From Martelella limonii (GTDB lineage: Bacteria; Pseudomonadota; Alphaproteobacteria; Rhizobiales; Rhizobiaceae), in the NCBI RefSeq assembly GCF_013344475.1, contig NZ_JABUOU010000001.1, positions 744,001-808,000 on the forward strand: a DNA stretch of 64,000 bases, given 5' to 3'. Every line of letters begins with the position of its first letter. Within the stretch, counting starts at the first letter, position 1. Shown one piece after another: positions 1 to 64,000 of this stretch. Both the position numbers and the translations under genes were made by a program. The notes beneath the pieces are model-generated. The model ran no database searches. It saw nothing but the letters and a program-made list of their open reading frames with translations, and had not been told where the DNA came from.

Positions 1-146
1 TTGCGGCCCATCACCTGGGGTTTGCCCATGGTGATCTGGCGGAAACGCCTGAAATCCGAAGCAAGCCGCCATGGCATGTCGCCTTCCCTTCCGATCACGC
101 CGTTTTGTGCCACGGCTGCTACCAGCACGATATCGATCTCGTTCAT
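1..146 (-). CDS. folA: Dihydrofolate reductase, N-terminal part (cut by window edge)
   Basis: Only the first 48 codons lie in the window, read leftward from the ATG at 146. The translation starts [19 protein letters not shown] and continues with [18 protein letters not shown] and MGKPQVMGR. These are the folate reductase landmarks: the first beta strand, the Met20-type loop with its M-P-W-R segment, the D-F-x-x-F helix and the start of the G-R-K-T cofactor loop. The enzyme reduces dihydrofolate to tetrahydrofolate with NADPH in the cytoplasm. The ribosome site is weak (GTGGTGAGA just upstream). The identification comes from sequence motifs; the C-terminal two thirds lie outside. Confidence 0.93.
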
Positions 147-340
147 TCTCACCACTTAATGATTGCCTGCGACCGGCTCCCTCTGGCCGCCATTCCGGTC
201 CATGCTGTCATATCGGTGATCCGAGGTCCAACGCCTGCGACCTTTATCCCCGGTCGGGATAGCGCAGCGCGCGACGAAAGCCGCCTTGGTGCTTTACGCA
301 GACCCGCATCGACCTTAAAGCTGGCCTGGCCAACACCGTT

Positions 341-634
341 TTGCTGCGAGATCGCGCATTGACCCAACCTGTCCTGACCCAGAAATTCACGATGCACGGC
401 CGTTTCGCCGGAGAGAGCTTTCTGCCCTGGATGGAGCGGCATGCCGGAAAACTCGGGCTGGAGAATGAAATCCTGACGGCGACGGAAACCCGAATCGAAC
501 TGGCACTGCAGGGACCGCAGGCCTTGATCGATGCCATGGAAATGGCCTGCTCTCTCGGTCCGATCGATATCTGGGTGGAGGAGATCGAAAGCGTGCCGCT
601 CAACGAAATGCCGTCGACGCCTGCGCAGCCCTGA
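341..634 (+). CDS. Acylphosphatase-like small protein, catalytic residues apparently lost
   Basis: A 97-codon frame whose residues 14-85 follow the acylphosphatase fold: a first strand (KFTMHGRF), the G-x-x-F turn, a helix with W-M-E-R-H-A-x-K-L-G-L, a strand ending in a Gly, then a second helix and a GP-x-x-x-x-V-x-x-I strand. In active acylphosphatases the phosphate loop reads G-R-V-Q-G-V-x-F-R. Here the final Arg is Leu, and the usual Asn of the following strand is not recognisable, so hydrolytic activity is doubtful. The start is uncertain: TTG at 341, TTG at 359 or ATG at 392, and the last would cut the first strand. No strong ribosome site is visible. It could be a non-catalytic relative or a decaying gene. 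Confidence 0.5.
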   Translation: MLRDRALTQPVLTQKFTMHGRFAGESFLPWMERHAGKLGLENEILTATETRIELALQGPQALIDAMEMACSLGPIDIWVEEIESVPLNEMPSTPAQP

Positions 635-700
635 CAAGAGACCAGCGCGCTTGCATCACATGTATGAAGGCATTCGAGCCGCAAATAACCCTGCACTAAT

Positions 701-737
701 TTTGCACAATCTTGCCAATGCATAATTGCTGTGCAAA
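701..737. promoter_or_regulatory. Perfect inverted repeat upstream of the Rieske/purine operon
   Basis: TTTGCACA at 701-708 is matched exactly by TGTGCAAA at 730-737, with a 21-bp AT-rich spacer containing TAATTG. Further copies of the half-site (TGCACTAAT just to the left, GCCAAT inside) give the region a repeated look. It lies 77-113 bp before the Rieske gene start, where a promoter and an operator are expected. The regulator is unknown and no regulator gene adjoins the operon in this window. Confidence 0.5.
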
Positions 738-813
738 CCTGTTTGCCGCCGGTGGGTCGGCCAGCCCGGGTTTTGTGCCGGCAGTTCAAGAAAGACAATA
801 AGAAAGCCCGTCA

Positions 814-1446
814 ATGCAATTCCATAAAGAGTGGACGCCAGCGGCCCTTTCCGCAGATTTGTCGGCGGCCACTGCAATGCCGGTGAGGAGCGCTGAAGGC
901 GATCTCGCATTGTGGCGGAGCGCGTCCAGTCGGCTCACCGCTTCTGATGACCGATGTCCGCATCGCGGCATGCGGCTCTCTCACGGGTTCGTCCGGGGAG
1001 AGGCGCTTTCCTGCATCTATCACGGATGGCGCTACGGAAACGACGGACAATGTCTGGCGATCCCCGCGCATCCGGACCTCGAACCGCCGAAGACCATCAG
1101 GGTGGAGACCTATCCGGTGGTCGAACAGGACGGCGTGATCTGGATCGGGCGCCGCGGCGCTACCGGCAGTCCGCCCCGGCTTGAAGGCAAGTCTCCCGTT
1201 CGGACGATCAGCATTCAGGCCACCATCGAAGCGATCGAAGCGGCTGCGGGCGTGAAGGCCAATGCCGAGGGTCTGCTGCACATGACAGCGCTCAACGCGC
1301 TGATCGGTCACTGCGAAAACGGTGAGACCGTCGTGCATGTGCTTGTTGAGGCAGATGCAGACGGCGCTTCGCGGATCGCCGCATCGCGCGCAGCGGAGGC
1401 GCTGCGGCGCAATGCCGAAACCGGTCTCATGAAGGGAGCCGCGTGA
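814..1446 (+). CDS. Stand-alone Rieske [2Fe-2S] protein, electron carrier of a split oxygenase
   Basis: A 210-residue protein with a complete Rieske centre: C48-P-H50-R-G, then C67-I-Y-H70-G-W, 16 residues between the two halves, as in oxygenase-type Rieske domains. Residues 1-115 form the domain and end in the usual E-x-Y-P-V-x-E-x-x-G-x-I-W strand. Residues 125-210 are a tail that I do not recognise. There is no catalytic iron domain and no reductase domain. The stop codon overlaps the start of the next gene (TGATG), and that gene encodes an oxygenase catalytic domain without a cluster, so the two very probably work together. This resembles NdmC/NdmD purine N-demethylases, where the Rieske centre for NdmC sits on another polypeptide. 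The partner assignment is inference; the Rieske call is firm. Confidence 0.92.
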   Translation: MQFHKEWTPAALSADLSAATAMPVRSAEGDLALWRSASSRLTASDDRCPHRGMRLSHGFVRGEALSCIYHGWRYGNDGQCLAIPAHPDLEPPKTIRVETYPVVEQDGVIWIGRRGATGSPPRLEGKSPVRTISIQATIEAIEAAAGVKANAEGLLHMTALNALIGHCENGETVVHVLVEADADGASRIAASRAAEALRRNAETGLMKGAA

Positions 1447-2279
1447 TGAACCCGATGCGTGACGAATGGTATCCCGTGGCGCTCTTCAACGGGCTCGATC
1501 GACGCGAGACCATGCTGATGGACGAGCCAATCACCGTTACCCGTGATGGCGCGGAAACAGTCAGCGTCACCACCAATGATGGCCGCGCTTTGCCCGTCCA
1601 GATCCGCTACGGCCATGTCTGGACATCGCTCGGCGCGCCTGAAAAGGACGTCTTCGCCATCCCCGAGGCTGATGATCCGGATCGACGGCTGGTTGATGTC
1701 GGCGTTGTAAGGGTACGCTGTTCGCCGCTCAGGGCGGTCGAGAACTTCCTCGATATCGCGCATTTTCCCTTCGTCCACACCGATATTCTCGGTGCGGAAC
1801 CGCATACCGAAGTGCAGAACTACAAGGTGGAAATCCGCGAGGATGCCGATGAGGTCTGGGCGACCCAGGTGAAATTCTATCAGCCTCAGGCCGCGAAGTC
1901 GGCAAGCGGCGGCATCGACACCGATTACATGTACCGCGTTCCCGCGCCCACCTGTTCCGTGCTCTACAAGTCGAGCCCGCCGCGTCCCGGCGAATGGGAT
2001 GTGATCGCGCTCTTCGTGCAGCCGCTGTCCGAGGAGATCTGCGACGTCTGGCCCTGGATGGCGCTTTTCGACGATCAGTCGTCGATGACCGACCTCATCC
2101 AGTTCCAGCAGATGATTTTCCTGCAGGACCGCTCGATCCTGGAAAATCAGCTTCCCGCCCGCCTTCCGCTTGATCCCGGCAAGGAAATTCCGACCCGCGC
2201 CGACATGACCTCGATCGCCTACAGGCGGTGGCTGAAGCGTCACAACTATACCTATGGCGCGCAATTGGTAGCGCAATGA
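1446..2279 (+). CDS. Rieske-type oxygenase catalytic subunit lacking its own cluster (NdmC-like)
   Basis: A 277-residue protein of the VanA/Ndm type of Rieske non-haem iron oxygenases. The mononuclear iron motif is present: E99-N-F-x-D103-x-x-H106-x-x-x-x-H111, with D228 in FLQDRSILENQ a likely third ligand. D103 fits the bridging Asp that normally links iron and Rieske cluster. The N-terminus (W-Y-P-V-A-L, then T-V-T-R-D-G and G-H-V-W-T-S-L-G) still follows the framework of a Rieske domain, but both cluster loops (CPHRG and CxxHGW) are missing. The cluster must come from a partner, most simply the upstream Rieske protein. N- or O-demethylation or hydroxylation of a purine or pterin is inferred from the operon. 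I start at ATG 1446, one base overlapping the previous stop; a GTG at 1443 is possible. Confidence 0.85.
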   Translation: MNPMRDEWYPVALFNGLDRRETMLMDEPITVTRDGAETVSVTTNDGRALPVQIRYGHVWTSLGAPEKDVFAIPEADDPDRRLVDVGVVRVRCSPLRAVENFLDIAHFPFVHTDILGAEPHTEVQNYKVEIREDADEVWATQVKFYQPQAAKSASGGIDTDYMYRVPAPTCSVLYKSSPPRPGEWDVIALFVQPLSEEICDVWPWMALFDDQSSMTDLIQFQQMIFLQDRSILENQLPARLPLDPGKEIPTRADMTSIAYRRWLKRHNYTYGAQLVAQ

Positions 2280-2938
2280 AACTCTACGACTACATTCTCT
2301 CACCAAGCTGCTACAAGGTCCGCCTGATGGCCGCCCTTGCAGGCGTGCCGCTCGACCTCAAGGCAGTGGATTTTCATCCGGGCCGCGAGCATCGCCAGCC
2401 ACAAATGCTGGCGCTCAACCCGGCAGGGACCCTGCCGATCCTCGAAGATGGCGACCTTCTGCTGACGGAATCCTCCGCCATGCTCGCCTATATCGCGGCG
2501 GGTGCTGCGCCCGATTGGCTGCCGCGCGAAGGCGATGCCACTGAAGCTGCCCGGGTGCAGCAGTGGCTGTCTTTCTCGCCCCGCCTCACCGTGCATCTCG
2601 GCGGCGCACGGCTTTACCGCATGCTGAATGTCGATGGCGATATTGATCGCATGACGGCCGGCGGGATCGCCGCCCTGCGGGAGCTGGAACTGGGCCTTTT
2701 CGAGCAGCGCGAACGCGGCATGGCCTTTCTTGCCGCGGACCGTCCGACCATCGCCGATATTGCCTGCTTTCCTTATGTCGCGCTTGCGCCCGACGGGAAC
2801 ATAGCGCTTGACCCTTATCCCAACATCCGCCGCTGGATGCGTGCGCTGCGCGCCCTCGACGCCTTCATCGAAATGCCGGGCATTCACCGCCTGCACGAAT
2901 TGAAGCCGGATCCGCACCAGAAAGCAGAGGAGGCCTGA
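2276..2938 (+). CDS. Glutathione S-transferase-like protein (NdmE-like partner?)
   Basis: A 220-residue GST-fold protein. The N-terminal thioredoxin-like half has the strand M-K-L-Y-D-Y, S10/C12 in the catalytic-loop region, the cis-proline P54 in A-G-T-L-P-I-L, and the glutathione-binding T64-E65-S66-S67. The helical C-terminal half includes the conserved T-I-A-D-I-A-C-F motif. The ATG start overlaps the oxygenase stop (ATGA), so the two are translationally coupled. GSTs next to ring-cleavage genes often handle glutathione adducts. Next to a cluster-less Rieske oxygenase, however, the known parallel is NdmE, a GST-like protein of the NdmCDE N7-demethylase thought to hold the complex together. 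Which role applies is not decided by sequence. Confidence 0.88.
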   Translation: MKLYDYILSPSCYKVRLMAALAGVPLDLKAVDFHPGREHRQPQMLALNPAGTLPILEDGDLLLTESSAMLAYIAAGAAPDWLPREGDATEAARVQQWLSFSPRLTVHLGGARLYRMLNVDGDIDRMTAGGIAALRELELGLFEQRERGMAFLAADRPTIADIACFPYVALAPDGNIALDPYPNIRRWMRALRALDAFIEMPGIHRLHELKPDPHQKAEEA

Positions 2939-2939
2939 A

Positions 2940-4319
2940 ATGGCTGGTTATCTTCTGAAAAACTGCGCGGCTGTGGTTGTCGACGAGGGCGATGGTCCGG
3001 CAGTCCGGCGTAATGTCGACCTCCTGACCGATGGACCGGCCGTGAAGGCCATCGGAACTGATCTCGGCGCGCACGGCATGCCCGCCGGTGTTACCGCGAT
3101 CGACGCCGATGGCTGGTTCGTCTATCCGGGGCTGATCAACACGCACCACCATTTTTTCCAGTGCTTCGTGCGTAATCGCGCTGATCTCGACTGGACCAAA
3201 CTTGCTGTGATCGAATGGCTTGACCGGATCTATCCCGTGTTTGCGCGACTGGATGAGGAAAGCTTCTATCACTCCTCCGTCACCGCCATGGCCGAGCTGA
3301 TCAAGCATGGCTGCACCACCGCCTTCGATCACCAGTATAACTTCCCGCGCCATGCCGGAAAACGTCTGATCGACAGGCAGTTCGAGGCCGCCGATCTGCT
3401 CGGCATGCGGTTTCATGCCGGCCGTGGCGGCAACAGCCTGCCGAAATCCGAAGGCTCCACCATTCCCGACGAGATGCTGGAGACGACGGACGCCTTCATC
3501 GGCGATTGCGAACGTCTGATCGACGCCTATCATGACAGCGCGCCCTTCAGCATGCGTCAGGTGGTCGTGTCGCCCTGCCAGCCTGTCAACAGCTACCGCG
3601 AAACCTTCGTCGAATCGGTGCGCCTTGCCCGCGACCGCGGCGTTTTCCTTCATACCCATGTGGGCGAAGGCGAAAGCGAGGTCATGAGGGCCCGTCACGG
3701 CCTGCGCACGGTGGACTATCTGGAAGAGATGGGTTTTGCCGGTCCCGATACCTTCTATGCCCATTGCTGGGAACTCACGCGCGATGAGCTTGCGACGATG
3801 GCGGCAAGCGGCACAGGCGTTTCTCACTGCCCGGAACCGGTCTATCTGGTCGGTGAACAGGTCACCGATATTCCGGCGATGGACGCGCTCGGCCTGCGCA
3901 TCGGGCTCGGCTGCGACGGCGCTGCGTCCAACGACAATTCCAACCTGATGCACTGCCTGCATTCTGCCTACATGCTGCAATGCCTGGTGTCTTCGACGCG
4001 CGCCGATCCCGTGCCGCCCCCTGCCGATTTCCTGGCGTACGCGACGACCGGCGGCGCGAGCCTGCTTGGCCGCAAGGATATCGGTCGGCTCGCGCCCGGC
4101 ATGGCCGCCGACCTCTTCGTGATCGATAGCCGCCGGATGGACTATGTCGGCACGCGCCATGATCCGCTCAGCCTGATCCCCCGTGTCGGCATCGGCATGG
4201 CAACGGACATGACGATGATCAATGGCAGGATCGTCTGGCAGGACGGCGCATTCGCCGGGCTCGACGAACGAAAGCTCTTTGCGGATGCCGAACAGGCGCT
4301 CGCCCGAATTGAAATGTGA
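2940..4319 (+). CDS. Amidohydrolase of the 8-oxoguanine deaminase family
   Basis: A 459-residue metal-dependent deaminase of the COG0402 type. Visible metal and catalytic residues: H69-H70-H71 in N-T-H-H-H-F-F-Q, H238-T-H240, E243 and E245 in V-G-E-G-E, H275, H296 and D326 in D-G-A-A-S-N-D. The N-T-H-H-H-F and D-G-A-A-S-N-D wording is characteristic of the 8-oxoguanine/isoxanthopterin/hydroxyatrazine branch, and the V-G-E-G-E segment differs from the more usual L-A-E. The expected reaction is hydrolytic removal of an exocyclic amino group from a purine or pterin ring. A purine-type transporter follows, and an oxygenase and GST precede. The ribosome site is good (AGAGGAGG). The exact substrate is not readable from sequence. 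Confidence 0.88.
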   Translation: MAGYLLKNCAAVVVDEGDGPAVRRNVDLLTDGPAVKAIGTDLGAHGMPAGVTAIDADGWFVYPGLINTHHHFFQCFVRNRADLDWTKLAVIEWLDRIYPVFARLDEESFYHSSVTAMAELIKHGCTTAFDHQYNFPRHAGKRLIDRQFEAADLLGMRFHAGRGGNSLPKSEGSTIPDEMLETTDAFIGDCERLIDAYHDSAPFSMRQVVVSPCQPVNSYRETFVESVRLARDRGVFLHTHVGEGESEVMRARHGLRTVDYLEEMGFAGPDTFYAHCWELTRDELATMAASGTGVSHCPEPVYLVGEQVTDIPAMDALGLRIGLGCDGAASNDNSNLMHCLHSAYMLQCLVSSTRADPVPPPADFLAYATTGGASLLGRKDIGRLAPGMAADLFVIDSRRMDYVGTRHDPLSLIPRVGIGMATDMTMINGRIVWQDGAFAGLDERKLFADAEQALARIEM

Positions 4320-4346
4320 AAAGCAACCTCCCAGGGAACGTAGACC

Positions 4347-5441
4347 ATGACGAAGATTACACGCAGAACCTTGATCCAGGCCGCAGCTGCCACTGGCCTT
4401 GCCGGTGCCATGGGCGCCCGCGCCTTTGCAGCCGACGAACCGCTCGGCATCACGCTCGTCGTACCCTCCCCGATCGGCGACGTGGGCTGGGGCCACGCGC
4501 TTTCAGCCGGTCTCGAGCCGGTGAAGGAGGCCTATGGCGACAAGGTCAAGGTGACGGTGCTCGAGAACATTGCCGAGGGCCCGGATGCCGACCGGATCAT
4601 GAACAAGGCGGTGGCCGACGGGAACAACTTCCTCATCGCCGGTTCCTTCGGATACCAGAACGGCGCCTTCCAGATCGCCCGCCGCAACCCGAAGGTCAGC
4701 GTGCTGCACGCGTCGGGCTACATGGTCGCGCCGAACTTCTCGCCGTTTGCCGCGAAATATTTCCAGGGCACCTACCTGCTCGGCATGGCCGCTGCCGCCG
4801 TTTCTAAAACCGGCAAGCTGGGCTCGGTTTCGGCCTTTGCCATTCCGGAGCTCATCACCTCGATCAACGCCTTCACGCTCGGCGCACAGGCCGTCAATCC
4901 GGATGTGGAAGTCTCGGTCGTCTGGGTCAACTCCTGGTTCGATCCGGCTCAGGAACAGGATGCCGCCAAGGCGCTGATCGCCAAGGGCTGCGACGTGATC
5001 TTCTCCAACGCCCAGGATACGCCTTCGGTGATCTCGGCCTGCGAGGAGGCCGGCGTTTACGCCTTCAACCTCAACTCCTCGATGAAGAGCTATGCGCCGA
5101 AGATGTATCTCGGCTGCGTCGCCACCGACTGGTCGCCCTATTTCCTGTCGCAGGTCGAGGCTCACATGAACGGAACTTTCAAGGGCGCCAATGCCTTCCT
5201 CGGCATGGCTGACAAGGTGGTTGAAGTTGTTGACGTCAGCAGCGATATCCCCGCCGACGTCATGACAACGATCACCGAGACGGAAGCCAAGATCGCCGAT
5301 GGCAGTTTCTCGCCCTTCACCGGTCCGATCATGAAGGCCGATGACAGCGAAGGCGTGGCGGCGGGCAAGACCATGACCGACGAGGAGATCGTCGCCATGG
5401 ACTGGCATGTGAAGGGCGTCACCACGCCGCTGCCGCAATAA
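4347..5441 (+). CDS. BMP-family substrate-binding lipoprotein-like protein (purine/nucleoside ABC importer)
   Basis: A 364-residue periplasmic binding protein of the BMP (basic membrane protein/PnrA, Med) family. It starts with a twin-arginine-like leader (R6-R7-T-L) and a hydrophobic stretch ending A-R-A-F-A-A-D near residue 28. The mature part opens G-I-T-L-V-V-P-S-P-I-G-D-V-G-W-G, and A-S-G-Y, F-Q-G-T-Y-L-L-G-M-A-A and W-F-D-P-A-Q-E are typical of BMP proteins, which bind nucleosides and purine-like molecules. There is no lipobox cysteine, so it is probably a soluble periplasmic protein. It is followed at 12 bp by its ATPase and two permeases, making a complete importer. Confidence 0.93.
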   Translation: MTKITRRTLIQAAAATGLAGAMGARAFAADEPLGITLVVPSPIGDVGWGHALSAGLEPVKEAYGDKVKVTVLENIAEGPDADRIMNKAVADGNNFLIAGSFGYQNGAFQIARRNPKVSVLHASGYMVAPNFSPFAAKYFQGTYLLGMAAAAVSKTGKLGSVSAFAIPELITSINAFTLGAQAVNPDVEVSVVWVNSWFDPAQEQDAAKALIAKGCDVIFSNAQDTPSVISACEEAGVYAFNLNSSMKSYAPKMYLGCVATDWSPYFLSQVEAHMNGTFKGANAFLGMADKVVEVVDVSSDIPADVMTTITETEAKIADGSFSPFTGPIMKADDSEGVAAGKTMTDEEIVAMDWHVKGVTTPLPQ

Positions 5442-5453
5442 GGCGCGGGGAGA

Positions 5454-6965
5454 ATGGAGACACCGCTCCTTTCGCTTTCCGGTATCTCGAAAAGCTACGG
5501 TCAGGTCCGCGCCAATCAGGACATAGACCTTTCCGTCGCGCCGCGCTCGATCCACGCGATCCTGGGCGAAAATGGAGCCGGAAAGTCCACGCTGATGAAG
5601 CTGATCTATGGCGTCGAGCAGCCTGATGAGGGCAGCATGGCGTGGAACGGTCAGCCGATCACGCTTGCCTCGCCGGCGGTCGCCCGCCGGCAGGGCATCG
5701 GTATGGTGTTTCAGCATTTCTCCCTGTTCGAGACGCTGACGGTCGTCGAGAACATCCAGCTGGTCATGTCCGGCACCAAGAGCGCGCTTGCCGAACGCAT
5801 GCGCGCCCTCGGCCAGGAATTCGGTCTGGAGGTTGACCCCTTCGCCCATGTCCACGCGCTCTCGGTCGGCGAGCGGCAGCGGGTCGAGATCATCCGCTGC
5901 CTGATGACGGATCCGAAGCTGCTCATTCTCGATGAGCCGACCTCAGTGCTACCGCCGCAGGCGGTCACGCGTCTCTTCGAAACGCTTCGGAGGCTGCGCG
6001 ACGGCGGCGTGTCTATCCTGCTGATCTCGCACAAGCTGGAGGAAATCCAGGCGATCTGCGACCGCGCCACGATCCTGCGCGCCGGTCGCGTGACCGGCCA
6101 TCTCGATCCCCGCGATCATGACGAGCACACGCTGGCGCGCATGATGATCGGCCGCGACATTCCAGAGCCCGTTCCTGCCGAACCCGTGGATGAGGGTGAC
6201 AAGCAGCTCGAGCTGATCGGCCTCGACTATGCGCCCGAAGACCCGTTTGGGGTCTCCCTTGAACGGATCACGCTGTCGGTGCGCGGCGGTGAAATTCTCG
6301 GCATCGCCGGCATTTCCGGCAATGGCCAGGCAGAGCTTGCCGCCCTGATTTCCGGCGAGACCAGGCTCAAGACGCCGGACCGGATCTTCATGATGGGACA
6401 GGATGTCGGCCAGATGAGCGTCTCAGCCCGCCGAAGGCTCGGCTTCGCCTTTGTCCCGGAAGAGCGGCTTGGCCGCGGTGCGGTGCCCGAACTGTCGCTC
6501 TCGCTCAACGGCATTCTGACGGCCCACCGGCACGGTCTTGTCCGGAAGGGCATGATCAACCGCAAGAGCGCAGAAGGTTTTGCCCGCGCCTGCATCGCGG
6601 AATACGACGTCCGCACCCCCGGCCCCGAGGCCGAGGCTGGCGCGCTGTCGGGCGGCAACCTGCAGAAATTCATCGTCGGGCGCGAGATCATGCTTCACCC
6701 AAAGCTGCTGTTCGTCGCCCAGCCCACCTGGGGCGTCGATATCGGCGCGGCGACCGCGATCCGCCAGCGCCTCATCGAACTCAGAAATGCCGGCATGGCG
6801 ATCCTCGTCATCTCGGAGGAGCTGGAAGAGCTGTTCCAGCTGACGGACCATATCCAGGTGCTGCACCATGGAAGGCTGAGCCCGCCGCTGGTGACGCGTG
6901 ATACCAGACCGGAAGATGTCGGCCGTTACATGATCGGCTCGGAAACAGGAAAACGCGCGTCATGA
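5454..6965 (+). CDS. ABC importer ATPase with two nucleotide-binding domains (BMP type)
   Basis: A 503-residue tandem ATPase of the YufO/NupO class. The first domain has a normal Walker A (G-E-N-G-A-G-K-S-T, about 40-48), a signature-like L-S-V-G-E-R-Q-R-V-E and Walker B L-L-I-L-D-E-P-T. The second domain has the degenerate Walker A (G-I-S-G-N-G-Q-A-E-L), signature L-S-G-G-N-L-Q-K, and A-Q-P-T-W-G in place of a canonical Walker B; this asymmetry is normal for the family. It energises the permeases encoded next, overlapping the first by 4 bp. The start ATG follows a GCGGGGAGA ribosome site. Confidence 0.95.
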   Translation: METPLLSLSGISKSYGQVRANQDIDLSVAPRSIHAILGENGAGKSTLMKLIYGVEQPDEGSMAWNGQPITLASPAVARRQGIGMVFQHFSLFETLTVVENIQLVMSGTKSALAERMRALGQEFGLEVDPFAHVHALSVGERQRVEIIRCLMTDPKLLILDEPTSVLPPQAVTRLFETLRRLRDGGVSILLISHKLEEIQAICDRATILRAGRVTGHLDPRDHDEHTLARMMIGRDIPEPVPAEPVDEGDKQLELIGLDYAPEDPFGVSLERITLSVRGGEILGIAGISGNGQAELAALISGETRLKTPDRIFMMGQDVGQMSVSARRRLGFAFVPEERLGRGAVPELSLSLNGILTAHRHGLVRKGMINRKSAEGFARACIAEYDVRTPGPEAEAGALSGGNLQKFIVGREIMLHPKLLFVAQPTWGVDIGAATAIRQRLIELRNAGMAILVISEELEELFQLTDHIQVLHHGRLSPPLVTRDTRPEDVGRYMIGSETGKRAS

Positions 6966-8062
6966 GTGCTCCGGCCCTTTCCTTTCTGCCAAGCCTCGTG
7001 CGTCGCGAACAGGCATCGCTGAAGGCGACGCTGCTTGCCCCGCCGCTGGCACTTCTTGCCGCGATCGTGCTCAACCTCGGCCTATACGTGGTGATGGGCC
7101 GCGATCCGGGCGCGGTCGTCTACGCGATGCTGCTCGAACCCTTCATCTCCTGGACTTCGTTTTCCGAAGTGCTCCTCAAGACCGGGCCGCTTCTGCTGAT
7201 TGCGCAGGGGCTCGCAATCGGTTTCCGGGCGAAGGTGTTCAACATCGGCGCGGAAGGTCAGTTCATTCTCGGTGCGATCTTCGCCTCGTCGATCCCGGTC
7301 TGGTTTCCAATGGCGACGGGGTTCTGGATCTGGCCGTTGATGCTTGTTCTGGGCGCCATCGGCGGCGCTCTCTGGGCTTCCATCACGGCCTTCTGGCGTG
7401 CAAGGCTCAACGCCAACGAGATCCTGGTCTCGCTGATGCTGAGCCTCGTCGCGCTTCAGCTACTCTATTACCTGTTGCTGGGCCCGTGGAAGGATCCGAA
7501 CGGCTTCAACTTCCCGCAATCGGTGATGTTCCAGTACGACGCCATGGTGCCGACCTTGATCCCCGGTACACGGGTCAACATTTCGCTTCTGCTGGCGCTC
7601 GCTTTTTCGGCTGCAGCCTTCGTGTTCATGCAGAAAAGCTTCATGGGCTACAAGCTTCAGGTGGGCGGCCTTGCGCCAAAGGCGGCGGGCTATGCCGGAT
7701 TCTCGGAAAAGAGCGCCATCTGGCTGTCGTTGCTGATCGGGGGCTTTGCGGCGGGACTTGCAGGGGCAGCGGAGGTGGCCGGCCCCATCGGCCAGCTCCA
7801 GCGCTCGATCGCCACCGGATACGGCTATGCTGCCATCATCGTCGCCTATCTCGGCGGCCTTCACCCGATCGGCATCATCTTTTCTTCGCTGTTCATGGCA
7901 GCGCTCTATATCGGCGGCGACAACGCCATGGTGTCTGCCAACCTGCCGGTAGCGGCCGTTCGGGTGTTTCAGGGCAGCCTGCTGCTCTCCTATCTGGTCG
8001 CCGTAGCCTTCGTGCGCTACCGGCTGGAATGGCCGGCCAACCATCGACGGAGGGCGGCATGA
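6962..8062 (+). CDS. ABC importer permease, first subunit (BMP/nucleoside type)
   Basis: A 366-residue polytopic protein of the branched-chain/ribose permease superfamily as found with BMP importers (YufP/NupP-like). About nine to ten hydrophobic segments are visible. The conserved coupling-loop region reads F-R-A-K-V-F-N-I-G-A-E-G-Q, followed by A-R-L-N-A-N-E-I-L-V-S-L-M. It pairs with the next gene, with which it overlaps (ATGA), and with the tandem ATPase. Its predicted cargo is a purine base, nucleoside or methylated purine, inferred from the binding-protein family and the deaminase in the same operon. Confidence 0.94.
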   Translation: MSAPALSFLPSLVRREQASLKATLLAPPLALLAAIVLNLGLYVVMGRDPGAVVYAMLLEPFISWTSFSEVLLKTGPLLLIAQGLAIGFRAKVFNIGAEGQFILGAIFASSIPVWFPMATGFWIWPLMLVLGAIGGALWASITAFWRARLNANEILVSLMLSLVALQLLYYLLLGPWKDPNGFNFPQSVMFQYDAMVPTLIPGTRVNISLLLALAFSAAAFVFMQKSFMGYKLQVGGLAPKAAGYAGFSEKSAIWLSLLIGGFAAGLAGAAEVAGPIGQLQRSIATGYGYAAIIVAYLGGLHPIGIIFSSLFMAALYIGGDNAMVSANLPVAAVRVFQGSLLLSYLVAVAFVRYRLEWPANHRRRAA

Positions 8063-8970
8063 GCGCGATCGAATTCATCATTGCCGGCATGCTCGCAGCC
8101 GCAACGCCGTTCCTGCTCGCGGCCCTCGGCGAACTGGTCGCGGAACGTTCCGGCGTTCTCAACCTCGGTCTTGAAGGCCTGATGGCGCTTGGCGCCGTGA
8201 TTGCCTTCATCGTCGTCTATCACAGCGGGAGCCACCTGATCGGCTTTCTGGCAGCGGGTGTCGTCAGCGCGCTGCTGTCGCTCATCTTTGCCTTCGTCAT
8301 TCTGGGCTTCAGGGCCAATCAGGTGGCAACCGGCCTTGCCATCGGCATTCTCGGCCAGGGTCTTTCCGCTCTGTTCGGCAAGACCTATGAAAGCCTGACG
8401 ATCAAGGGCCTTCCCAAGATCGCAATACCCGGCTTGTCCGAGCTTCCGGTTGTGGGCGGGCTGTTCAGCCAGGATATCGTCGTGTGGCTGTCGCTGCTGG
8501 CAACGCTTGGCGTCTGGTACATGCTGAACCGCACAAAGACGGGCCTGATCGTGCGCGCGGTCGGCGAAAACCCGAAGGCGGCGCATGCGATCGGCTTTCC
8601 GGTGATTGCGGTGCGGGTCGCGACGATCGCCTTCGGCGGCGCGATGGCAGGCTTTGCCGGCGCCTATGCCTCGACCATCTACACGCCGCTGTGGGCCGAC
8701 GGCATGATCGCCGGTCGCGGCTGGATCGCAATCGCCCTTGTGGTTTTCGGAACGTGGCTGACGGGTCGTGTCTTCCTCGGCGCCTGCATGTTCGGCCTCG
8801 TCTCGCTGATGAGCCTTGCGGCGCAGGCCGAAGGCGTCGGGCTCCCCTCGCAGCTGCTCTCCGCCCTGCCCTATATCGTGACCATCATCGTGCTCGGCAT
8901 CATCTCCGCCGACCGGCGCCTGCTGAAACTCAACGGCATTGCATCGCTTGGCGAGCCGTTCGAGCGGTAG
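8059..8970 (+). CDS. ABC importer permease, second subunit (BMP/nucleoside type)
   Basis: A 303-residue permease of the YufQ/NupQ type. The N-terminal A-T-P-F-L-L-A-A-L-G-E-L-V-A-E-R-S-G-V-L-N-L-G-L-E-G and the F-R-A-N-Q-V-A-T-G-L-A-I-G segment are hallmarks. The start chosen is the ATG at 8059, which overlaps the previous stop (ATGA); a longer frame exists upstream, but its extra residues read out of frame through the preceding permease. It is the last gene of the operon that begins with the Rieske protein. It completes an importer for purine-like compounds. Confidence 0.94.
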   Translation: MSAIEFIIAGMLAAATPFLLAALGELVAERSGVLNLGLEGLMALGAVIAFIVVYHSGSHLIGFLAAGVVSALLSLIFAFVILGFRANQVATGLAIGILGQGLSALFGKTYESLTIKGLPKIAIPGLSELPVVGGLFSQDIVVWLSLLATLGVWYMLNRTKTGLIVRAVGENPKAAHAIGFPVIAVRVATIAFGGAMAGFAGAYASTIYTPLWADGMIAGRGWIAIALVVFGTWLTGRVFLGACMFGLVSLMSLAAQAEGVGLPSQLLSALPYIVTIIVLGIISADRRLLKLNGIASLGEPFER

Positions 8971-9037
8971 TGCCCCCTCCAGTCGCTACTCGTCGTGCAA
9001 TCATTGAAGCACAAAGACCGCGCCTGACGAAATGAAA

Positions 9038-9065
9038 AAGGCCGCTCCATGATTGGAGCGGCCTT
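9038..9065 (-). terminator. Rho-independent terminator between convergent operons
   Basis: An 11-bp perfect stem (AAGGCCGCTCC / GGAGCGGCCTT) with a 6-base loop. On the minus strand it is followed by a run of five T, so it ends the MoxR-module operon; on the plus strand the following CCGCCTTTTC may also serve the purine operon. Confidence 0.85.
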
Positions 9066-9095
9066 CCGCCTTTTCTCAAGCCTTCCACGCTTCGA

Positions 9096-9875
9096 TCAAT
9101 CAAAGACCTCTGCGAGATCGGCGTATCCGACGCCTTCCTTGATGTCGCGCAGCCGCGCATAGGCGACAGAAACCGCAATCGACAGCAGGGCGGTGGTCAC
9201 GCCGTTGATCAGACCCATCAGGATCGCGATGACAAGCGCGGGCAACGGCAGCACCGTAAAGGCGAGCGTCACAAGCGTGGTGATCACCATGATGATGATG
9301 TAGGTAACGACGACGAAGCCTACGAGCGGCCAGCGATATTCCTTGGTCAGTTCTGCACTGCGCGAGAGCGCGCCGAGGCCACGCGATTCCATCATCACCA
9401 CCGGCACGCAGACGGACCAGACGCCTGCAAGCCACAGGCCCGGCACAAGGAAAAACACGGATGCGATACTGATGCCGAAGGTCACGATGATGGTCACGAT
9501 CGCGAGCATCGGCGAGCGCTTGATTGCCGCGCTGACATAGGCGCCAAGGCGCACCGAACGACCCGTTTTCGTATCATAGGCCGCCATCACCATCATCCCG
9601 GTCATCACCGAATAGACGAGGATCGGGATAAGGAAGGCGAAAATCACGATGGTGACGATCGATGCCGTTCCGGCAACCGCGCTCGTTTCGTCCGTAAACA
9701 TATCATCGCCGACGCCAAGCCCCGCAGCCAGGGAGATCAGCTGAACGACGATGCCCGGCACTGCGGCCAGGAGCACGAAGGTCATGAAGCGCTGGCGCAG
9801 AACGGAAAAGGTCTCCCCGATCCGTTCTCCGACCCCGAATGCGGGCTTGATTGGCGCTGTATCGAGTGAAGTCAT
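9096..9875 (-). CDS. Polytopic membrane protein at the end of the MoxR module
   Basis: A 259-residue protein with about six hydrophobic segments, for example residues 30-50, 70-95, 130-155 and 180-240. It begins with a cytoplasmic-looking F-G-V-G-E-R-I-G-E-T-F-S-V-L-R-Q-R stretch, a pattern seen at the start of membrane proteins resembling the glycerophosphodiester-phosphodiesterase membrane domain/YciC type. No catalytic motif is visible. It is the last gene of the minus-strand run starting at 16195, separated from the RDD gene by 83 bp. Function unknown; an envelope role is suggested only by its neighbours. Confidence 0.75.
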   Translation of the reverse strand: MTSLDTAPIKPAFGVGERIGETFSVLRQRFMTFVLLAAVPGIVVQLISLAAGLGVGDDMFTDETSAVAGTASIVTIVIFAFLIPILVYSVMTGMMVMAAYDTKTGRSVRLGAYVSAAIKRSPMLAIVTIIVTFGISIASVFFLVPGLWLAGVWSVCVPVVMMESRGLGALSRSAELTKEYRWPLVGFVVVTYIIIMVITTLVTLAFTVLPLPALVIAILMGLINGVTTALLSIAVSVAYARLRDIKEGVGYADLAEVFD

Positions 9876-9958
9876 CTTGTTTCTGCTCCTTTAAGTTTTC
9901 GGTGAATGAACATGTGACCGGCAGACGGTCGGGATGAAAAAGTCGTCCGATTGCGAAA

Positions 9959-10864
9959 TCAACCGGTGTCCGAAGGCGTGTCGGCATGGCGCTTGTCGGC
10001 CCGCGCCTCGCCAAACAGCTTCTTCTGCTCCAGATAGCCACGCTGGGCGGTGTAAAAGGCGTGCAGGAAGGTTTCTTCCTCATGCGGCGCGACGGTTTCC
10101 TCGTAGCCGATCTTGCGGCGGATGCGCATCGCCACATCGGCGAGACGGCTACTGGTCATCTCGTTTCTCGCACCGCGCAGCAGGCGCTCGAGCACCTGCA
10201 ATTCGTAAGCGCCGTAGAGATCCATCTGCTGGGGCGTGAACACGAAACGCTCGCGAGCATCGACGCGCGCATTTGCAAGATCCGGCAACAGCGCTGACGA
10301 TGGGTTCGAGATCACTGCAGTGCCCGCAATGATGTCGCCGAGCCGCTGGTTCTTCCCCGAGGCGATCGGAATGATCATCACGATGATGAACCATATGAAT
10401 GCGACCACAGGCTCGATCGGGCTCGTTATGGACGCCGTGAGCAAGACCACAAGCGGGGTGAAGATTTCGATCTCCTTCATCAGGTTGCGCACCACGATCT
10501 GATGAACGGACAATCCCTGCCCATCGGCAGAGACGACGCGGATGCCGAGCAGGCGCTTTCCGGGCGTGCGGCCATTGGCGAGCAGTTCGGCGATCACGTA
10601 ATAGGGCGTTCCGATCAGCAGAAACACCAGCGATGCGACGGCCTGGGCGGTTGCGAAGTCGAAGGAACCGAGCAGACCCAGCGTCAGCAGCACCAAGGCG
10701 CTCGCGATGAGGGTGATGATGACATCGACGATCTGGGCGCTTGCCCGCACCGAAAGGCTCGCCGTCCGGAGCGTGAGCGGAACGCCTTCCGGGGGAATGA
10801 TGGCAAGAGAACGCCGCTCTTCTTTCGATGGCTTGACGCGTTTCGTGTTCGCGGCCGTGTTCAT
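9959..10864 (-). CDS. RDD family membrane protein
   Basis: A 301-residue protein. Residues 33-165 carry the RDD pattern: R-A-S-A-Q-I-V-D (Arg then Asp in the first helix), L-A-N-G-R-T-P-G-K-R-L-L-G-I-R-V-V after the second, and G-K-N-Q-R-L-G-D-I-I-A-G-T after the third. The C-terminal 110 residues are charged and probably cytoplasmic. RDD proteins are found with MoxR/DUF58 clusters, and some have been linked to ion exchange. Here the start codon overlaps the stop of the SpoIIM-like gene (ATGA). Confidence 0.88.
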   Translation of the reverse strand: MNTAANTKRVKPSKEERRSLAIIPPEGVPLTLRTASLSVRASAQIVDVIITLIASALVLLTLGLLGSFDFATAQAVASLVFLLIGTPYYVIAELLANGRTPGKRLLGIRVVSADGQGLSVHQIVVRNLMKEIEIFTPLVVLLTASITSPIEPVVAFIWFIIVMIIPIASGKNQRLGDIIAGTAVISNPSSALLPDLANARVDARERFVFTPQQMDLYGAYELQVLERLLRGARNEMTSSRLADVAMRIRRKIGYEETVAPHEEETFLHAFYTAQRGYLEQKKLFGEARADKRHADTPSDTG

Positions 10865-11928
10865 GATGAGAGCTCCGAAGCGCCGTTGCGCTTGAGGCTT
10901 GCCCCACCATCAGCGGCGAGCGCTTGCGTTGCGTCGCGTCCGGCAAACATCAGCCAGGAGAACCAGAGCGCGCCGATGCCCCAGCCGATGGCGACGCGCC
11001 ACGGCGCGGACGTAACCAGCTGTCGCCCAAATCCCTCAAGAAGGCCGGCGGCAAGCAGCATGATGGCGGCCAGCACGGCAAGCTTCGCGGCATCGAAGCC
11101 TGCGGCGGCCAATGCCGCCTTTCTGGTCCTGTCGCCGGGAAAGAGCACTGCCCGGCCCAGCCGGAAGCCTCCCGCCGTGGCAATCGCGATGGCGGAAAGC
11201 TCGGTGACGCCATGGATCGAGAGCCAGGCGAAAAGATCGAACCCCATGTCCTTTTCAACATAGATGCTGACAAGCGCACCAAGCATGGCGCCGTTGAACA
11301 GCACCAGCAGCGAACTGGGCACACAGGCCATGATGCCGAGCACGAAGGAGAAGATCGCAACACGGGTATTGTTGGAAAACAGATAGGTCGCAAACAGACC
11401 CAGCTGATCGAGGGCGGCAGGCTCGTCATCGTAGATCACGCGCCGCAGCGCGTCGGCGCTTGCCTGCGGTCCGCGTCCTTGCGCCATGTCCTCCGGCACG
11501 ATCGCATAAAACCAAGTCGGATCATTGTGCACCAGCAGGAACGCTGCCAGCGTGCCGAGCGCAAGCAGCGCGAAGGCGATCATGATTTCCAATGCCGAAC
11601 GGCGGAACGCGTTCGGCGCACCATGCGTGAAGAACCGGGAGAGAACGCCCGCGACACTCGCGCGCGGGGCGTAAACCACCAGATAGGCCCGGGCGCTCAA
11701 ACTCTCCAGAAATTCGATGATGGCGGAATCAAGCGAAATCTCGCGTGCAACGGACAAGGCGTTCACGGCCTGGCGATAGAGCGTCACGAGATCGCGGGCA
11801 TCTTCGAAGGCAAGGCTCTTGACGCCGCGCCGTTCGGCCTGGTCGACGATTGCGAGAAGCCGCAGCCAGTCGCCTTCGCGTTCGCTGCGAAACCGGCTCG
11901 ATCGGATGGTTTCACCGGAAAGGCTCAT
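10861..11928 (-). CDS. Stage II sporulation protein M (SpoIIM/DUF95) family membrane protein
   Basis: A 355-residue protein. After a soluble N-terminal third (to about 115) there are five or so membrane segments. The family core is visible: F-S-N-N-T-R-V-A-I-F-S-F-V-L-G-I, then L-F-N-G-A-M-L-G-A, then I-H-G-V-T-E-L-S-A-I-A-I-A. In Bacillus SpoIIM acts in engulfment with cell-wall hydrolases, but the organism here is not a sporeformer and these homologues accompany MoxR-DUF58 modules. The gene is coupled by ATGA overlaps on both sides, pointing to a fixed stoichiometric unit. Confidence 0.9.
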   Translation of the reverse strand: MSLSGETIRSSRFRSEREGDWLRLLAIVDQAERRGVKSLAFEDARDLVTLYRQAVNALSVAREISLDSAIIEFLESLSARAYLVVYAPRASVAGVLSRFFTHGAPNAFRRSALEIMIAFALLALGTLAAFLLVHNDPTWFYAIVPEDMAQGRGPQASADALRRVIYDDEPAALDQLGLFATYLFSNNTRVAIFSFVLGIMACVPSSLLVLFNGAMLGALVSIYVEKDMGFDLFAWLSIHGVTELSAIAIATAGGFRLGRAVLFPGDRTRKAALAAAGFDAAKLAVLAAIMLLAAGLLEGFGRQLVTSAPWRVAIGWGIGALWFSWLMFAGRDATQALAADGGASLKRNGASELSS

Positions 11929-13238
11929 ATCAGCTCCCGCGAACGAATGGTCATGTAGGTGGAGAGAAGCTCAGGCCTGAGACCGCCCGGCGTCGTCTCG
12001 ATCACGAAGACACCGAGCCGCAGCAGACTATCCAGCACCCGGCGGCGCTCGCGCTCAAGATCGGCGGCGGCAACCGTCTCGGCGACCATGGCGATATTGT
12101 CAGACTGCCGGCGATGATAGCGCTCCAGAAGCGGATCGCGCAGCGTGACGAAGATCACCACGTGATGCCGGTTCAAGACCTGCACGTTTTCGAGCAGAAG
12201 CTCCGCGGTCGTGGTGTCGACGAAATCGGAAAACACCACCACAAGGCTTCGACGGGAAAGGCGCTGATGCAGATGGCTCAGCGCCAGCGTATGATTGGTC
12301 TCCACCAGCCGGTACTCGAGCGAAGCCGTATGGGACCGCAGCTGCGCAAAGGCACGCCGGCCGTCCATAGGCGGCACGAACAGGCGCGGACGCGCATCGA
12401 AGGCATAGAGGCCGACGCGGTCACCGCCGAGGATGCCTGCCCAGGCAAGGGCGAGACCGGCATTGATCATGTGGTCGATCTTGGCGAGGCCGTCCACCTC
12501 CTCGCGCATCAGATGGCCGTTGTCGAGCGCAAGCACGATGGAATGGTTGCGCTCGGCCTGCATCTGCCGCGCCACCAGTGCGCCGTGGCGCGCGCTGCGC
12601 TTGTAGTCGATCGTGCGCGTATCCATGCCGGCCACGAATTCGCGCAGCTGGTGAAACTCCGATCCTTCGCCATGTATGCTGGTCGCCCGCTCCCCGAATT
12701 CCATTGAGGCGATCTCGGTATCGAGCTCTCCTGAAGTAATCGACCGGATATTGGGAACAACAGATATTTCAATATCCTGTAGATGGTTCTCGATAAATTC
12801 GATGAGGCCCAGCCTGCTTGCGCGCAGAACTGAAATCATAGCGATCCGCCACCTGCCGCGCTTTGTCGCGCGCGCTGTAAAATCGGCCAGCGCGTGGCTT
12901 TGGCCTTGGGCGGCGAGCACGATATCGGTCGGTCCGCTCACACCCTCTGGCCAGCGCAGCCGCGCAACGGCATGACGCACGGAGTAACGACCGCCAATGG
13001 CGTCAAGACGGAGCGTGAAGCGTGCCGCTTCCCCGACAAAAACCTCATGAGCGCCGGAGAAGTGCAGCGCGAAACGGCGTCCGCCGGGTGTGATCACCGC
13101 ATCCGCGATCACGGCAAGGCACAAGGCGGCCCAGGCCACCGCCATCGACAGCGGCGGAATGGCCGGCAGCGCGATCGCCGCGACGGAGAAGGCCGTCACG
13201 CCGCATGCAAGAACCAGAAGCAGGACGGATGGACGCAT
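11925..13238 (-). CDS. DUF58 protein (von Willebrand-A-like), MoxR partner
   Basis: A 437-residue protein with two N-terminal hydrophobic helices (about 5-45), a beta-rich middle, and the DUF58 core: G-S-E-F-H-Q-L-R-E-F-V-A-G-M-D-T-R-T-I-D-Y-K-R-S-A-R. This is followed by a VWA-like part with L-A-L-D-N-G as the metal-site region and L-V-V-V-F-S-D-F-V-D-T. DUF58 proteins occur almost always beside MoxR ATPases, which are thought to act as chaperones for the VWA-like partner. Its start overlaps the moxR stop by one base (TGATG). Confidence 0.92.
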   Translation of the reverse strand: MRPSVLLLVLACGVTAFSVAAIALPAIPPLSMAVAWAALCLAVIADAVITPGGRRFALHFSGAHEVFVGEAARFTLRLDAIGGRYSVRHAVARLRWPEGVSGPTDIVLAAQGQSHALADFTARATKRGRWRIAMISVLRASRLGLIEFIENHLQDIEISVVPNIRSITSGELDTEIASMEFGERATSIHGEGSEFHQLREFVAGMDTRTIDYKRSARHGALVARQMQAERNHSIVLALDNGHLMREEVDGLAKIDHMINAGLALAWAGILGGDRVGLYAFDARPRLFVPPMDGRRAFAQLRSHTASLEYRLVETNHTLALSHLHQRLSRRSLVVVFSDFVDTTTAELLLENVQVLNRHHVVIFVTLRDPLLERYHRRQSDNIAMVAETVAAADLERERRRVLDSLLRLGVFVIETTPGGLRPELLSTYMTIRSRELI

Positions 13239-14197
13239 CAGCGCGGCGCTTCTGTTCTGTCGAGAATGGCCTCAAGCACGCTCTTCTGGGTCCGGCCTTC
13301 GATTTCGGCCGAAGGGCTGAGGACGATCCGGTGGCGCATGACGGGGATGAACAGGCTCTTCACGTCGTCCGGAATGGCGTAGTCGCGGCCGTCCAGCGCG
13401 GCCCTTGCGCGCACCGCGCCACACAGGGCATCGGCCGCGCGGGTCGAAACGCCGTGAGCAATATCGGTATCCTCGCGGGTCGAACGCGCAAGCGACAGTA
13501 CGTAGCGCAGGATCGTCTCGTCGAGACGTATCGCGTCGATCACCGCCTGCCCTGCCCGGATCTCGTCGATCCCGGCCACCGGCGTGATGGCTGCCTGGCG
13601 CACATGGGCATCGAGCCCCTGATTGGCATGGCGTTGCAGGATGGCGAATTCCGCATCCTCGTCCGGATGGTCGATCACCAGCTTGAACAGGAAGCGGTCG
13701 AGCTGTGCCTCTGGCAATGGATAGGTGCCCTGCTGTTCGATGGGGTTCTGCGTGCCGATCACGAAGAAAACATCGCCCACCGCATGATCGACGCCGTCGA
13801 TCGTCGCCTGCCGCTCGCTCATGACCTGCAGAAGGGCTGCCTGGGTCTTTGGCGGTGCGCGGTTGATCTCGTCGGTGAGCAGGATGTCGGTGAAGATCGG
13901 CCCCTTGACGAGCTCGAACCGGCGGGTATCGAAGTCGAAGATGTTCGACCCGGTGACATCGCCGGGCATCAGGTCCGGGGTGAACTGGATGCGCTTGAAA
14001 TCGAGCGAGAGCGCGGCAGCGACACTGCGGGCAAGCAGTGTCTTGGCGGTTCCGGGCGGGCCTTCCAGCAGGGCGTGGCCACGCGCGAACAGCGCAATCA
14101 GCAGAAGCTCGACGATCGGCCCCTGCCCCTGCACCGCTTTTTCAATTTCGCCGGTCAGCCGGTCACGAAGGGCGCGAAGCATGTCCAAATTCATCAA
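13238..14197 (-). CDS. MoxR-type AAA+ ATPase
   Basis: A 319-residue AAA+ protein. Walker A is G46-P-P-G-T-A-K-T53, Walker B is I-L-L-T-D-E-I-N-R-A-P, sensor 1 lies in F-F-V-I-G-T-Q-N-P-I-E-Q-Q-G-T-Y, and the arginine finger region is L-P-E-A-Q-L-D-R-F-L-F-K. The P-P-K-T-Q-A-A-L-L motif is typical of MoxR. These ATPases act as chaperones in maturing or remodelling metal-binding VWA proteins. The gene start lies 35 bp inside the end of the DUF4350 gene; later in-frame ATGs at 14194 and 14182 would shorten this overlap. Confidence 0.95.
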   Translation of the reverse strand: MMNLDMLRALRDRLTGEIEKAVQGQGPIVELLLIALFARGHALLEGPPGTAKTLLARSVAAALSLDFKRIQFTPDLMPGDVTGSNIFDFDTRRFELVKGPIFTDILLTDEINRAPPKTQAALLQVMSERQATIDGVDHAVGDVFFVIGTQNPIEQQGTYPLPEAQLDRFLFKLVIDHPDEDAEFAILQRHANQGLDAHVRQAAITPVAGIDEIRAGQAVIDAIRLDETILRYVLSLARSTREDTDIAHGVSTRAADALCGAVRARAALDGRDYAIPDDVKSLFIPVMRHRIVLSPSAEIEGRTQKSVLEAILDRTEAPR

Positions 14198-15482
14198 GGG
14201 TCTCCTGAACCGCTTTTTCGAAAGGTGTCAGCGCCGAAAGGCGCCGGTGGGGATCGAGCTCGGGGTCGGTCACCGCCGCATAGGCCGTGGCAAGCCGCGC
14301 GCCGGTTTCGGGCGCGCGTCGCGAGACCCGGGTCATGATGTCTTGCGCAACCGTGCCGGAAGCGCGGCGCGAGGGCCCCAGGACGACGGCGTTCAGCAGT
14401 TCCATGCGGGCCCTGACATAGGCAGCCACCAGATCGCTCTGGCTGCCCGAAAGTCGCAGCAGGCGGGACGAGGCCGAAATCGTCTGGGACTTCGAGCCGA
14501 TGACAGCCATTCCCTCGCTCTCAAGCGGCTCACCAAAACGGCGGCTGCCGCGCCAGAGCGCAAGCAGCACGGTCAGCCCGGCGCCGAGCCAGAAGAGCGA
14601 GAATGGATAGCCGAAGAAACGCCCGAGATCGGCGAGCGAGCGCTCATGAGGATCGACGCCCGACGTGTCGGTGACATTCGCATAGGTCGTGGGATCGATA
14701 TAGACGGGACGGCCAGCGGCAAGATCGCGGATCATCTCCGTTGCGATGCTGGCATTGTCGCCATTGGCAAGCCCGTGATTGTCGAGAAGATCGGGATCGG
14801 ACAGCAGATAGAAGCTGACGCCGTCCTCATAGACATCGTCGCACCTGGCAAGAAGCGTTCCCTCGTCACCAAGGGTCAGCAGTGGCTCACAGATTTCATT
14901 CATGCCCTCGCTGAGGACGCGCGGCGCATAGAGCGCGGCCTGTCCGAGCGACGCGCCATCCTGGTCCAGGACCGCGGTCTCGGCCAACAGGCCGTCCAGC
15001 GTTCGCACGGAAGGCCCGCGCCATATTCCGAAAACCGTCATCTGCGCATCCGCAATGAGAGCACCGCGATCGGCCTTGCCGGTCGAAACCATGTCGCTTC
15101 GCCATTTCGGCAGCACGACCAGCGTATCGGCGCTTTCGATCTTCGACGTGAACACCTCAAGCGGCATCTTCCTGAACGTCAAACGCTGGGCTGATGCTTC
15201 GCGTTCGTCATCATCGCCGCGCCCGATGGTGAGATAGGGATCATACAGCGGAAGGATGCGAAGGATCGGCGTTTTCTCGCCTGCGATCTCGACCGGCGCG
15301 TCATGATCGACAGACACATCTTGCCCCTCGAGCCAGATCGCCAGCCCCGCCGTTCCGATCGCGCTGCGTTCGATATCGGCCTTTCCCAGGAAAAACATCA
15401 GAGACAGGGCGCCGATCACGATGACCGCCATGACCGCAAGCGGGGTTGATGAGCCGGCTGTCGTCTGCTTCACCTCACTCAT
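14163..15482 (-). CDS. DUF4350-type membrane protein of the MoxR module
   Basis: About 439 residues from the ATG at 15482, which overlaps the upstream stop (ATGA). There is one membrane segment near the N-terminus (P-L-A-V-M-A-V-I-V-I-G-A-L-S-L-M-F-F) and a second around two thirds along (Y-P-F-S-L-F-W-L-G-A-G-L-T-V-L-L-A-L-W-R). Between them is a large, probably periplasmic region with S-A-I-G-T-A-G-L-A-I-W-L, typical of DUF4350, and a D-N-H-G-L-A-N-G-D-N motif before the second segment. The cytoplasmic tail is about 120 residues. The molecular role is unknown; the family is known mainly from this gene context. Confidence 0.82.
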   Translation of the reverse strand: MSEVKQTTAGSSTPLAVMAVIVIGALSLMFFLGKADIERSAIGTAGLAIWLEGQDVSVDHDAPVEIAGEKTPILRILPLYDPYLTIGRGDDDEREASAQRLTFRKMPLEVFTSKIESADTLVVLPKWRSDMVSTGKADRGALIADAQMTVFGIWRGPSVRTLDGLLAETAVLDQDGASLGQAALYAPRVLSEGMNEICEPLLTLGDEGTLLARCDDVYEDGVSFYLLSDPDLLDNHGLANGDNASIATEMIRDLAAGRPVYIDPTTYANVTDTSGVDPHERSLADLGRFFGYPFSLFWLGAGLTVLLALWRGSRRFGEPLESEGMAVIGSKSQTISASSRLLRLSGSQSDLVAAYVRARMELLNAVVLGPSRRASGTVAQDIMTRVSRRAPETGARLATAYAAVTDPELDPHRRLSALTPFEKAVQETLDEFGHASRPS

Positions 15483-16195
15483 GCTCCGGTCCTCTTCAGA
15501 AACGGCGCCGCCAGGTCGAGGCAATGCTGGTACTGCGCCGCTTCGATCTCATGCCCGCCGAAGACCACGCGTTCCACCTCCCTGGCAAGGGTCTCCAGGG
15601 TCTCGCGATGGCCGAAGCTGCCGGGAAGCCGCGCCATGATCTCGCGCGTCGTCAGGCTGCGCTTGACCGGGATGCTGCTTTCCTGGGCGGCGAGCGCCAG
15701 GAAGCGCTGCAGCACCAGGCGAAGCCCCTTCCTGGGGTCAGGCTCGGAGCGAAGACGCTCGATCAGTCCGTGATCTATCACTGCGGGTTCAAGCGGTTCC
15801 GGCGCTGCCGATGCGGGCAAGCGGGCATTGTTGCGCGGACCTGCAAGTTCCGCCAGCGTATTGCGCGACCGATAGAGCAGGAAGAGCAGCAGACCAGCAA
15901 TGATCGCGACAATCGCCCAGCCGATGGGTTTCGTGGAGCCGAGCTCGGCAATCTCGCTGGGCTCTTCTGTATCCGACGCATCAGCATGTTCGCCTTCGGG
16001 CGCGATATACTTGATGTTGGTCTGAAGTCCGCGCCCTCTAACGGCTTCGAGATAGGCTTCTCCGGTTGCATTGCGCGGCGGCGCGACAGTCTGGATCGGC
16101 GAACGCCCGCTCGCAAGGAGGGGGCTCGCCGTGAGCATCACGAGAGCAGAACAAACAACTGTTAAAACAAGGCCCTTGCGCCTCATCGATGCCAT
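15479..16195 (-). CDS. DUF4129-type membrane protein, first gene of the MoxR module
   Basis: A 238-residue protein with a signal-anchor at the N-terminus (L-V-L-T-V-V-C-S-A-L-V-M-L), a periplasmic part of about 70 residues, a membrane segment (W-A-I-V-A-I-I-A-G-L-L-L-F-L-L-Y, about 92-108) and a cytoplasmic C-terminal domain. That domain reads L-V-L-Q-R-F-L-A-L-A-A-Q-E, S-L-T-T-R-E-I-M-A-R-L-P and E-V-E-R-V-V-F-G-G, the DUF4129 pattern. It opens the seven-gene minus-strand operon. The promoter should lie in the gap to 16563. Confidence 0.85.
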   Translation of the reverse strand: MASMRRKGLVLTVVCSALVMLTASPLLASGRSPIQTVAPPRNATGEAYLEAVRGRGLQTNIKYIAPEGEHADASDTEEPSEIAELGSTKPIGWAIVAIIAGLLLFLLYRSRNTLAELAGPRNNARLPASAAPEPLEPAVIDHGLIERLRSEPDPRKGLRLVLQRFLALAAQESSIPVKRSLTTREIMARLPGSFGHRETLETLAREVERVVFGGHEIEAAQYQHCLDLAAPFLKRTGA

Positions 16196-16563
16196 GCCCC
16201 CGAAAACTCAAGCCCAGAAATAGAACGTGAGCGGCAGACGTCAACCCTTGCGGTGAAAGTAAAGACTTACATTTTTATGCAATGTTAGATTGTTTCAATG
16301 CCGGCGGCACATCTCTTTCAACGCTACCATCGCCCTTCGCATGGCGAATGCTCCACGCCGCGCGTGAGAACGCGCTTGCCTTCCGCGGTGGCGCGGATGC
16401 ATGATCGAGGCATGAAGTCTGCGGATTGTACCATCTGAATCTGCTTCCGCGTTTGATCGCGAGAAGCCTTGCCGCTGGCACTGAATGTGCCGGCTCAAGA
16501 ATGCGTGTGTTCTGCGCGCAGGACATGACAGCCTGCCAAGGCTGAGATTGACTGGTAGATTTC
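16196..16563. other. Divergent intergenic region, no gene seen
   Basis: A 368-bp gap between the leftward DUF4129 gene and rightward catB. It must hold both promoters. The AT-rich stretch around 16255-16295 is the most promoter-like part for the MoxR module. I see no convincing coding frame, repeat or strong hairpin. Confidence 0.5.
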
Positions 16564-17223
16564 ATGAGCAACTTCTTTGAAAGCCCGTTCAAGGGCATCC
16601 CCCTCGACCGTCAGGTCAAGAACCCGAACATCACGGTAGGCCGATACAGCTATTATTCCGGTTACTACCACGGTCACGGTTTTGACGATTGCGCCCGTTT
16701 CCTCCCGCCCGATGAGGGCCTCGACAGACTTGTGATCGGCAGCTTTTGCTCGATCGGCTCGGGCGCCGCCTTCATCATGGCCGGCAACCAGGGCCACCGG
16801 AGTGACTGGATCAGCACGTTTCCATTCTTCTGGATGAGCGAGGTCGACTCATTTTCCGGTGCGCGAAACGGCTACGAACCAGCCGGAGACACGATCATCG
16901 GCAATGATGTCTGGATCGGATCGGAAGCGATCGTCATGCCGGGCGTCACCATTGGCGACGGCGCGGTGATCGGCACGCGGTCGCTCGTGACCCGCAATGT
17001 CGAGCCTTATGCGATCATCGGCGGAAACCCCGCGCGCAAGATCCGCGACAGGTTCGAGGCCGCCGATATCGCGCGTCTGATCGAGATGGCCTGGTGGGAC
17101 TGGACGGATCAACAGTTGAAAGCAGCAATGCCGATCCTGACGTCCGGAGACGTGCCGGCGCTTCATGCCTACTGGCAACGCCATGTGGCGTCGGCGTCAG
17201 GTGTACGCGGCCCTCGCGGCTGA
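16564..17223 (+). CDS. catB: Type B chloramphenicol/xenobiotic O-acetyltransferase (CatB)
   Basis: A 219-residue left-handed beta-helix acetyltransferase. The N-terminus F-F-E-S-P-F-K-G, then [21 protein letters not shown] and F-D-D-C-A-R-F-L, match CatB enzymes closely, as do [11 protein letters not shown] and A-G-N-Q-G-H-R, which holds the catalytic histidine. Hexapeptide repeats ([17 protein letters not shown]) form the coil. It should acetylate chloramphenicol with acetyl-CoA. Length is normal for the family. It stands alone and no integron or transposon surrounds it, so it looks like a resident chromosomal gene. The ribosome site is poor. Confidence 0.95.
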
Positions 17224-17293
17224 GATTTGGCCGGCGCGTGGGGTGAGCTGGCCTGCAGGCTAGGAAACCTCCCGTGCCCCTTCTGTCGGGTTG

Positions 17294-17318
17294 CCGGCGC
17301 GCTGAAATGGCGCGCCGG
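17294..17318. terminator. Hairpin between convergent catB and the pump operon
   Basis: A 9-bp perfect GC stem (CCGGCGCGC / GCGCGCCGG) with a 7-base loop between two convergent genes. No T-run follows on either strand, so it is a plausible but not classic terminator. Confidence 0.5.
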
Positions 17319-17335
17319 AACCTCTGTCATCTCCA

Positions 17336-18376
17336 TCAGCCATTCTGGGCCTCGATTCGGGTGACCACCGAAAGGCCGGGCACCAGCTTGTCGAGGTCGG
17401 GCTGTCCGGGGTCGATGGCGATCCGGACCGGAACCCGCTGGGCGACCTTGGTGAAATTGCCCGTCGCATTGTCCGGCGTGATGACCGAGAACTGCGATCC
17501 CGAGGCGGGCGAGAAGCTCTCGATACGTCCGGTGAAGGTCTCGCCGTCCAGCGCATCAACCGTGAACGTCACTTTCTGCCCCTGCTTCAGACCGTCAAGC
17601 TGGGTTTCCTTGTAATTGGCGATCACCCAGCGATTGTCGGGCACGAGCGCGACAAGCTGCGTTCCGGGCGACACATATTGTCCCTCGCGCGCCTTTACCT
17701 GGCCGAGCGTCCCGTCACGCGGTGCGGTGATCCGGGTGTTGTCCAGGTTGATCTGGGCAAGCGCGCGGGAAGCCTCGGACGCCGCAACATTCGCCTCCAG
17801 CGAGCGGCGATTGACGATCGTGGTCTGCAACGCCTCTTTCGCAACCTCGACGCCGGCACTGGCCTGATCCAGCGCGGATTTCGCCTGATCGAGCGTTGCC
17901 CGCGCCTTGTCAATGTCGGTTCCGGTTGAAAGCTCCTTGGCTTTCAGCCGCTCGATGCGCTCCCATTGGGATTGGGCGTTCTCCAGGCTTGCCTTGGCGC
18001 TCGCAACACCGGCTTCGGCAGAACCGATATTTGCCTGCGCGGTCTTCTGTGCCTGGGCATTCGCATCAAGAGCCGCCTGCGCCGCCTTCAGGCTCGCTTC
18101 GGCCTGGGCAAGCTGCTCGCGGTAGATGCGATCGTCGAGGCGCACGAGCAGGTCGCCCTCCTTCACCGGCTGGAAGTCGGTCACAGGAACATCTGCCACG
18201 AGCGCGGAGAGTTGCGGCGAAAGCAGCGTCACCTGTCCCTGGATATAGGCGTCATCGGTGCGTTCCGTTGCGCCGTCAAAGGGCGGAAGGTTCCAGGCAA
18301 ACAGCAGGGTCACGATGCCGCCGATGCCGATGGCAAGTGTAAGATAGGCGGAGAGAGAGCGGAATATGCGTGTCAT
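17336..18376 (-). CDS. HlyD/EmrA-type membrane fusion protein
   Basis: A 346-residue periplasmic adaptor, starting at ATG 18376 (M-T-R-I-F-R-S). There is one N-terminal membrane helix (about 8-30), then T-D-D-A-Y-I-Q-G-Q-V-T-L-L-S-P-Q, the biotinyl-lipoyl-like strand typical of EmrA. A long alpha-hairpin rich in Ala, Gln and Lys follows (about 90-200). The second lipoyl half contains T-R-I-T-A-P-R-D-G-T-L-G. It links an inner-membrane pump to an outer-membrane channel. The pump gene ends 20 bp upstream. No outer-membrane TolC gene is present, so a shared TolC is expected. Confidence 0.93.
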   Translation of the reverse strand: MTRIFRSLSAYLTLAIGIGGIVTLLFAWNLPPFDGATERTDDAYIQGQVTLLSPQLSALVADVPVTDFQPVKEGDLLVRLDDRIYREQLAQAEASLKAAQAALDANAQAQKTAQANIGSAEAGVASAKASLENAQSQWERIERLKAKELSTGTDIDKARATLDQAKSALDQASAGVEVAKEALQTTIVNRRSLEANVAASEASRALAQINLDNTRITAPRDGTLGQVKAREGQYVSPGTQLVALVPDNRWVIANYKETQLDGLKQGQKVTFTVDALDGETFTGRIESFSPASGSQFSVITPDNATGNFTKVAQRVPVRIAIDPGQPDLDKLVPGLSVVTRIEAQNG

Positions 18377-18396
18377 GATCTTGATCTTCTTGTGGT

Positions 18397-20073
18397 TCAG
18401 GCGGCCAGTCCCTCGGCGGCGGCACGCCCGTTTTCCCACCGCTCGAAAGCAACATCGATGATGAGAACGGCGAGCGCCACGCAAGCGAGCAGGCTCGTAA
18501 ATCGGAAGGCGTCGTTGTAGGCGAGGACGTAGGCCTGCTGGCGCACTTGGCTTGCAAACAGCATGGCGCCCTCAGCCTTGCGCAGGGCGACATCGCCGAT
18601 GGACTGACCGTAGGCGCCGGCAAGCTGTGCAAGGCGCTGGCTCACCAGCGGATCGCCGCCGGTAATGTCCTTGGCAAGCGCGGCGGAATGGATCTGCTCC
18701 CGCCAGGTGACGAAACTGCCGAACAGCGCGGAGCCGAGGATACCGCCGACGCGCTGGGTCGTCAGAAACACGATGATGAAGCTCAGGATGTAACTCGGCC
18801 CGCGCTTCAAGGCGGCCATGAAGCCGATCAGCATTGCCGGCGGCAGATAGAGGCCCGCAGCAAAGGCAATCAGCGTCTGGCTCAGATACATCTGCTCGGG
18901 ACGGGTGAGGCTGGTGGCCTGACTGTCGAGCCATGTTCCGATGATCAGCAACACCAGAGCGAAGCCGTGCATGGCTGCGACCCTGCCCGGCTTTATCAAT
19001 GCCGCACAGGTGACGCCGGCTGCGATCGTTGCCACGATCATCACGATATAGAGGCCGCGCAGCTGCTCGTTGCTCAGGCCGAGCATCATGAAGAAGCCGC
19101 GCGCGCCGCTCGATTGTTCCGAAAGGATGATCCGGAAGATCAGAAGAGCGCCGGTGAAATGGATGATCTCGGCCGAGGTGATCCACTTGATGTCGACCAG
19201 CGGGTTTTCGCGATGCGTTTCCATCAGCACCATGATCGTCAGCGATGCGACGCCGACCACCATGAGCCAGCCGATCCAGGGCTTTTCCGTCCACCAGTAG
19301 AGCCGCCCGACGGTCAGCGCCACCGTCAGCGCACCCATGCCGACAAACAGGAAGCCGAAGGCAATGAGGTCATTGCGGCTGATCACCTTCACCCGCTCGC
19401 CGGAAACCAGCGGCAGCTTGTAGATCAGCGCGAGCGAGACCAGGGCGAGCCCGATCTCGAAAATGTAAAGCCTCTGCAAGCCGCCATAATCCAGAAGAAC
19501 AGGCGCCATCAGCCCGGCAAGCGGCGTGCCGAGGGAAATGACCGTCATCGCCGACGAGATGCCGATCGAGAGCTTCTTTTCACGCGGAAGTCCCTCCAGC
19601 ATGTAGAGGATAGCGATCGACGACATGGGCGCTGCGGCAACGCCGGCGAAGAAGCGCATGACGATTGCCGCTTGGTAATTGTCAATCCAAAGATGGCAGA
19701 GATTGACCAGCACATAGAGGACAATCGAAACCTCGGCGAACCGGCGCAAACCGAATTGCTGGCGCATCTTAAAGAGCATCAGCGTGAGGCTGGCATTGGG
19801 CACGAGATAAGCCGCAAGCATCCAGGTCGCTTCGGTCGTGGTTGCCTTCAGCGGTCCGGCAATCTGCTGGATCGACACCGAGATGAAGGACATGCCGAGG
19901 GCCTGGGTGATCCCGATCACGGTTGCGGCGCACATGTAAAGCAGAAGCTGCGGCAGCGGTTTCGGCGGCTGAGCCGGTGGCGCGCCGGGATAGAGCGGAG
20001 CGTGCTGGGACGGCGCTGCGGGCGCCTCGCTTTGCTTTCCCTGCTCGGCCTCCAGGGTCTGGATGGAACTCAT
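18397..20073 (-). CDS. DHA2-family MFS multidrug transporter (EmrB-like)
   Basis: A 558-residue proton-driven exporter with about 14 membrane segments after a 40-residue proline-rich cytoplasmic start. The motif-C-like G-T-P-L-A-G-L-M-A-P and R-F-F-A-G-V-A-A-A-P-M are visible. It forms a tripartite pump with the downstream adaptor protein. The start overlaps the stop of the MarR gene (ATGA), so regulator, pump and adaptor are one transcript. Substrates are unknown; hydrophobic toxins or uncouplers are usual for this family. The C-terminal helix is followed by a short charged tail. Confidence 0.93.
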   Translation of the reverse strand: MSSIQTLEAEQGKQSEAPAAPSQHAPLYPGAPPAQPPKPLPQLLLYMCAATVIGITQALGMSFISVSIQQIAGPLKATTTEATWMLAAYLVPNASLTLMLFKMRQQFGLRRFAEVSIVLYVLVNLCHLWIDNYQAAIVMRFFAGVAAAPMSSIAILYMLEGLPREKKLSIGISSAMTVISLGTPLAGLMAPVLLDYGGLQRLYIFEIGLALVSLALIYKLPLVSGERVKVISRNDLIAFGFLFVGMGALTVALTVGRLYWWTEKPWIGWLMVVGVASLTIMVLMETHRENPLVDIKWITSAEIIHFTGALLIFRIILSEQSSGARGFFMMLGLSNEQLRGLYIVMIVATIAAGVTCAALIKPGRVAAMHGFALVLLIIGTWLDSQATSLTRPEQMYLSQTLIAFAAGLYLPPAMLIGFMAALKRGPSYILSFIIVFLTTQRVGGILGSALFGSFVTWREQIHSAALAKDITGGDPLVSQRLAQLAGAYGQSIGDVALRKAEGAMLFASQVRQQAYVLAYNDAFRFTSLLACVALAVLIIDVAFERWENGRAAAEGLAA

Positions 20074-20522
20074 GGCTCGATCTCCATCCGCTCGATCCGC
20101 GCAACGATCGCCTGCAGCAGCGCGGTTGCCTGCTTCAGTGCTGCCTCGTCCTCCGGCACGAAGAAGGCGCCGATGAAACCCGCGCGTTCTTCCATAAGCC
20201 TTTCGGCCATCGCCTTTCCATGCGGACGCAGTTGCACGAGATTGACCCGGCGATCATCGGGATCGGTAACGCGCTCGATCAGATCGAGCGCAGCCATCCG
20301 GTCGAGCGTGCGCACCAGTGTCGGCTTCTCGAGGTCAAGCTCGCCGGCAAGCGCGCTCTGATTGAGGCTGCCATGGCGGGCAAGAAGCGTCAGGACACGG
20401 GCGCGGGAAAAAGTCAGACCGAGCGCCGAAACGCGGGCATCATAAAGCGTCCGCATCTTGCGGCTGGTCACGCCAAGCGCTTCGATAAAGGCGATCTGCA
20501 ATTCGGTCGAGGAATCGGGCAT
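20070..20522 (-). CDS. MarR-family transcriptional regulator of the efflux operon
   Basis: About 150 residues from ATG 20522 (M-P-D-S-S-T-E-L). The winged helix is visible: L-T-F-S-R-A-R-V-L-T-L-L-A-R-H-G, S-A-L-A-G-E-L-D-L-E-K-P-T-L-V-R-T-L-D-R-M as recognition helix, and the wing D-P-D-D-R-R-V-N-L-V, the MarR signature. A longer frame starts at 20591, but its first residues would read through the tandem repeat operator, so the shorter start is preferred. As first gene of the pump operon it probably represses its own transcript and is released by a pump substrate. Confidence 0.93.
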   Translation of the reverse strand: MPDSSTELQIAFIEALGVTSRKMRTLYDARVSALGLTFSRARVLTLLARHGSLNQSALAGELDLEKPTLVRTLDRMAALDLIERVTDPDDRRVNLVQLRPHGKAMAERLMEERAGFIGAFFVPEDEAALKQATALLQAIVARIERMEIEP

Positions 20523-20537
20523 TGCTGACTTGATATC

Positions 20538-20567
20538 CGTTAGTGGGCTATTCGTTAGCAGGCTATA
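20538..20567. promoter_or_regulatory. Tandem 15-bp repeat, likely MarR operator
   Basis: CGTTAGTGGGCTATT (20538-20552) is followed directly by CGTTAGCAGGCTATA (20553-20567), 12 of 15 positions identical. The second copy contains TAGC-AG-GCTA, a small palindrome. The repeat sits 16-45 bp before the MarR start and next to an AT-rich, -10-like TATATTATT, a suitable place for autoregulation. Confidence 0.6.
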
Positions 20568-20812
20568 TATTATTGTGCGCAGAAACTTCAAGTGTCTCGC
20601 CTCCGGGCTGCCTTCGGCGACCTCAGAGAGGCTGTGCGGAATGTGCAGGCGGAATGGCTTCGCCCCAGAGCCTGTGGCCTATTCGCCACGCATGCGGAAA
20701 ATTTATATGCATGGTTCCTTAAAAGGATATTGCATTACCTAAACGTCAGCTATCTTTCCAATTGGGATGAAGGGGCGCGATGCGCTTCAGTTCGCGTGAG
20801 GAGGAGCAAGCG

Positions 20813-22096
20813 ATGAACATGACCAGCCGAATGAATATCCTGCTTTTGGGTGCGGCCACGATCTTGACTGCGGGGTCGGCCTCTGCCGGTTCGTTTGGGC
20901 TGCGCGAGCAGAGCGCGCTTGGACAGGGCCAGGCCTTTGCCGGCGCTGCGGCGGGACAGGCCGGCATCGGCTCGATGTACTGGAACCCGGCAACCATGGC
21001 GGCCTTCGAGGGCTTCCAGGTGGAAGCCGACATTTCCGGCATCTTTCCATATTCCGACATTACGCCGACGAGTGGCACAGCGCCTGCGCTGCTGCTGCTC
21101 GGCGGAACCGGCTCGACCGGCGACATGGGGATGGACGCGGTACTGCCTGCCGGCTATGCGAGCTACCAGATCACGCCGGATGTCTGGATCGGCCTGGGCT
21201 TCAACGCCCCGTTCGGCCTGAAAACCAAGAACCCCTTCAACTATTCGGGCCAGATCTATGCCCGTACCTCGGAAGTGGTCAGCTACGACATCAACCCGAC
21301 CATCGCCTGGAAGGTGAATGACTGGCTCGCCATCGGTGGCGGTATCGAGGCGATGTATTTCGAGACCCGCCTGACGCAGGCTATGAGCCCCTTCCCCAAT
21401 GCGCCGTCTGCCGAACTGCAGGGTGATTCCTGGGGTGTCGGCTTCAATCTCGGCTTCACGCTGACGCCGATGGAAGGCACCGTCATCGGTGTCGGCTACC
21501 GTTCGCAGATCAAGCAGAGCCTTGATGGCACGCTCGATCTCGGGGCCATGATGGCGCCGCTTCCTGCGGGTTCCTATCCGGTTACGACCGACATCACCCT
21601 GCCCGACCAGATCACCGTCGGCCTGAGCCAGAAGATCACCGATCAGCTCACACTGAATGCCGGCTTCGAGTGGACCCACTGGAGCGTGTTTGATGAATTC
21701 CCGGTCTATGGCACCGCAGGTTTCACCAAGGGCATGCAACTGACGGATCTGCCCTTCGAATATGATGACGGCTACTACGTCTCGGTCGGCCTCGAATATG
21801 CCTGGAACGAGAAGTTCACGGTTCGCGGTGGTCTCGGCTACGAATGGTCGCCGATTTCGGTCACGAACCGCGACCTGCGCCTCCCCGACAGCGATCGCAT
21901 CCACGCAGCCGTTGGCGGCACCTACAACTGGAACGACAAGCTGTCGCTCGATCTTGCCTATGAGCACATCTTCACGACGGGCGATACCAACATCCAGATC
22001 GATGCCAACAACCCGCATTATGCCGGCCTTGCCTTCTTCGGCGATGTCGATGCGCATGTTGATATCGTATCGGCCAGCCTGCGCTACCGCTTCTGA
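20813..22096 (+). CDS. FadL/OmpP1-type outer-membrane transporter
   Basis: A 427-residue beta-barrel protein. I chose ATG 20813 because it follows GAGGAGGAGC at good spacing; an in-frame ATG at 20780 would add 11 residues. A signal peptide (about 1-24, ending S-A-S-A) is followed by G-S-F-G-L-R-E-Q-S-A, the N-terminal hatch typical of FadL, and N-P-A-T-M-A. The last residue is Phe in L-R-Y-R-F, the outer-membrane insertion signal. FadL proteins pass long-chain fatty acids or other hydrophobic molecules. The beta-oxidation genes some 1-12 kb downstream make fatty acids the likely cargo. Confidence 0.93.
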   Translation: MNMTSRMNILLLGAATILTAGSASAGSFGLREQSALGQGQAFAGAAAGQAGIGSMYWNPATMAAFEGFQVEADISGIFPYSDITPTSGTAPALLLLGGTGSTGDMGMDAVLPAGYASYQITPDVWIGLGFNAPFGLKTKNPFNYSGQIYARTSEVVSYDINPTIAWKVNDWLAIGGGIEAMYFETRLTQAMSPFPNAPSAELQGDSWGVGFNLGFTLTPMEGTVIGVGYRSQIKQSLDGTLDLGAMMAPLPAGSYPVTTDITLPDQITVGLSQKITDQLTLNAGFEWTHWSVFDEFPVYGTAGFTKGMQLTDLPFEYDDGYYVSVGLEYAWNEKFTVRGGLGYEWSPISVTNRDLRLPDSDRIHAAVGGTYNWNDKLSLDLAYEHIFTTGDTNIQIDANNPHYAGLAFFGDVDAHVDIVSASLRYRF

Positions 22097-22104
22097 CGAT
22101 AGCG

Positions 22105-22143
22105 GCCGCCTCCGGTCCATCACCGGAGGCGGCACGGCCTTTT
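22105..22143 (+). terminator. Rho-independent terminator after the FadL-type gene
   Basis: A 12-bp perfect stem (GCCGCCTCCGGT / ACCGGAGGCGGC) with a 5-base loop (22105-22133), followed by ACGGCCTTTTC, 8 bp after the stop codon. Confidence 0.8.
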
Positions 22144-22204
22144 CGGGTCTGGAGGAGATCGCGTCAAGGCCGTTCCATGGGCAACGAAAGGGAGGAATTT
22201 CAGC

Positions 22205-22612
22205 ATGAGAGCATTTTTTGGCGCAGCGCTCGCAGCTGGGCTGATGACGGCCACCATGGCCGCCGCTGCATCACCCGATGGCAGATGGCTGACGGAAAGC
22301 GGCAAGACGCAGGTTCAGATCGCCCCTTGCGGCAGCAATTACTGCGGCACCATCGTCTGGCAGAAGACGCCTTCGAACGACGAGAACAACCCTGACGCTT
22401 CCAGGCGCAGCCGCCCGCTTGTCGGGACGCAGATGCTTTCCGGTCTCGCGCCCGACGGCAACAATGCCTGGAAAGGCAAGCTCTACAATTTCGAAAACGG
22501 CAAGACCTATACCGGCAAGATGGAACTCACCGATCCCAATACGCTGAAGCTTTCGGGCTGTGTTATGGGCGGCGTGATCTGCAAGAGCCAGACCTGGCGG
22601 CGAACGAAATAG
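22205..22612 (+). CDS. DUF2147 secreted protein
   Basis: A 135-residue protein with a Sec signal peptide (about 1-20, A-A-L-A-A-G-L-M-T-A-T-M-A-A-A-A). The mature part follows DUF2147: P-D-G-R-W-L-T-E, V-Q-I-A-P-C-G-S-N-Y-C-G-T-I-V-W, W-K-G-K-L-Y-N-F-E-N-G-K-T-Y-T-G-K-M and the end L-S-G-C-V-M-G-G-V-I-C-K-S-Q-T-W. Four cysteines could form two disulfides in the periplasm. The family is a small beta-barrel of unknown ligand, common in Rhizobiales. The ribosome site is good (GGGAGGAA). Confidence 0.9.
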   Translation: MRAFFGAALAAGLMTATMAAAASPDGRWLTESGKTQVQIAPCGSNYCGTIVWQKTPSNDENNPDASRRSRPLVGTQMLSGLAPDGNNAWKGKLYNFENGKTYTGKMELTDPNTLKLSGCVMGGVICKSQTWRRTK

Positions 22613-22723
22613 AAGACAAAAAGACGACCGGGCGCCGCAAGGCAAGGCCGGTCGCGCAGGATCCAGGCAGCGCCCCCAAACAGACGCTGCCTTCTGTTTG
22701 CTACCAAACCGCCCTTAAACGCG

Positions 22724-22836
22724 GGTCATCCTCGTGCCTGACACGAGGATCCAGGCAGAACGCCCAGTGTCTGCAACAAGATTTGAAAACAATCTGTTGA
22801 GCCGCCTGGATGCTCGGATCAAGTCCGAGCATGACC
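22724..22836. repeat. Composite palindromic intergenic repeat (rhizobial RIME/REP-like)
   Basis: The 113-bp element has GGTCAT at its left end and ATGACC at its right. It holds two perfect hairpins, 22728-22750 (9-bp arms ATCCTCGTG/CACGAGGAT) and 22810-22832 (9-bp arms ATGCTCGGA/TCCGAGCAT), and the inner CCAGGC and GCCTGG also pair. This nested design matches the mosaic palindromes scattered between genes in rhizobia. It lies downstream of the DUF2147 gene and before a convergent operon. Confidence 0.7.
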
Positions 22837-22894
22837 CCTGTGGGTGGGTTGTCGTGCGTGGCAACCTCAGACGCTGCGGCTTGACGAGCAGCAT

Positions 22895-22926
22895 AAAGGC
22901 CGCGCCGGAAAACCGGTGCGGCCTTT
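22895..22926 (-). terminator. Terminator of the beta-oxidation operon
   Basis: A 14-bp stem with one mismatch (AAAGGCCGCGCCGG / CCGGTGCGGCCTTT) and a 4-base A loop, 17 bp past the SCP2 stop on the minus strand. It probably works in both directions. Confidence 0.75.
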
Positions 22927-22942
22927 CGTGTTTCAGATGGGC

Positions 22943-23263
22943 CTAGGAGGCCTCTTCGAGAAGGCTGGCGAGTTTCAGCGCAACCCCTTGCGAGCCCCGC
23001 ACTTTCAAACGGCCGGTCGAAAAGGCCAGCATCGGGTTGAGCTTGCCGTTGATCAGCTTTTCGAGATTGTCGGATGACAGGATGAGGACGGTATCGGCCT
23101 CCGCCTCGCCCGTCTCATCCTGCTCGATCTCGACATTTCCGTCCGTCGCATCAAGCAGGATCGATCCGCCATCCTTCATGTCGAAGCGGACCCGGTAACC
23201 GAGGTCCTCGAGCGCATCCGATTTGTCTTCCATCGCGGCAATCAGCGTATCGATTTCAGCCAT
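22943..23263 (-). CDS. SCP2 sterol-carrier-like small protein
   Basis: A 106-residue SCP2-fold protein: V-R-F-D-M-K-D-G-G-S-I-L-L-D, D-T-V-L-I-L-S-S-D-N-L-E-K-L-I-N-G-K-L-N-P-M-L-A-F-S-T-G-R-L-K-V-R-G is the typical core. These small domains bind acyl-CoA or other lipids in a hydrophobic tunnel. It is the last gene of the operon thiolase, HAD/ECH, acyl-CoA dehydrogenase, SCP2, following at 30 bp, so an acyl-CoA carrier or delivery role in beta-oxidation is likely. It has no signal peptide, so it is cytoplasmic. Confidence 0.9.
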   Translation of the reverse strand: MAEIDTLIAAMEDKSDALEDLGYRVRFDMKDGGSILLDATDGNVEIEQDETGEAEADTVLILSSDNLEKLINGKLNPMLAFSTGRLKVRGSQGVALKLASLLEEAS

Positions 23264-23293
23264 TCCATAAGTCTCCCGTATCGCGAACCGCCA

Positions 23294-25084
23294 TCAAAAC
23301 GCCATCTCGTCAAGCGCCATCATCGCGGACTTGCCAGAGCGGATCGCGGCAACCAGGCCAGCGGCCTGCGGCAGGATGCGGGTCATGTAGAAATCAGCCG
23401 TGACGAGCTTCGCCTTGTAGAACTCCGGATCCTCCGCGCCCTTGTCAAGCGCCTCATGGGCGACCTTGGCAGAACGCAGCCACATCACGCCAAGCGCGAC
23501 GAGACCGAAGAGACGCAGATACTCGGTTGCCGCAGCACCCGCCTCTTCCGGATCTTTCAGGCTCTTCTGCGCAATCTCGGCTGTGCAGAGCTGCAGCCCG
23601 CCAAAGGCCTTCGAGAGTGGCTGGACGAGGTCGGACAGGCGGTCGTCATCGACGGCGGCGTCAATCTCCTCCAGCACCGGGTGGAAGAAGGCGCGCAGAT
23701 AGCGGCCCATATGCGCCGGCATCTTGCGGCCGACGAGATCGAGCGCCTGAATGCCGTTGGTGCCTTCGTAGATCATCGAGATGCGGCTGTCGCGGACATA
23801 TTGCTCCATGCCATGATCGCGAATGAAGCCGTGACCGCCATAGACCTGCATGCCGATGGAGGCAGTCTCGAAACCGAGATCGGTGAACAGCGCCTTGACG
23901 ATCGGCGTCATCAGGGCGGTGAAGTCTTCCGCTTCCTTCCGCTTGTCCGGATCGGGGTGGTGCTTCATCATGTCGAGGTTGCGCGCCACCCAGCCGCCAA
24001 GCGCGCGGCAGCCCTCGGTATTGGCCCGCATCGTCATCAACATGCGCCGGACATCGGGATGCACGATGATCGGATCGGCGGGCTTGTCGGGGTGCTTGGT
24101 GCCTGCAAGCGAGCGCCCCTGAAGCCGCTCCTTCGCATAGGCAACAGCGCCCTGATAGGCCGCTTCGCCCGCGCCAAGACCCTGAATGCCGACGGACAGC
24201 CGCTCGCTGTTCATCATCGTAAACATGGCGCGCATGCCCTTGTGCGGCTCGCCAACCAGCCAGCCGGTGGCCTCATCAAACGACATCTGGCAGGTGGCGG
24301 ACGCCTTGATGCCCATCTTGTGCTCGATGCCCGAGCAGGTGACGCCGTTGCGCTGGCCCGGCGTGCCATCGGCATTCGGAAGGAACTTCGGCACCAGGAA
24401 CAGGCTGATGCCCTTCACGCCCTTCGGCGCATCGGGAAGGCGAGCCAGCACCAGATGGATGATGTTTTCTGTCAGGTCATGCTCGCCGGCGGAGATGAAG
24501 ATCTTCGAGCCGGTGACCTTGTAGGAGCCGTCTGCCTGCGGTTCCGCCCGGGTTCTCAAGAGGCCGAGATCGGTCCCGCAATGGGCTTCCGTCAGGCACA
24601 TCGTGCCGGACCAGGTGCCTTCGACCATCTTCGGCAGATAGGTCTGCTTCAGATCCTCGCTCGCGTGGTCGACGATCGCCTGATAGGCGCCATGGGTGAG
24701 GCCCGGATAGAGGCCGAAGGAGAGGTTGGCGGCGCAGCTCATCTCTTCGACCAGCTTGTTGATCGATTCCGGCAACCCCTGCCCGCCCCATTCGGGATCG
24801 GATGCCATCGCCGTCCAGCCCGCTTCCGCAAAGGCCTTGTAGGCTTCCTTGAAGCCTTTCGGGGTGCGCACGACGCCGTTTTCCAGTACGCAGCCCTCTT
24901 CATCGCCGGGTGCGTTGAGCGGCAGCAGCACGTCGGTACAGAACCGGCCGGCCTCCTCCAGGATGGCGTCCGCCAGATCCGGCGAAACTTCCTCGAGACC
25001 AGGGATATCGGGATAATCGCTGATGCCGATCAGTTCCTGCAGAACGAAACGCATATCCCTTATGGGTGCATGGTAGACGTGCAT
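23294..25084 (-). CDS. Acyl-CoA dehydrogenase, long form with C-terminal domain
   Basis: A 596-residue flavoprotein of the long bacterial branch that also includes DmdC (methylmercaptopropionyl-CoA dehydrogenase). After an N-terminal Y-H-A-P-I-R-D-M-R-F segment comes the FAD core: M-C-L-T-E-A-H-C-G-T-D-L-G, I-F-I-S-A-G-E-H-D, and the catalytic Glu in Y-E-G-T-N-G-I-Q. The last 120 residues are the extra C-terminal domain. It removes two hydrogens from acyl-CoA and passes electrons to ETF, which is encoded at 32814-34501. A straight-chain fatty substrate is the simplest reading given the operon; a DmdC-like one cannot be excluded. Confidence 0.93.
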   Translation of the reverse strand: MHVYHAPIRDMRFVLQELIGISDYPDIPGLEEVSPDLADAILEEAGRFCTDVLLPLNAPGDEEGCVLENGVVRTPKGFKEAYKAFAEAGWTAMASDPEWGGQGLPESINKLVEEMSCAANLSFGLYPGLTHGAYQAIVDHASEDLKQTYLPKMVEGTWSGTMCLTEAHCGTDLGLLRTRAEPQADGSYKVTGSKIFISAGEHDLTENIIHLVLARLPDAPKGVKGISLFLVPKFLPNADGTPGQRNGVTCSGIEHKMGIKASATCQMSFDEATGWLVGEPHKGMRAMFTMMNSERLSVGIQGLGAGEAAYQGAVAYAKERLQGRSLAGTKHPDKPADPIIVHPDVRRMLMTMRANTEGCRALGGWVARNLDMMKHHPDPDKRKEAEDFTALMTPIVKALFTDLGFETASIGMQVYGGHGFIRDHGMEQYVRDSRISMIYEGTNGIQALDLVGRKMPAHMGRYLRAFFHPVLEEIDAAVDDDRLSDLVQPLSKAFGGLQLCTAEIAQKSLKDPEEAGAAATEYLRLFGLVALGVMWLRSAKVAHEALDKGAEDPEFYKAKLVTADFYMTRILPQAAGLVAAIRSGKSAMMALDEMAF

Positions 25085-25101
25085 GGTTTGCGTCCTTCTC
25101 T

Positions 25102-27435
25102 TCAGTTTCTCAAGGGTTTGCCGGTTTCGATGATGCTCTCGAACCGGTCGAGCGTCTTCGTGTTCCTCACCAGGCGCATGAAGCTGTCATGCTCCAGTTC
25201 GAGGATGGACTCCTCATCCATCCTGTCGACGATATCGGTATCGCCGCCGGTCAGAACCGTTGCCAGTTCGCGCGCGACCGTCAGGTCGTGCGGCGTGGCG
25301 ATGCCGCGCCGTGCAAAGCCTTCGGCAGCCATTTCGAGCGCGATCTTTCCGGACGGTCCAGGCAGAACGATCTCCTGCGGTTCGGGCGGCTGATAGCCTT
25401 CGACCATGGCGAGCGCCTTGGCCTTGGCATCCGCCAGAAGCCGGTAGCGGTTCATCGTGACGCTATCATCCTTGCGCAGGAACAGAAGATCCTTCGCCTC
25501 GTCGGCCGATTTCGCTACCGTTGCGGTCGAGAGCATCTCGAATACCTTGGCCGTAGCGGGCATCGGGCCCTTGGGGGCTGCCGGATTGTTCTGCCAGCGG
25601 GTCAGCATTTCCCGGCAACCGCCCCAGGCGGGCACAAGCCCGACGCCGCATTCGACAAGGCCGATATAGGTTTCGGCATGGGCCTGCACCGCATCGGCGT
25701 GGAGTACGATCTCGCAGCCGCCGCCAAGCGCCATGCCGGAGGGTGCCGCGACCACGGGGAAAGGTGCGTATTTCATCTTGGTGTAGGTCTGCTGGCCGGC
25801 GCTCACCAGTTTCTCGATCTCGCCCCAGGCCGCAATATTGGCGGCGAAGAGCGCGAGGCCGAGATTGGCGCCAACGGAGAAGTTGGTGCCCTCGTTGTAA
25901 ATGACGAGCGCCTTGTAGCGTTTCTTGACGAGCGAAATCGTCTTGTCGAGCAGCGCCATGATCTGTTCGTCCATGGCGTTTGCCTTCGAAGTGAATTCGA
26001 AGCAGACGACGCCGTCACCGATATCCCAGAGCGAGGCCGAACCGTTCTTGAGCAAGGGCTCGCTGACGCGCTTGATGTCTTCAAGCATCAGCACGCCTTC
26101 GGGACGCTCGATATCGCGGTAGCTGCCATCCGACTGGAGCGCCTGACGCTTGCCGTCCTCGATCCGGTAGAAGGTGCGATCGCCGACCTTTTCGAGGAGT
26201 TCCGGAACAGGAATATTTTCCTCACGCATCCTGGAGACGAGCCACGGCGCACCGATCATGTCGATCAGTTCGAACGGTCCCCAGCGCCAGTTATAGCCAA
26301 GCCGCATCACCTCATCGATCGCAGCGATGTCATCGGCAGCGTCACCGACGAGGCTTGCCGCATAAGAGAGCGTATTGGCCATGACGCCGAAGGCGTAGCG
26401 CCCGATCGGCCCCTTGATCTCCATAACCTGGCGCGGCTTGCGCGCAGCCTTCAGCGCACCGCTTTCTGCCTTGGCGGATGTGCGGTACCGGCCACTGTCG
26501 AGCTCGATCGCCTCCTTTATCTTCTGGCCGCCCTCGCGGTTCAGCCGGTAGAAACCGCCCTTGCCCTTGCGGCCGGTATAACCGTCGGCAATCATCTTGT
26601 TGACAAGCGGAAGATCACGGTTGGTCGCGTGAAACATGTCGCCTTCAGGAAGCGAGCTCTTCAGGCTGGCACCGATATGCGGCATCAGGTCGAGGCCGAC
26701 GAGATCGATCAGGCCGAAAATGCCGGTTTTCGGAATGCCGAACGGCTTGCCCATCACCGCATCTGCCTCTTCGACCGTCAGCCCCTCTTCGATGGCCTTG
26801 AGAACGCCGAGCTGGATCCAGGTGACGCCGAGCCGGTTGGCGACGAAGCCGGGGCGGTCGTTGCACAGGACGACGCTCTTGCCGAGCTTGCGATCGGCAA
26901 AATCGGTCACGGCAGCCGCAAGTCCCGCATCCGTGGCCGGACCCGTCACCAGTTCCATCAGCCGCATGTAGCGCGGCGGATTGAAGAAATGGGTGATCAT
27001 GAAATCACGGACGAACGCCTCCGGCATGCCTTCAACAAGCTGGGCAAGCGGAATGGTCGACGTGTTCGACGAAATCGCGGTGCCCGTCCGGCGCACCGCA
27101 TCGATCTTGCGATAAAGCGCCTTCTTGACCTCGAGCTTCTCGACAACGACCTCGATGATCCAGTCGACGCCTGCAAGCTTGTCGAGATCGTCCTCGATAT
27201 TGCCGGTTTCAACGAGCCTCATCGCCCGCTTCGACATGAACGGCGCCGGATCGGCCTTTTTCATCTTCGCGACCGCGGTTTCCGCGATCACGCTGCGGTT
27301 GGATGCACCTTCCGGCACGATATCGAGCAGCAGCACCTTGTGGCCGGCATTGGCCACCTGGGCTGCAATGCCCGATCCCATCACGCCGGCGCCGATGACG
27401 GCGACGGTGTTGATCTCAAATCCGTTCTCAGACAT
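25102..27435 (-). CDS. 3-hydroxyacyl-CoA dehydrogenase/enoyl-CoA hydratase fusion (FadN-like order)
   Basis: A 777-residue bifunctional beta-oxidation enzyme, starting at ATG 27435, one base overlapping the thiolase stop. The dehydrogenase comes first: V-A-V-I-G-A-G-V-M-G-S-G (NAD fold, about 9-20) and I-T-H-F-F-N-P-P with the catalytic His. The hydratase comes second: F-S-V-G-A-N-L-G-L and P-S-G-M-A-L-G-G-G-C-E-I-V, then E-C-G-V-G-L-V-P-A-W-G-G. This order is opposite to E. coli FadB and like the FadN type. It performs hydration and oxidation of enoyl-CoA in the cytoplasm. Confidence 0.95.
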   Translation of the reverse strand: MSENGFEINTVAVIGAGVMGSGIAAQVANAGHKVLLLDIVPEGASNRSVIAETAVAKMKKADPAPFMSKRAMRLVETGNIEDDLDKLAGVDWIIEVVVEKLEVKKALYRKIDAVRRTGTAISSNTSTIPLAQLVEGMPEAFVRDFMITHFFNPPRYMRLMELVTGPATDAGLAAAVTDFADRKLGKSVVLCNDRPGFVANRLGVTWIQLGVLKAIEEGLTVEEADAVMGKPFGIPKTGIFGLIDLVGLDLMPHIGASLKSSLPEGDMFHATNRDLPLVNKMIADGYTGRKGKGGFYRLNREGGQKIKEAIELDSGRYRTSAKAESGALKAARKPRQVMEIKGPIGRYAFGVMANTLSYAASLVGDAADDIAAIDEVMRLGYNWRWGPFELIDMIGAPWLVSRMREENIPVPELLEKVGDRTFYRIEDGKRQALQSDGSYRDIERPEGVLMLEDIKRVSEPLLKNGSASLWDIGDGVVCFEFTSKANAMDEQIMALLDKTISLVKKRYKALVIYNEGTNFSVGANLGLALFAANIAAWGEIEKLVSAGQQTYTKMKYAPFPVVAAPSGMALGGGCEIVLHADAVQAHAETYIGLVECGVGLVPAWGGCREMLTRWQNNPAAPKGPMPATAKVFEMLSTATVAKSADEAKDLLFLRKDDSVTMNRYRLLADAKAKALAMVEGYQPPEPQEIVLPGPSGKIALEMAAEGFARRGIATPHDLTVARELATVLTGGDTDIVDRMDEESILELEHDSFMRLVRNTKTLDRFESIIETGKPLRN

Positions 27436-28571
27436 CAGACACGCTCCAGTATGGTTGCGATGCCCTGTCCGCCGCCGATGCACTGGGTAGCAAGTGCATA
27501 CTTGCCGCCCTCGCGCTGCAACAGCGACGCCGCCTTGCCGACGATGCGTGCGCCGGTGGCGCCAAGCGGGTGGCCAAGGGCGATTGCCCCGCCATCGATA
27601 TTCACCCGATCCGCAGGCAAACCAAGATCGCGGATGCAGGCGAGCGACTGGCTGGCGAAGGCCTCGTTCAATTCGATCACGTCGAGGGCGCCGACATCAA
27701 TGCCGGCGCGTGCCAGCGCCTTGCGGCTCGCGCCGACCGGGCCGATGCCCATGATTTCAGGGTCGCAGCCGCTGATGCCGACAGAGGTCAGGCGGGCAAG
27801 CGGCGTCAGGCCGTTCTTCGATGCATACTCTTCCGAGCACACCAGTACGGCAGACGCGCCGTCGGTGAGCGGCGAAGACGTGCCGGCGGTCACCGAGCCA
27901 TCCTTGGAGAAGGCGGGCTTCAGGCCGGCGAGAACCTCTTCCGTCGTTTCCGGACGGATGCAGCCATCTTCCGAGACCGAGCCGCCCTTTATGCTGATCG
28001 GAACGATCTCGTCCTTCAGCCGGCCTTCCGCGCGTGCGGCAGCAGCCTTTTCGTGGCTCTTTGCGGCGAAGGCTTCCTGTTCCTTGCGGGAGATCTGCCA
28101 TCTGGTCGCGACGTTTTCCGCCGTGTCGCCCATGCCGATATAGGCGCCTGGATCCTTGGCGTAGAGCGCAGGGTTGGGCAGCGGATTGAAGCCGGTCATC
28201 GGCACGCGGCTCATGCTCTCAACGCCCGCGCAGATGAAGGCTTCGCCCGCGCCAAGCTGGATCTGGCCGGCTGCCATGTGGATGGACTGCATGGAGGAGC
28301 CGCAGAAGCGGTTGACAGTGACCCCGCCGACCGATTTCGGCAGTTCCGCCATCAACACCACGAGACGGGCAAGGTTGAAGCCCTGCTCGGCTTCCGGAAA
28401 GGCGCAGCCAAGGATCAGGTCCTCGATATCTTCAGGCTTCACGCCGGTCTTTTCGACCAGCCCGCGCACCACCTGGGCTGCCAGATCATCCGGACGGACA
28501 CGGGCCATTTCGCCCTTGGTTGCAAGTGTGAAAGGCGAGCGCTGATAGCCCGCGATGACGACGTTGGTCAT
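27435..28571 (-). CDS. Acetyl-CoA acyltransferase (beta-ketothiolase)
   Basis: A 378-residue thiolase from ATG 28571, preceded by GGAGGATGTC. The acyl-accepting Cys is in N-R-F-C-G-S-S-M-Q-S-I, about residue 88, and the C-terminal pair is G-H-P-L-G-A-T-G-A-R and C-I-G-G-G-Q-G-I-A. These fit FadA/FadI-type thiolases, which cleave 3-ketoacyl-CoA to acetyl-CoA. It is the first gene of the four-gene operon, so this is where its promoter must act. The class is sure; chain-length preference is not readable. Confidence 0.94.
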   Translation of the reverse strand: MTNVVIAGYQRSPFTLATKGEMARVRPDDLAAQVVRGLVEKTGVKPEDIEDLILGCAFPEAEQGFNLARLVVLMAELPKSVGGVTVNRFCGSSMQSIHMAAGQIQLGAGEAFICAGVESMSRVPMTGFNPLPNPALYAKDPGAYIGMGDTAENVATRWQISRKEQEAFAAKSHEKAAAARAEGRLKDEIVPISIKGGSVSEDGCIRPETTEEVLAGLKPAFSKDGSVTAGTSSPLTDGASAVLVCSEEYASKNGLTPLARLTSVGISGCDPEIMGIGPVGASRKALARAGIDVGALDVIELNEAFASQSLACIRDLGLPADRVNIDGGAIALGHPLGATGARIVGKAASLLQREGGKYALATQCIGGGQGIATILERV

Positions 28572-28893
28572 GACATCCTCCCGAAAAACGCGATGATTTG
28601 ATTTGGAGATAAAACACAAGATGCACCCTGCCCTTCAGGCAGGCGCGTCATGCATGAACGTTTGAAAGAGACCGGACGGAATGCCGGCCCCGACGAAAAG
28701 CCATCCGGACCGCGCCATGCCGAAACCGGCATGCGCCCAACCGATGGGAATTCTTCACTGACCCTGAAATGGCCCGACAGGTTTTGCAGCCATGCCCGGC
28801 GTGAAACGGTTCCGCGTTGGAAATCAACGGGTGCCCGTTTGCTGTTCTTGTGCGCACACGAATGCGGATGTCCCGGCTTGCGGCAAGAGAAGC
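28572..28893. other. Intergenic region upstream of the thiolase operon
   Basis: A 322-bp gap between the MerR stop and the thiolase start, both on the minus strand. It contains a hairpin at 28717-28732 (ATGCCG-AAAC-CGGCAT), a possible end for the fadD-merR transcript, and another at about 28627-28644 (CCTGCC/GGCAGG). I found no clear copy of the GGTGACGTATA element here and no credible small gene. Confidence 0.5.
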
Positions 28894-29322
28894 CTAGCTT
28901 GCGAGCCGGCCGCTGGTCTCTGCCAGCCGCTCCTCGGTTTCGCGTACCACCGTCTTCAACTCCGAAAGGGTAAGATCGATCGCAACCTTCTGTTCCTCCA
29001 GCAGATGAATCCGCTCGTGAACGGCGCGAAGAAGCGTGCGAAGCTGTTCCTGCTGGGTATGATCCGCCTTGTAGAGATCCAGAAACTCCTTGATCTCCTC
29101 CAGCGAGAAACCGAGCCGTTTCCCGCGCAGAATCAGGATCAGCCGCGCGCGGTCGCGCTGCGTGTAGATCCGCGTCTTCCCGGCCCGGCCCGGATTGATC
29201 AAACCCTTGGTTTCGTAAAACCGCAGCGCCCTGGGCGTGAGCCCAAGCTCTTCCGCCAACTGGGTCACGGTGAAAAACTGATCCGCCACGTAAAACCTTC
29301 TCTTTCCTGAACGTTTCACCAT
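28894..29322 (-). CDS. MerR-family regulator, candidate regulator of fatty-acid degradation
   Basis: A 142-residue protein: F-F-T-V-T-Q-L-A-E-E-L-G-L-T-P-R-A-L-R-F-Y-E-T-K-G-L is the MerR winged helix (about 16-42), R-I-Y-T-Q-R-D-R-A-R-L follows, then a coiled coil (about 80-140). There are no cysteine clusters, so it is not a metal sensor; such MerR proteins in proteobacteria (LiuR type) control acyl-CoA breakdown. It begins 14 bp after fadD and shares its transcript. The ribosome site AGGGGACC supports this start. The repeated element at 31152-31162 and 34587-34597 is a candidate binding sequence; that link is inference. Confidence 0.9.
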   Translation of the reverse strand: MVKRSGKRRFYVADQFFTVTQLAEELGLTPRALRFYETKGLINPGRAGKTRIYTQRDRARLILILRGKRLGFSLEEIKEFLDLYKADHTQQEQLRTLLRAVHERIHLLEEQKVAIDLTLSELKTVVRETEERLAETSGRLAS

Positions 29323-29336
29323 AGCGGTCCCCTGTC

Positions 29337-31064
29337 CTATGCGTCAACATGACCATCGGCCTTCCCGGCATTCACCTTTTCGGCATGAGACGACGCTTTT
29401 CGTTCTTCCTCGATCAATTCCTTCTTCGAAAGCTTGCCGATCATGGTTTTCGGCAAGGTGTCGCGGATTTCGATATCGCGCGGCATTTCGATCTTCGAGA
29501 GGCGCGGAACCAGAAACGCATGGAGTTCCTCGACGGTGACCTTTGCGTCCTTGCGCAGCGAAACGAAGGCTTTCGGCCGCTCGCCGCGATAGCTGTCGGA
29601 CACCCCGATCACGATTGCCTCGGCCACCGCTTCGTGCTCGTAAAGCGCTTCCTCGATGACGCGGGGGTAGACGTTGTAGCCCGAGCAGATGATCAGGTCC
29701 TTCAGCCGGTCGACCAGATAAAGATAGCCGTCCTGATCGAGATAGCCGACATCGCCGGTGCGCAGTGCGCCATCCCTGAGGACATGGGCCGTTTCTTCCG
29801 GACGGTTCCAGTAACCGGACATCACCTGCGGCCCACGCACCCAGAGTTCGCCCTTTTCCCCCGTGGGCAGCACAACGGCGGGATTTTCCGAATCGCGGAT
29901 TTCCAGAATGGTGCCCGGCATCGGCAGGCCGGCAGAGCCTGGGCGGCCCGAGCGTCCGTCGAGCGGATTGACGGAGACCACGGGCGAACATTCCGTCAGG
30001 CCGTAGCCTTCGGCAAGCCGGCACCCCGTCAGCTTCTCGAAATCGGCATGCACTTCGGAGGGAAGCGGCGCACCGCCCGAGATGCAGATCTTCAAAGAGG
30101 ACAGATCGATCTTCCGGGTCTGGGCGACGCTGTTGATCGCGCCGTAGATCGTCGGAACCGCCGGAAACAGCGTCGGCTTGCGGCGCTCCATCAGCGGGAT
30201 CAGTTCATCGCGGTTGAAGCGCGGGACCAAAAGCATCGAAGCGCCGATCTGAACGGCGTAGAGCATGCAGACGGTCATGGCGAAGACGTGGAAGAAAGGT
30301 AGGACGCACATCACCATTTCGCTGCCGGCCACCAACAGTCCGCTCTGGTCGCTCTGCGCGATCAGCTGGCGTGCATTGGCAACCAGCGCACCGTGGGAGA
30401 GCATGGCCCCTTTCGGGACGCCCGTGGTCCCGCCGGTATATTGCAGGACGGCAATGTCGGAGGGAGCGATCTCAATTTTCGGAGTACTTCGGCCCTTGCT
30501 CTTTTCCATCAGTGCGTCGAAGCGGATATGACGCTCATCATCGGGGATATGCGCGAGGTCGGACCGCTTGAACAACCGGAACAGAAGCCCCTTCACCTTC
30601 GGCAGCGCGTTTGCCATCGGACAGACGATGACCTGTTTCAAGCCGGTATCGGCAACGACGGAGCCGAGGTTTTTGTAGACCGCATCGAGATCAAGGGTGA
30701 TCATGATCTCGGTTCCGGAATCCCGGATCTGGTCGCGGATCTCGCGGCCGGTATAGAGCGGATTGAAATTGACGACGATGCCGCCAGCTTTCAGAACCGC
30801 AAAAAAGCTGATCACGGAATAGGGGCAGTTGGGAAAGCAGAGGCCGACGCGCGTGCCCTTGCCGACACCGATGCTGGCAAGGCCTGCGGCGAAACTGTCG
30901 ATCCGTGCATTGATTTCGCCATAGGTCCAGACACGATCAAAGAACTCGATCGCGTCCTTGTCAGCGAAACGCGCAACGGATTCTTCGAGCAAAGCCGTCA
31001 GCGTACCGGCCTTCAGCTCATCGGCGCCATCTCCGGCGGCAGCGCTATTCAACACCTCTTCCAC
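29337..31064 (-). CDS. fadD: Long-chain fatty acyl-CoA synthetase
   Basis: A 575-residue AMP-forming enzyme. The P-loop is Q-Y-T-G-G-T-T-G-V-P-K-G (about 215-226). The second core motif is Y-G-L-T-E-C-S-P-V-V. The hinge and adenylate region contain L-R-T-G-D-V-G-Y-L-D and D-R-L-K-D-L-I-I-C-S-G-Y-N-V-Y-P, a FadD-like signature. The catalytic lysine lies in L-P-K-T-M-I-G-K-L-S-K. It activates fatty acids to acyl-CoA at the inner membrane side, feeding the operon at 22943-28571. The adjacent MerR gene is co-transcribed. Confidence 0.93.
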   Translation of the reverse strand: MEEVLNSAAAGDGADELKAGTLTALLEESVARFADKDAIEFFDRVWTYGEINARIDSFAAGLASIGVGKGTRVGLCFPNCPYSVISFFAVLKAGGIVVNFNPLYTGREIRDQIRDSGTEIMITLDLDAVYKNLGSVVADTGLKQVIVCPMANALPKVKGLLFRLFKRSDLAHIPDDERHIRFDALMEKSKGRSTPKIEIAPSDIAVLQYTGGTTGVPKGAMLSHGALVANARQLIAQSDQSGLLVAGSEMVMCVLPFFHVFAMTVCMLYAVQIGASMLLVPRFNRDELIPLMERRKPTLFPAVPTIYGAINSVAQTRKIDLSSLKICISGGAPLPSEVHADFEKLTGCRLAEGYGLTECSPVVSVNPLDGRSGRPGSAGLPMPGTILEIRDSENPAVVLPTGEKGELWVRGPQVMSGYWNRPEETAHVLRDGALRTGDVGYLDQDGYLYLVDRLKDLIICSGYNVYPRVIEEALYEHEAVAEAIVIGVSDSYRGERPKAFVSLRKDAKVTVEELHAFLVPRLSKIEMPRDIEIRDTLPKTMIGKLSKKELIEEERKASSHAEKVNAGKADGHVDA

Positions 31065-31145
31065 GTCTCCTCCTTCTTGCGCGACACCCTCCTCAAGGCT
31101 CTAACACGCGCAATTTTCCTTCGACATGCCCATTACGATATCATA

Positions 31146-31162
31146 TATACGTATACGTCACC
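31146..31162. promoter_or_regulatory. Palindromic operator candidate between fadD and the thioesterase gene
   Basis: TATACGTATACGT (31146-31158) includes the perfect palindrome ACGTATACGT-like core, continuing to TCACC. The 11 bases TATACGTCACC (31152-31162) recur exactly, on the other strand, in front of etfBA at 34587-34597. It lies in a 182-bp divergent region, so one site could control both directions. Confidence 0.6.
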
Positions 31163-31246
31163 TTATTCAAGACTGATGTTGCCGCTTCGAGCAGCGCGCT
31201 GGCAGAATATGGAATATCGTTTCACCGGAAGGGTTTGGGACACGTC

Positions 31247-31807
31247 ATGTATGTTTGGGGAAGACTGATCAGCACGCTTGCCAAGGCGCGGTTTCAACCT
31301 TCCATCCATGGTGTGGATGACATGTCCTCCATTACCCTTCGCGTCTGGCCGCAGGACCTCGACCTCAACTTCCACGTGAATAATGGCAGATATCTGGCCT
31401 TCATGGATATAGGGCGAATGGATCTTTTGTTCCGCACCGGAATTGGCATGAAGATGGTCCGCGAAAAGTGGCAGCCGGTGCTCACAGGCGTAAACGCGCG
31501 CTATCGCCGTTCGCTTGGCGCGTTCCAGCGCTTCACGCTTGAAACGCGGCTTGCGGGGTGGACCGAGACATCGCTGTTCATGGAACACAAGGTCATTGCG
31601 CTGAGCGGCCCTCACAAGGGCGAGGTCGCGGTAACCGCGACGGTTCGCGCCGTGATGCTGAAGGATGGCAGGAAGCTTTCCTCCGCCGATATGCTGTCCG
31701 CCTTCGCGCCGCTTCCCGAAAGTCCGCCATTGCCCGAAGACTATGCCCTGCTGATGTCGCCGGAGGAGCGCGCAAGGGCCGCCAAACAGCCTGACCCCGT
31801 GGTCTGA
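31247..31807 (+). CDS. Hot-dog fold acyl-CoA thioesterase-like protein
   Basis: About 186 residues from ATG 31247, behind GGAAGGG. The hot-dog core has D-L-D-L-N-F-H-V-N-N-G-R-Y-L-A-F-M-D-I-G-R-M-D-L-L (about 38-62), close to 4HBT/THEM6-like thioesterases with an Asn-Asn and an Asp in place. It would hydrolyse an acyl-CoA thioester. It diverges from fadD and shares its control region, and is followed 23 bp on by a nitronate monooxygenase gene. Substrate unknown. Confidence 0.85.
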   Translation: MYVWGRLISTLAKARFQPSIHGVDDMSSITLRVWPQDLDLNFHVNNGRYLAFMDIGRMDLLFRTGIGMKMVREKWQPVLTGVNARYRRSLGAFQRFTLETRLAGWTETSLFMEHKVIALSGPHKGEVAVTATVRAVMLKDGRKLSSADMLSAFAPLPESPPLPEDYALLMSPEERARAAKQPDPVV

Positions 31808-31830
31808 GATATCCGAGGAGGAGGAAACTC

Positions 31831-32751
31831 ATGTTGAACACGACATCGCTTCCGGCGCGCCTGCGTCTGCCGGTGATCGCCGCCCCGATGTTTCTGGCCT
31901 CCGGGCCGCAACTCGTGACCGCCTGCTGCCGCGCCGGCATCTGCGGCACCTTTCCCGCACTCAACCAGCGCACGAGCGACGGCTTTGCCCTCTGGCTGGA
32001 CGAGATCGCGGGAGCGCTTGACGATGACGACAATGCCGCGCCTTACGGCGTGAACCTGATCGTGCACAAAACCAATGCCCGGCTCCAGGCAGACCTGGAG
32101 ATCACCATCCGGCACAAGGTGCCGCTGGTGATCACCTCGCTCGGCGCGGTCAGGGAACTGGTGGATGCCGTGCATTCCTATGGCGGGCTGGTGTTTCACG
32201 ATGTCACCAACCGGCGCCATGCGGAAAAGGCGGTGGAGGCAGGCGTCGACGGCATCATTGCCGTGGCGGCCGGGGCCGGAGGGCACGCCGGGACGCTGAG
32301 CCCGTTTGCGCTTGTCTCGGAAATCCGCTCGTTCTTTTCGGGACCGATCGCGCTCTCCGGCGCCATCTCCACCGGCGCGCACATCGCAGCCGCCCGCGCG
32401 CTCGGCGCGGATTTCGCCTATATCGGCACCCGCTTCCTCGCCACGGAGGAAGCGATCGCGCCGGAGGGCCACAAGCGGATGATCGTTGATGGAAGCGCTG
32501 CCGATATAATCTACACGCCAGCAATTTCAGGCGTTCCCGCCAATTTTTTGAAGCCCAGCATTGTTGCGGCAGGGCTCGACCCAGACGACCTGCCTGCCCA
32601 TCAGGCCATGGATCTCGGATCGGAAGCCAAGGCCTGGAAGACGGTCTGGTCGGCCGGTCAGGGGATCGGGGCGATTGACGACATTCCGTCGGTCGGAGCG
32701 CTCGTTGACCGGCTTGATGCGGAATACCGGGCGGCCTGCGCGCGGCTCTGA
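31831..32751 (+). CDS. Nitronate monooxygenase family flavoprotein
   Basis: A 306-residue TIM-barrel FMN protein. L-P-V-I-A-A-P-M-F-L-A-S-G-P at the N-terminus, V-N-L-I-V, and V-A-A-G-A-G-G-H-A-G (phosphate loop with the expected catalytic His) are NMO/2-nitropropane dioxygenase hallmarks; A-L-G-A-D-F-A-Y-I-G-T-R-F-L-A-T-E-E-A is the second phosphate site. It oxidises nitronates; relatives include FabK enoyl reductases, but here the GGHAG wording favours NMO. The ribosome site is strong (GAGGAGGAA). It may share a transcript with the thioesterase; what links them to fatty-acid genes is not clear. Confidence 0.88.
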   Translation: MLNTTSLPARLRLPVIAAPMFLASGPQLVTACCRAGICGTFPALNQRTSDGFALWLDEIAGALDDDDNAAPYGVNLIVHKTNARLQADLEITIRHKVPLVITSLGAVRELVDAVHSYGGLVFHDVTNRRHAEKAVEAGVDGIIAVAAGAGGHAGTLSPFALVSEIRSFFSGPIALSGAISTGAHIAAARALGADFAYIGTRFLATEEAIAPEGHKRMIVDGSAADIIYTPAISGVPANFLKPSIVAAGLDPDDLPAHQAMDLGSEAKAWKTVWSAGQGIGAIDDIPSVGALVDRLDAEYRAACARL

Positions 32752-32771
32752 CGCCATCCGGACAAAGCAAA

Positions 32772-32799
32772 GCCGGCCGGAACCATCGCTCCGGCCGGC
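32772..32799. terminator. Bidirectional hairpin between nmo and etfA
   Basis: A 10-bp perfect stem (GCCGGCCGGA / TCCGGCCGGC), 8-base loop, between two convergent genes. On the minus strand it is followed by TTTGCTTTGTC. Confidence 0.7.
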
Positions 32800-32813
32800 A
32801 TGTCGCTGGAGAT

Positions 32814-33740
32814 TCAGAGCTTTTCGGTCAGTTCCGGAACGGCATCGAAGAGGTCGGCGACGAGGCCATAATCGGCAATCTGGAAGATCGGCGCTTCCTC
32901 GTCCTTGTTGATCGCGACGATCACCTTGCTGTCCTTCATGCCGGCCAGATGCTGGATCGCGCCGGAAATGCCGCAGGCGATGTAGAGATCCGGCGCCACG
33001 ACCTTGCCGGTCTGGCCGACCTGCCAGTCGTTCGGCGCATAGCCCGAATCGACGGCCGCACGCGAGGCACCGACGGCTGCGCCAAGCTTGTCCGCAAGCT
33101 TCTCGATGATCGCAAACTGTTCGGACGAGCCGACGCCGCGACCCCCGGAAACCACGATGCGCGCGGACGTCAGTTCGGGCCGGTCGTTTTCGGCCACCTT
33201 GTCGGCGACCCATTCGGAAGCGACCGTTGCGTCCGGTGCGCCTGCCTGTTCGACAGGCGCCGCAGCGCCCTCGCCCGCAGCCTCGAAACCCGAGGTGCGG
33301 ATGGTGACGACCCGGACCGGATCGCGCGATTTGACCGTCTGGATCGCATTGCCCGCATAGATCGGCCGATCAAAGGTCTCTGCGTCGATGACGGCGGTGA
33401 CGTCGGAGATGATCATCACGTCGAGCCTGGCCGCAACGCGGGGCAGGATGTTCTTGCCATCGCTGGTCGCAGGCGCCGCGATGACGTCGTAACCGTCGGA
33501 AAGCGTGACGATCAGTTCGGCAGTCGCTTCCGCGAGACGATGGGAAAGCGCGTCGCTTTCGGCAACCAGCACCTTCGATACACCCTCGATGCATGCCGCC
33601 TCGTTCGCGGCGGCAGAAAGGCCTGCGCCTGCAAGCAGGAGGGTGACATCGCCGAGGCCGGAGACAGCCTTGACCGCGCGCGCGGTCGCATCGCGCACCA
33701 GTGTGTTGCCGCTGGTTTCGGCAAGCAGCAGAACGGACAT
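32814..33740 (-). CDS. etfA: Electron transfer flavoprotein alpha subunit
   Basis: About 308 residues from ATG 33740. The C-terminal FAD domain is unmistakable: [48 protein letters not shown], and [10 protein letters not shown]. It carries electrons from acyl-CoA dehydrogenases to ETF-ubiquinone oxidoreductase. The start overlaps the etfB stop by one base. Hence it supports beta-oxidation and branched-chain amino acid breakdown, both encoded nearby. Confidence 0.97.
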
Positions 33741-34501
33741 CACAATACCCCCGCTTCGGTTTTCAGCTTCTCGATCAGCGCATCGACGGTGGCGACCTTG
33801 ATGCCGCCCTTGCGCCCTTCCGGCTCGCGCGTGCGCAGGATTTCAAGGCGAGGCGACAGATCGACGCCGTAATCGGCCGCGGTCTTTTCCTCCAGCGGTT
33901 TCTTCTTCGCCTTCATGATGTTGGGAAGCGAGGCGTAGCGCGGCTCGTTGAGGCGCAGATCCGTGGTGATGATCGCCGGCAGTGCGACCGAAATCGTCTG
34001 CAGTCCGCCATCGACTTCGCGCGTCACCTCGGCCTTGCCATCTGAAATCTCGACTTTCGAGGCAAAGGTGGCCTGCGGCCATCCCAGAAGGGCCGCCAAC
34101 ATCTGGCCGGTCGCGTTCATGTCGTTGTCGATCGCCTGCTTGCCCGCGATCACCAGATCTGCCTTTTCGGCATCGATCACGCCTTTCAGCAGCTTGGCAA
34201 CGGCAAGCGGCTCGATGTCCGTGGCGGCGTTTTCCGCGGCGACGATCAGGATCGCGCGGTCAGCCCCCATGGCGAGCGCCGTGCGCAGCGTTTCCTGCGC
34301 CTGACGAACGCCGATGGATACGACGATCACCTCTTCGGCGACGCCCTTCTCCTTCAGCCGGATCGCTTCTTCCACCGCGATCTCGTCGAAAGGGTTCATC
34401 GACATCTTGACGTTGGCGAGATCGGGACCGGAACCATCCGGCTTCACCCGCACCTTCACATTGTAATCGATCACCCGCTTGACGGGCACCAGCACGCGCA
34501 T
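33740..34501 (-). CDS. etfB: Electron transfer flavoprotein beta subunit
   Basis: A 253-residue protein from ATG 34501, chosen because GGAGGAGA precedes it and [12 protein letters not shown] is the canonical N-terminus. [17 protein letters not shown] and the AMP-binding [16 protein letters not shown] are present, then [14 protein letters not shown] (ETF beta signature). It forms the heterodimer with EtfA. A duplicated palindrome upstream (34564-34603) likely controls the pair. Confidence 0.97.
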
Positions 34502-34563
34502 GACAGCATCTCCTCCGCTTTTCAGGCAAACGGCCTCACTCAAACCCGCCTGCCCACAGATTC

Positions 34564-34603
34564 CACAATGACACATAGGTCATTGTGGTGACGTATAGGT
34601 CAT
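34564..34603. promoter_or_regulatory. Duplicated 20-bp operator upstream of etfBA
   Basis: Two tandem copies, starting at 34569 and 34589, of TGAC-N6-GTCA (spacers ACATAG and GTATAG), each a palindrome, exactly 20 bp apart, two helical turns. The left copy is also flanked by CACAATGA/TCATTGTG (34564-34571 and 34580-34587). The right copy contains GGTGACGTATA (34587-34597), identical to the element in the fadD control region. Confidence 0.65.
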
Positions 34604-34675
34604 GTTGTGATTGTGCGCAAGTCCGAGCATGCTCCCGCCGCTTGCGCAAGCATGCTTGACGACCGCGCTGCGCCG

Positions 34676-35713
34676 TCAAAACCTTGTAATGACCGTCGCG
34701 CCGACAGACTGAAAGCGATCCATGCCCATCAGCGCTTCGGGCGCGTCCTCGAGACCGATCCTATCGCCGACGAGGCGTGCGGGATCGAGCTTGCCGCTGG
34801 TGATCATCTCCAGCATCGCGCCATAGCGATGCGCCTGCATGCCGTGCGAGCCGAGAATTTCGATTTCCTGGCCCACGATCTTCGGCATCGGGATGGCGGG
34901 CGCTGCATGTTCGCCAAGCATCAGACCGACCTGGATGTGCTTTCCGCGGGGACGCAGGCAGAGGATCGAGTTGGTCATCGTCACGGGGTGGCCGAGCGCA
35001 TCAAGCGAGACATGCGCTCCACCCCCGGTCAGGTCCCGGATTGCAGAGGGCACATCGGCTTCCCTGCCGTTGATGACGGCAACCGCGCCGAGATTTCTGG
35101 CAAGATCAAGCTTCGCCGGATCGAGATCGACACCGATGACATTGGCTCCGGCAGCCGTTGCGATCATCACCGCCGAAAGGCCGACGCCGCCGCAGCCATG
35201 GACCGCCACCCATTGCCCTGCATGCACCCTGCCCTGATCGATTACCGCGCGGAACGAGGTTGCAAACCGGCATCCAAGACTTGCAGCGGTCGCGAAGTCC
35301 ATGTCCTCGGGCAAAGCCACGAGGTTCAGGTCCGCCTTGTGAATGGCGACATACTCGGCGAAGGAGCCCCAATGCGTGAAGCCGGGTTGCTGTTGATCGA
35401 GGCACACCTGCTGATGGCCGGCATTGCACTGCGAACAGCTGCCGCACCCGCAGATAAAGGGCACGGTGACCCTGTCGCCGATCTTCCAGCGGGTAACATC
35501 CCTGCCCACCGCCGCAATTGTGCCGGCAAGCTCATGGCCCGGCACATGCGGAAGCTCGATATCGGCGTCATGCCCCATCCATCCATGCCAGTCGCTTCGG
35601 CAGACCCCCGTGGCGGCAACCTTCAGCACCACGCCATGGCTTTCAGGCACCGGATCCGCGACATTCACCAGCCTGGGCGGCTCCCGGAATTTTTCGAACA
35701 GAACGGCTTTCAT
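34676..35713 (-). CDS. Zinc-dependent alcohol dehydrogenase (MDR family)
   Basis: A 345-residue medium-chain dehydrogenase from ATG 35713. Catalytic zinc ligands are C38 and H60-E61 in G-H-E, with C148. The structural zinc is bound by C90, C93, C96 and C104. The NAD motif is G173-C-G-G-V-G178. It should oxidise an alcohol with NAD(P). It sits alone between etfBA and the regulator of the 2-oxoacid dehydrogenase genes; the preceding 174-bp gap (34502-34675) ends etfBA control. Substrate unknown. Confidence 0.93.
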
Positions 35714-35923
35714 CGGATTTCCACCTCGTCTTTCACGCGTGTTCACTCTTCATCATGCTTGACGCATATCCCGGCAACAAGGCGCGCCGACAACGCTCAT
35801 CGCGTGGGTTGTTCATCACAGAAGGAGATTCTCCAACGCCTTCTTCTCTTCAATCCAGGCCGCTGACAAGATCGCGTGCTTTAGGACAGATTCCAAATCG
35901 CCACGCGTGCGACGCCTTAGACC

Positions 35924-36394
35924 TCAAACCGGCAGGGCGGTCGTGTATTTCACGGTTTTCAGGGCGAAATGCGAGGCCGAGTGTTCGACGGCCTTGTGCG
36001 TCAATATCCCCTGCATCAGAAGTTTCTCGTATTCCTTCACATCCGCCACCGCGACCCTGATCAGATAATCCCATTCGCCCGACATCGAGTAACACTCGAT
36101 CACGTCCTCATAGCTCTGCACAAAGGTCTCGAAGTCGCGCCTGGCGGAGGGATCGTGCGATTTCATGCGCACCTGACAGAACACGCTGAGCCCGCGCCCG
36201 ACCTTTTCCGGGTCTGCAAGCCGGACTGTTTTCCGCAAGACCCCCGCGTCCTCGAGCGCCTTAATCCGCCGCCAGCATGAAGCCGGAGATGCCCCCACAA
36301 GGTCGGCAAGACTTGCCTGACTGATGGACGCGTCGTCCTGCAACGCCTTGATGATCTTTCGGTCGATTGCGTCCAGCTGAAATGTTTCCATCAT
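35924..36394 (-). CDS. Lrp/AsnC-family regulator (BkdR-like by context)
   Basis: A 156-residue protein: L-D-A-I-D-R-K-I-I-K-A-L-Q-D-D-A, then S-Q-A-S-L-A-D-L-V-G-A-S-P-A-S-C-W-R-R-I-K-A-L-E-D-A-G is the AsnC helix-turn-helix (about 7-52). The C-terminal ligand domain has the Y-D-Y-L/W-D-Y-L-I-R-V-A-V motif. It diverges from the branched-chain dehydrogenase operon with 121 bp between starts, the arrangement known from Pseudomonas bkdR. Hence it likely senses a branched-chain amino acid. RBS AGAGGG fits ATG 36394; an adjacent in-frame ATG lies at 36391. Confidence 0.92.
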   Translation of the reverse strand: MMETFQLDAIDRKIIKALQDDASISQASLADLVGASPASCWRRIKALEDAGVLRKTVRLADPEKVGRGLSVFCQVRMKSHDPSARRDFETFVQSYEDVIECYSMSGEWDYLIRVAVADVKEYEKLLMQGILTHKAVEHSASHFALKTVKYTTALPV

Positions 36395-36515
36395 GTAATC
36401 CCTCTTTGTAAGAGAAATATATCACACGCTGCTCGCATCATGAAGAAAATGAACGGGATTTCCGCTCGAAACGTGACAGTCTGAAGCTCGATCAATGTTC
36501 ATCGGGAGGGGAATC

Positions 36516-38594
36516 ATGGCAACTGCAGCGCTCAAACAGATCGTCAGGAACAGGCCGGATGAGGCTGTCGACTGGCGTCGCATCGCCTATCTGCTCCATC
36601 TTTCGCGCGCGCTCGATGCGATGGAAGAGACCAGTCTCGTGCCGGAAAAGAAGGTACTCTATCAGTTCTCCGCGCGCGGCCATGACATGGCGCAGATCAT
36701 GCTCGGCAGCCAGCTGACCGATCCCCATGATGCGGCCTGCGGTTACTACAGGTCCCGCCCGCTCCTTCTCGCGCTCGGCGTCGACCCGGCCGATGCACTC
36801 GGCTCCGCGATGGGACGCGCCGGCGGTTATTCCGACGGACGCGACATCGGTGTCGTCTTCAACCACCCGAACCCTTCCGGAGCGTCCGCTCTTCCGATGT
36901 GCGGCGGCGTGGGCGCGCAATATACGCCGACGGCGGGCTGGGCGCAGGCGGTCAAATATTACGCCGAAGTCATGCGCAGGCGCGACTATGAGCGCAGCAT
37001 CGCTGTCGTCCTCGGCGGCGACGGTTCGGTCGCCTCCAACGGGTTCTGGTCGGCCCTCACGATCGCGACCACCCAGAAACTGCCGATGCTGTTCTATATC
37101 GAGGACAACGGATTCGGCATTTCCGTTCCCTCCACGATCCAGACGCCGGGCGGCAACATCGCCGCCAATCTTGCGGCATGGAAGGGGCTCACCATTTTCG
37201 AAGGTGATGGCGCAGCCCCGCACGAGGCCCAGCGTCTGATCAACGATGCCGTGCAGTCGGTGCGCGATGAGCGCGCGCCCGTGCTCTTGCGGCTTACAGT
37301 CCCGCGCCTGCAGGGCCACAGTTTTCAGGATACGCAGGCCTACAAGAGCGAAGAGACGGTGCGCCGGGAATGGGCGCGCGATCCGCTGCCGCGATTGAAG
37401 GAGCACATCGTTCCGGCAGTCTTGAGCGAGGACGAATGGCTTTCGACCGAAGCCGAGGCAAAGGCCGCCGCAGAGACCGCGCGGCACAAGGCGGAAGCGC
37501 GCGCACCTGCGCGGCCCGAGACGGTGACCCGCAACGTGTTCTTCGAGACCGATCTGCAGACCATGGGCGGACAGGTCCGGCATGGCTACAAAGCGCCCCC
37601 GACAACCGGAACCCCGTCCACCGAAGGCCAGCGGATCAACATGGTGACGGCGATCCGGCGCACGCTCGAACACGAATTGTCAATCAACGAGCGGGTGGTG
37701 CTTTTCGGAGAGGATATCGGGCCGAAGGGCGGCGTCCACGCCGTCACGCTAGGCCTGCAGCAGAGGTTCGGACCTGAGCGTGTATTTGACACGTCGCTTT
37801 CAGAAGAGGGCATTGTAGGCCGTGCCGTGGGCATGGCGCTTGCTGGTCTCATGCCCGTGCCGGAAATCCAGTTCCGCAAATATGCCGAGCCAGCGACGGA
37901 ACAGATCAATGATTGCGGCACGATCCGCTGGCGCACCAACAACAGGTTTGCAGCGCCCATGGTGCTGCGCATGCCGGGCGGCTTCTTCAAATGCGGCGAC
38001 CCGTGGCACAGCCAGACGAATGAGGTCGCCTTCGTGCACCAGCCGGGCTGGAAGGTCGCGGTTCCCTCCAATGCGGCCGACGCGGTCGGGCTTTTGCGCA
38101 GCGCACTGCGCGGCAATGACCCGGTGATCTTCTTCGAACATCGCGCCATGCTGGATCTCGCCTGGGCACGCCGGCCCTACCCCGGAGATGATTACGCGCT
38201 TCCGTTCGGCAAGGCCGCCTTCACCAAAACGGGTGACGCCATCACCATCGTGACGTGGGGCGCCATGGTGCCGCGTTGCGAAGAGGCGGCGAAGGACATT
38301 TCCGCCGATATCATCGACCTGCGCACCCTTATGCCCTGGGACCGCGACGCGGTCCTGACATCGGTGCGCCGCACGAGACGGTGCCTTGTCGTGCACGAGG
38401 ACCTCAAGACTGCAGGCTTCGGCGCCGAAATAGCGGCCGTGGTCGCAGACGAGGCGTTCATGGACCTCGACGCCCCGGTCTCCCGCCTGACGATGCCGGA
38501 TATTCCAAGCCCGCATAATCCCGTGCTTCTGGACTGGGCTGTGCCATCGGTGGAAAATATCCGCAAGAGGATCCAGGCGCTGGTGGAGTTCTGA
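36516..38594 (+). CDS. Branched-chain 2-oxoacid dehydrogenase E1, alpha and beta fused
   Basis: A 692-residue single chain from ATG 36516 (RBS GGGAGGG). The first half is E1 alpha: G-G-D-G-S-V-A-S-N-G-F-W-S-A-L, the thiamine diphosphate GDG...N motif, followed by F-Y-I-E-D-N-G-F-G-I-S. After an Ala/Glu-rich linker (about 315-360) comes E1 beta: I-N-M-V-T-A-I, L-F-G-E-D-I-G, D-T-S-L-S-E-E-G-I-V-G and H-R-A-M. In most bacteria these are two genes (bkdA1, bkdA2). It decarboxylates branched-chain 2-oxoacids. The fusion is uninterrupted, with no frame change. Confidence 0.92.
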   Translation: MATAALKQIVRNRPDEAVDWRRIAYLLHLSRALDAMEETSLVPEKKVLYQFSARGHDMAQIMLGSQLTDPHDAACGYYRSRPLLLALGVDPADALGSAMGRAGGYSDGRDIGVVFNHPNPSGASALPMCGGVGAQYTPTAGWAQAVKYYAEVMRRRDYERSIAVVLGGDGSVASNGFWSALTIATTQKLPMLFYIEDNGFGISVPSTIQTPGGNIAANLAAWKGLTIFEGDGAAPHEAQRLINDAVQSVRDERAPVLLRLTVPRLQGHSFQDTQAYKSEETVRREWARDPLPRLKEHIVPAVLSEDEWLSTEAEAKAAAETARHKAEARAPARPETVTRNVFFETDLQTMGGQVRHGYKAPPTTGTPSTEGQRINMVTAIRRTLEHELSINERVVLFGEDIGPKGGVHAVTLGLQQRFGPERVFDTSLSEEGIVGRAVGMALAGLMPVPEIQFRKYAEPATEQINDCGTIRWRTNNRFAAPMVLRMPGGFFKCGDPWHSQTNEVAFVHQPGWKVAVPSNAADAVGLLRSALRGNDPVIFFEHRAMLDLAWARRPYPGDDYALPFGKAAFTKTGDAITIVTWGAMVPRCEEAAKDISADIIDLRTLMPWDRDAVLTSVRRTRRCLVVHEDLKTAGFGAEIAAVVADEAFMDLDAPVSRLTMPDIPSPHNPVLLDWAVPSVENIRKRIQALVEF

Positions 38595-38596
38595 TC

Positions 38597-39844
38597 ATGA
38601 GCGATTTGATCGATATCCTGGCGCCGATTGAACAGGAAGGAACCAGGGCCGTTGTCCGCAACTGGCTCAAATCCGTCGGCGACCATGTCAGCCATGACGA
38701 TCCGCTGGTTGAGCTCGAAACCGACAAGGTAACCCAGGAAGTGCCTGCACCCGCTGCCGGCATACTGGCCGAAATCCTGATGCAGACCGGAGACGACGCA
38801 GCCCCGGGCGCAGTGCTCGGCCGGCTGCGGCTTTCAGAAGCCGCGCCTGCAAAGGAGCAGCCGTCAGCTCATGCCGCCGCTCAGCCGCGTGATGTTACGC
38901 ATTACTCTCCCGCCGTCCGGCGCGCGGCCGAGCAATACGGCATCGATCCGGCGGGGATCGAAGGCAGCGGCAAGGGTGGCAGGGTCACGCGGGCAGATAT
39001 GGATGCGGCCTACGGCGCAAGCGCCGGTAAGCTGAAAGCGGAAGCGCCTGATGACGTCACGCACTCTGATGAGCGTGAGAAAGCGGGCAGCGTTTGCGAG
39101 GCGACACCTGTCGCCGCATCCCGTCAGGTTCCCGATGCGGCGGACGCTCCGGCCACCATGATCAAGCACTCTCCGATGCGGCTTGCGATTGCCGAGCACA
39201 TGCAGTCTTCGGTCCAGACCGCACCGCATGTGACAGCGGTCTTCGAAGCGGATTTCACCGCGATCATGCGCCACCGGGAGCAGAACCAGGCGAAGTTCTC
39301 GGCAGCCGGCACCAACCTTTCCTATACCGCCTATATAATCGCCGCCTGCGTCGAGGCGATGAAAGCAGTGCCTGAGGTCAACAGCCGCTGGCACGAGGAT
39401 GCACTCGCGGTCTTCAGTGACATCAATATCGGCGTCGGCACGGCGCTTGGCGACAGGGGGCTCGTGGTTCCGGTCATCGGAGAGGCCCAGAACCTTTCCC
39501 TTTCGGGCATCGCTGCAAAGCTTCAGGATCTGACGGTTCGCGCGCGCTCCAATACGCTCAAGCCGGCCGATATGCGCGGCGGCACGTTCACGATTTCAAA
39601 CCATGGCGTATCTGGATCGCTTCTGGCATCGCCGATCATCATCAATCAGCCTCAGTCCGCGATCCTGGGCGTCGGCAAGCTCGAAAAGCGCGTCGTGGTG
39701 CGTGAAGCCGACGGCGTCGACACGATCCAGATCCGACCGATGGCCTACGTTTCGCTGACGATCGATCACCGCGCACTCGATGGCCACCAGACCAATCAGT
39801 GGCTCACGGCATTCGTGTCCGCGCTGGAAAGCTGGCCGCTATGA
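38597..39844 (+). CDS. Dihydrolipoamide acyltransferase E2 (branched-chain)
   Basis: A 415-residue E2. The lipoyl domain has the modified lysine K44 in E-L-E-T-D-K-V-T-Q-E. A peripheral subunit-binding domain lies near 98-135 (Y-S-P-A-V-R-R-A-A-E-Q-Y-G-I-D, G-S-G-K-G-G-R-V-T). The catalytic domain begins near 185 (H-S-P-M-R-L-A-I-A-E-H-M) and ends with D-H-R-A-L-D-G, the active-site His-Asp. Gene is 2 bp after the E1 stop. It transfers the acyl group from E1 to CoA. The linker 145-180 is charged and flexible. Confidence 0.94.
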   Translation: MSDLIDILAPIEQEGTRAVVRNWLKSVGDHVSHDDPLVELETDKVTQEVPAPAAGILAEILMQTGDDAAPGAVLGRLRLSEAAPAKEQPSAHAAAQPRDVTHYSPAVRRAAEQYGIDPAGIEGSGKGGRVTRADMDAAYGASAGKLKAEAPDDVTHSDEREKAGSVCEATPVAASRQVPDAADAPATMIKHSPMRLAIAEHMQSSVQTAPHVTAVFEADFTAIMRHREQNQAKFSAAGTNLSYTAYIIAACVEAMKAVPEVNSRWHEDALAVFSDINIGVGTALGDRGLVVPVIGEAQNLSLSGIAAKLQDLTVRARSNTLKPADMRGGTFTISNHGVSGSLLASPIIINQPQSAILGVGKLEKRVVVREADGVDTIQIRPMAYVSLTIDHRALDGHQTNQWLTAFVSALESWPL

Positions 39845-41235
39845 GCGAAGATTTCGATCTTCTGGTGATCGGCGCTGGTCCCGGGGGCTATGCCTGCGCA
39901 ATCCGCGCTGCAAGGCTCGGGTTGAAGACGGCCTGTGTGGACGAGCGCGCGACGCTGGGCGGCACCTGCCTGAATGTCGGCTGCATACCGTCCAAGGCGC
40001 TGTTGCACGCGACCGCGCTCTATGAGGCAGCAACCGGCGGACATATGGCCGATTTCGGCATTCGCCTCACCGAAGCGAGCGTCGATCTCGAAGCGCTGAT
40101 GGGCAAGAAGGATGAGATCATCGGATCGCTGACCCGCGGGATCGACTTTCTGTTTCGCAAGAACGGCGTCACCCGCCTCACCGGCCGCGCCGTCTTTCAG
40201 GACGATAAAACCGTCTCGGTCGGCGACAGGCGCGTCAGGGCAAGGTCGATCGTGATCGCCACCGGATCGGCTCCGCGTGCGATTAAGAGCGTCGTCGTCG
40301 ACAACGCGTCGGGCGTGATCGTCGATTCAACCGGCGCCTTGTCGCTTCCGCGTGTTCCAGGCCACCTCGTGGTGGTGGGAGGCGGCGTCATCGGTCTCGA
40401 GCTCGGATCGGTCTGGAAACGCCTGGGCGCGCAGGTCACCGTTATTGAACACGAAGCAAAGATCCTGCCGGGTATGGACGGCGATGTCCGTTCCGAGATG
40501 GCGAAGATCCTCGACAGGGAGGGCATGACGCTGTTGACCTCGGCATCGGTCACAGATGTCAGCATCAGCAACGGTCGAGCCGAGATTAAACTGACGCAGG
40601 CCGGAGCGTCAAAGACAGTCGATGCGGACACCGTGCTGGTTGCAACGGGGCGAAGGCCCGTTACTGCGGGACTTGGGCTGGAGGCGATCGGGATCAAGGT
40701 GGACGAACGCGGTTTCATACCGGTCGATGGCCGCTGCCGGACGCAGGCGGAGAACATCTATGCCATTGGCGATGTCACGCCGGGTGCCATGCTGGCGCAT
40801 CGCGCCGCAGATGAAGGGATTGCCGTCGCGGAACGCCTCGCCGGCCTGCCGGGCGCGATCAATCATGCGCTCATCCCGAGCGTCATCTACACGCTGCCGG
40901 AGGCGGCATCGGTCGGCATGAACGAAGAAGCGCTTGTCCAGCGCGAAATCCCGTTTCGCAAAGCGTCGTTCCCCATGGCCGCCAACAGCCGGGCCAAGGC
41001 CAACGACTCCACAGCCGGTTTCGTCAAGCTCCTTGCGCATCGCGATACCGGGGTGATTCTCGGCGCGCATATCGTCGGCGCGCTCGCGGGGACGATGATC
41101 GCCCAGCTTGCGCAGGCGATGGAGTTTTCGGCAACGGCGGAAGACATTGCCTATACCAGCCACGCCCATCCGACGCATAGCGAAGCGGTCAAGGAAGCGG
41201 CGATGGCTCTTCTGAACGCCGAGATCCACATCTGA
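39841..41235 (+). CDS. lpdA: Dihydrolipoamide dehydrogenase E3
   Basis: A 464-residue flavoprotein from ATG 39841, overlapping the E2 stop (ATGA). FAD motif I-G-A-G-P-G-G-Y, redox disulfide C43-L-N-V-G-C48-I-P-S-K, NAD motif V-V-G-G-G-V-I-G-L-E-L-G-S, and C-terminal H-A-H-P-T-H-S-E with the catalytic His. It reoxidises lipoamide on E2 with NAD. Being the last gene of the E1-E2-E3 set, it is the complex's own E3. The first candidate start upstream (39799) lies within E2 and is out of family. Confidence 0.96.
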   Translation: MSEDFDLLVIGAGPGGYACAIRAARLGLKTACVDERATLGGTCLNVGCIPSKALLHATALYEAATGGHMADFGIRLTEASVDLEALMGKKDEIIGSLTRGIDFLFRKNGVTRLTGRAVFQDDKTVSVGDRRVRARSIVIATGSAPRAIKSVVVDNASGVIVDSTGALSLPRVPGHLVVVGGGVIGLELGSVWKRLGAQVTVIEHEAKILPGMDGDVRSEMAKILDREGMTLLTSASVTDVSISNGRAEIKLTQAGASKTVDADTVLVATGRRPVTAGLGLEAIGIKVDERGFIPVDGRCRTQAENIYAIGDVTPGAMLAHRAADEGIAVAERLAGLPGAINHALIPSVIYTLPEAASVGMNEEALVQREIPFRKASFPMAANSRAKANDSTAGFVKLLAHRDTGVILGAHIVGALAGTMIAQLAQAMEFSATAEDIAYTSHAHPTHSEAVKEAAMALLNAEIHI

Positions 41236-41310
41236 CGGAGCGAGTTCAGGCCGCAGCAACTGCCTTTCTTGAGGCGATGCATCTAAGGCCCGCCGTCCGA
41301 AGGCACGCCC

Positions 41311-41333
41311 TGCCCGCCCTTTCGAGGCGGGCA
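41311..41333. terminator. Hairpin between convergent operons
   Basis: Stem TGCCCGCC / GGCGGGCA with a 7-base loop, 75 bp after lpdA and 63 bp past the epimerase stop. No T-run follows, so its role as terminator is only suggested by position. Confidence 0.4.
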
Positions 41334-41396
41334 AGACGTCCTGCCCAAGGAACGGGAGGCAGAGCCTTCCGTTCGATCAGCCAGGGTGTTTCACGC

Positions 41397-42251
41397 TCAG
41401 ATCAGGCCGTACTGATTGGCCTTCATCCGCAGGAAACCGAGCCCGTCGGTCAGCACCTCTTCGCGCGCCGGCGCCACGTCGCGCCACACCGAAAGGGCCT
41501 CGGCGACCTGCGGCGGAACGGTGATGAAGCTTTCCATCGCCATGCCGCCCTTGAAGTCGATCGCCGCGAGCGCGGTAAACACCTCATCCCAGGCAATCGT
41601 ATCCCGGCCGGGCGTTCCACGGTCGGAAGCCGACAGGTGGATATATTTGAGGTGCTCGCGCGCCTTGAGAATGCCTTGCGCGATACCCTTTTCCTCGATG
41701 TTCATGTGGTAGGTGTCGAGATGGACGAACAGGTTGTCGGCGCCGACCTTCTCGCACAGCATCACGGCCTGCTCGGCGGTGTTCAGCAGATGGTTTTCAT
41801 AGCGATTGACCGCCTCGAGGCCATAATCCATGCCTTTCGACTTGGCATAGGCCGCGGCCTTTTCGACCACGCGGGCCGTGGCATCGTATTCCGCCTCGGT
41901 CGGCCGCTTGCCGGTGCGTTGGCCGATGCCGCCATAAATGACGCCGCTCATGGCCTTCGCACCGATTGCGGATGACTTGTCGATCGCCATCCGAAGGAAT
42001 TCGAGCGCGCCGTCCGGATTGTTGGTCGGAAGCCGGTCCAGCGGAAGGCCGAGCGAGCACACGCATTCGACCTCGTGCTTTTCAAGAAGACCACGGGTAT
42101 GGGCTGCATCCACCCCTTCCGGATCAAGCATGGTGATCTCGAGAAAGTCGATGTCGTATTTCACGGCCTCGGGAATGGCAAACTCGGCCGCGTCCCGGTT
42201 CCATTCCATCGCCCACATAGCCGTATGAACGCCAAAACCACTGATACTCAT
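41397..42251 (-). CDS. Ketose 3-epimerase-like TIM-barrel enzyme (D-tagatose/D-allulose 3-epimerase family)
   Basis: A 284-residue protein from ATG 42251, one base overlapping the permease stop (TAATG). The metal site pattern is that of D-tagatose/D-psicose 3-epimerases: Y-G-L-E-A-V-N-R-Y-E-N-H-L-L-N-T (first Glu), H-L-D-T-Y-H-M-N-I-E-E (Asp and His) and G-M-A-M-E-S-F near 245 (last Glu). It should interconvert ketohexoses such as allulose and fructose or tagatose and sorbose; erythrulose-type substrates are an alternative. It belongs to the ABC importer operon upstream, whose cargo it probably processes. Confidence 0.87.
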   Translation of the reverse strand: MSISGFGVHTAMWAMEWNRDAAEFAIPEAVKYDIDFLEITMLDPEGVDAAHTRGLLEKHEVECVCSLGLPLDRLPTNNPDGALEFLRMAIDKSSAIGAKAMSGVIYGGIGQRTGKRPTEAEYDATARVVEKAAAYAKSKGMDYGLEAVNRYENHLLNTAEQAVMLCEKVGADNLFVHLDTYHMNIEEKGIAQGILKAREHLKYIHLSASDRGTPGRDTIAWDEVFTALAAIDFKGGMAMESFITVPPQVAEALSVWRDVAPAREEVLTDGLGFLRMKANQYGLI

Positions 42252-43288
42252 TATTGTCTTCCTTGCTGCGATGTTGAAGGTGAAGGTCTGGCCCTGAGGG
42301 CGCCCAGCCTGCTGCGGTGCGACCAGAGGTAGCGCGCCACCATGACGGAGAGCAGGATCGCGCCCCAAAGGGCTGTCGCCAGATGCTGGTTGGTGCCGAG
42401 AAGGTTGAGGCCGGAGCCGATGATCTGCAGGATGATCAGCGCGAGAACGACGTTCGAGACCCTCCCGAACCCGCCGAAAGGATCGACGCGGCCGAGAAAG
42501 CAGGCAAGCACCGTGATCAGCAGATAGGCCTCGCCATGGCCGACGCGGACCGAGTTGAAGCGGCTCGCCATGATGATGCCCGCCACCGCGCACATGAATC
42601 CGGACAGCGCGTAGATCATGGTCAGGGTAAAGCGGGTATCGATGCCGGAATAGCGCGTGGCTTCCGGATTGGATCCGAGCATGAAGATCGAGAAGCCGAG
42701 CCGCGTCCGGTTGAGGATCAGCGCCCAGAGACCGACGCAGGCGGCAAACACGATCAGCGGTGCAGGTATCCCGAAGAGCGTCCCCTGACCGAGCGCCGAG
42801 ATTGCCGGGGGAAAGCCGGAGACGCTGCCGCCGCGGGTCAGGAACTCTCCGAGCCCGCGCAGGAAGATCATCATGGCAAGCGATGCCAGGATCGGATGCG
42901 CGCCGGTATAAGCGATGATGGCACCGAGCAGCCAGCCGATGATGACCCCGCTTGCAAGTGCGGCCACGACAGCAAGCAGCATCACGGCCGGACCGGCTTC
43001 CGCGCCGCCGCCCCAGGTGATCACCCAGGCAAGCACCAGTCCCGAAATATTGGCCGAAAAGGTGATCGCAAGATTGAGGCCACCCGAAAGGATCGGGATG
43101 AACATCGCCAGCGTCAGCAAGCCGAGTTCGGGAAGCTGAAATGCAATCGAAGAAAAGGTCGCACCGGTGAGGAACCGGTCGGACAGCGAGCCGAACAACC
43201 CGACAAGCGCAACCAGAACGACGACAAGTCCCAGAATTTCGCTGCCGGCAGCCGTGCGGGGAAACAGATGTTTGCGTGATCGTGTCAT
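42251..43288 (-). CDS. Ribose-type ABC permease, second subunit
   Basis: A 345-residue permease of the RbsC class with about ten hydrophobic segments. Recognisable pieces are F-I-P-I-L-S-G-G-L-N-L-A-I-T (periplasmic/membrane gate), A-Y-T-G-A-H-P-I-L-A-S-L-A, G-S-N-P-E-A-T-R-Y-S-G-I (coupling loop) and G-H-G-E-A-Y-L-L. The ATG overlaps the previous permease stop (ATGA). Having two different permease genes suggests a heterodimeric channel, as in LsrCD or RhaPQ-type importers, rather than the homodimer of RbsC. Confidence 0.92.
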   Translation of the reverse strand: MTRSRKHLFPRTAAGSEILGLVVVLVALVGLFGSLSDRFLTGATFSSIAFQLPELGLLTLAMFIPILSGGLNLAITFSANISGLVLAWVITWGGGAEAGPAVMLLAVVAALASGVIIGWLLGAIIAYTGAHPILASLAMMIFLRGLGEFLTRGGSVSGFPPAISALGQGTLFGIPAPLIVFAACVGLWALILNRTRLGFSIFMLGSNPEATRYSGIDTRFTLTMIYALSGFMCAVAGIIMASRFNSVRVGHGEAYLLITVLACFLGRVDPFGGFGRVSNVVLALIILQIIGSGLNLLGTNQHLATALWGAILLSVMVARYLWSHRSRLGALRARPSPSTSQQGRQ

Positions 43289-44307
43289 GTGCCGGATCCC
43301 GTCGTGCTGGTGTTTGCCTTGAAACGGCGCAGTTTCTCGCTGACGAGGCCCAACGTCTCTGCAGACATTGCGATCGCGATCAGGATGATGGCGCCGACAA
43401 TCATGCGGAAGGCGTAGGGCGATATGCCGAGGAGGTTGAGACCATTCTGCGTGATCGCAATCAGCGCCAGCCCGAGAACCGCGCCGAGCAGCGTCCCGCG
43501 ACCGCCGCCAAGGCGCGCGCCACCGAGCACAACCGCAGCCAGAACCTCAAGCTCCCGCCCGTAAAGCGCGTTCGGAACCACTTCCTGCGCATAATGCGCC
43601 TGCATCAGACCTGCGACACCCGCGCAGGCGCCGAGCCAGCAATAGGCAAGATAGTGCATCGCGCCGATATTGATGCCGAGCCTGCGGGCGCCTTCGGTAT
43701 TGTCGCCCATGGCGAACAGCTGGCGGCCGAAGTTCAGGCGGCGCAGCAACAGCCACGTCGCAAACACGACCACCGCCATGACGGCGACGGGCAAGGTGAT
43801 CTCGGCCCACCCCATCGGGGTTTCCCGCTCGAACAGCACGATCCGGTCGACCATCCAGTCCGGCAGCAGGTAGATCGACACGCCGCCGGTCGCGAACATC
43901 AACAGTCCGAAGAACAGGTTGAAGGTCGCGATGGTGACGACGATCGAGATGATCCGGAAGTGATAGATCATCGCCGCGTTGATGGCGCCCAGCATCGCGC
44001 CAAAGCTTATGGCGAGCGCGAAGCCTATGGCCCAGTTGCCGCCGCCGAAATGCATCAGCGTCGTGACCACGAGATACTGGACGACCGAAGCGGCGACGGC
44101 AAAGGAGATATCGATGCCGCCTGCAATCAGCACCACCAGGAGACCGGCGGCAAAGATGATGTTCACCGCGGAATAGTTCAGAAGGTCGAACAGGTTGACC
44201 AGCGTGAAGAAGGTGTCGGTGGAAATGGCAAGGCCGATCACGATCAGCGTGATCACCGCCGAAAGCCACATTTCCGTGCCCGTGAGTCTGGGCAGATATC
44301 TACGCAT
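43285..44307 (-). CDS. Ribose-type ABC permease, first subunit
   Basis: A 340-residue permease from ATG 44307, 8 bp inside the ATPase gene. It has L-V-V-L-I-A-G-G-I-D-I-S-F-A-V-A-A-S and the coupling loop F-A-M-G-D-N-T-E-G-A-R-R-L-G-I. Y-A-Q-E-V-V-P-N-A-L and A-V-V-L-G-G-A-R-L-G-G-G-R-G-T follow, the family signature. It pairs with the second permease and the tandem ATPase. A longer frame upstream lies inside the ATPase and does not continue the family. Confidence 0.92.
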   Translation of the reverse strand: MRRYLPRLTGTEMWLSAVITLIVIGLAISTDTFFTLVNLFDLLNYSAVNIIFAAGLLVVLIAGGIDISFAVAASVVQYLVVTTLMHFGGGNWAIGFALAISFGAMLGAINAAMIYHFRIISIVVTIATFNLFFGLLMFATGGVSIYLLPDWMVDRIVLFERETPMGWAEITLPVAVMAVVVFATWLLLRRLNFGRQLFAMGDNTEGARRLGINIGAMHYLAYCWLGACAGVAGLMQAHYAQEVVPNALYGRELEVLAAVVLGGARLGGGRGTLLGAVLGLALIAITQNGLNLLGISPYAFRMIVGAIILIAIAMSAETLGLVSEKLRRFKANTSTTGSGT

Positions 44308-45826
44308 GGACCGCCTCCTCGATACGATCGATATTCGTTTCGGCAGGCACGAAAGTCTCGACGATGCGGCCGTCGCGCATGTGGAGGACCCTGTCGGCAT
44401 TGAAATAGACTTCCGGTGTCTCGTCGGAGATCAGCAGGATTGCCATGCCCTTGGCGGCCAAGTCGCTTACGATTTCGAAGATGCCGGCGCGCGCGCCAAC
44501 GTCTACGCCGACCGTAGGACTGTCGAGGATGAGCAGCTTCGGATTGGTCGCGAGCCATTTCGCCAGAACGATGCGCTGCTGATTGCCGCCCGAAAGGCTT
44601 GAAACAGGATCGGTGGTCTCGCCGATCTTCACCCGCAGCCGGCCGATCCAGTCATCGACCAGCGTTTTCTTCTTTGAAGGAGACAGCAGGCGGTTGCTGA
44701 GAAGCCGGTCAAGCACCGATATCACGGTATTGTCCGCGATCGACTGGGGCTGGATCAGCCCGAGCGACAGCCGGTCTTCCGAGACATAGGCGATGCCGGC
44801 CCGGATCGCATCCCGGTTTGATGTCATCCGGAGACGCTCTCCGTCCATCGAGATCTCGCCCGCATCGGCATGGTTCAGGCCGAAGAGCGTGAGCGCAAGC
44901 TCGGTGCGCCCGGCGCCCAGGCGGCCCGTCAGGCCGACCACTTCGCCGGGTGCGATGTCGAGATCGATCCCTTCATACTCACCGCGCCGGGTAAGGCCGC
45001 GCACAGACAGCAGCGGTTTCGCGGTTTGCGCCTGCGGCACGCGCACCTCATAATCGAAGTTCCGCCCGGTCATCAGTTCGGTCAGACGCGCCTGGGTCAT
45101 GCCTGCGGTCGGGTAAGTCCCGACATATTTCCCGTCGCGCAGCACCGTGACCCGGGAGCAGACATCGAGCACCTCTGCAAGCCGGTGGCTGACGAAAACT
45201 ACGGCGACGCCCTGCTCCGACAGACGCCGGACGATGGCAACCAGCGCTTCGGTTTCATGGCGTGAAAGCGACGCCGTCGGCTCATCCATGAACACCAGAC
45301 GCGCATCGGCAATCAGAGCGCGGGCAACCGCGACCAGCTGCCGGCTCGCAATCGAAAGCGAGGAGACCTTTGCCTCGAGGTCGATCGAGACGCCAAGGCG
45401 ATCGAGGATCCGCGCGGCCTCCCGGCGCATCGCATCGTGATTGACGAATTTCAGCCGGCTGCCAAGATTGCGTTCGAAGGCGATGTTTTCCGCGACGCTC
45501 ATTTCCGGAAACAGCGCAAGGTCCTGCCAGATCACCTGAATGCCCATTTCGCGGGCCTTGGAAGGATCGAGATCGCTCATGTCCTGGCCGTCCCATTCCA
45601 TCACCCCGCCAGGCTCGGGCTTGTGGACGCCGCTGACGGTTTTGATCAGCGTCGATTTCCCGCAGCCATTTTCGCCTGCAAGGCAGAGGACTTCGCCCGG
45701 CCACACATTGAAGCTGACATCATCGAGAGCCTGCACGCCGCCGAAGCGCTTCGAGATATGCTCGAGGCGCAGCAGGCATGGGCCCTCGTCAGCTGGCGCC
45801 TGAGAAGGCGTTCGCTCGTCCGTCAT
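44300..45826 (-). CDS. Sugar ABC importer tandem ATPase (RbsA/MglA type)
   Basis: A 508-residue tandem ATPase. The first domain has G-E-N-G-C-G-K-S-T (Walker A), Q-L-V-A-V-A-R-A-L and V-F-M-D-E-P-T-A-S-L. The second has a degenerate Walker A (G-R-L-G-A-G-R-T-E-L), L-S-G-G-N-Q-Q-R and L-I-L-D-S-P-T-V-G-V-D-V-G, as is usual for sugar importers with a single catalytic pair. It powers the two downstream permeases. An mRNA stem-loop separates it from the binding-protein gene, allowing that gene higher expression. Confidence 0.95.
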   Translation of the reverse strand: MTDERTPSQAPADEGPCLLRLEHISKRFGGVQALDDVSFNVWPGEVLCLAGENGCGKSTLIKTVSGVHKPEPGGVMEWDGQDMSDLDPSKAREMGIQVIWQDLALFPEMSVAENIAFERNLGSRLKFVNHDAMRREAARILDRLGVSIDLEAKVSSLSIASRQLVAVARALIADARLVFMDEPTASLSRHETEALVAIVRRLSEQGVAVVFVSHRLAEVLDVCSRVTVLRDGKYVGTYPTAGMTQARLTELMTGRNFDYEVRVPQAQTAKPLLSVRGLTRRGEYEGIDLDIAPGEVVGLTGRLGAGRTELALTLFGLNHADAGEISMDGERLRMTSNRDAIRAGIAYVSEDRLSLGLIQPQSIADNTVISVLDRLLSNRLLSPSKKKTLVDDWIGRLRVKIGETTDPVSSLSGGNQQRIVLAKWLATNPKLLILDSPTVGVDVGARAGIFEIVSDLAAKGMAILLISDETPEVYFNADRVLHMRDGRIVETFVPAETNIDRIEEAVHA

Positions 45827-45862
45827 GGATCCACCTGGTTTTTAGAAACATCAAAGGGACAA

Positions 45863-45902
45863 GCGCCCGGCGCATCGGCAGATGCCGTTCCGCACCGGGC
45901 GC
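45863..45902 (-). promoter_or_regulatory. Stem-loop between binding-protein and ATPase genes
   Basis: An 8-bp GC stem (GCGCCCGG at 45863-45870, CCGGGCGC at 45895-45902) encloses a second, smaller CGGCA/TGCCG stem. Without a T-run it is likely to protect the binding-protein message rather than end transcription. Confidence 0.5.
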
Positions 45903-45913
45903 AACAGTTGCTG

Positions 45914-46921
45914 CTAGAGGCCGAGACCAGCCAGATCGTCCACGGTATCCTTGTTGATCTGCACCAGCTGATCGACAATGATATCACGACCCTCGACATC
46001 GGGATCGATGACGCCAAGGCCCTCGATCTCCATGCCGGCCTCGATCTTTTCGCCATTCACCAGCATGGTGCCGAGCGTCACGAACACCTCCCCGGCCTGC
46101 TTCGGGTTCCACATGAACCCGCCGGAGAGCACGCCGTCATGGACGAGCTTGCGGCCCTGCCCCGGCGAGAACGGTCCGAGCACCACGACCTCACCCACCT
46201 TGCGGCGTTCTTCCACGGCACGGGCCGCGCCGATCGGGCCCTGGCTGCCGAAACCGAGGATGCCGCCGAGATCCGGATTGGCGCGCATCAGGTCGAGCGC
46301 GGTCTTGCGCGAGGCATCGACATCTTCGGCAACGCCGTAGCGGTCGCCGACGATTTCCATGTCCGGATAGTTTTCCTGGATATAGGCGATGGCGGCGTCA
46401 GCCCAGGCATTGTGGAGCGGAACGGTCAGACCGCCAACGAATACGGCATACTTGCCTTTTCCATCCATCATCTCGCCCAGCTGCTTGCCATAGGCCTCAC
46501 CGAAGCCGACCGCCGAAGCGAGCTCGAAGTCCCAGTCGACATTCTGCTGATCGGGCGATTCGTGGGTCAGAACGATGATGCCCTGATCGCGGGCGCGCTT
46601 CAGGACCGGCTCCAGCACGGCAGCATCGTTCGGCACGACGCCGATCACATCCACGCCCTGGGCAATCAGATCTTCGATCGCCCGGACCTGGAGCGCCGGA
46701 TCGGCGCTGGTCGGGCCGATCATGAAACCGTTCACGCCGAGCTCAGCAGCCTTTTCCTCGATGCCAGCTTCCATCGCGTTGAACCACGGAATTCCGCCGA
46801 TCTTCGCAACAACGCCGATCGTGGTCTGATCCTGCGCCTGAACTGACGGAACGGCAAATACGGTCATCATCGTGGCTGCGCCCGCCAATAGCGCGCGACG
46901 GGTCATGGAAATCAATGCCAT
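45914..46921 (-). CDS. Periplasmic sugar-binding protein (RhaS/LsrB-like class)
   Basis: A 335-residue protein with a signal peptide (M-T-R-R-A-L-L-A-G-A-A, ending S-V-Q-A-Q near residue 29). It follows the type-I binding fold of ribose-type importers: I-G-V-V-A-K-I-G-G-I-P-W-F-N-A-M, F-M-I-G-P-T-S-A-D-P-A-L-Q-V-R-A-I-E-D-L-I-A-Q-G-V-D-V-I, V-V-P-N-D-A-A-V-L-E-P-V-L. These are shared by rhamnose- and AI-2-type proteins, so the ligand cannot be named; the epimerase gene suggests a ketose. Strong ribosome site GGAGGAGAG. First gene of the operon. Confidence 0.9.
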   Translation of the reverse strand: MALISMTRRALLAGAATMMTVFAVPSVQAQDQTTIGVVAKIGGIPWFNAMEAGIEEKAAELGVNGFMIGPTSADPALQVRAIEDLIAQGVDVIGVVPNDAAVLEPVLKRARDQGIIVLTHESPDQQNVDWDFELASAVGFGEAYGKQLGEMMDGKGKYAVFVGGLTVPLHNAWADAAIAYIQENYPDMEIVGDRYGVAEDVDASRKTALDLMRANPDLGGILGFGSQGPIGAARAVEERRKVGEVVVLGPFSPGQGRKLVHDGVLSGGFMWNPKQAGEVFVTLGTMLVNGEKIEAGMEIEGLGVIDPDVEGRDIIVDQLVQINKDTVDDLAGLGL

Positions 46922-46986
46922 GGGGCTCTCCTCCTGTTGAAATCTGCGAATCCGGTCTCGGCCTCCTGCCGCTATTTCCGCCGGAT

Positions 46987-47064
46987 GCGCTTAGCTAAAT
47001 CCTTTTAGCTTGCAGTGTCAATCCGGTTTTGCAATTGTCAACCTGCAACGCTACAGCTAAGCGA
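46987..47064. promoter_or_regulatory. LacI-type operator sites in the divergent region
   Basis: TTAGCTAA at 46991-46998 is a perfect palindrome within GCGCTTAGCTAA, whose reverse complement TTAGCTAAGCGC reappears as ACAGCTAAGCGA at 47053-47064. TTTTAGCTTGCAG (47003-47014) carries a third half. The sites are about 66 bp apart between the divergent binding-protein and LacI genes, fitting DNA looping and joint control. Confidence 0.6.
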
Positions 47065-47087
47065 AATGATGAAAAACGGATGACTCC

Positions 47088-48107
47088 ATGAGCAAAACGA
47101 GGAAAAGGCCAACGATTCGCGACCTTGCCGAGGCCGCTGGCACCTCTGTTTCGACCGTGAGCTTCGTGCTCAACGGAACATGGCAAAAGCACCGCACGAA
47201 TCCGGAGACAGCCGAACGTGTGCTCGCGCTCGCCGCAGAGCTCGGCTACCAGGCCAATCAGCGCGCCCGCGCGCTCCGCCTTGGGCGGTCATCGCTTGCG
47301 GGCATGATCATTCCCCATCACCGAAATCGATTCTTTGCCGGACTGGTGGAAAATTTCGAGAGCGAAGCGCGCGCGCGCGGTCTGGTGCCGATTGTCGTCA
47401 GCACCCAGCGCGACCCGGAAATAGAACGTCAGGTCGCGGCGAGACTGGTGATGCAGGATGTCGAGCTTCTGGTGGTCGCCGGTGTCGAAAACCCGTCCTC
47501 AATCAATCGCCTATGCCGCAACAAGGGCGTTCGCTGCGTCAATGTCGACCTTCCGGGTCCCGACGCCTTTTCGGTGGTGACGGACAATTTCGGCGGCGCG
47601 CGCGCCCTGACGCGCCGTCTTCTGGAAGATCTCGCCCCGGACGCACGCGCGATCTTTCTCGGCGGGCGCGAAAGCGAATATGCGACGGACCTTCGTATCA
47701 AGGGCTTTCTGGCCGCGATGCAGGAGAAGAACCTGACAGCCGGGGATGGCGACATCGTCCGCTGCGGCTATAGTCCTGTCGCCGCCCACAAGGCGCTGTC
47801 AGACCTGTTCGAAACCCCCGGCAACCCACCACTTGCCATGCTCATCAACTCGATCACGGCGTTCGAAGGTTTTGCGACGTTCTGGCGGGATCGCCCGGAT
47901 CTCGCCAGCAATGTGCGCGTGGCCTGCTTCGACTGGGACCCCTTCGCGGCCTGCCTGCCGGTGAAAACGCTGATGCTGCGTCAGGATGTCGAAAACCTGA
48001 TCAAGGTCTGCTTTGCGTGGTTCGACGGCGAAGAAGAGCGGGCGGGCGAGATTTCCGTCGTGCCGCCCCGGCTGATCATCGACGATCCGGGTCCGGAATA
48101 CGATTAA
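47088..48107 (+). CDS. LacI-family regulator of the ketose importer
   Basis: A 339-residue repressor. Helix-turn-helix and hinge: P-T-I-R-D-L-A-E-A-A-G-T-S-V-S-T-V-S-F-V-L-N-G (about 8-30), A-N-Q-R-A-R-A-L-R-L-G-R-S (hinge). The C-terminal sugar domain starts at A-G-M-I-I-P. Divergent from the importer operon, next to operator-like repeats, so it probably controls both and itself. The kinase gene follows at 39 bp. The inducer is unknown. Confidence 0.93.
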   Translation: MSKTRKRPTIRDLAEAAGTSVSTVSFVLNGTWQKHRTNPETAERVLALAAELGYQANQRARALRLGRSSLAGMIIPHHRNRFFAGLVENFESEARARGLVPIVVSTQRDPEIERQVAARLVMQDVELLVVAGVENPSSINRLCRNKGVRCVNVDLPGPDAFSVVTDNFGGARALTRRLLEDLAPDARAIFLGGRESEYATDLRIKGFLAAMQEKNLTAGDGDIVRCGYSPVAAHKALSDLFETPGNPPLAMLINSITAFEGFATFWRDRPDLASNVRVACFDWDPFAACLPVKTLMLRQDVENLIKVCFAWFDGEEERAGEISVVPPRLIIDDPGPEYD

Positions 48108-48146
48108 CAAAACGGACAACAGCCGTTTTCCCGAGGGAGGAATGCA

Positions 48147-48779
48147 ATGGAAAAGAGGGTCGAGCTGGCAGAGCTCGCTGACGAACTGCAACAGCTCGCG
48201 ACCGGCGACCGCCGGACGCTTGTCGCGCTTGCGGGTCCGCCCGGCGCAGGCAAAAGCCATGTCGCAGATTCGCTCTTCGATCTCCTGAACGACACTCTGC
48301 CCGGCAAGGTTCAGGTCCTTCCCATGGATGGCTTCCACTACGACGATATCGTGCTCAAGGCGCGCGGCGACCTCGCGCGAAAGGGCGCGCCACACACGTT
48401 CGACGCCGGCGGGCTCCTGTCCGCGCTCCGACGCATCCAGAAGGACGACGGCGAAGAGGTTGCCGTGCCGGTCTTCGATCGCGCAATCGAGATCGCGCGC
48501 GCCGGCGCCCGCATTATCGGACCGGAAGCCCGGCTGATTATCGTCGAAGGCAATTATCTTCTTCTCGACGACGTTCGCTGGCATCCGGTGACGGCGATGT
48601 TCGACAAGACGGTGTTCATCGACGTTCCGGAAGAGGTGCTTCACGATCGCCTGTCGGCACGATGGGCACATTTCAGCCCGGAAGACCGCACACGAAAAAT
48701 GGAGGGCAACGATCTGCCGAACATGCGGCTCGTACGCGCCAATAGTCGACCCGCCGATTATCGCCTGCCCAACGGTTGA
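48147..48779 (+). CDS. FrcK-like sugar kinase (P-loop, uridine-kinase/PRK fold)
   Basis: A 210-residue P-loop kinase. Walker A is A-G-P-P-G-A-G-K-S-H (about 31-38), followed by L-P-M-D-G-F-H-Y-D-D, the family's DGFH motif, F-D-R-A-I-E-I-A and I-V-E-G-N-Y-L-L-L-D (Walker B), typical of the kinase encoded with the Sinorhizobium fructose importer (FrcK). It would phosphorylate the imported or epimerised sugar, most simply fructose. Length is usual. Co-transcription with the LacI gene is likely. RBS GGGAGGA. Confidence 0.87.
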   Translation: MEKRVELAELADELQQLATGDRRTLVALAGPPGAGKSHVADSLFDLLNDTLPGKVQVLPMDGFHYDDIVLKARGDLARKGAPHTFDAGGLLSALRRIQKDDGEEVAVPVFDRAIEIARAGARIIGPEARLIIVEGNYLLLDDVRWHPVTAMFDKTVFIDVPEEVLHDRLSARWAHFSPEDRTRKMEGNDLPNMRLVRANSRPADYRLPNG

Positions 48780-48806
48780 GCGGTCAGACGCGCCACTGCT
48801 CCGCCG

Positions 48807-49592
48807 CTACCCTGCAGGTCCGGTCAGGAATGCGGCGAGGGCTGCGTTGAAGGCGGTCGCGGCCCCCACATTGACGATGTGGCGTCCGTTGAGAATGCAG
48901 AGTTTTCCGGCCTGCACCGTATCGGCAATCACGGCGAGATCGGAAGGCGGGCAGACGGGGTCATCGGCGCCGGCAATGGCGAGCACGGGGTTTGCTATCT
49001 CGGAAAGAGCATCGCGAAAATCCGCCTTGGCGAGCGCGGCGCAGCAGGCGGCGTAGGCATCTGAATCTGTTGCCACAAAACGATCGATGATGCCGGCAAC
49101 GACAGTCGGGTTTTCCACCGCAAATTCCGGCGTGAACCAGCGTTCTCGGGTTCCAGCGGCCAAGCTTGCGACGCCGTGTGCACGGACGGCTGCAATGCGA
49201 TCGGCCCAGCCGTTTGCGCTGCCGATCCGGGCGGCTGTTGCGCAAAAGGCCATGCGATCAAACCGCTCCGGCGCATTGATCGCAAGCCACTGTCCCGTCA
49301 ATCCCCCGATAGACAAGCCGCAGAAATGCGCGCGCCCGATGTCGAGTGCGTCCATCAGCGCCAGGACGTCGCCTCCGAGATCATCCATCGTATAAGGCCC
49401 CTGCGGGGCACCGGAGGCGCCGTGGCCGCGGCGGTCATAGCGCAGGATCTGGAAATGATCGGCAAGGCCCGCGACCTGCGCATCCCACATGGTGTAATCG
49501 GTTCCGAGCGAGTTGCAGAACACCAGCCACGGCCCGGCCCCGCCATCAACGCGGTAATTGATCCTGTGTGAGGTCAGATCGAGATGCGGCAT
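48807..49592 (-). CDS. pcaD: 3-oxoadipate enol-lactonase
   Basis: A 261-residue alpha/beta hydrolase. Nucleophile S94 in G-L-S-I-G-G, F-C-N-S-L-G-T-D-Y-T-M-W-D as oxyanion region, R-Y-D-R-R-G-H-G-A-S, and C-terminal Asp and His in G-A-D-D-P-V-C and N-G-R-H-I-V-N. These match PcaD, which opens the enol-lactone to 3-oxoadipate in protocatechuate breakdown. No other pca gene is in the window, so the gene is an orphan here; another small lactonase or esterase role is possible. Confidence 0.82.
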   Translation of the reverse strand: MPHLDLTSHRINYRVDGGAGPWLVFCNSLGTDYTMWDAQVAGLADHFQILRYDRRGHGASGAPQGPYTMDDLGGDVLALMDALDIGRAHFCGLSIGGLTGQWLAINAPERFDRMAFCATAARIGSANGWADRIAAVRAHGVASLAAGTRERWFTPEFAVENPTVVAGIIDRFVATDSDAYAACCAALAKADFRDALSEIANPVLAIAGADDPVCPPSDLAVIADTVQAGKLCILNGRHIVNVGAATAFNAALAAFLTGPAG

Positions 49593-49827
49593 GATGAAAC
49601 TCCGGTGTCTGTTCCAGGGCGGGCAACGCGCCCCTCATATCATAAAACAGCGCGCCCTCTCGCTCTGAAATCCGGGGACGACCGCGCAGGCATCACCCTG
49701 CCCTCGCTATGGTCGTGCACTGGCCGACCTCGTCTTCAAGCAGATGCACCAGGCAGACATCTTGCCCGAGGCTATGCGGATCTCTGACACCGGACCCGCA
49801 CTGCGTCTTGCGCGAGCGGAAAGAGAT

Positions 49828-50868
49828 CTAGCCACGCTGAAGCATGCCGAACAGATCGCGCGGGTCGTCTGGATCTGCGATCATGTCGAGGTTTTCGAAA
49901 AAGCCCGTCCCCTTGATCCGCTCCGCGACGTAGCAAAGTGCTGTAAAATCCTCGATCGCGAAGCCGACGCTGTCGAACAGGGTGATCTGGCTTTCGTCCG
50001 TGCGGCCGGCCTCGCCGCCTGCAAGCACCTTCCAGAACTCGACCACGGGGTAGTCATCGCCCATCTGCTGGATCTCGCCCTCGATCCGCGTTTGCGGCGG
50101 ATATTCGACGAAGGTTGTCGCGCGCTTAAGGATATCGGGGTGGAGTTCAGTCTTGCCGGGGCAGTCGCCGCCGATCGCATTGATATGAATTCCCGCTCCG
50201 ATCATGTTGTCCGTCAGGATCGTGGCATACTGCTTGTCCGCCGTGCAGGTGGTGACGATCCCGGCCCCCACCACCGCGTCTTCGGGCGAACGGCAGGCTG
50301 TCACCGAAAGACCGCTGCCTTCCAGATTGCGGCGCGTCTTTTCCGTTGCCTCAGGATCGATATCGTAGAGCCGGAGCGACCTGACGCCGGCGACGGCCTT
50401 CATCGCCAGTGCCTGGAATTCGGCCTGCGCGCCATTGCCGATCATCGCCATCGTTGCGGCATTCTCCGGCGCTAGATGGCGGGCAACCATGGCAGAGGTC
50501 GCTGCCGTGCGGATGGCGGTCAGAAGCGTCATCTCGGTCAGAAGAACCGGGTAGCCGGTCGCGACATCGGCGAGCAGCCCGAATGCGGTCACCGTCTGGT
50601 GGCCCGTCAGCTTGTTGTCGGGATGGCCATTCACATATTTGAAGCCGTAGCGGATGCCGTCGGAGGTCGGCATCAGTTCGATAACGCCACCTTCGGAATG
50701 AGCGGCCACGCGGGGCGTCTTATCGAACTGCTCCCAGCGCAGGAAATCCTTCTCCAGCGCCTCGACAAGTTCGATCATCATCGTCTCGATGCCGATGCTA
50801 TGCACCAGCCGCATCATGTTTTCGACGCTGACGAAAGGCACATAGGCTTTGGCGGATGGCGTCGGCAT
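49828..50868 (-). CDS. Ornithine cyclodeaminase
   Basis: A 346-residue NAD-binding enzyme. G-Y-P-V-L-L-T-E-M-T-L-L-T-A-I-R-T-A-A-T-S-A, M-I-G-N-G-A-Q-A-E-F-Q (dinucleotide motif, about 142-152) and I-N-A-I-G-G-D-C-P-G-K-T-E-L (catalytic Asp region) are the OCD/mu-crystallin signature, and N-A-I-G-G-D-x-P-G favours true ornithine cyclodeaminase (ornithine to proline plus ammonia). E-L-M-P-T-S-D near 65 also fits. It stands alone, with 235 bp to pcaD and 164 bp to the next gene. Confidence 0.9.
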   Translation of the reverse strand: MPTPSAKAYVPFVSVENMMRLVHSIGIETMMIELVEALEKDFLRWEQFDKTPRVAAHSEGGVIELMPTSDGIRYGFKYVNGHPDNKLTGHQTVTAFGLLADVATGYPVLLTEMTLLTAIRTAATSAMVARHLAPENAATMAMIGNGAQAEFQALAMKAVAGVRSLRLYDIDPEATEKTRRNLEGSGLSVTACRSPEDAVVGAGIVTTCTADKQYATILTDNMIGAGIHINAIGGDCPGKTELHPDILKRATTFVEYPPQTRIEGEIQQMGDDYPVVEFWKVLAGGEAGRTDESQITLFDSVGFAIEDFTALCYVAERIKGTGFFENLDMIADPDDPRDLFGMLQRG

Positions 50869-51032
50869 TGAGACTTCCCTTCACATATTCATCGCAGCGA
50901 AGTCTAGGCCGGTTTGCATGCCAGCGAACAGACCAATATTGCATTTAAATCGGACAAGCGGCAGCCGACTGTGAGCCGCAGCCCTCTGACCGCGAGTGCG
51001 GGCAGCGGCAAGACCTATCAAAAGGGGAACCA

Positions 51033-53246
51033 TCAGGAGGTTTGCGAAGAGAGGTCCTGTTCCTTCGCGCCAAAGACCAGGCTGCGGTTGACCTCCCAGA
51101 GCGGTATCGCCACCGAATAGAGAAAGCCCTGAAGATCATCGCAGCCGATCCGCGCCAGACGCTCTTCCTGCGCCTTGGTTTCGACCCCCTCGGCCGTCGT
51201 TTTTAGACCCTTGGCGTGCGCCAGATCGACGATCGCACGGATGATCGCCTCGTCATCACTGCGCGGACCGAGACCTTGGACAAAACTCTTGTCAATCTTG
51301 ATACGGTCGACGTTGAGCGAATGGAGGCGTCCAAGGGAAGAAAATCCGGTGCCGAAATCGTCGATCGCGATCCGGACGCCCATATTGCGAAGGCTGCGGA
51401 GATTGTCGCCAGCGATGCTGTTCTCGTCAGTCGCAGCCGATTCGGTGATTTCAAGCTCGAGCCTGCGCGCCTCAAGGCCAGTATCTTCCAGAATGGACCG
51501 CACCCGTGCGGCATAGTCTGGATCGCCGAGTTCGACCGCAGATACATTGACAGCAACCGTCATTTCGGACCAGGCCGCGGCGGCAATGCAGGCTTCGCGC
51601 ATCACGAGAGTGCCGATCTGCGAGATCAGCCCCGTGTCCTCGGCAATAGGGATGAAGAGTTCGGGTGAAATCCAGCCGTTTTCGGGATGGCGCCAGCGCA
51701 GAAGCGCCTCATAACCAATGGTCTTGTGGCTTTCGCTCGACAGGATCGGCTGATAGTAGACCAGCAACTGTCCCTCTTCGCTCAGGGCCTTTCTCAGGTC
51801 TGTCTCGGTATGCTGACGCAGCTTCAAGGCCTGGTCCATCGCCTGCGAAAAGAAGGAGTAGCGGCCGCGGCCGGTGGTCTTGGAATAATAGAGCGCGACA
51901 TCCGCCTTTCTCAGAAGCTCGGTTCGGTCCATACCGTCAACCTGCGCCACGGAAGCGCCAACGCTCACGCCGACGAAAACCTTGTTTCCCCCAATGTCGA
52001 AGGGACGGCGTGCCTCATCGATGATCGCCTGACAGATGCCCTCCATCTCGTCACAGTCGGCGTAGTTGCGCAGCATCAGCGCGAACTCGTCGCCTCCGAA
52101 ACGGGCAACGATGTCATCCTCGCCCACAAGGGCAGCGAGACGCCGCCCGAACTCGTAAATCAGAGCATCGCCCGCGGAATGACCGAGTGTGTCGTTGACC
52201 TGCTTGAAACGATCGAGGTCGAGGTAAAGCAGCGATATCCCTGAATTGCCGGCTTCAGCCAGCGCCTCATCGACCCGGTCATTGAAGCTCGTCCTGTTTG
52301 GCAGGCCAGTCAAAGAATCGTGAAGCGCAAGGTAGCGGATCCGCTCTTCGCTCGCGGCAAGGCGTTTCGCGCGTTTGCGGTTGAGGGCGAGGAAGGTGAC
52401 CACGAGGATAAGGGCCAGCACAATCACCGCGGTCAGCACCGGCACGACCTTGGAAATGATCACATAACCGGGTTGATAGGGATGCCAGACGAAATATCCG
52501 ATCGTGGCACCGCCATCGGATTTCAGCGGTTGGCTGGACAATCCCCGCTCATTGGCGGCGACCCACGAGAAATAGAGGTCCTCGAACATGTAGTCGGTCT
52601 GCAGTTCCTCGACGAGACTGCCATCAACGAACCTGACCAACACATGGACATACTCTTCTCCTGGTATCTGCTCGATATTGCCGGTATCCGACACGATCGG
52701 CTTCACGGTCACGATCGCAGGTCTGTTCCGTATGACGGCGATGTCCGCGACGCCGGGGCTGAGCACCATCTCGTTCACCTGGCTGACATCGCCTGCCCGC
52801 ATCTTCGAGCGCAAGGCGTCCACAAGCGGGACAACCTCCGGCGCGATGGCTTCGAAGGCTTCGGGAGACGCGCGCCCGCCATTGGTGTAGGCGTAAATGG
52901 GCTGGTCCCGGGGGCCGAGTACGTAGGCGCCGTCGAAGCCGAAATAGTCGCCCATCCACGCGCCGAGATTGATATCGATCCAATCGGTGTCATTCAGCCG
53001 AACCTGCTCGACTGCATCGTCCCAGACCGTCACGCTCTCCTGATCGTGAGCTGCAGCCTCTCGGAGCTTGGAGACGACAAGTTCGACAAGCCTCGACTGA
53101 CGATCGCGCGAAGCGTGGTCGGTCGTATGGGAAGACCAGAGCAACAGACCGAGCACACCGAAGCCGACAAGCAATGTCAGCGCCACTGCGGGCAAAATCT
53201 GCGTAAGCAGAAATCTTGAGCGTTCGAGACGAATTTTGTTTTTCAT
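51033..53246 (-). CDS. CHASE4-GGDEF-EAL cyclic-di-GMP signalling protein
   Basis: A 737-residue membrane protein from ATG 53246. A membrane helix (about 10-35) is followed by a periplasmic CHASE4 sensor (V-W-D-D-A-V-E-Q-V, W-M-G-D-Y-F-G-F-D-G-A-Y-V-L-G), then a second helix (about 270-295). The cyclase motif is intact (R-F-G-G-D-E-F) with D-L-D-R-F-K at the metal site; the RxxD inhibitory site is not visible ahead of it. The EAL domain has Y-E-A-L-L-R-W-R and D-D-F-G-T-G-F-S-S. Both activities may be active. It senses an extracellular signal and sets cyclic-di-GMP. Confidence 0.94.
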   Translation of the reverse strand: MKNKIRLERSRFLLTQILPAVALTLLVGFGVLGLLLWSSHTTDHASRDRQSRLVELVVSKLREAAAHDQESVTVWDDAVEQVRLNDTDWIDINLGAWMGDYFGFDGAYVLGPRDQPIYAYTNGGRASPEAFEAIAPEVVPLVDALRSKMRAGDVSQVNEMVLSPGVADIAVIRNRPAIVTVKPIVSDTGNIEQIPGEEYVHVLVRFVDGSLVEELQTDYMFEDLYFSWVAANERGLSSQPLKSDGGATIGYFVWHPYQPGYVIISKVVPVLTAVIVLALILVVTFLALNRKRAKRLAASEERIRYLALHDSLTGLPNRTSFNDRVDEALAEAGNSGISLLYLDLDRFKQVNDTLGHSAGDALIYEFGRRLAALVGEDDIVARFGGDEFALMLRNYADCDEMEGICQAIIDEARRPFDIGGNKVFVGVSVGASVAQVDGMDRTELLRKADVALYYSKTTGRGRYSFFSQAMDQALKLRQHTETDLRKALSEEGQLLVYYQPILSSESHKTIGYEALLRWRHPENGWISPELFIPIAEDTGLISQIGTLVMREACIAAAAWSEMTVAVNVSAVELGDPDYAARVRSILEDTGLEARRLELEITESAATDENSIAGDNLRSLRNMGVRIAIDDFGTGFSSLGRLHSLNVDRIKIDKSFVQGLGPRSDDEAIIRAIVDLAHAKGLKTTAEGVETKAQEERLARIGCDDLQGFLYSVAIPLWEVNRSLVFGAKEQDLSSQTS

Positions 53247-53759
53247 TATTGGTCCCAAAAGACGGACTGAACAGAGACTATGGACAGGGCTGTTTTCCGG
53301 CGCAAGTGAATATTCTTACACAAGCATTATTTGCAAAAAATGCAGATTAGCTCAACTGAAACGATTGCAACAAAGTCTTATCGCAAACCGCTTACGCACT
53401 TGAACAGACAGCAGCGGTGGGCGTGCATCAGGATTTTTGGCGAGATTGCAGACCTGTTCTCTTGGCGCATAGACAGATTTCAGCGCTTTTCAGACTATTT
53501 CACGGGCGCACTCATTCTCTTCCGGCGCGACGTCAGCAGGCGAACACTTTGTTGTGAAGAGATATTTCACATTTCATCACACTGCCGGCCCGTGTCGGCC
53601 TCGCCACCATGCCGACGCATCGGGTGGGCCGTCATTGTCCGAGGCAAACGCGGCACGTTTTCATGGATGCAATCGCAGAAGTCGGTTATCGGTAAGTGCG
53701 AAAGTACCGGTCGCCGTGGCACCGACCGATGATGGCATGACACAGGAGTTGCCCGAGAC
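53247..53759. other. Intergenic region, 513 bp, no gene seen
   Basis: It lies between two divergent genes and should hold both promoters. Frames on both strands are short, lack ribosome sites and show no protein family. I saw no strong hairpin or tandem repeat. The AT-richer part is 53300-53360. Confidence 0.5.
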
Positions 53760-56069
53760 ATGATCGAACGCTTTTCTCACGCCAGCCATTGGGGGACCTA
53801 CACGGTTCTGGTCGAAAACGGCAGGATCGTCGGCGTGGAACCCTTTCCGGGCGATCCGGAACCCTCAGACATCATCCATTCCGTCGTCGAATGGGCGAAG
53901 CCGGAGAACCGGGTCCTGCAGCCGATGGTGCGCGAGGCATGGCTATCGGATCGCCCTGCGGCGTCCCGCAGCAGGCGGGGCGACGACCGTTTCGTGACGG
54001 TCAGTTGGGACGATGCGCTGGACCTCGTGTCGGGCGAAATCAGGCGCGTCGCGGGCGAACACGGCAACGAATCCATCTTTGCAGGGTCCTACGGATGGAC
54101 AAGCGCCGGGCGCTTCCATCACGCACCCACCCTCTTGAAGCGCATGCTGAACCTTGTCGGCGGCTATACCGGCCATGTCGATACCTATTCGATCGCGGCA
54201 GGCCCCGTCATCCTGCGCCACACGCTTGGCAACGAGGATGCGTGCGGCGGCAAGGCGAGCACGCTCGACACGCTGATCGACCATACCGAGACACTGCTCG
54301 TCTTCGGCGCCCTGAGCCCCCGCACCGCGCAGAACGAATCCGGGGGCATCTCCGTCCACACGCTTTCCGAAAACCTCGCGCGCATGCGCGACAAGGGCAT
54401 GCGGATTGTCCACATTTCGCCCGTGCGTGACGACATTCCCGACTGGGTCGGCGCCGAATGGTGGCCGATCAAGCCCAACACCGACACTGCCCTTCTCCTT
54501 GGCCTTGCGGGCGAGATCATCGCCGAGAACCGCCACGACCGCGCCTTCCTGGAGACATACACAAGCGGAGCCCAGGAGCTGCTTGCCTATCTTGAAGGAA
54601 AAAGCGACGGAGAGCCCAAGACCGCCGCGTGGGCGGCTTCCATCACCGGACTTTCCGCCGACCGGATCCGTCAACTGTCTCGGCAGCTCACCGAAACCCG
54701 CAGTTTCATGACGCTGAGCTGGTCGCTCCAGCGTGCCCACCACGGAGAGCAGCCATACTGGGCTGCCCTCGGCCTTGCATCGCTGATCGGCCAGATCGGT
54801 CTGCCGGGCGGCGGCGTTGGTTATGGATATGGTTCGCTTGGCGCTGTCGGCGCCGATATCGGGGTCGGACGGTCGCCTGCGATGAGCCAGGGCATCAAGC
54901 CCATCAACAGCTTCATTCCGGTGGCGAGGATAAGCGACCTGTTGCTGAAGCCAGGCGAGACCTACACCTATAGCGGCAAGACCCGCACCTACCCGGATAT
55001 CCGGCTGGTCTATTGGGCAGGCGGCAATCCCTTCCATCACCACCAGGATCTGAACCGCCTTCAGGAGGCCTGGACACGGCCGGAAACAATCATCGTGCAG
55101 GATCCGATGCTGACCGCGACCGCGCGGCGGGCCGACATCATCCTGCCGGCATCGACCTCTCTTGAGCGCAACGACATCGCAGGCCACAGACGCTCGAACA
55201 TGATCATCGCCATGCAGAAGGCAATCGAACCACTGGGCGAATCGCGATCGGATTTCGAAATCTTTCGGGCGCTTGCGCAAAGGCTCGGCGTCGAGCAAGC
55301 CTTCACGGAAGGACGCGACGAGGACGGATGGCTGCGCCATCTCTACGCGTTGACCGCAGACCATGCGAGGAGCACGCTCGGCCAAGCGATGCCGGACTTC
55401 GATACATTCTGGTCTGAGGGGGCGGTCCCGGTCCCAATGAAGGGCAACCACGTCTACCTTTCCGAATTTCGTGCCGATCCTCACAAGGCCCGGCTGCCGA
55501 CGGAAACCGGAAAGATCGTTCTGGGCAGCCGCAGGCTCGGCACGCTGGCGCTTGAGGATTGCCCGCCGCATGCGACCTGGATCGAACCGATGGAATGGCT
55601 TGGCGATGAGGCGGGCGACCGGCTGCATCTGATCTCGTCTCAGCCGAAGGGGCGACTGCACAGCCAACTCGACACCGGCAGGGCAAGCCTTGCAGAAAAG
55701 CGCGGCGGTCGCGAACAGGCGGCGATCCACCCGCTCGATGCGTCCGAGCGGGGCATCGCGGAAGGAGACGTCGTCCGGCTTTCGAACGCGCGCGGCGCCT
55801 GCCTTGCCACGGCGAAACTCACCGAGAATGTGCGACAAGGCGTGATCGTGCTGCCGACGGGCGCGTGGTTCACCCCAGATCCACAAACGGGCTGCGACCT
55901 TGCCGGCAATCCCAACGTACTCACCCCTGATATCCCGACATCGGGTTTCGGCCAGGGCTGTGCTGCGCATACATGCCTGGTTCATGTCGAAAAGACCGAA
56001 GCGCCCGATCGGCAGGCCGCATCGGTCTATCGGGATGCGGCAAGGCGTCAGATGGCGGGCGTCCGGTAG
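53760..56069 (+). CDS. bisC: Biotin/methionine sulfoxide reductase-type molybdoenzyme
   Basis: A 769-residue molybdopterin guanine dinucleotide enzyme of the DMSO/TMAO/BisC branch. Y111-G-W-T-S115 provides the Mo-ligand serine in the expected place (A-G-S-Y-G-W-T-S-A-G-R-F-H). Other cofactor contacts: G-G-N-P-F-H-H-H-Q-D, Q-D-P-M-L-T-A-T-A-R-R-A-D-I-I-L-P, S-S-Q-P-K-G-R-L-H-S-Q-L. No signal peptide and no [4Fe-4S] cysteines near the start, so it is cytoplasmic, which favours BisC over TorA or DorA. It reduces biotin or methionine sulfoxide. No membrane cytochrome gene adjoins. Confidence 0.9.
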   Translation: MIERFSHASHWGTYTVLVENGRIVGVEPFPGDPEPSDIIHSVVEWAKPENRVLQPMVREAWLSDRPAASRSRRGDDRFVTVSWDDALDLVSGEIRRVAGEHGNESIFAGSYGWTSAGRFHHAPTLLKRMLNLVGGYTGHVDTYSIAAGPVILRHTLGNEDACGGKASTLDTLIDHTETLLVFGALSPRTAQNESGGISVHTLSENLARMRDKGMRIVHISPVRDDIPDWVGAEWWPIKPNTDTALLLGLAGEIIAENRHDRAFLETYTSGAQELLAYLEGKSDGEPKTAAWAASITGLSADRIRQLSRQLTETRSFMTLSWSLQRAHHGEQPYWAALGLASLIGQIGLPGGGVGYGYGSLGAVGADIGVGRSPAMSQGIKPINSFIPVARISDLLLKPGETYTYSGKTRTYPDIRLVYWAGGNPFHHHQDLNRLQEAWTRPETIIVQDPMLTATARRADIILPASTSLERNDIAGHRRSNMIIAMQKAIEPLGESRSDFEIFRALAQRLGVEQAFTEGRDEDGWLRHLYALTADHARSTLGQAMPDFDTFWSEGAVPVPMKGNHVYLSEFRADPHKARLPTETGKIVLGSRRLGTLALEDCPPHATWIEPMEWLGDEAGDRLHLISSQPKGRLHSQLDTGRASLAEKRGGREQAAIHPLDASERGIAEGDVVRLSNARGACLATAKLTENVRQGVIVLPTGAWFTPDPQTGCDLAGNPNVLTPDIPTSGFGQGCAAHTCLVHVEKTEAPDRQAASVYRDAARRQMAGVR

Positions 56070-56157
56070 GCCGCGCGCCTGCGATCACGTCGCGGCCCCA
56101 GACTTTCTTGGCTGCCGGCCCGGCAAGCGAAAGGGTAAGATGAGACGGGAGGATGAG

Positions 56158-56856
56158 ATGAGTATCGAGCAAGACGTTTCAGCGTCCATTGTGACGCCGC
56201 GTGATGCGGCAAGCATTGTGGTCATTCGCGACAGGCTGACAGCGCCCAGCGTGCTCATGGGACAAAGATCGCAATCGTCCTCGTTCATGCCCTCGCGCTT
56301 TGTGTTTCCCGGCGGCAGTGTCGATGCGACAGACAGCGCGGTGCGCCTTTCGGGTGACCTCAACCCGATCTGCAGCGCACGCCTTGCCCAGCACGATGGT
56401 GCGCCGGAACTGACATCGGCGCTGGTGGCGGCCGCGATCAGGGAATTGTGGGAAGAGACCGGCCAGATCCTCGGCCGCCGCGGCGCCTGGTCCGGCGCGG
56501 TGCCGAAGGGTTGGGAAGGGTTTGCCTCTGCCGGTTTCGTGCCCTCTGCAGCGGCAGTCAGCTACGTCTTCCGCGCGATTACGCCGATCACCATGCACAA
56601 GCGCTTCGATGCGCGGTTCTTCCTCGTCGATGCCGAAGAACTCGGCTCGGATCCGGACGACTTTTCACGCGCGGATGCCGAATTGTCGCATCTTCAGTGG
56701 ATACCGCTCGAGCGGGCACGCGACTTCAGCCTGCCGCGCATTACCGAACAGGTGCTTGACGATATCGCCGTCATTCTTGGACACGACATGAAAGTGCCCG
56801 AGGTCCGCTTCTTCTACAACGCCCCCGGCGTCAGCGAATTCCGGACAATCTTGTGA
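56158..56856 (+). CDS. Nudix hydrolase with a split, widely spaced Nudix box (NUDT19-like)
   Basis: About 232 residues from ATG 56158, after GACGGGAGG; an ATG at 56140 is also in frame. The Nudix box is in two parts: F50-P-G-G53 and then R95-E-L-W-E-E-T-G102, separated by about 41 residues instead of the usual 10. This long insertion is seen in NUDT19-like proteins, which are CoA diphosphatases in eukaryotes. The metal-binding E-E-x-x pattern is intact. C-terminal part: Q-W-I-P-L-E-R-A. It likely cleaves a CoA or nucleotide diphosphate; substrate unknown. 88 bp after bisC. Confidence 0.85.
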   Translation: MSIEQDVSASIVTPRDAASIVVIRDRLTAPSVLMGQRSQSSSFMPSRFVFPGGSVDATDSAVRLSGDLNPICSARLAQHDGAPELTSALVAAAIRELWEETGQILGRRGAWSGAVPKGWEGFASAGFVPSAAAVSYVFRAITPITMHKRFDARFFLVDAEELGSDPDDFSRADAELSHLQWIPLERARDFSLPRITEQVLDDIAVILGHDMKVPEVRFFYNAPGVSEFRTIL

Positions 56857-56938
56857 CGGCAAACGGATGATCATCGAAAAACTGTAATCTCCGCCGGATA
56901 GGTTCCACTGCCCGTCAACGATAAGAGAAAACGGATCA

Positions 56939-57982
56939 ATGACAGATCTTGCCAGCTCGGCCTCTCTCCTGCCTTCAACCGAACCCGTAGAAGCCATTTC
57001 GGACACCGATCCGCTGCTGATTGCGCCAGACACATCCTGCGCGGAAGCCGCGAAGCGTTTTGCCGCGAAAGAAGGCCACTTCTACACGCTCGCCTGCGTC
57101 GTTGATGCCGAGCGGCGCTTTCTCGGGCTCCTCAATCTGCAGGACTGCCTCAAAAGCGGCGCTGATGAACCGGTCGAGCGGATCATGAACCGCAAGGCAA
57201 AGACAGTCCGGATCGGCGCCACCACGGCCGAGCGCGCCGCCTTTCTGATGGACGAACGCCATATCGACCTGCTTCCGGTTCTCGATGCGGAGGGGAGAGT
57301 TGCGGGGGTTGTCCATGGCGAACGCGCGCATGCCTTTCTGGTGGACGAGTTGCAGGCGGATGCCGACCGCTGGGCCGGTCTTTCCGGCAAGGTTCAGGAC
57401 GACTATTTCCAGCACACCGTCTGGAGCGATTTTCGCCGCCGTTTCCCCTGGGTTCTGGTGCTGGCGATTGCCGGTCTTGCCGCCGGCTATGTCGTTCATA
57501 TCTACGAGGATGCGCTCGATGCGCTGGTCATCCTCGCGCTCTATATGCCGATGGTCGCCGATACCGGCGGCAATGTCGGCACCCAGTCCGCAAGTCTGGT
57601 CACGAGGGTGCTGAGCAGCGGGGATCTCAGATGGCCGGATGCGATGCGGATCCTGTGGCGGGAAACGCGGGTGTCGCTGCTGATGGCGGCGATGCTGTTC
57701 CTGTTCGCCTTTCTCAAGGTCTTGCTGATTTCGAATGCGGCCGATGTGCCGCAGGGCCTGTCGCTCGAAACGATCGGCTTTGCGATCGCGATTGCCCTTG
57801 CGGCCCAGGTCTTCTCTGCAACCCTCATCGGGGCGATGCTGCCGCTTGCCGCGATCGCGGTCAGGCAGGACCCTGCCGTCGTTTCCGGACCGGCACTGAC
57901 CACGATCGTGGACCTCACCGGCCTGCTGCTCTACTTCACGATCACGGCTTATGTTCTGGGGCTTTCGGGGCCGACTTTCTGA
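56939..57982 (+). CDS. mgtE: MgtE-type magnesium transporter, lacking the N domain
   Basis: A 347-residue protein against about 450 for full MgtE. Residues 20-135 look like a pair of CBS domains (H-F-Y-T-L-A-C-V-V-D-A-E-R-R-F-L-G, H-I-D-L-L-P-V-L-D-A-E-G-R-V-A-G-V). Residues 165-345 form about five membrane helices with P-M-V-A-D-T-G-G-N-V-G-T-Q-S-A-S-L-V-T-R, the MgtE ion-selectivity motif. The alpha-helical N domain of the classical channel is absent. Its stop is 12 bp from the convergent kup stop. Confidence 0.9.
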   Translation: MTDLASSASLLPSTEPVEAISDTDPLLIAPDTSCAEAAKRFAAKEGHFYTLACVVDAERRFLGLLNLQDCLKSGADEPVERIMNRKAKTVRIGATTAERAAFLMDERHIDLLPVLDAEGRVAGVVHGERAHAFLVDELQADADRWAGLSGKVQDDYFQHTVWSDFRRRFPWVLVLAIAGLAAGYVVHIYEDALDALVILALYMPMVADTGGNVGTQSASLVTRVLSSGDLRWPDAMRILWRETRVSLLMAAMLFLFAFLKVLLISNAADVPQGLSLETIGFAIAIALAAQVFSATLIGAMLPLAAIAVRQDPAVVSGPALTTIVDLTGLLLYFTITAYVLGLSGPTF

Positions 57983-57994
57983 TGCGGCGCGCGC

Positions 57995-59875
57995 TCAAAG
58001 CTTGATCTGCACGCCAAGCTCGACAACCTTTTCCGGCGGAAGCTTGTAGAAGGATGTCGAGCGCATCGCATTGCGCGCCAGGAACATGAACAGCTTCTGC
58101 TGCAGGCGGCGCAGGAAGAACACCCGCTGCGACGGAATGATGGTCTCGTGCCCCACGAAATAGGTGAGTTGCTCGAGGTCGAGACTGTTATCCACTTCCG
58201 CATAGAGACGCAGCGCGACCGGAATATTGGGCGATTGCATGAACCCATAATGCAGGTGCAGCACGGTAAAGTTCTGCCCCAGATCCTGCGCCTCGAACCG
58301 CCCGCGCGCGTTCACGCTTGGCACTTCATCGCTGATCACATTCAGCAGGATGACCCGCTCGTGGAGTACCGGCAGGTGTCGGAACTGCTGCATCAGCGCA
58401 CGCGGAACGCGCGGGAGCGAAGCGGTGAGAAACACCGCGGTACCCGGCACCCGCGGGACATCCTTGCCGCGCAATTCCTCCAGAAAAACATCGAGGTTCA
58501 TGCCATCCTCGGTCAGAAAACGCACGATCCGTCTCCGGCCGAAGGACCAGGCGCGCATGATGACGAACACCAGCGCGCCGACGGCAAGCGGGAAGAAACC
58601 GCCCTCCATGATCTTCAGGCTGTTCGCCGCAAGGAAAGTCAGATCGATCACTGCAAGGCAGAGCGTCAGCGGCAGCACGTACCAGAGTTTCCACTGCCAG
58701 CGGTAGATCATCACGAAATAGAGCAGGATGGTGGTGATCACCATCGTCGTGCTGACCGCCACGCCATAGGCGGCAGCCAGGTTTTGCGAGCTGCGGAAGG
58801 CAAGCACAAGCGCCACCGTGCAGATGGCCAGCGCAAGGTTGATCGTCGGAACATAGATCTGGCCCGTTTCTTCGGCTGAAGTCTGGCGGATTTCCATACG
58901 CGGAAACTGCCCGAGCTGGACGGCCTGCCGCGTGAGCGAGAAAGCGCCCGAAATCACCGCCTGCGATGCAATCACCGTGGCTGCGGTCGCGAGAACGAGG
59001 AGCGGGATGCGCAAGGCCGTGGGTGCAAGTCCATAAAAGGGCTGGCTCGCATGCACGCTGTCGGACAGAACAAGGGCGCCTTGTCCGAAATAATTGATGA
59101 CCAGACACGGAAACACGCATGCAAACCAGGCGAGCCTGATCGGCGATCGGCCGAAATGGCCCATATCCGCATAAAGCGCCTCGCAACCGGTGACGGCCAG
59201 AAACACCGCGCCCATCACCACGCCAGCGAGCGCTGGCTTGGCGAGGCCGAACTTGACGGCATAGACCGGATTGAGCGCCTCCAGCACGACCGGATGATGG
59301 ACGATATTGAGGACGCCGAGCGCCGCGATCGCCGCAAACCAGAGCAGCATGACCGGCCCGAACAGCACTGCCACGCTTGCCGTGCCCCGCCACTGCACCG
59401 AAAACAGCGCGAGCAAAATGACGATGGTGATCGGGATAACGAACCGCGCGATTCTGGGCTCGATCGTCTGCAGCCCCTCGACGGCGCTCAGCACCGATAT
59501 CGCAGGCGTGATCATGCCGTCCCCGTAAAGCAGGGCCGCCCCGAAGAGACCGATGACCAGCAGCGACTTCTTGCCGATGGACGCCTTGCCGCGCCATGGC
59601 TGGATCAGGGCAAGAAGCGCCAGGATGCCGCCCTCGCCATGGTTGTCGGCGCGCATCACGATCAGCAGATATTTGATCGAGACCACGATCACCAGCGACC
59701 AGACGATCATCGAGAGGATGCCAAGCACGGATGCCTGATCGATGGTCACGTAGCCGAGCGCCGTGCGAAATGCATAGAGCGGGCTGGTGCCGATGTCGCC
59801 ATAGACGATACCGAGCGCGGCGAGCGACATCATCGCCAGACCCGCCTGCGGTTCCTCGTTCTGCTTTGCCTTCAA
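57995..59875 (-). CDS. kup: Low-affinity potassium transporter Kup
   Basis: A 626-residue KUP/HAK protein: G-I-V-Y-G-D-I-G-T-S-P-L-Y-A (about 22-35), G-I-L-A-L-L-A-L-I, Y-G-D-G-M-I-T-P-A-I-S-V-L-S-A-V-E-G are family signatures. About 12 helices, then a cytoplasmic C-terminal part of about 180 residues. It brings K+ in with H+. I keep the TTG start at 59875, because GCAGGGGG lies at good spacing and the family extends upstream of the next ATG (residue 15). Length is normal. Confidence 0.95.
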   Translation of the reverse strand: MKAKQNEEPQAGLAMMSLAALGIVYGDIGTSPLYAFRTALGYVTIDQASVLGILSMIVWSLVIVVSIKYLLIVMRADNHGEGGILALLALIQPWRGKASIGKKSLLVIGLFGAALLYGDGMITPAISVLSAVEGLQTIEPRIARFVIPITIVILLALFSVQWRGTASVAVLFGPVMLLWFAAIAALGVLNIVHHPVVLEALNPVYAVKFGLAKPALAGVVMGAVFLAVTGCEALYADMGHFGRSPIRLAWFACVFPCLVINYFGQGALVLSDSVHASQPFYGLAPTALRIPLLVLATAATVIASQAVISGAFSLTRQAVQLGQFPRMEIRQTSAEETGQIYVPTINLALAICTVALVLAFRSSQNLAAAYGVAVSTTMVITTILLYFVMIYRWQWKLWYVLPLTLCLAVIDLTFLAANSLKIMEGGFFPLAVGALVFVIMRAWSFGRRRIVRFLTEDGMNLDVFLEELRGKDVPRVPGTAVFLTASLPRVPRALMQQFRHLPVLHERVILLNVISDEVPSVNARGRFEAQDLGQNFTVLHLHYGFMQSPNIPVALRLYAEVDNSLDLEQLTYFVGHETIIPSQRVFFLRRLQQKLFMFLARNAMRSTSFYKLPPEKVVELGVQIKL

Positions 59876-60021
59876 TCCCCTGCCCCCTGCAGTACAGACT
59901 GGTGTTCAAGTCTGTATCACGATCGTTTCAGATTCCCGACAATTAGCCAACTGTTTACGGAGTCAAAGTCCCCGGGGCGTCCGGGTTGCTTGAGGAAAAG
60001 CTTGCAGCGCTGCGCCGAATA

Positions 60022-60035
60022 GGTAAAAATTTACC
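60022..60035. promoter_or_regulatory. Palindrome upstream of the lac-type regulator gene
   Basis: GGTAAA-AA-TTTACC, a perfect 6-bp inverted repeat 38 bp before the LacI gene start. TTTACC recurs downstream of the same gene at 61143-61148, before the binding protein gene. Suits autoregulation by the LacI protein. Confidence 0.55.
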
Positions 60036-60073
60036 AGGCGCACCGGGTTTCCCTTGATGCGCGGAGGAAATTC

Positions 60074-61138
60074 ATGGTCACAATTCGAGAAATTGCAAAG
60101 GCCGTCGGCGTTTCGGCCGGCACGGTATCGCGCGTCCTGAACTACGATCCGACGCTCTCTGTCAGCGAGGCGAAGCGACAGGCGATCATTGAAACGGCAG
60201 AGGCGCTGGACTATGCCACCCCGCGCAACCGGCAGCGCCAGAAGGCGCATCCCATCCGCCGGCCACCGGCGCGCACCGCTATTCCGCTGATTGCGACCGT
60301 CCATTTCCTCGACCGCGACGAGGAGCTGATCGATCCCTACTATATCGGCGTGCGGCTTGGCATCGAGCGGCGATCGCAGTTCTACAACAGCGAAATCCTG
60401 AAGGTCTTCCACTCGGATCTTGCCAATGCCGCGAGCCTACTGCAAAGCGCTGCTGGCATCATCGCCGTCGGCAAGCACCGGCCGGAGGAAATCGCGTTTC
60501 TGGCGGAATGCTGCGAGCATGTGGTATTTGCCGATTTCCTGCCTGCAGACGAGCAGTATGATTGCGTTCACAGCGATCTGGCGGTTGCGACCGTGAAGAT
60601 TCTCGATGGCCTTTCCGCCGCCGGCTACAAGCGGATCGCCTTTATCGGCGCCGAGGACCGGATCAGCGGTGGCGGCTCGCCCTACAGCGAAACCCGCTGT
60701 CGCGCCTATGTCGACTGGCAGAAGGCGAACGGCACCTTCGACCCGGCCCTCATCGCGCTCAACAATGACTGCAATGACGGCCAGAACCTGCGTCTGGAAG
60801 TCGGCTATGAACACGCCCGCGATCTGCTCGAGCGCACAGACCGTCCCGATGTCATCCTGACGGCGAATGACAATATCGCAATTGGAACCGGCAGGGCCCT
60901 GCTCGAGGCCGGACTTCGCGTTCCCGACGACATCGCGATCGCCTCCTTCAACGACATTCCTGTGGCCCAGTTTCTCAACCCTGCCCTGTCGACGATGAAG
61001 ATTCCTGGCGAATCGATCGGCGAATGCGCTGTCGATCTTTTGGTCGAAAGGATCAATGGCCGGGATTATACCAAGCGCGTCTCGATCCCGAGCGAGATGA
61101 TCTGGCGCGACAGCTGCAGGCATCCGCCAGGAATCTGA
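60074..61138 (+). CDS. LacI-family regulator of the lactose-type importer
   Basis: A 354-residue repressor. V-T-I-R-E-I-A-K-A-V-G-V-S-A-G-T-V-S-R-V-L-N (about 2-23) is the DNA-reading head. I-A-S-F-N-D-I-P-V-A-Q-F-L-N-P-A-L-S-T near 290 is the typical LacI core end. Placement before the LacEFG-type genes and shared TTTACC repeats make them its targets. Wording resembles EbgR/MelR-type regulators of galactosides. RBS GGAGGAAAT. Confidence 0.92.
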   Translation: MVTIREIAKAVGVSAGTVSRVLNYDPTLSVSEAKRQAIIETAEALDYATPRNRQRQKAHPIRRPPARTAIPLIATVHFLDRDEELIDPYYIGVRLGIERRSQFYNSEILKVFHSDLANAASLLQSAAGIIAVGKHRPEEIAFLAECCEHVVFADFLPADEQYDCVHSDLAVATVKILDGLSAAGYKRIAFIGAEDRISGGGSPYSETRCRAYVDWQKANGTFDPALIALNNDCNDGQNLRLEVGYEHARDLLERTDRPDVILTANDNIAIGTGRALLEAGLRVPDDIAIASFNDIPVAQFLNPALSTMKIPGESIGECAVDLLVERINGRDYTKRVSIPSEMIWRDSCRHPPGI

Positions 61139-61142
61139 TTTG

Positions 61143-61157
61143 TTTACCTGTATTTTA
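61143..61157 (+). promoter_or_regulatory. Candidate operator/promoter before the binding-protein gene
   Basis: TTTACCTGTATTTTAC, with the same TTTACC half as the palindrome at 60022-60035. It is in the AT-rich 113-bp gap after the LacI gene, at the place for a promoter of the importer operon. Confidence 0.4.
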
Positions 61158-61251
61158 CTAAATTTTTTATTGCCACGTTTTCCGATTTGCAGTTAGCTGA
61201 TGATCGAGTGGCGGGGAGAGCCGCGACTTTGTCCTAAAGGGAGGAAAACCA

Positions 61252-62523
61252 ATGGATAAGCAGAGAGTTCTGAGCCGCATCACGGGTGTGGCTCTTTCGG
61301 GTGCGTGTGTTCTGGGCGCATCGGCCGCTTTCGCTGGCGAGATCACCATCTGGTGCTGGGACCCCAACTTCAACGTCGCGATCATGAAAGAAGCGGGCGA
61401 GATCTACACCAAGTCTCATCCCGACACGACCTTCAACGTCGTCGACTTCGCCAAGGCCGACGTCGAGCAGAAGCTTCAGACGGCGCTCGCGTCCGGCGCG
61501 ACCAATGCGCTGCCGGATATCGTGCTGATCGAGGACTACGGCGCACAGAAATATCTCCAGTCCTTCCCCGGCGCCTTTGCCGCGATGGACGGCGTTGTCG
61601 ATTATGACGCCTTCGCACCGTACAAGGTGCAGCTCATGACCGTTGACGGCAAGGTCTACGGCATGCCCTTCGACACCGGCGTCACCGGCATGTACTACCG
61701 CCGCGACTATCTTGAGGAAGCGGGCTACAAGCCCGAGGACATGCAGAACATCACCTGGGACCGGTTCATCGAGATTGGCAAGGATGTCGAAGCCAAGACC
61801 GGCCACAAGATGACCACGCTCGACCTCAATGACGGCGGCATGACCCGCATCATGATGCAGTCGGCAGGCAGCTGGTATTTCGACGAGAACGGTGATCTCG
61901 ACATCGTCGACAATGCTGCGCTGAAGGCAGCGCTTGAAACCCAGGCCAAGATTGCCAAGGAAGGCCTGATCTACCCGGCAACCGGCTGGTCGGATTATGT
62001 CAACGCGTTCACCTCCGGCAATGTCGCCTCGGTCATCACCGGCGTCTGGATCACCGGCACGATCAAGGCGCAGGAAGACCAGTCCGGCAAGTGGGGCATC
62101 GCGCCCATTCCGTCGCTTGGCGGTGTCGAAGGCGCCGGCAATGCGTCGAACCTTGGCGGCTCGAGCTGGTATGTGCTCGAAAGCTCCGACGTGAAGGACG
62201 AGGCGGTCGATTTCCTCAATGCGATCTACGCCGAGGACACCGAATTCTACCAGAAGATCCTGGTCGAGCGCGGCGCTGTCGGATCGCTGCTCGCAGCGCG
62301 CGAAGGCGAAGCCTACCAGGAAGCCGATCCCTTCTTCGGCGGCGAAAAGGTCTGGCAGAAATTCTCCGACTGGCTGAACCAGATCCCGGCCGTCGACTAC
62401 GGTATCTTTACCAACGAGCTTGATACCGCCGTTGCCGCAAACCTCCAGTCGCTGATCGACGGCAAGCCGGTCGATGAAGTGCTGAAGGCCATCAACGATC
62501 AGGCTAAGTTCCAGATCCAGTAA
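61252..62523 (+). CDS. lacE: Lactose-type ABC importer substrate-binding protein
   Basis: A 423-residue periplasmic protein with a signal peptide (about 1-29, S-A-A-F-A). The mature protein begins E-I-T-I-W-C-W-D-P-N-F-N-V-A-I-M-K-E, with D-I-V-L-I-E-D-Y-G-A-Q-K-Y-L-Q-S-F-P-G and G-M-P-F-D-T-G-V-T-G-M-Y-Y-R-R-D-Y-L, a pattern I associate with Agrobacterium LacE. Type: CUT1 cluster. Lactose or another galactoside is the suspected ligand; the exact sugar is not proved by sequence. RBS GGGAGGAA. A strong hairpin follows. Confidence 0.88.
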   Translation: MDKQRVLSRITGVALSGACVLGASAAFAGEITIWCWDPNFNVAIMKEAGEIYTKSHPDTTFNVVDFAKADVEQKLQTALASGATNALPDIVLIEDYGAQKYLQSFPGAFAAMDGVVDYDAFAPYKVQLMTVDGKVYGMPFDTGVTGMYYRRDYLEEAGYKPEDMQNITWDRFIEIGKDVEAKTGHKMTTLDLNDGGMTRIMMQSAGSWYFDENGDLDIVDNAALKAALETQAKIAKEGLIYPATGWSDYVNAFTSGNVASVITGVWITGTIKAQEDQSGKWGIAPIPSLGGVEGAGNASNLGGSSWYVLESSDVKDEAVDFLNAIYAEDTEFYQKILVERGAVGSLLAAREGEAYQEADPFFGGEKVWQKFSDWLNQIPAVDYGIFTNELDTAVAANLQSLIDGKPVDEVLKAINDQAKFQIQ

Positions 62524-62533
62524 GGTGCCCTGC

Positions 62534-62556
62534 GCGGGGCGGCAACGCCGCCCCGC
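62534..62556 (+). promoter_or_regulatory. Stem-loop after the binding-protein gene
   Basis: A perfect 10-bp GC stem (GCGGGGCGGC / GCCGCCCCGC), 3-base loop, then CTTTTG, 10 bp past the stop. Partial termination or mRNA protection here would give more binding protein than permease. Confidence 0.65.
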
Positions 62557-62615
62557 CTTTTGCTCCATGACTTTTACGGGCCGGCGACATGCATCGCCTG
62601 CAACTGGGACTAACC

Positions 62616-63512
62616 ATGGCTAAATCCAGACCCGGCAATCTGAAGCGGTTTTACGACGTCAACGGCTGGCTGTTCGTAGCACCAGCGCTGCTGCTCGTTG
62701 CCGCCTTCATGTTCTATCCGATCATCCGCTCGCTGGTGCTGTCGTTCTACTCCGGACGCGGCATGATGATGAAATTTGCCGGCTTCTCGAATATCGAGCG
62801 GCTCTGGTATGACGCGGTCTTCTGGCAGGCGCTGACCAATACGCTGACCTTCCTGGTCATCCAGGTGCCGGTGATGATCATGCTCGCGCTGATCCTCGCA
62901 AACGCGCTCAACAACCCCAAGCTCAGGTTTGCGGGGCTTTTCCGCACCGCGATCTTCCTGCCCTGCGTCTCCTCGCTGGTCGCCTACTCGATCCTGTTCA
63001 AGAGCATGTTCGCCACCAATGGCATCGTCAACAGCACGGTGATGGCGATCGGTCTCGCCGATCAGCCGATCGAGTGGTTCACGGATCCGTTCTGGGCAAA
63101 GGTCCTGGTGATCCTCGCCATTACCTGGCGCTGGACCGGTTACAACATGATCTTCTATCTCGCAGCGCTTCAGAACATCGACAGGTCGATCTACGAGGCC
63201 GCCCGCATCGACGGCGTACCCGCCTGGCGGCGTTTCCTGCACATCACCATTCCGATGCTGAAGCCGGTGATCCTGTTCACCACGATTACCTCCACCATCG
63301 GCACGCTGCAGCTCTTCGACGAAGTCTACAATCTGACCGAGGGCAAGGGCGGCCCGGCAAATGCGACGCTGACGCTCTCGCTCTACATCTACAACCTGAC
63401 CTTCCGCTTCATGCCGAATTTCGGCTACGCGGCGACGGTCTCATACGTCATCGTGCTGATTGTGGCGATCCTCTCCTTCCTGCAGTTCTACGCCGCGAGG
63501 GAACGCAAATGA
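62616..63512 (+). CDS. lacF: Lactose-type ABC permease LacF-like
   Basis: About 298 residues from ATG 62616 (after GGGACTAACC); an ATG at 62589 is in frame but lacks a good ribosome site. N-W-L/G-W-L-F-V-A-P-A-L-L-L-V-A-A-F-M-F-Y-P-I is a typical first helix. The EAA loop is E-A-A-R-I-D-G-V-P-A-W-R-R-F. L-F-D-E-V-Y-N-L-T-E-G-K-G-G-P follows. Six helices expected. It partners with LacG, whose start overlaps (ATGA). Confidence 0.92.
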   Translation: MAKSRPGNLKRFYDVNGWLFVAPALLLVAAFMFYPIIRSLVLSFYSGRGMMMKFAGFSNIERLWYDAVFWQALTNTLTFLVIQVPVMIMLALILANALNNPKLRFAGLFRTAIFLPCVSSLVAYSILFKSMFATNGIVNSTVMAIGLADQPIEWFTDPFWAKVLVILAITWRWTGYNMIFYLAALQNIDRSIYEAARIDGVPAWRRFLHITIPMLKPVILFTTITSTIGTLQLFDEVYNLTEGKGGPANATLTLSLYIYNLTFRFMPNFGYAATVSYVIVLIVAILSFLQFYAARERK

Positions 63513-64000
63513 CAAAGGGCAGCCTGCTCAGGACCGCGTCCGGTTCGCTGAAATACATCTTCCTCGGGCTCGCCGCCTTCATCTCGGTGTTCCCGTTCTT
63601 CTGGATGGTCATCGGGGCAACCAACACGACCGCCGACATCGTCATCGGCAAGGTCACCTTCGGCCGGGCGCTGATGACCAATATCGAGGCGTTCTTCGCC
63701 CAGGTCGATGTCGCGCTGATCATGTGGAACTCCATCAAGATCGCAGCCGTGGGCACGGCGTTGACCCTCGCCATAACCTCGCTTGCCGGTTACGGCTTCG
63801 AGGTATTCCGCTCGAAATTCCGCGACCGGGTCTATGCGGTCGTGCTGTTGACGCTGATGGTGCCGTTTGCGGCGATCATGATCCCGCTGTTCATGATGAC
63901 CGCGAAGGCCGGCCTCATCGACAGCCACATCGCCATCATCCTGCCCTTCATCGCCTGGGCCTTCTCGATCTTTTATTTCCGCCAGGCGACCAAGGCGTTT
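63509..64000 (+). CDS. lacG: Lactose-type ABC permease LacG-like, N-terminal part (cut by window edge)
   Basis: 164 codons are present to the window edge, from the ATG at 63509, which overlaps the LacF stop (ATGA). Helices: Y-I-F-L-G-L-A-A-F-I-S-V-F-P-F-F-W-M-V, then a long periplasmic loop and T-L-A-I-T-S-L-A-G-Y-G-F-E-V-F. L-T-L-M-V-P-F-A-A-I-M-I-P-L-F is the usual third helix, before the EAA loop. The ATPase of this importer must lie beyond the window. Confidence 0.9.
   Translation, partial: MTKGSLLRTASGSLKYIFLGLAAFISVFPFFWMVIGATNTTADIVIGKVTFGRALMTNIEAFFAQVDVALIMWNSIKIAAVGTALTLAITSLAGYGFEVFRSKFRDRVYAVVLLTLMVPFAAIMIPLFMMTAKAGLIDSHIAIILPFIAWAFSIFYFRQATKAF

Follow-up and report, generated by a model that had tools for sequence, protein, structure and literature searches.

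An operon of Martelella limonii probably serves to import methylated guanines and convert them to xanthine: its Rieske-type oxygenase would remove a ring N-methyl group (probably that on N7), and its NdmH-type amidohydrolase would remove the N2 group as dimethylamine. The window, by which we mean the whole 64,000-nucleotide stretch analyzed, carries the following genes of this operon.

359..634, + strand: acylphosphatase-like protein, 91 amino acids (PF00708, 19.8 bits; homologues in 78 of 80 related loci)
814..1446, + strand: free Rieske protein, 210 amino acids (PF00355, 1.1e-19)
1446..2279, + strand: catalytic subunit, NdmC type (VanA_C PF19112, 7.1e-22; no Rieske family match)
2276..2938, + strand: GST-fold protein, NdmE-like (PF02798, PF13410)
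2940..4319, + strand: amidohydrolase, NdmH type (PF01979, 2.5e-51)
4347..5441, + strand: BMP-family substrate-binding protein of an importer (PF02608, 3.9e-45)
5454..6965, + strand: importer ABC ATPase (PF00005, 5.1e-46)
6962..8062, + strand: importer permease 1 (PF02653, 1.8e-35)
8059..8970, + strand: importer permease 2 (PF02653, 8.1e-34)

The first-pass annotation, made from the letters alone, described the Rieske, catalytic, GST-fold and deaminase genes as translationally coupled and followed by a BMP importer, and both the Pfam matches and the start/stop overlaps bear this out. The Rieske TGA (1444-1446) overlaps the catalytic-subunit ATG at 1446 (GTG at 1443 could also be the start), the GST ATG (2276) overlaps the stop of the catalytic-subunit gene, and the amidohydrolase ATG is at 2940. 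The operon is larger than was described, with the acylphosphatase-like gene upstream and the BMP/ABC importer downstream in the same gene run to 8970. A riboswitch was looked for with Rfam, which gave no match at gathering level in the window and one small RNA in the nearest relative, L002.

We found 109 relatives and kept 80 loci, whose catalytic proteins are 77 to 87% identical to that of the window. The four genes occur together in 79 of the 80, so the lack of co-conservation that would have refuted the first-pass reading was not seen. Comparison with L002 (dS 0.87 to 1.39 across five genes) gave dN/dS values of 0.24 for the acylphosphatase-like gene, 0.23 for the Rieske gene, 0.075 for the catalytic gene, 0.14 for the GST gene, and 0.08 for the deaminase gene. 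Given the related loci and these ratios, the gene grouping is more than chance. The cluster is common to many root-associated bacteria, and the operon is widespread and old in rhizobia; two loci (L042 and L126) have a window-type catalytic gene with no adjoining deaminase. In R. johnstonii 3841 the operon corresponds to RL_RS29065-RL_RS29105, and the orthologue of the deaminase there is WP_011654363.1.

The amidohydrolase is best understood by comparison with NdmH. N2,N2-dimethylguanine hydrolases of this name were published in 2026 (PMC13054789): according to the main text, they act on N2,N2-dimethylguanine without an oxygenase, with a kcat/KM of ~1e5 to 1e6 that is 150- to 3600-fold above that on guanine, and their physiological context is still being studied by the authors. 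Enzymes of this class come from Pleomorphomonas oryzae (poNdmH), Haliea, and Rhodobacteraceae. The window protein shares all 13 active-site residues named in that paper, at poNdmH numbering: 4 of 4 in the CQNN motif (C213, Q214, N217, and N165) and 9 of 9 others (Q74, W85, W93, Y98, Y133, E243, H275, P300, and D326). All 13 are also present in 79 of the 80 aligned rows of related loci. As a positive control, a Pseudomonas plasmid protein (L246, 57% identical) has I/S/S/I at exactly the four positions given for AtzB in PMC13054789. Among matching deaminases in an order-level sample, 5 of 15 show the NdmH pattern and all 5 adjoin a catalytic gene; when genomes were searched for the deaminase, scoring covered the top 4 or 6 candidates of each, which makes absence there weak evidence. 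That main text does not mention "operon," "Rieske," "transporter," or "genome neighborhood," and relative to it the operon setting of NdmH is new.

The first-pass assignment of this enzyme to the 8-oxoguanine deaminase family did not hold. PRK08203 is its best NCBIfam model, but the score is 368.4 bits against a cut-off of 532; the guanine deaminase model TIGR02967 gives 121 bits (cut-off 375.4). Like the window protein, 8-oxoguanine deaminases have an amidohydrolase-family fold with catalytic E, H, and D, but they have M, C, S, and S at residues 165, 213, 214, and 217, where the window protein has N, C, Q, and N; the same residue check found an 8-oxoguanine-deaminase-like pattern in 37 of 46 rows. 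On the score and the NdmH residues we rejected that identity. Among PDB entries, 7ww2 matches at 294 bits, and 2paj, which we take to be an isoxanthopterin deaminase, more weakly at 184 bits.

The oxygenase is divided between two proteins. The catalytic subunit has the iron ligands H106, H111, and D228, plus N100 and D103, and no cluster; N100-x-x-D103-x-x-H106-x4-H111 are invariant columns in the alignment, D103 being the invariant Asp. The cluster motif was found in none of 54 NdmC-type proteins examined and in 9 of 10 outgroup rows, a difference that is partly by construction, as 8 outgroup rows were chosen for having both motifs. Rieske-less catalytic proteins group in a single clade (63 rows; 100/99), separate from full-length oxygenases, which rules out a local deletion of the Rieske domain, a loss that would have undercut the first-pass reading. 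The kinship to NdmC and NdmE proposed there is likewise upheld: the catalytic subunit falls in the NdmC-type clade, with 46% identity to P. putida L084 (itself taken as NdmC from gene order), and the GST-fold protein is 37 to 39% identical to GSTs of ndmCD-type loci. For the catalytic subunit, AF2 gave a low-quality model (pLDDT 52.7), whose fold-search matches were not counted as evidence.

The free Rieske protein carries the [2Fe-2S] ligands C48, H50, C67, and H70. Its model aligns over residues 1 to 210 with whole oxygenases (dicamba monooxygenase, NdmA, and SxtT), which rules out a plain ferredoxin and predicts a whole Rieske-oxygenase fold whose catalytic domain is shrunken and iron-less; the C-terminal part (residues 116 to 210) is under weaker constraint (dN 0.54, dS 1.06). 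Thus, the first-pass annotation was right that the Rieske carrier has its own gene, but a plain carrier is not what the model predicts. The catalytic subunit shows the reverse, with the iron site kept and the cluster lost. As in the one-chain oxygenases just named, the system has both metal motifs; unlike in those, the motifs are divided between two polypeptides, neither of which has the site of the other. Two other loci with a free Rieske protein (L157 and L158) fall among the NdmD-type members of the tree, and thus fusion or splitting occurred more than once.

The nearest described system is NdmCDE, the N7-demethylase complex of Pseudomonas putida CBB5 which, like NdmA and NdmB, acts on ring nitrogens (PMC4408171). 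The two systems share a catalytic subunit without a Rieske cluster, a Rieske domain on another protein, and a GST-like partner. In NdmCDE, however, the Rieske domain is fused to the reductase (NdmD), whereas here it has its own gene and a reductase is neither fused nor adjacent; the window operon adds the acylphosphatase-like gene, the NdmH-type hydrolase, and the BMP/ABC importer. No reductase is encoded in or beside the window operon. Among 46 diverse loci, a separate reductase gene is nearby in three (L166, L180, and L190) and a catalytic-reductase fusion occurs in L089. The genome has two NdmD-type reductase homologues (31% and 28% identical), and the best model for both is glycine betaine reductase, below its cut-off. 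These diverse loci come from a set of 47, from which L191 was dropped as lying outside the NdmC-type clade; L182 has no nearby Rieske gene.

The acylphosphatase-like protein, whose TTG start was set by alignment with relatives, matches PF00708 below the cut-off of 22.5 bits (the fragment from 374 was scanned); of the 33 members of its own family, 24 reach E-values of 0.01 or lower against this model. Across 249 genomes, 24 of 25 strong places for this gene lie ≤10 kb from a catalytic gene, as scored with a profile whose members had themselves been collected next to catalytic genes. By this measure it appears to be a system-specific partner. Acylphosphatases use an Arg and an Asn as catalytic residues; neither is conspicuously conserved in the family alignment, which holds no canonical acylphosphatase. 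In Fisher comparisons among diverse loci, the acylphosphatase-like gene was present in 18 of 25 versus 0 of 16 and a guanine-type deaminase in 10 of 25 versus 1 of 16 (p 0.028), although these are not independent tests, as many rows are close kin or share a genome (L085/L086, L153/L156, and L176/L182).

Neighboring genes point to the substrate class. Other branches of the oxygenase family adjoin a guanine deaminase (L168, L170, L171, and L185; 414 and 413 bits for L170 and L171, cut-off 375) or an 8-oxoguanine-type deaminase (L088, L160, L178, L183, and L187; 605 and 579 bits for L088 and L160, cut-off 532). Because relatives pair the same oxygenase with guanine or 8-oxoguanine-type deaminases, methylated guanine is likely the substrate class. 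Of the substrates first suggested, a modified guanine fits these deaminases, and we found no evidence for a pterin. The best NCBIfam match of the BMP protein is a putative B6 transporter at 89 bits, so far below the cut-off of 400 that the importer does not fix the imported compound. An adhC-type (formaldehyde) gene lies ≤10 kb away in 5 of the 46 diverse loci. Elsewhere, the genome encodes guanine deaminase (a separate gene; TIGR02967, 565.5 bits), xanthine dehydrogenase, urate oxidase, and allantoicase families, an AdhC above cut-off, and a PF11927 protein.

We propose that the BMP/ABC transporter takes up methylated guanine bases and that the amidohydrolase would hydrolyze N2,N2-dimethylguanine, giving xanthine and dimethylamine. 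The oxygenase, an NdmC-family N-demethylase, would release a ring N-methyl group as formaldehyde. Kinship to NdmC makes N7 the most likely position: 7-methylguanine would yield guanine, or N2,N2,7-trimethylguanine would yield N2,N2-dimethylguanine for NdmH. These steps may run in series or in parallel; since NdmH works on N2,N2-dimethylguanine without an oxygenase, the oxygenase could serve a different base alongside it. Its two complementary proteins, both of Rieske-oxygenase descent, would assemble like neighboring subunits of ordinary Rieske oxygenases, the [2Fe-2S] cluster of one lying opposite D103 and the iron of its partner. In line with the proposal for NdmE, the GST-fold protein may serve as scaffold; the acylphosphatase-like protein may be an additional partner. 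Xanthine would be finished by the cell's separate purine pathway.

It is unlikely that the oxygenase instead removes an N2-methyl group (N2-methyl- or N2,N2-dimethylguanine to guanine), which would give the cell two ways, this enzyme or NdmH, to process one base. The substrate class would be the same, and guanine deaminases that stand in place of NdmH at some loci would convert the guanine formed; yet the oxygenase would be redundant with an enzyme beside which it is kept in nearly every related locus, and its characterized kin (NdmA, NdmB, and NdmCDE; PMC4408171) target ring nitrogens. Slightly less probable again is an ordinary NdmCDE-type demethylase of methylxanthine (7-methylxanthine), with the hydrolase incidental or for another base. 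While the NdmC-type clade and GST partner would suit it, guanine-acting hydrolases adjoin the oxygenase in several branches, the Rieske protein is not reductase-fused, and the operon has no NdmA/NdmB-type gene.

Catabolism of oxidized guanine (8-oxoguanine) or a pterin, as first suggested, seems very improbable: although the amidohydrolase and 8-oxoguanine deaminase fall into one broad cluster and PRK08203 is the former's best model, the window protein falls short of that cut-off, has NdmH residues rather than the pattern of PRK08203-passing proteins, and matches 2paj less well than 7ww2. We give the least credence to a triazine-type xenobiotic pathway, a reading prompted by the hydrolase being the closest relative in this analysis of an AtzB-like protein; its identity to L246 is countered by CQNN, rather than the SSII of AtzB, both in the window protein and in 79 of the 80 aligned rows, and by an operon that is widespread and old in rhizobia.

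More tentatively, and somewhat short of an even chance, the methylguanine operon may be the first catabolic pathway for hypermethylated guanine, in which a two-polypeptide Rieske oxygenase takes the ring methyl and NdmH the dimethylamine, and the natural setting of AtzB's parent family. The base could come, for example, from RNA caps (N2,N2,7-trimethylguanine), or 7-methylguanine could be used along with the N2,N2-dimethylguanine of tRNA; each oxygenase half, without the other's metal site, would depend on the GST-fold protein and the new acylphosphatase-like partner. A search of open-license PMC papers for methylguanine with Rieske, deaminase, or demethylase yielded nothing relevant among the matches listed, in agreement with the first-pass view that no system with this gene set had been described.

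The operon offers the NdmH enzyme class a genomic and physiological setting that is open to test, and points to methylguanine from RNA turnover (decaying RNA) as a rhizobial nutrient. It would represent an extreme division of labor among Rieske oxygenases, with the cluster on one degenerate copy of the fold and the iron on another, and it brings to light a small conserved acylphosphatase-like partner protein. It also suggests a natural function for the family that gave rise to the AtzB-type herbicide enzymes.

The first-pass annotation listed four genes here (Rieske, catalytic subunit, GST and amidohydrolase), with correct coordinates, but overlooked the first gene of the operon, which encodes an acylphosphatase-like protein. 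The catalytic protein is an NdmC-type Rieske-oxygenase subunit with an iron site and no cluster; the cluster resides on a separate, free Rieske protein.

Genes of the operon and its upstream neighbor
Upstream of operon, − strand: dihydrofolate reductase (PF00186)
359–634, + strand: acylphosphatase-like protein
814–1446, + strand: Rieske protein
1446–2279, + strand: catalytic subunit
2276–2938, + strand: GST
2940–4319, + strand: amidohydrolase (deaminase)
4347–5441, + strand: BMP protein
5454–6965, + strand: ABC ATPase
6962–8062 and 8059–8970, + strand: two permeases

Scanning genome contigs for relatives of the catalytic protein yielded 109, of which we retained 80 loci (77–87% identity); judging from record titles, these belong to Rhizobium, Mesorhizobium, Ensifer, Shinella, Martelella and similar genera, apart from L077, for which the title gives no group. 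Acylphosphatase-like, Rieske, catalytic, GST, deaminase and BMP genes were all present in 76 of 80 loci, and the Rieske, catalytic, GST and deaminase genes occurred together in 79. As for the exceptions, the acylphosphatase-like gene was undetected in two loci; L004, at a contig end, is missing the BMP gene; and L042 has neither deaminase nor BMP gene. Besides L042, one locus of the order-level sample (L126) has a window-type catalytic gene without an adjoining deaminase. A scripted check by stop-to-stop frame starts found gene order conserved in 76 loci; three that failed (L013, L069 and L081) show the same order by stop positions, their failure being an artefact of comparing frame starts. 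The operon lies after a LysR gene on pRL10 of R. johnstonii 3841, and is also present on an Agrobacterium plasmid. The related locus L002 contains the sRNA Atu_C8 (Rfam RF02502; 1618–1739).

The window deaminase scored below cutoff against models for 8-oxoguanine deaminase (368 bits; cutoff, 532) and guanine deaminase (121 bits; cutoff, 375). N2,N2-dimethylguanine hydrolases (NdmH) have been described, and PMC13054789 names 13 active-site residues for the Pleomorphomonas oryzae enzyme (poNdmH): all 13 are found in the window deaminase with identical numbering, and in 79 of 80 aligned rows (window plus 79 loci). The exception, L048, lacks four of them because its deaminase frame (11809–12834) is missing its N-terminal part in a draft assembly, whether through decay or sequencing error. 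As a control, we inspected a protein 57% identical to the window deaminase, encoded near an IS1071 transposase gene on a Pseudomonas plasmid (L246:4941–6386); it has I, S, S and I at exactly the four positions that PMC13054789 assigns to AtzB. We infer that it is AtzB; its residue pattern fits descent of AtzB from the window deaminase's family. When the best four or six candidates per genome were scored, the NdmH pattern occurred in 5 of 15 matching genes of the order-level sample, all five adjoining a catalytic gene; in the class-level sample (32 genomes matched, 30 loci examined) only the window's own locus had it. An 8-oxoguanine-deaminase-like residue pattern was seen in 37 of 46 rows.

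A plasmid of Pusillibacter faecalis, a gut member of the Clostridia (L247:1277–8380), encodes an NdmH-like amidohydrolase with 48% identity and 12 of the 13 residues. Its neighbors are a BMP/ABC importer, deoD (purine-nucleoside phosphorylase) and mtnA; no oxygenase is annotated in that stretch, and the gene set looks like one for using N2,N2-dimethylguanosine without oxygen.

Other branches also pair the free-Rieske oxygenase with guanine-acting deaminases: guanine deaminase in L168, L170, L171 and L185 (L170 and L171, 414 and 413 bits; cutoff, 375) and 8-oxoguanine types in L088, L160, L178, L183 and L187 (L088 and L160, 605 and 579 bits; cutoff, 532). A guanine-type deaminase lies within 10 kb in 10 of 25 free-Rieske loci versus 1 of 16 NdmD-type loci, in which Rieske and reductase are fused, although these rows are partly related. 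Elsewhere in the window's genome, contig C37 carries genes for guanine deaminase, xanthine dehydrogenase, urate oxidase and allantoicase; the operon hydrolase is therefore an extra, specialised one. The full-length Rieske oxygenase of L191 (9311–17800), which falls outside the NdmC-type clade, likewise has BMP/ABC importer genes and a guanine-deaminase-like gene for neighbors; the guanine link may predate the oxygenase split.

Two further arrangements were observed. In Rhizobium sp. BG6 (L088:784–18273), the same oxygenase parts sit inside a larger cluster that may encode a wider methylpurine pathway. It holds three amidohydrolases, one each of the 8-oxoguanine, ammeline/5'-deoxyadenosine-deaminase and guanine-deaminase types, together with genes resembling a hydantoinase and a racemase, both named by eye. 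A second catalytic-gene type, recurring as its own clade (L160, L178, L182, L183 and L187), has an amidohydrolase related to N-ethylammeline/5'-deoxyadenosine deaminases and, in some loci, xanthine-dehydrogenase-type genes; it might serve a methylated adenine.

We searched 249 order-level genomes with an acylphosphatase-like profile whose 33 members were all found beside catalytic genes, and which therefore favors such places: 24 of 25 strong places (≥68 bits) had a catalytic gene within 10 kb, and the genome of the remaining one (G752) has such a gene on a different contig. Of the next-tier places (≤54 bits), none of the 17 taken from genomes having a catalytic gene lay that close. Among free-Rieske loci, 18 of 25 carry the acylphosphatase-like gene, versus 0 of 16 NdmD-type loci; a single gain, or a few, may account for this distribution. 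Its product is best conserved at D-x-x-E/M-x-x-C-S-L-G-P.

No reductase was found among the window operon's genes; a separate one lies nearby in L166, L180 and L190. Two proteins encoded in the window's genome are distantly related to the NdmD-type reductase (31% and 28% identity); both are closest to the glycine betaine reductase model at scores below its cutoff, and one adjoins a GbcA-like oxygenase. Variovorax shows another way to split the same parts: its catalytic subunit is fused to a reductase (L089:8265–11412), with free Rieske, GST and BMP genes also present. Sinorhizobium meliloti pSymA (L086:8968–13228) carries a tandem pair of NdmC-type catalytic genes accompanied by a single NdmD-type protein and a single GST; this group adjoins a BMP/ABC importer and xanthine-dehydrogenase-type genes.

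The main texts of open-licence PMC literature yielded no description of a Rieske protein separated in this way, of the acylphosphatase-like protein that accompanies it or of the NdmH operon setting; the NdmH authors state that its physiological context is under investigation (PMC13054789). The NdmH-type hydrolase would handle N2-dimethyl groups. Because N2-methyl removal by the oxygenase would be redundant with NdmH, and because NdmCDE of Pseudomonas putida CBB5 acts at N7 (PMC4408171), we favor a ring methyl, probably N7, as the group that the oxygenase would take off. In 5 of 46 loci (L083, L162, L165, L166 and L167) an AdhC-type gene lies no more than 10 kb from the catalytic gene, in keeping with formaldehyde release. 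N2,N2-dimethylguanine occurs in tRNA, and N2,N2,7-trimethylguanine in RNA caps. Hydrolase and oxygenase could act one after the other on a single base (trimethylguanine) or in parallel on different bases. The reading best supported is that the operon would import methylguanines and convert them to xanthine.
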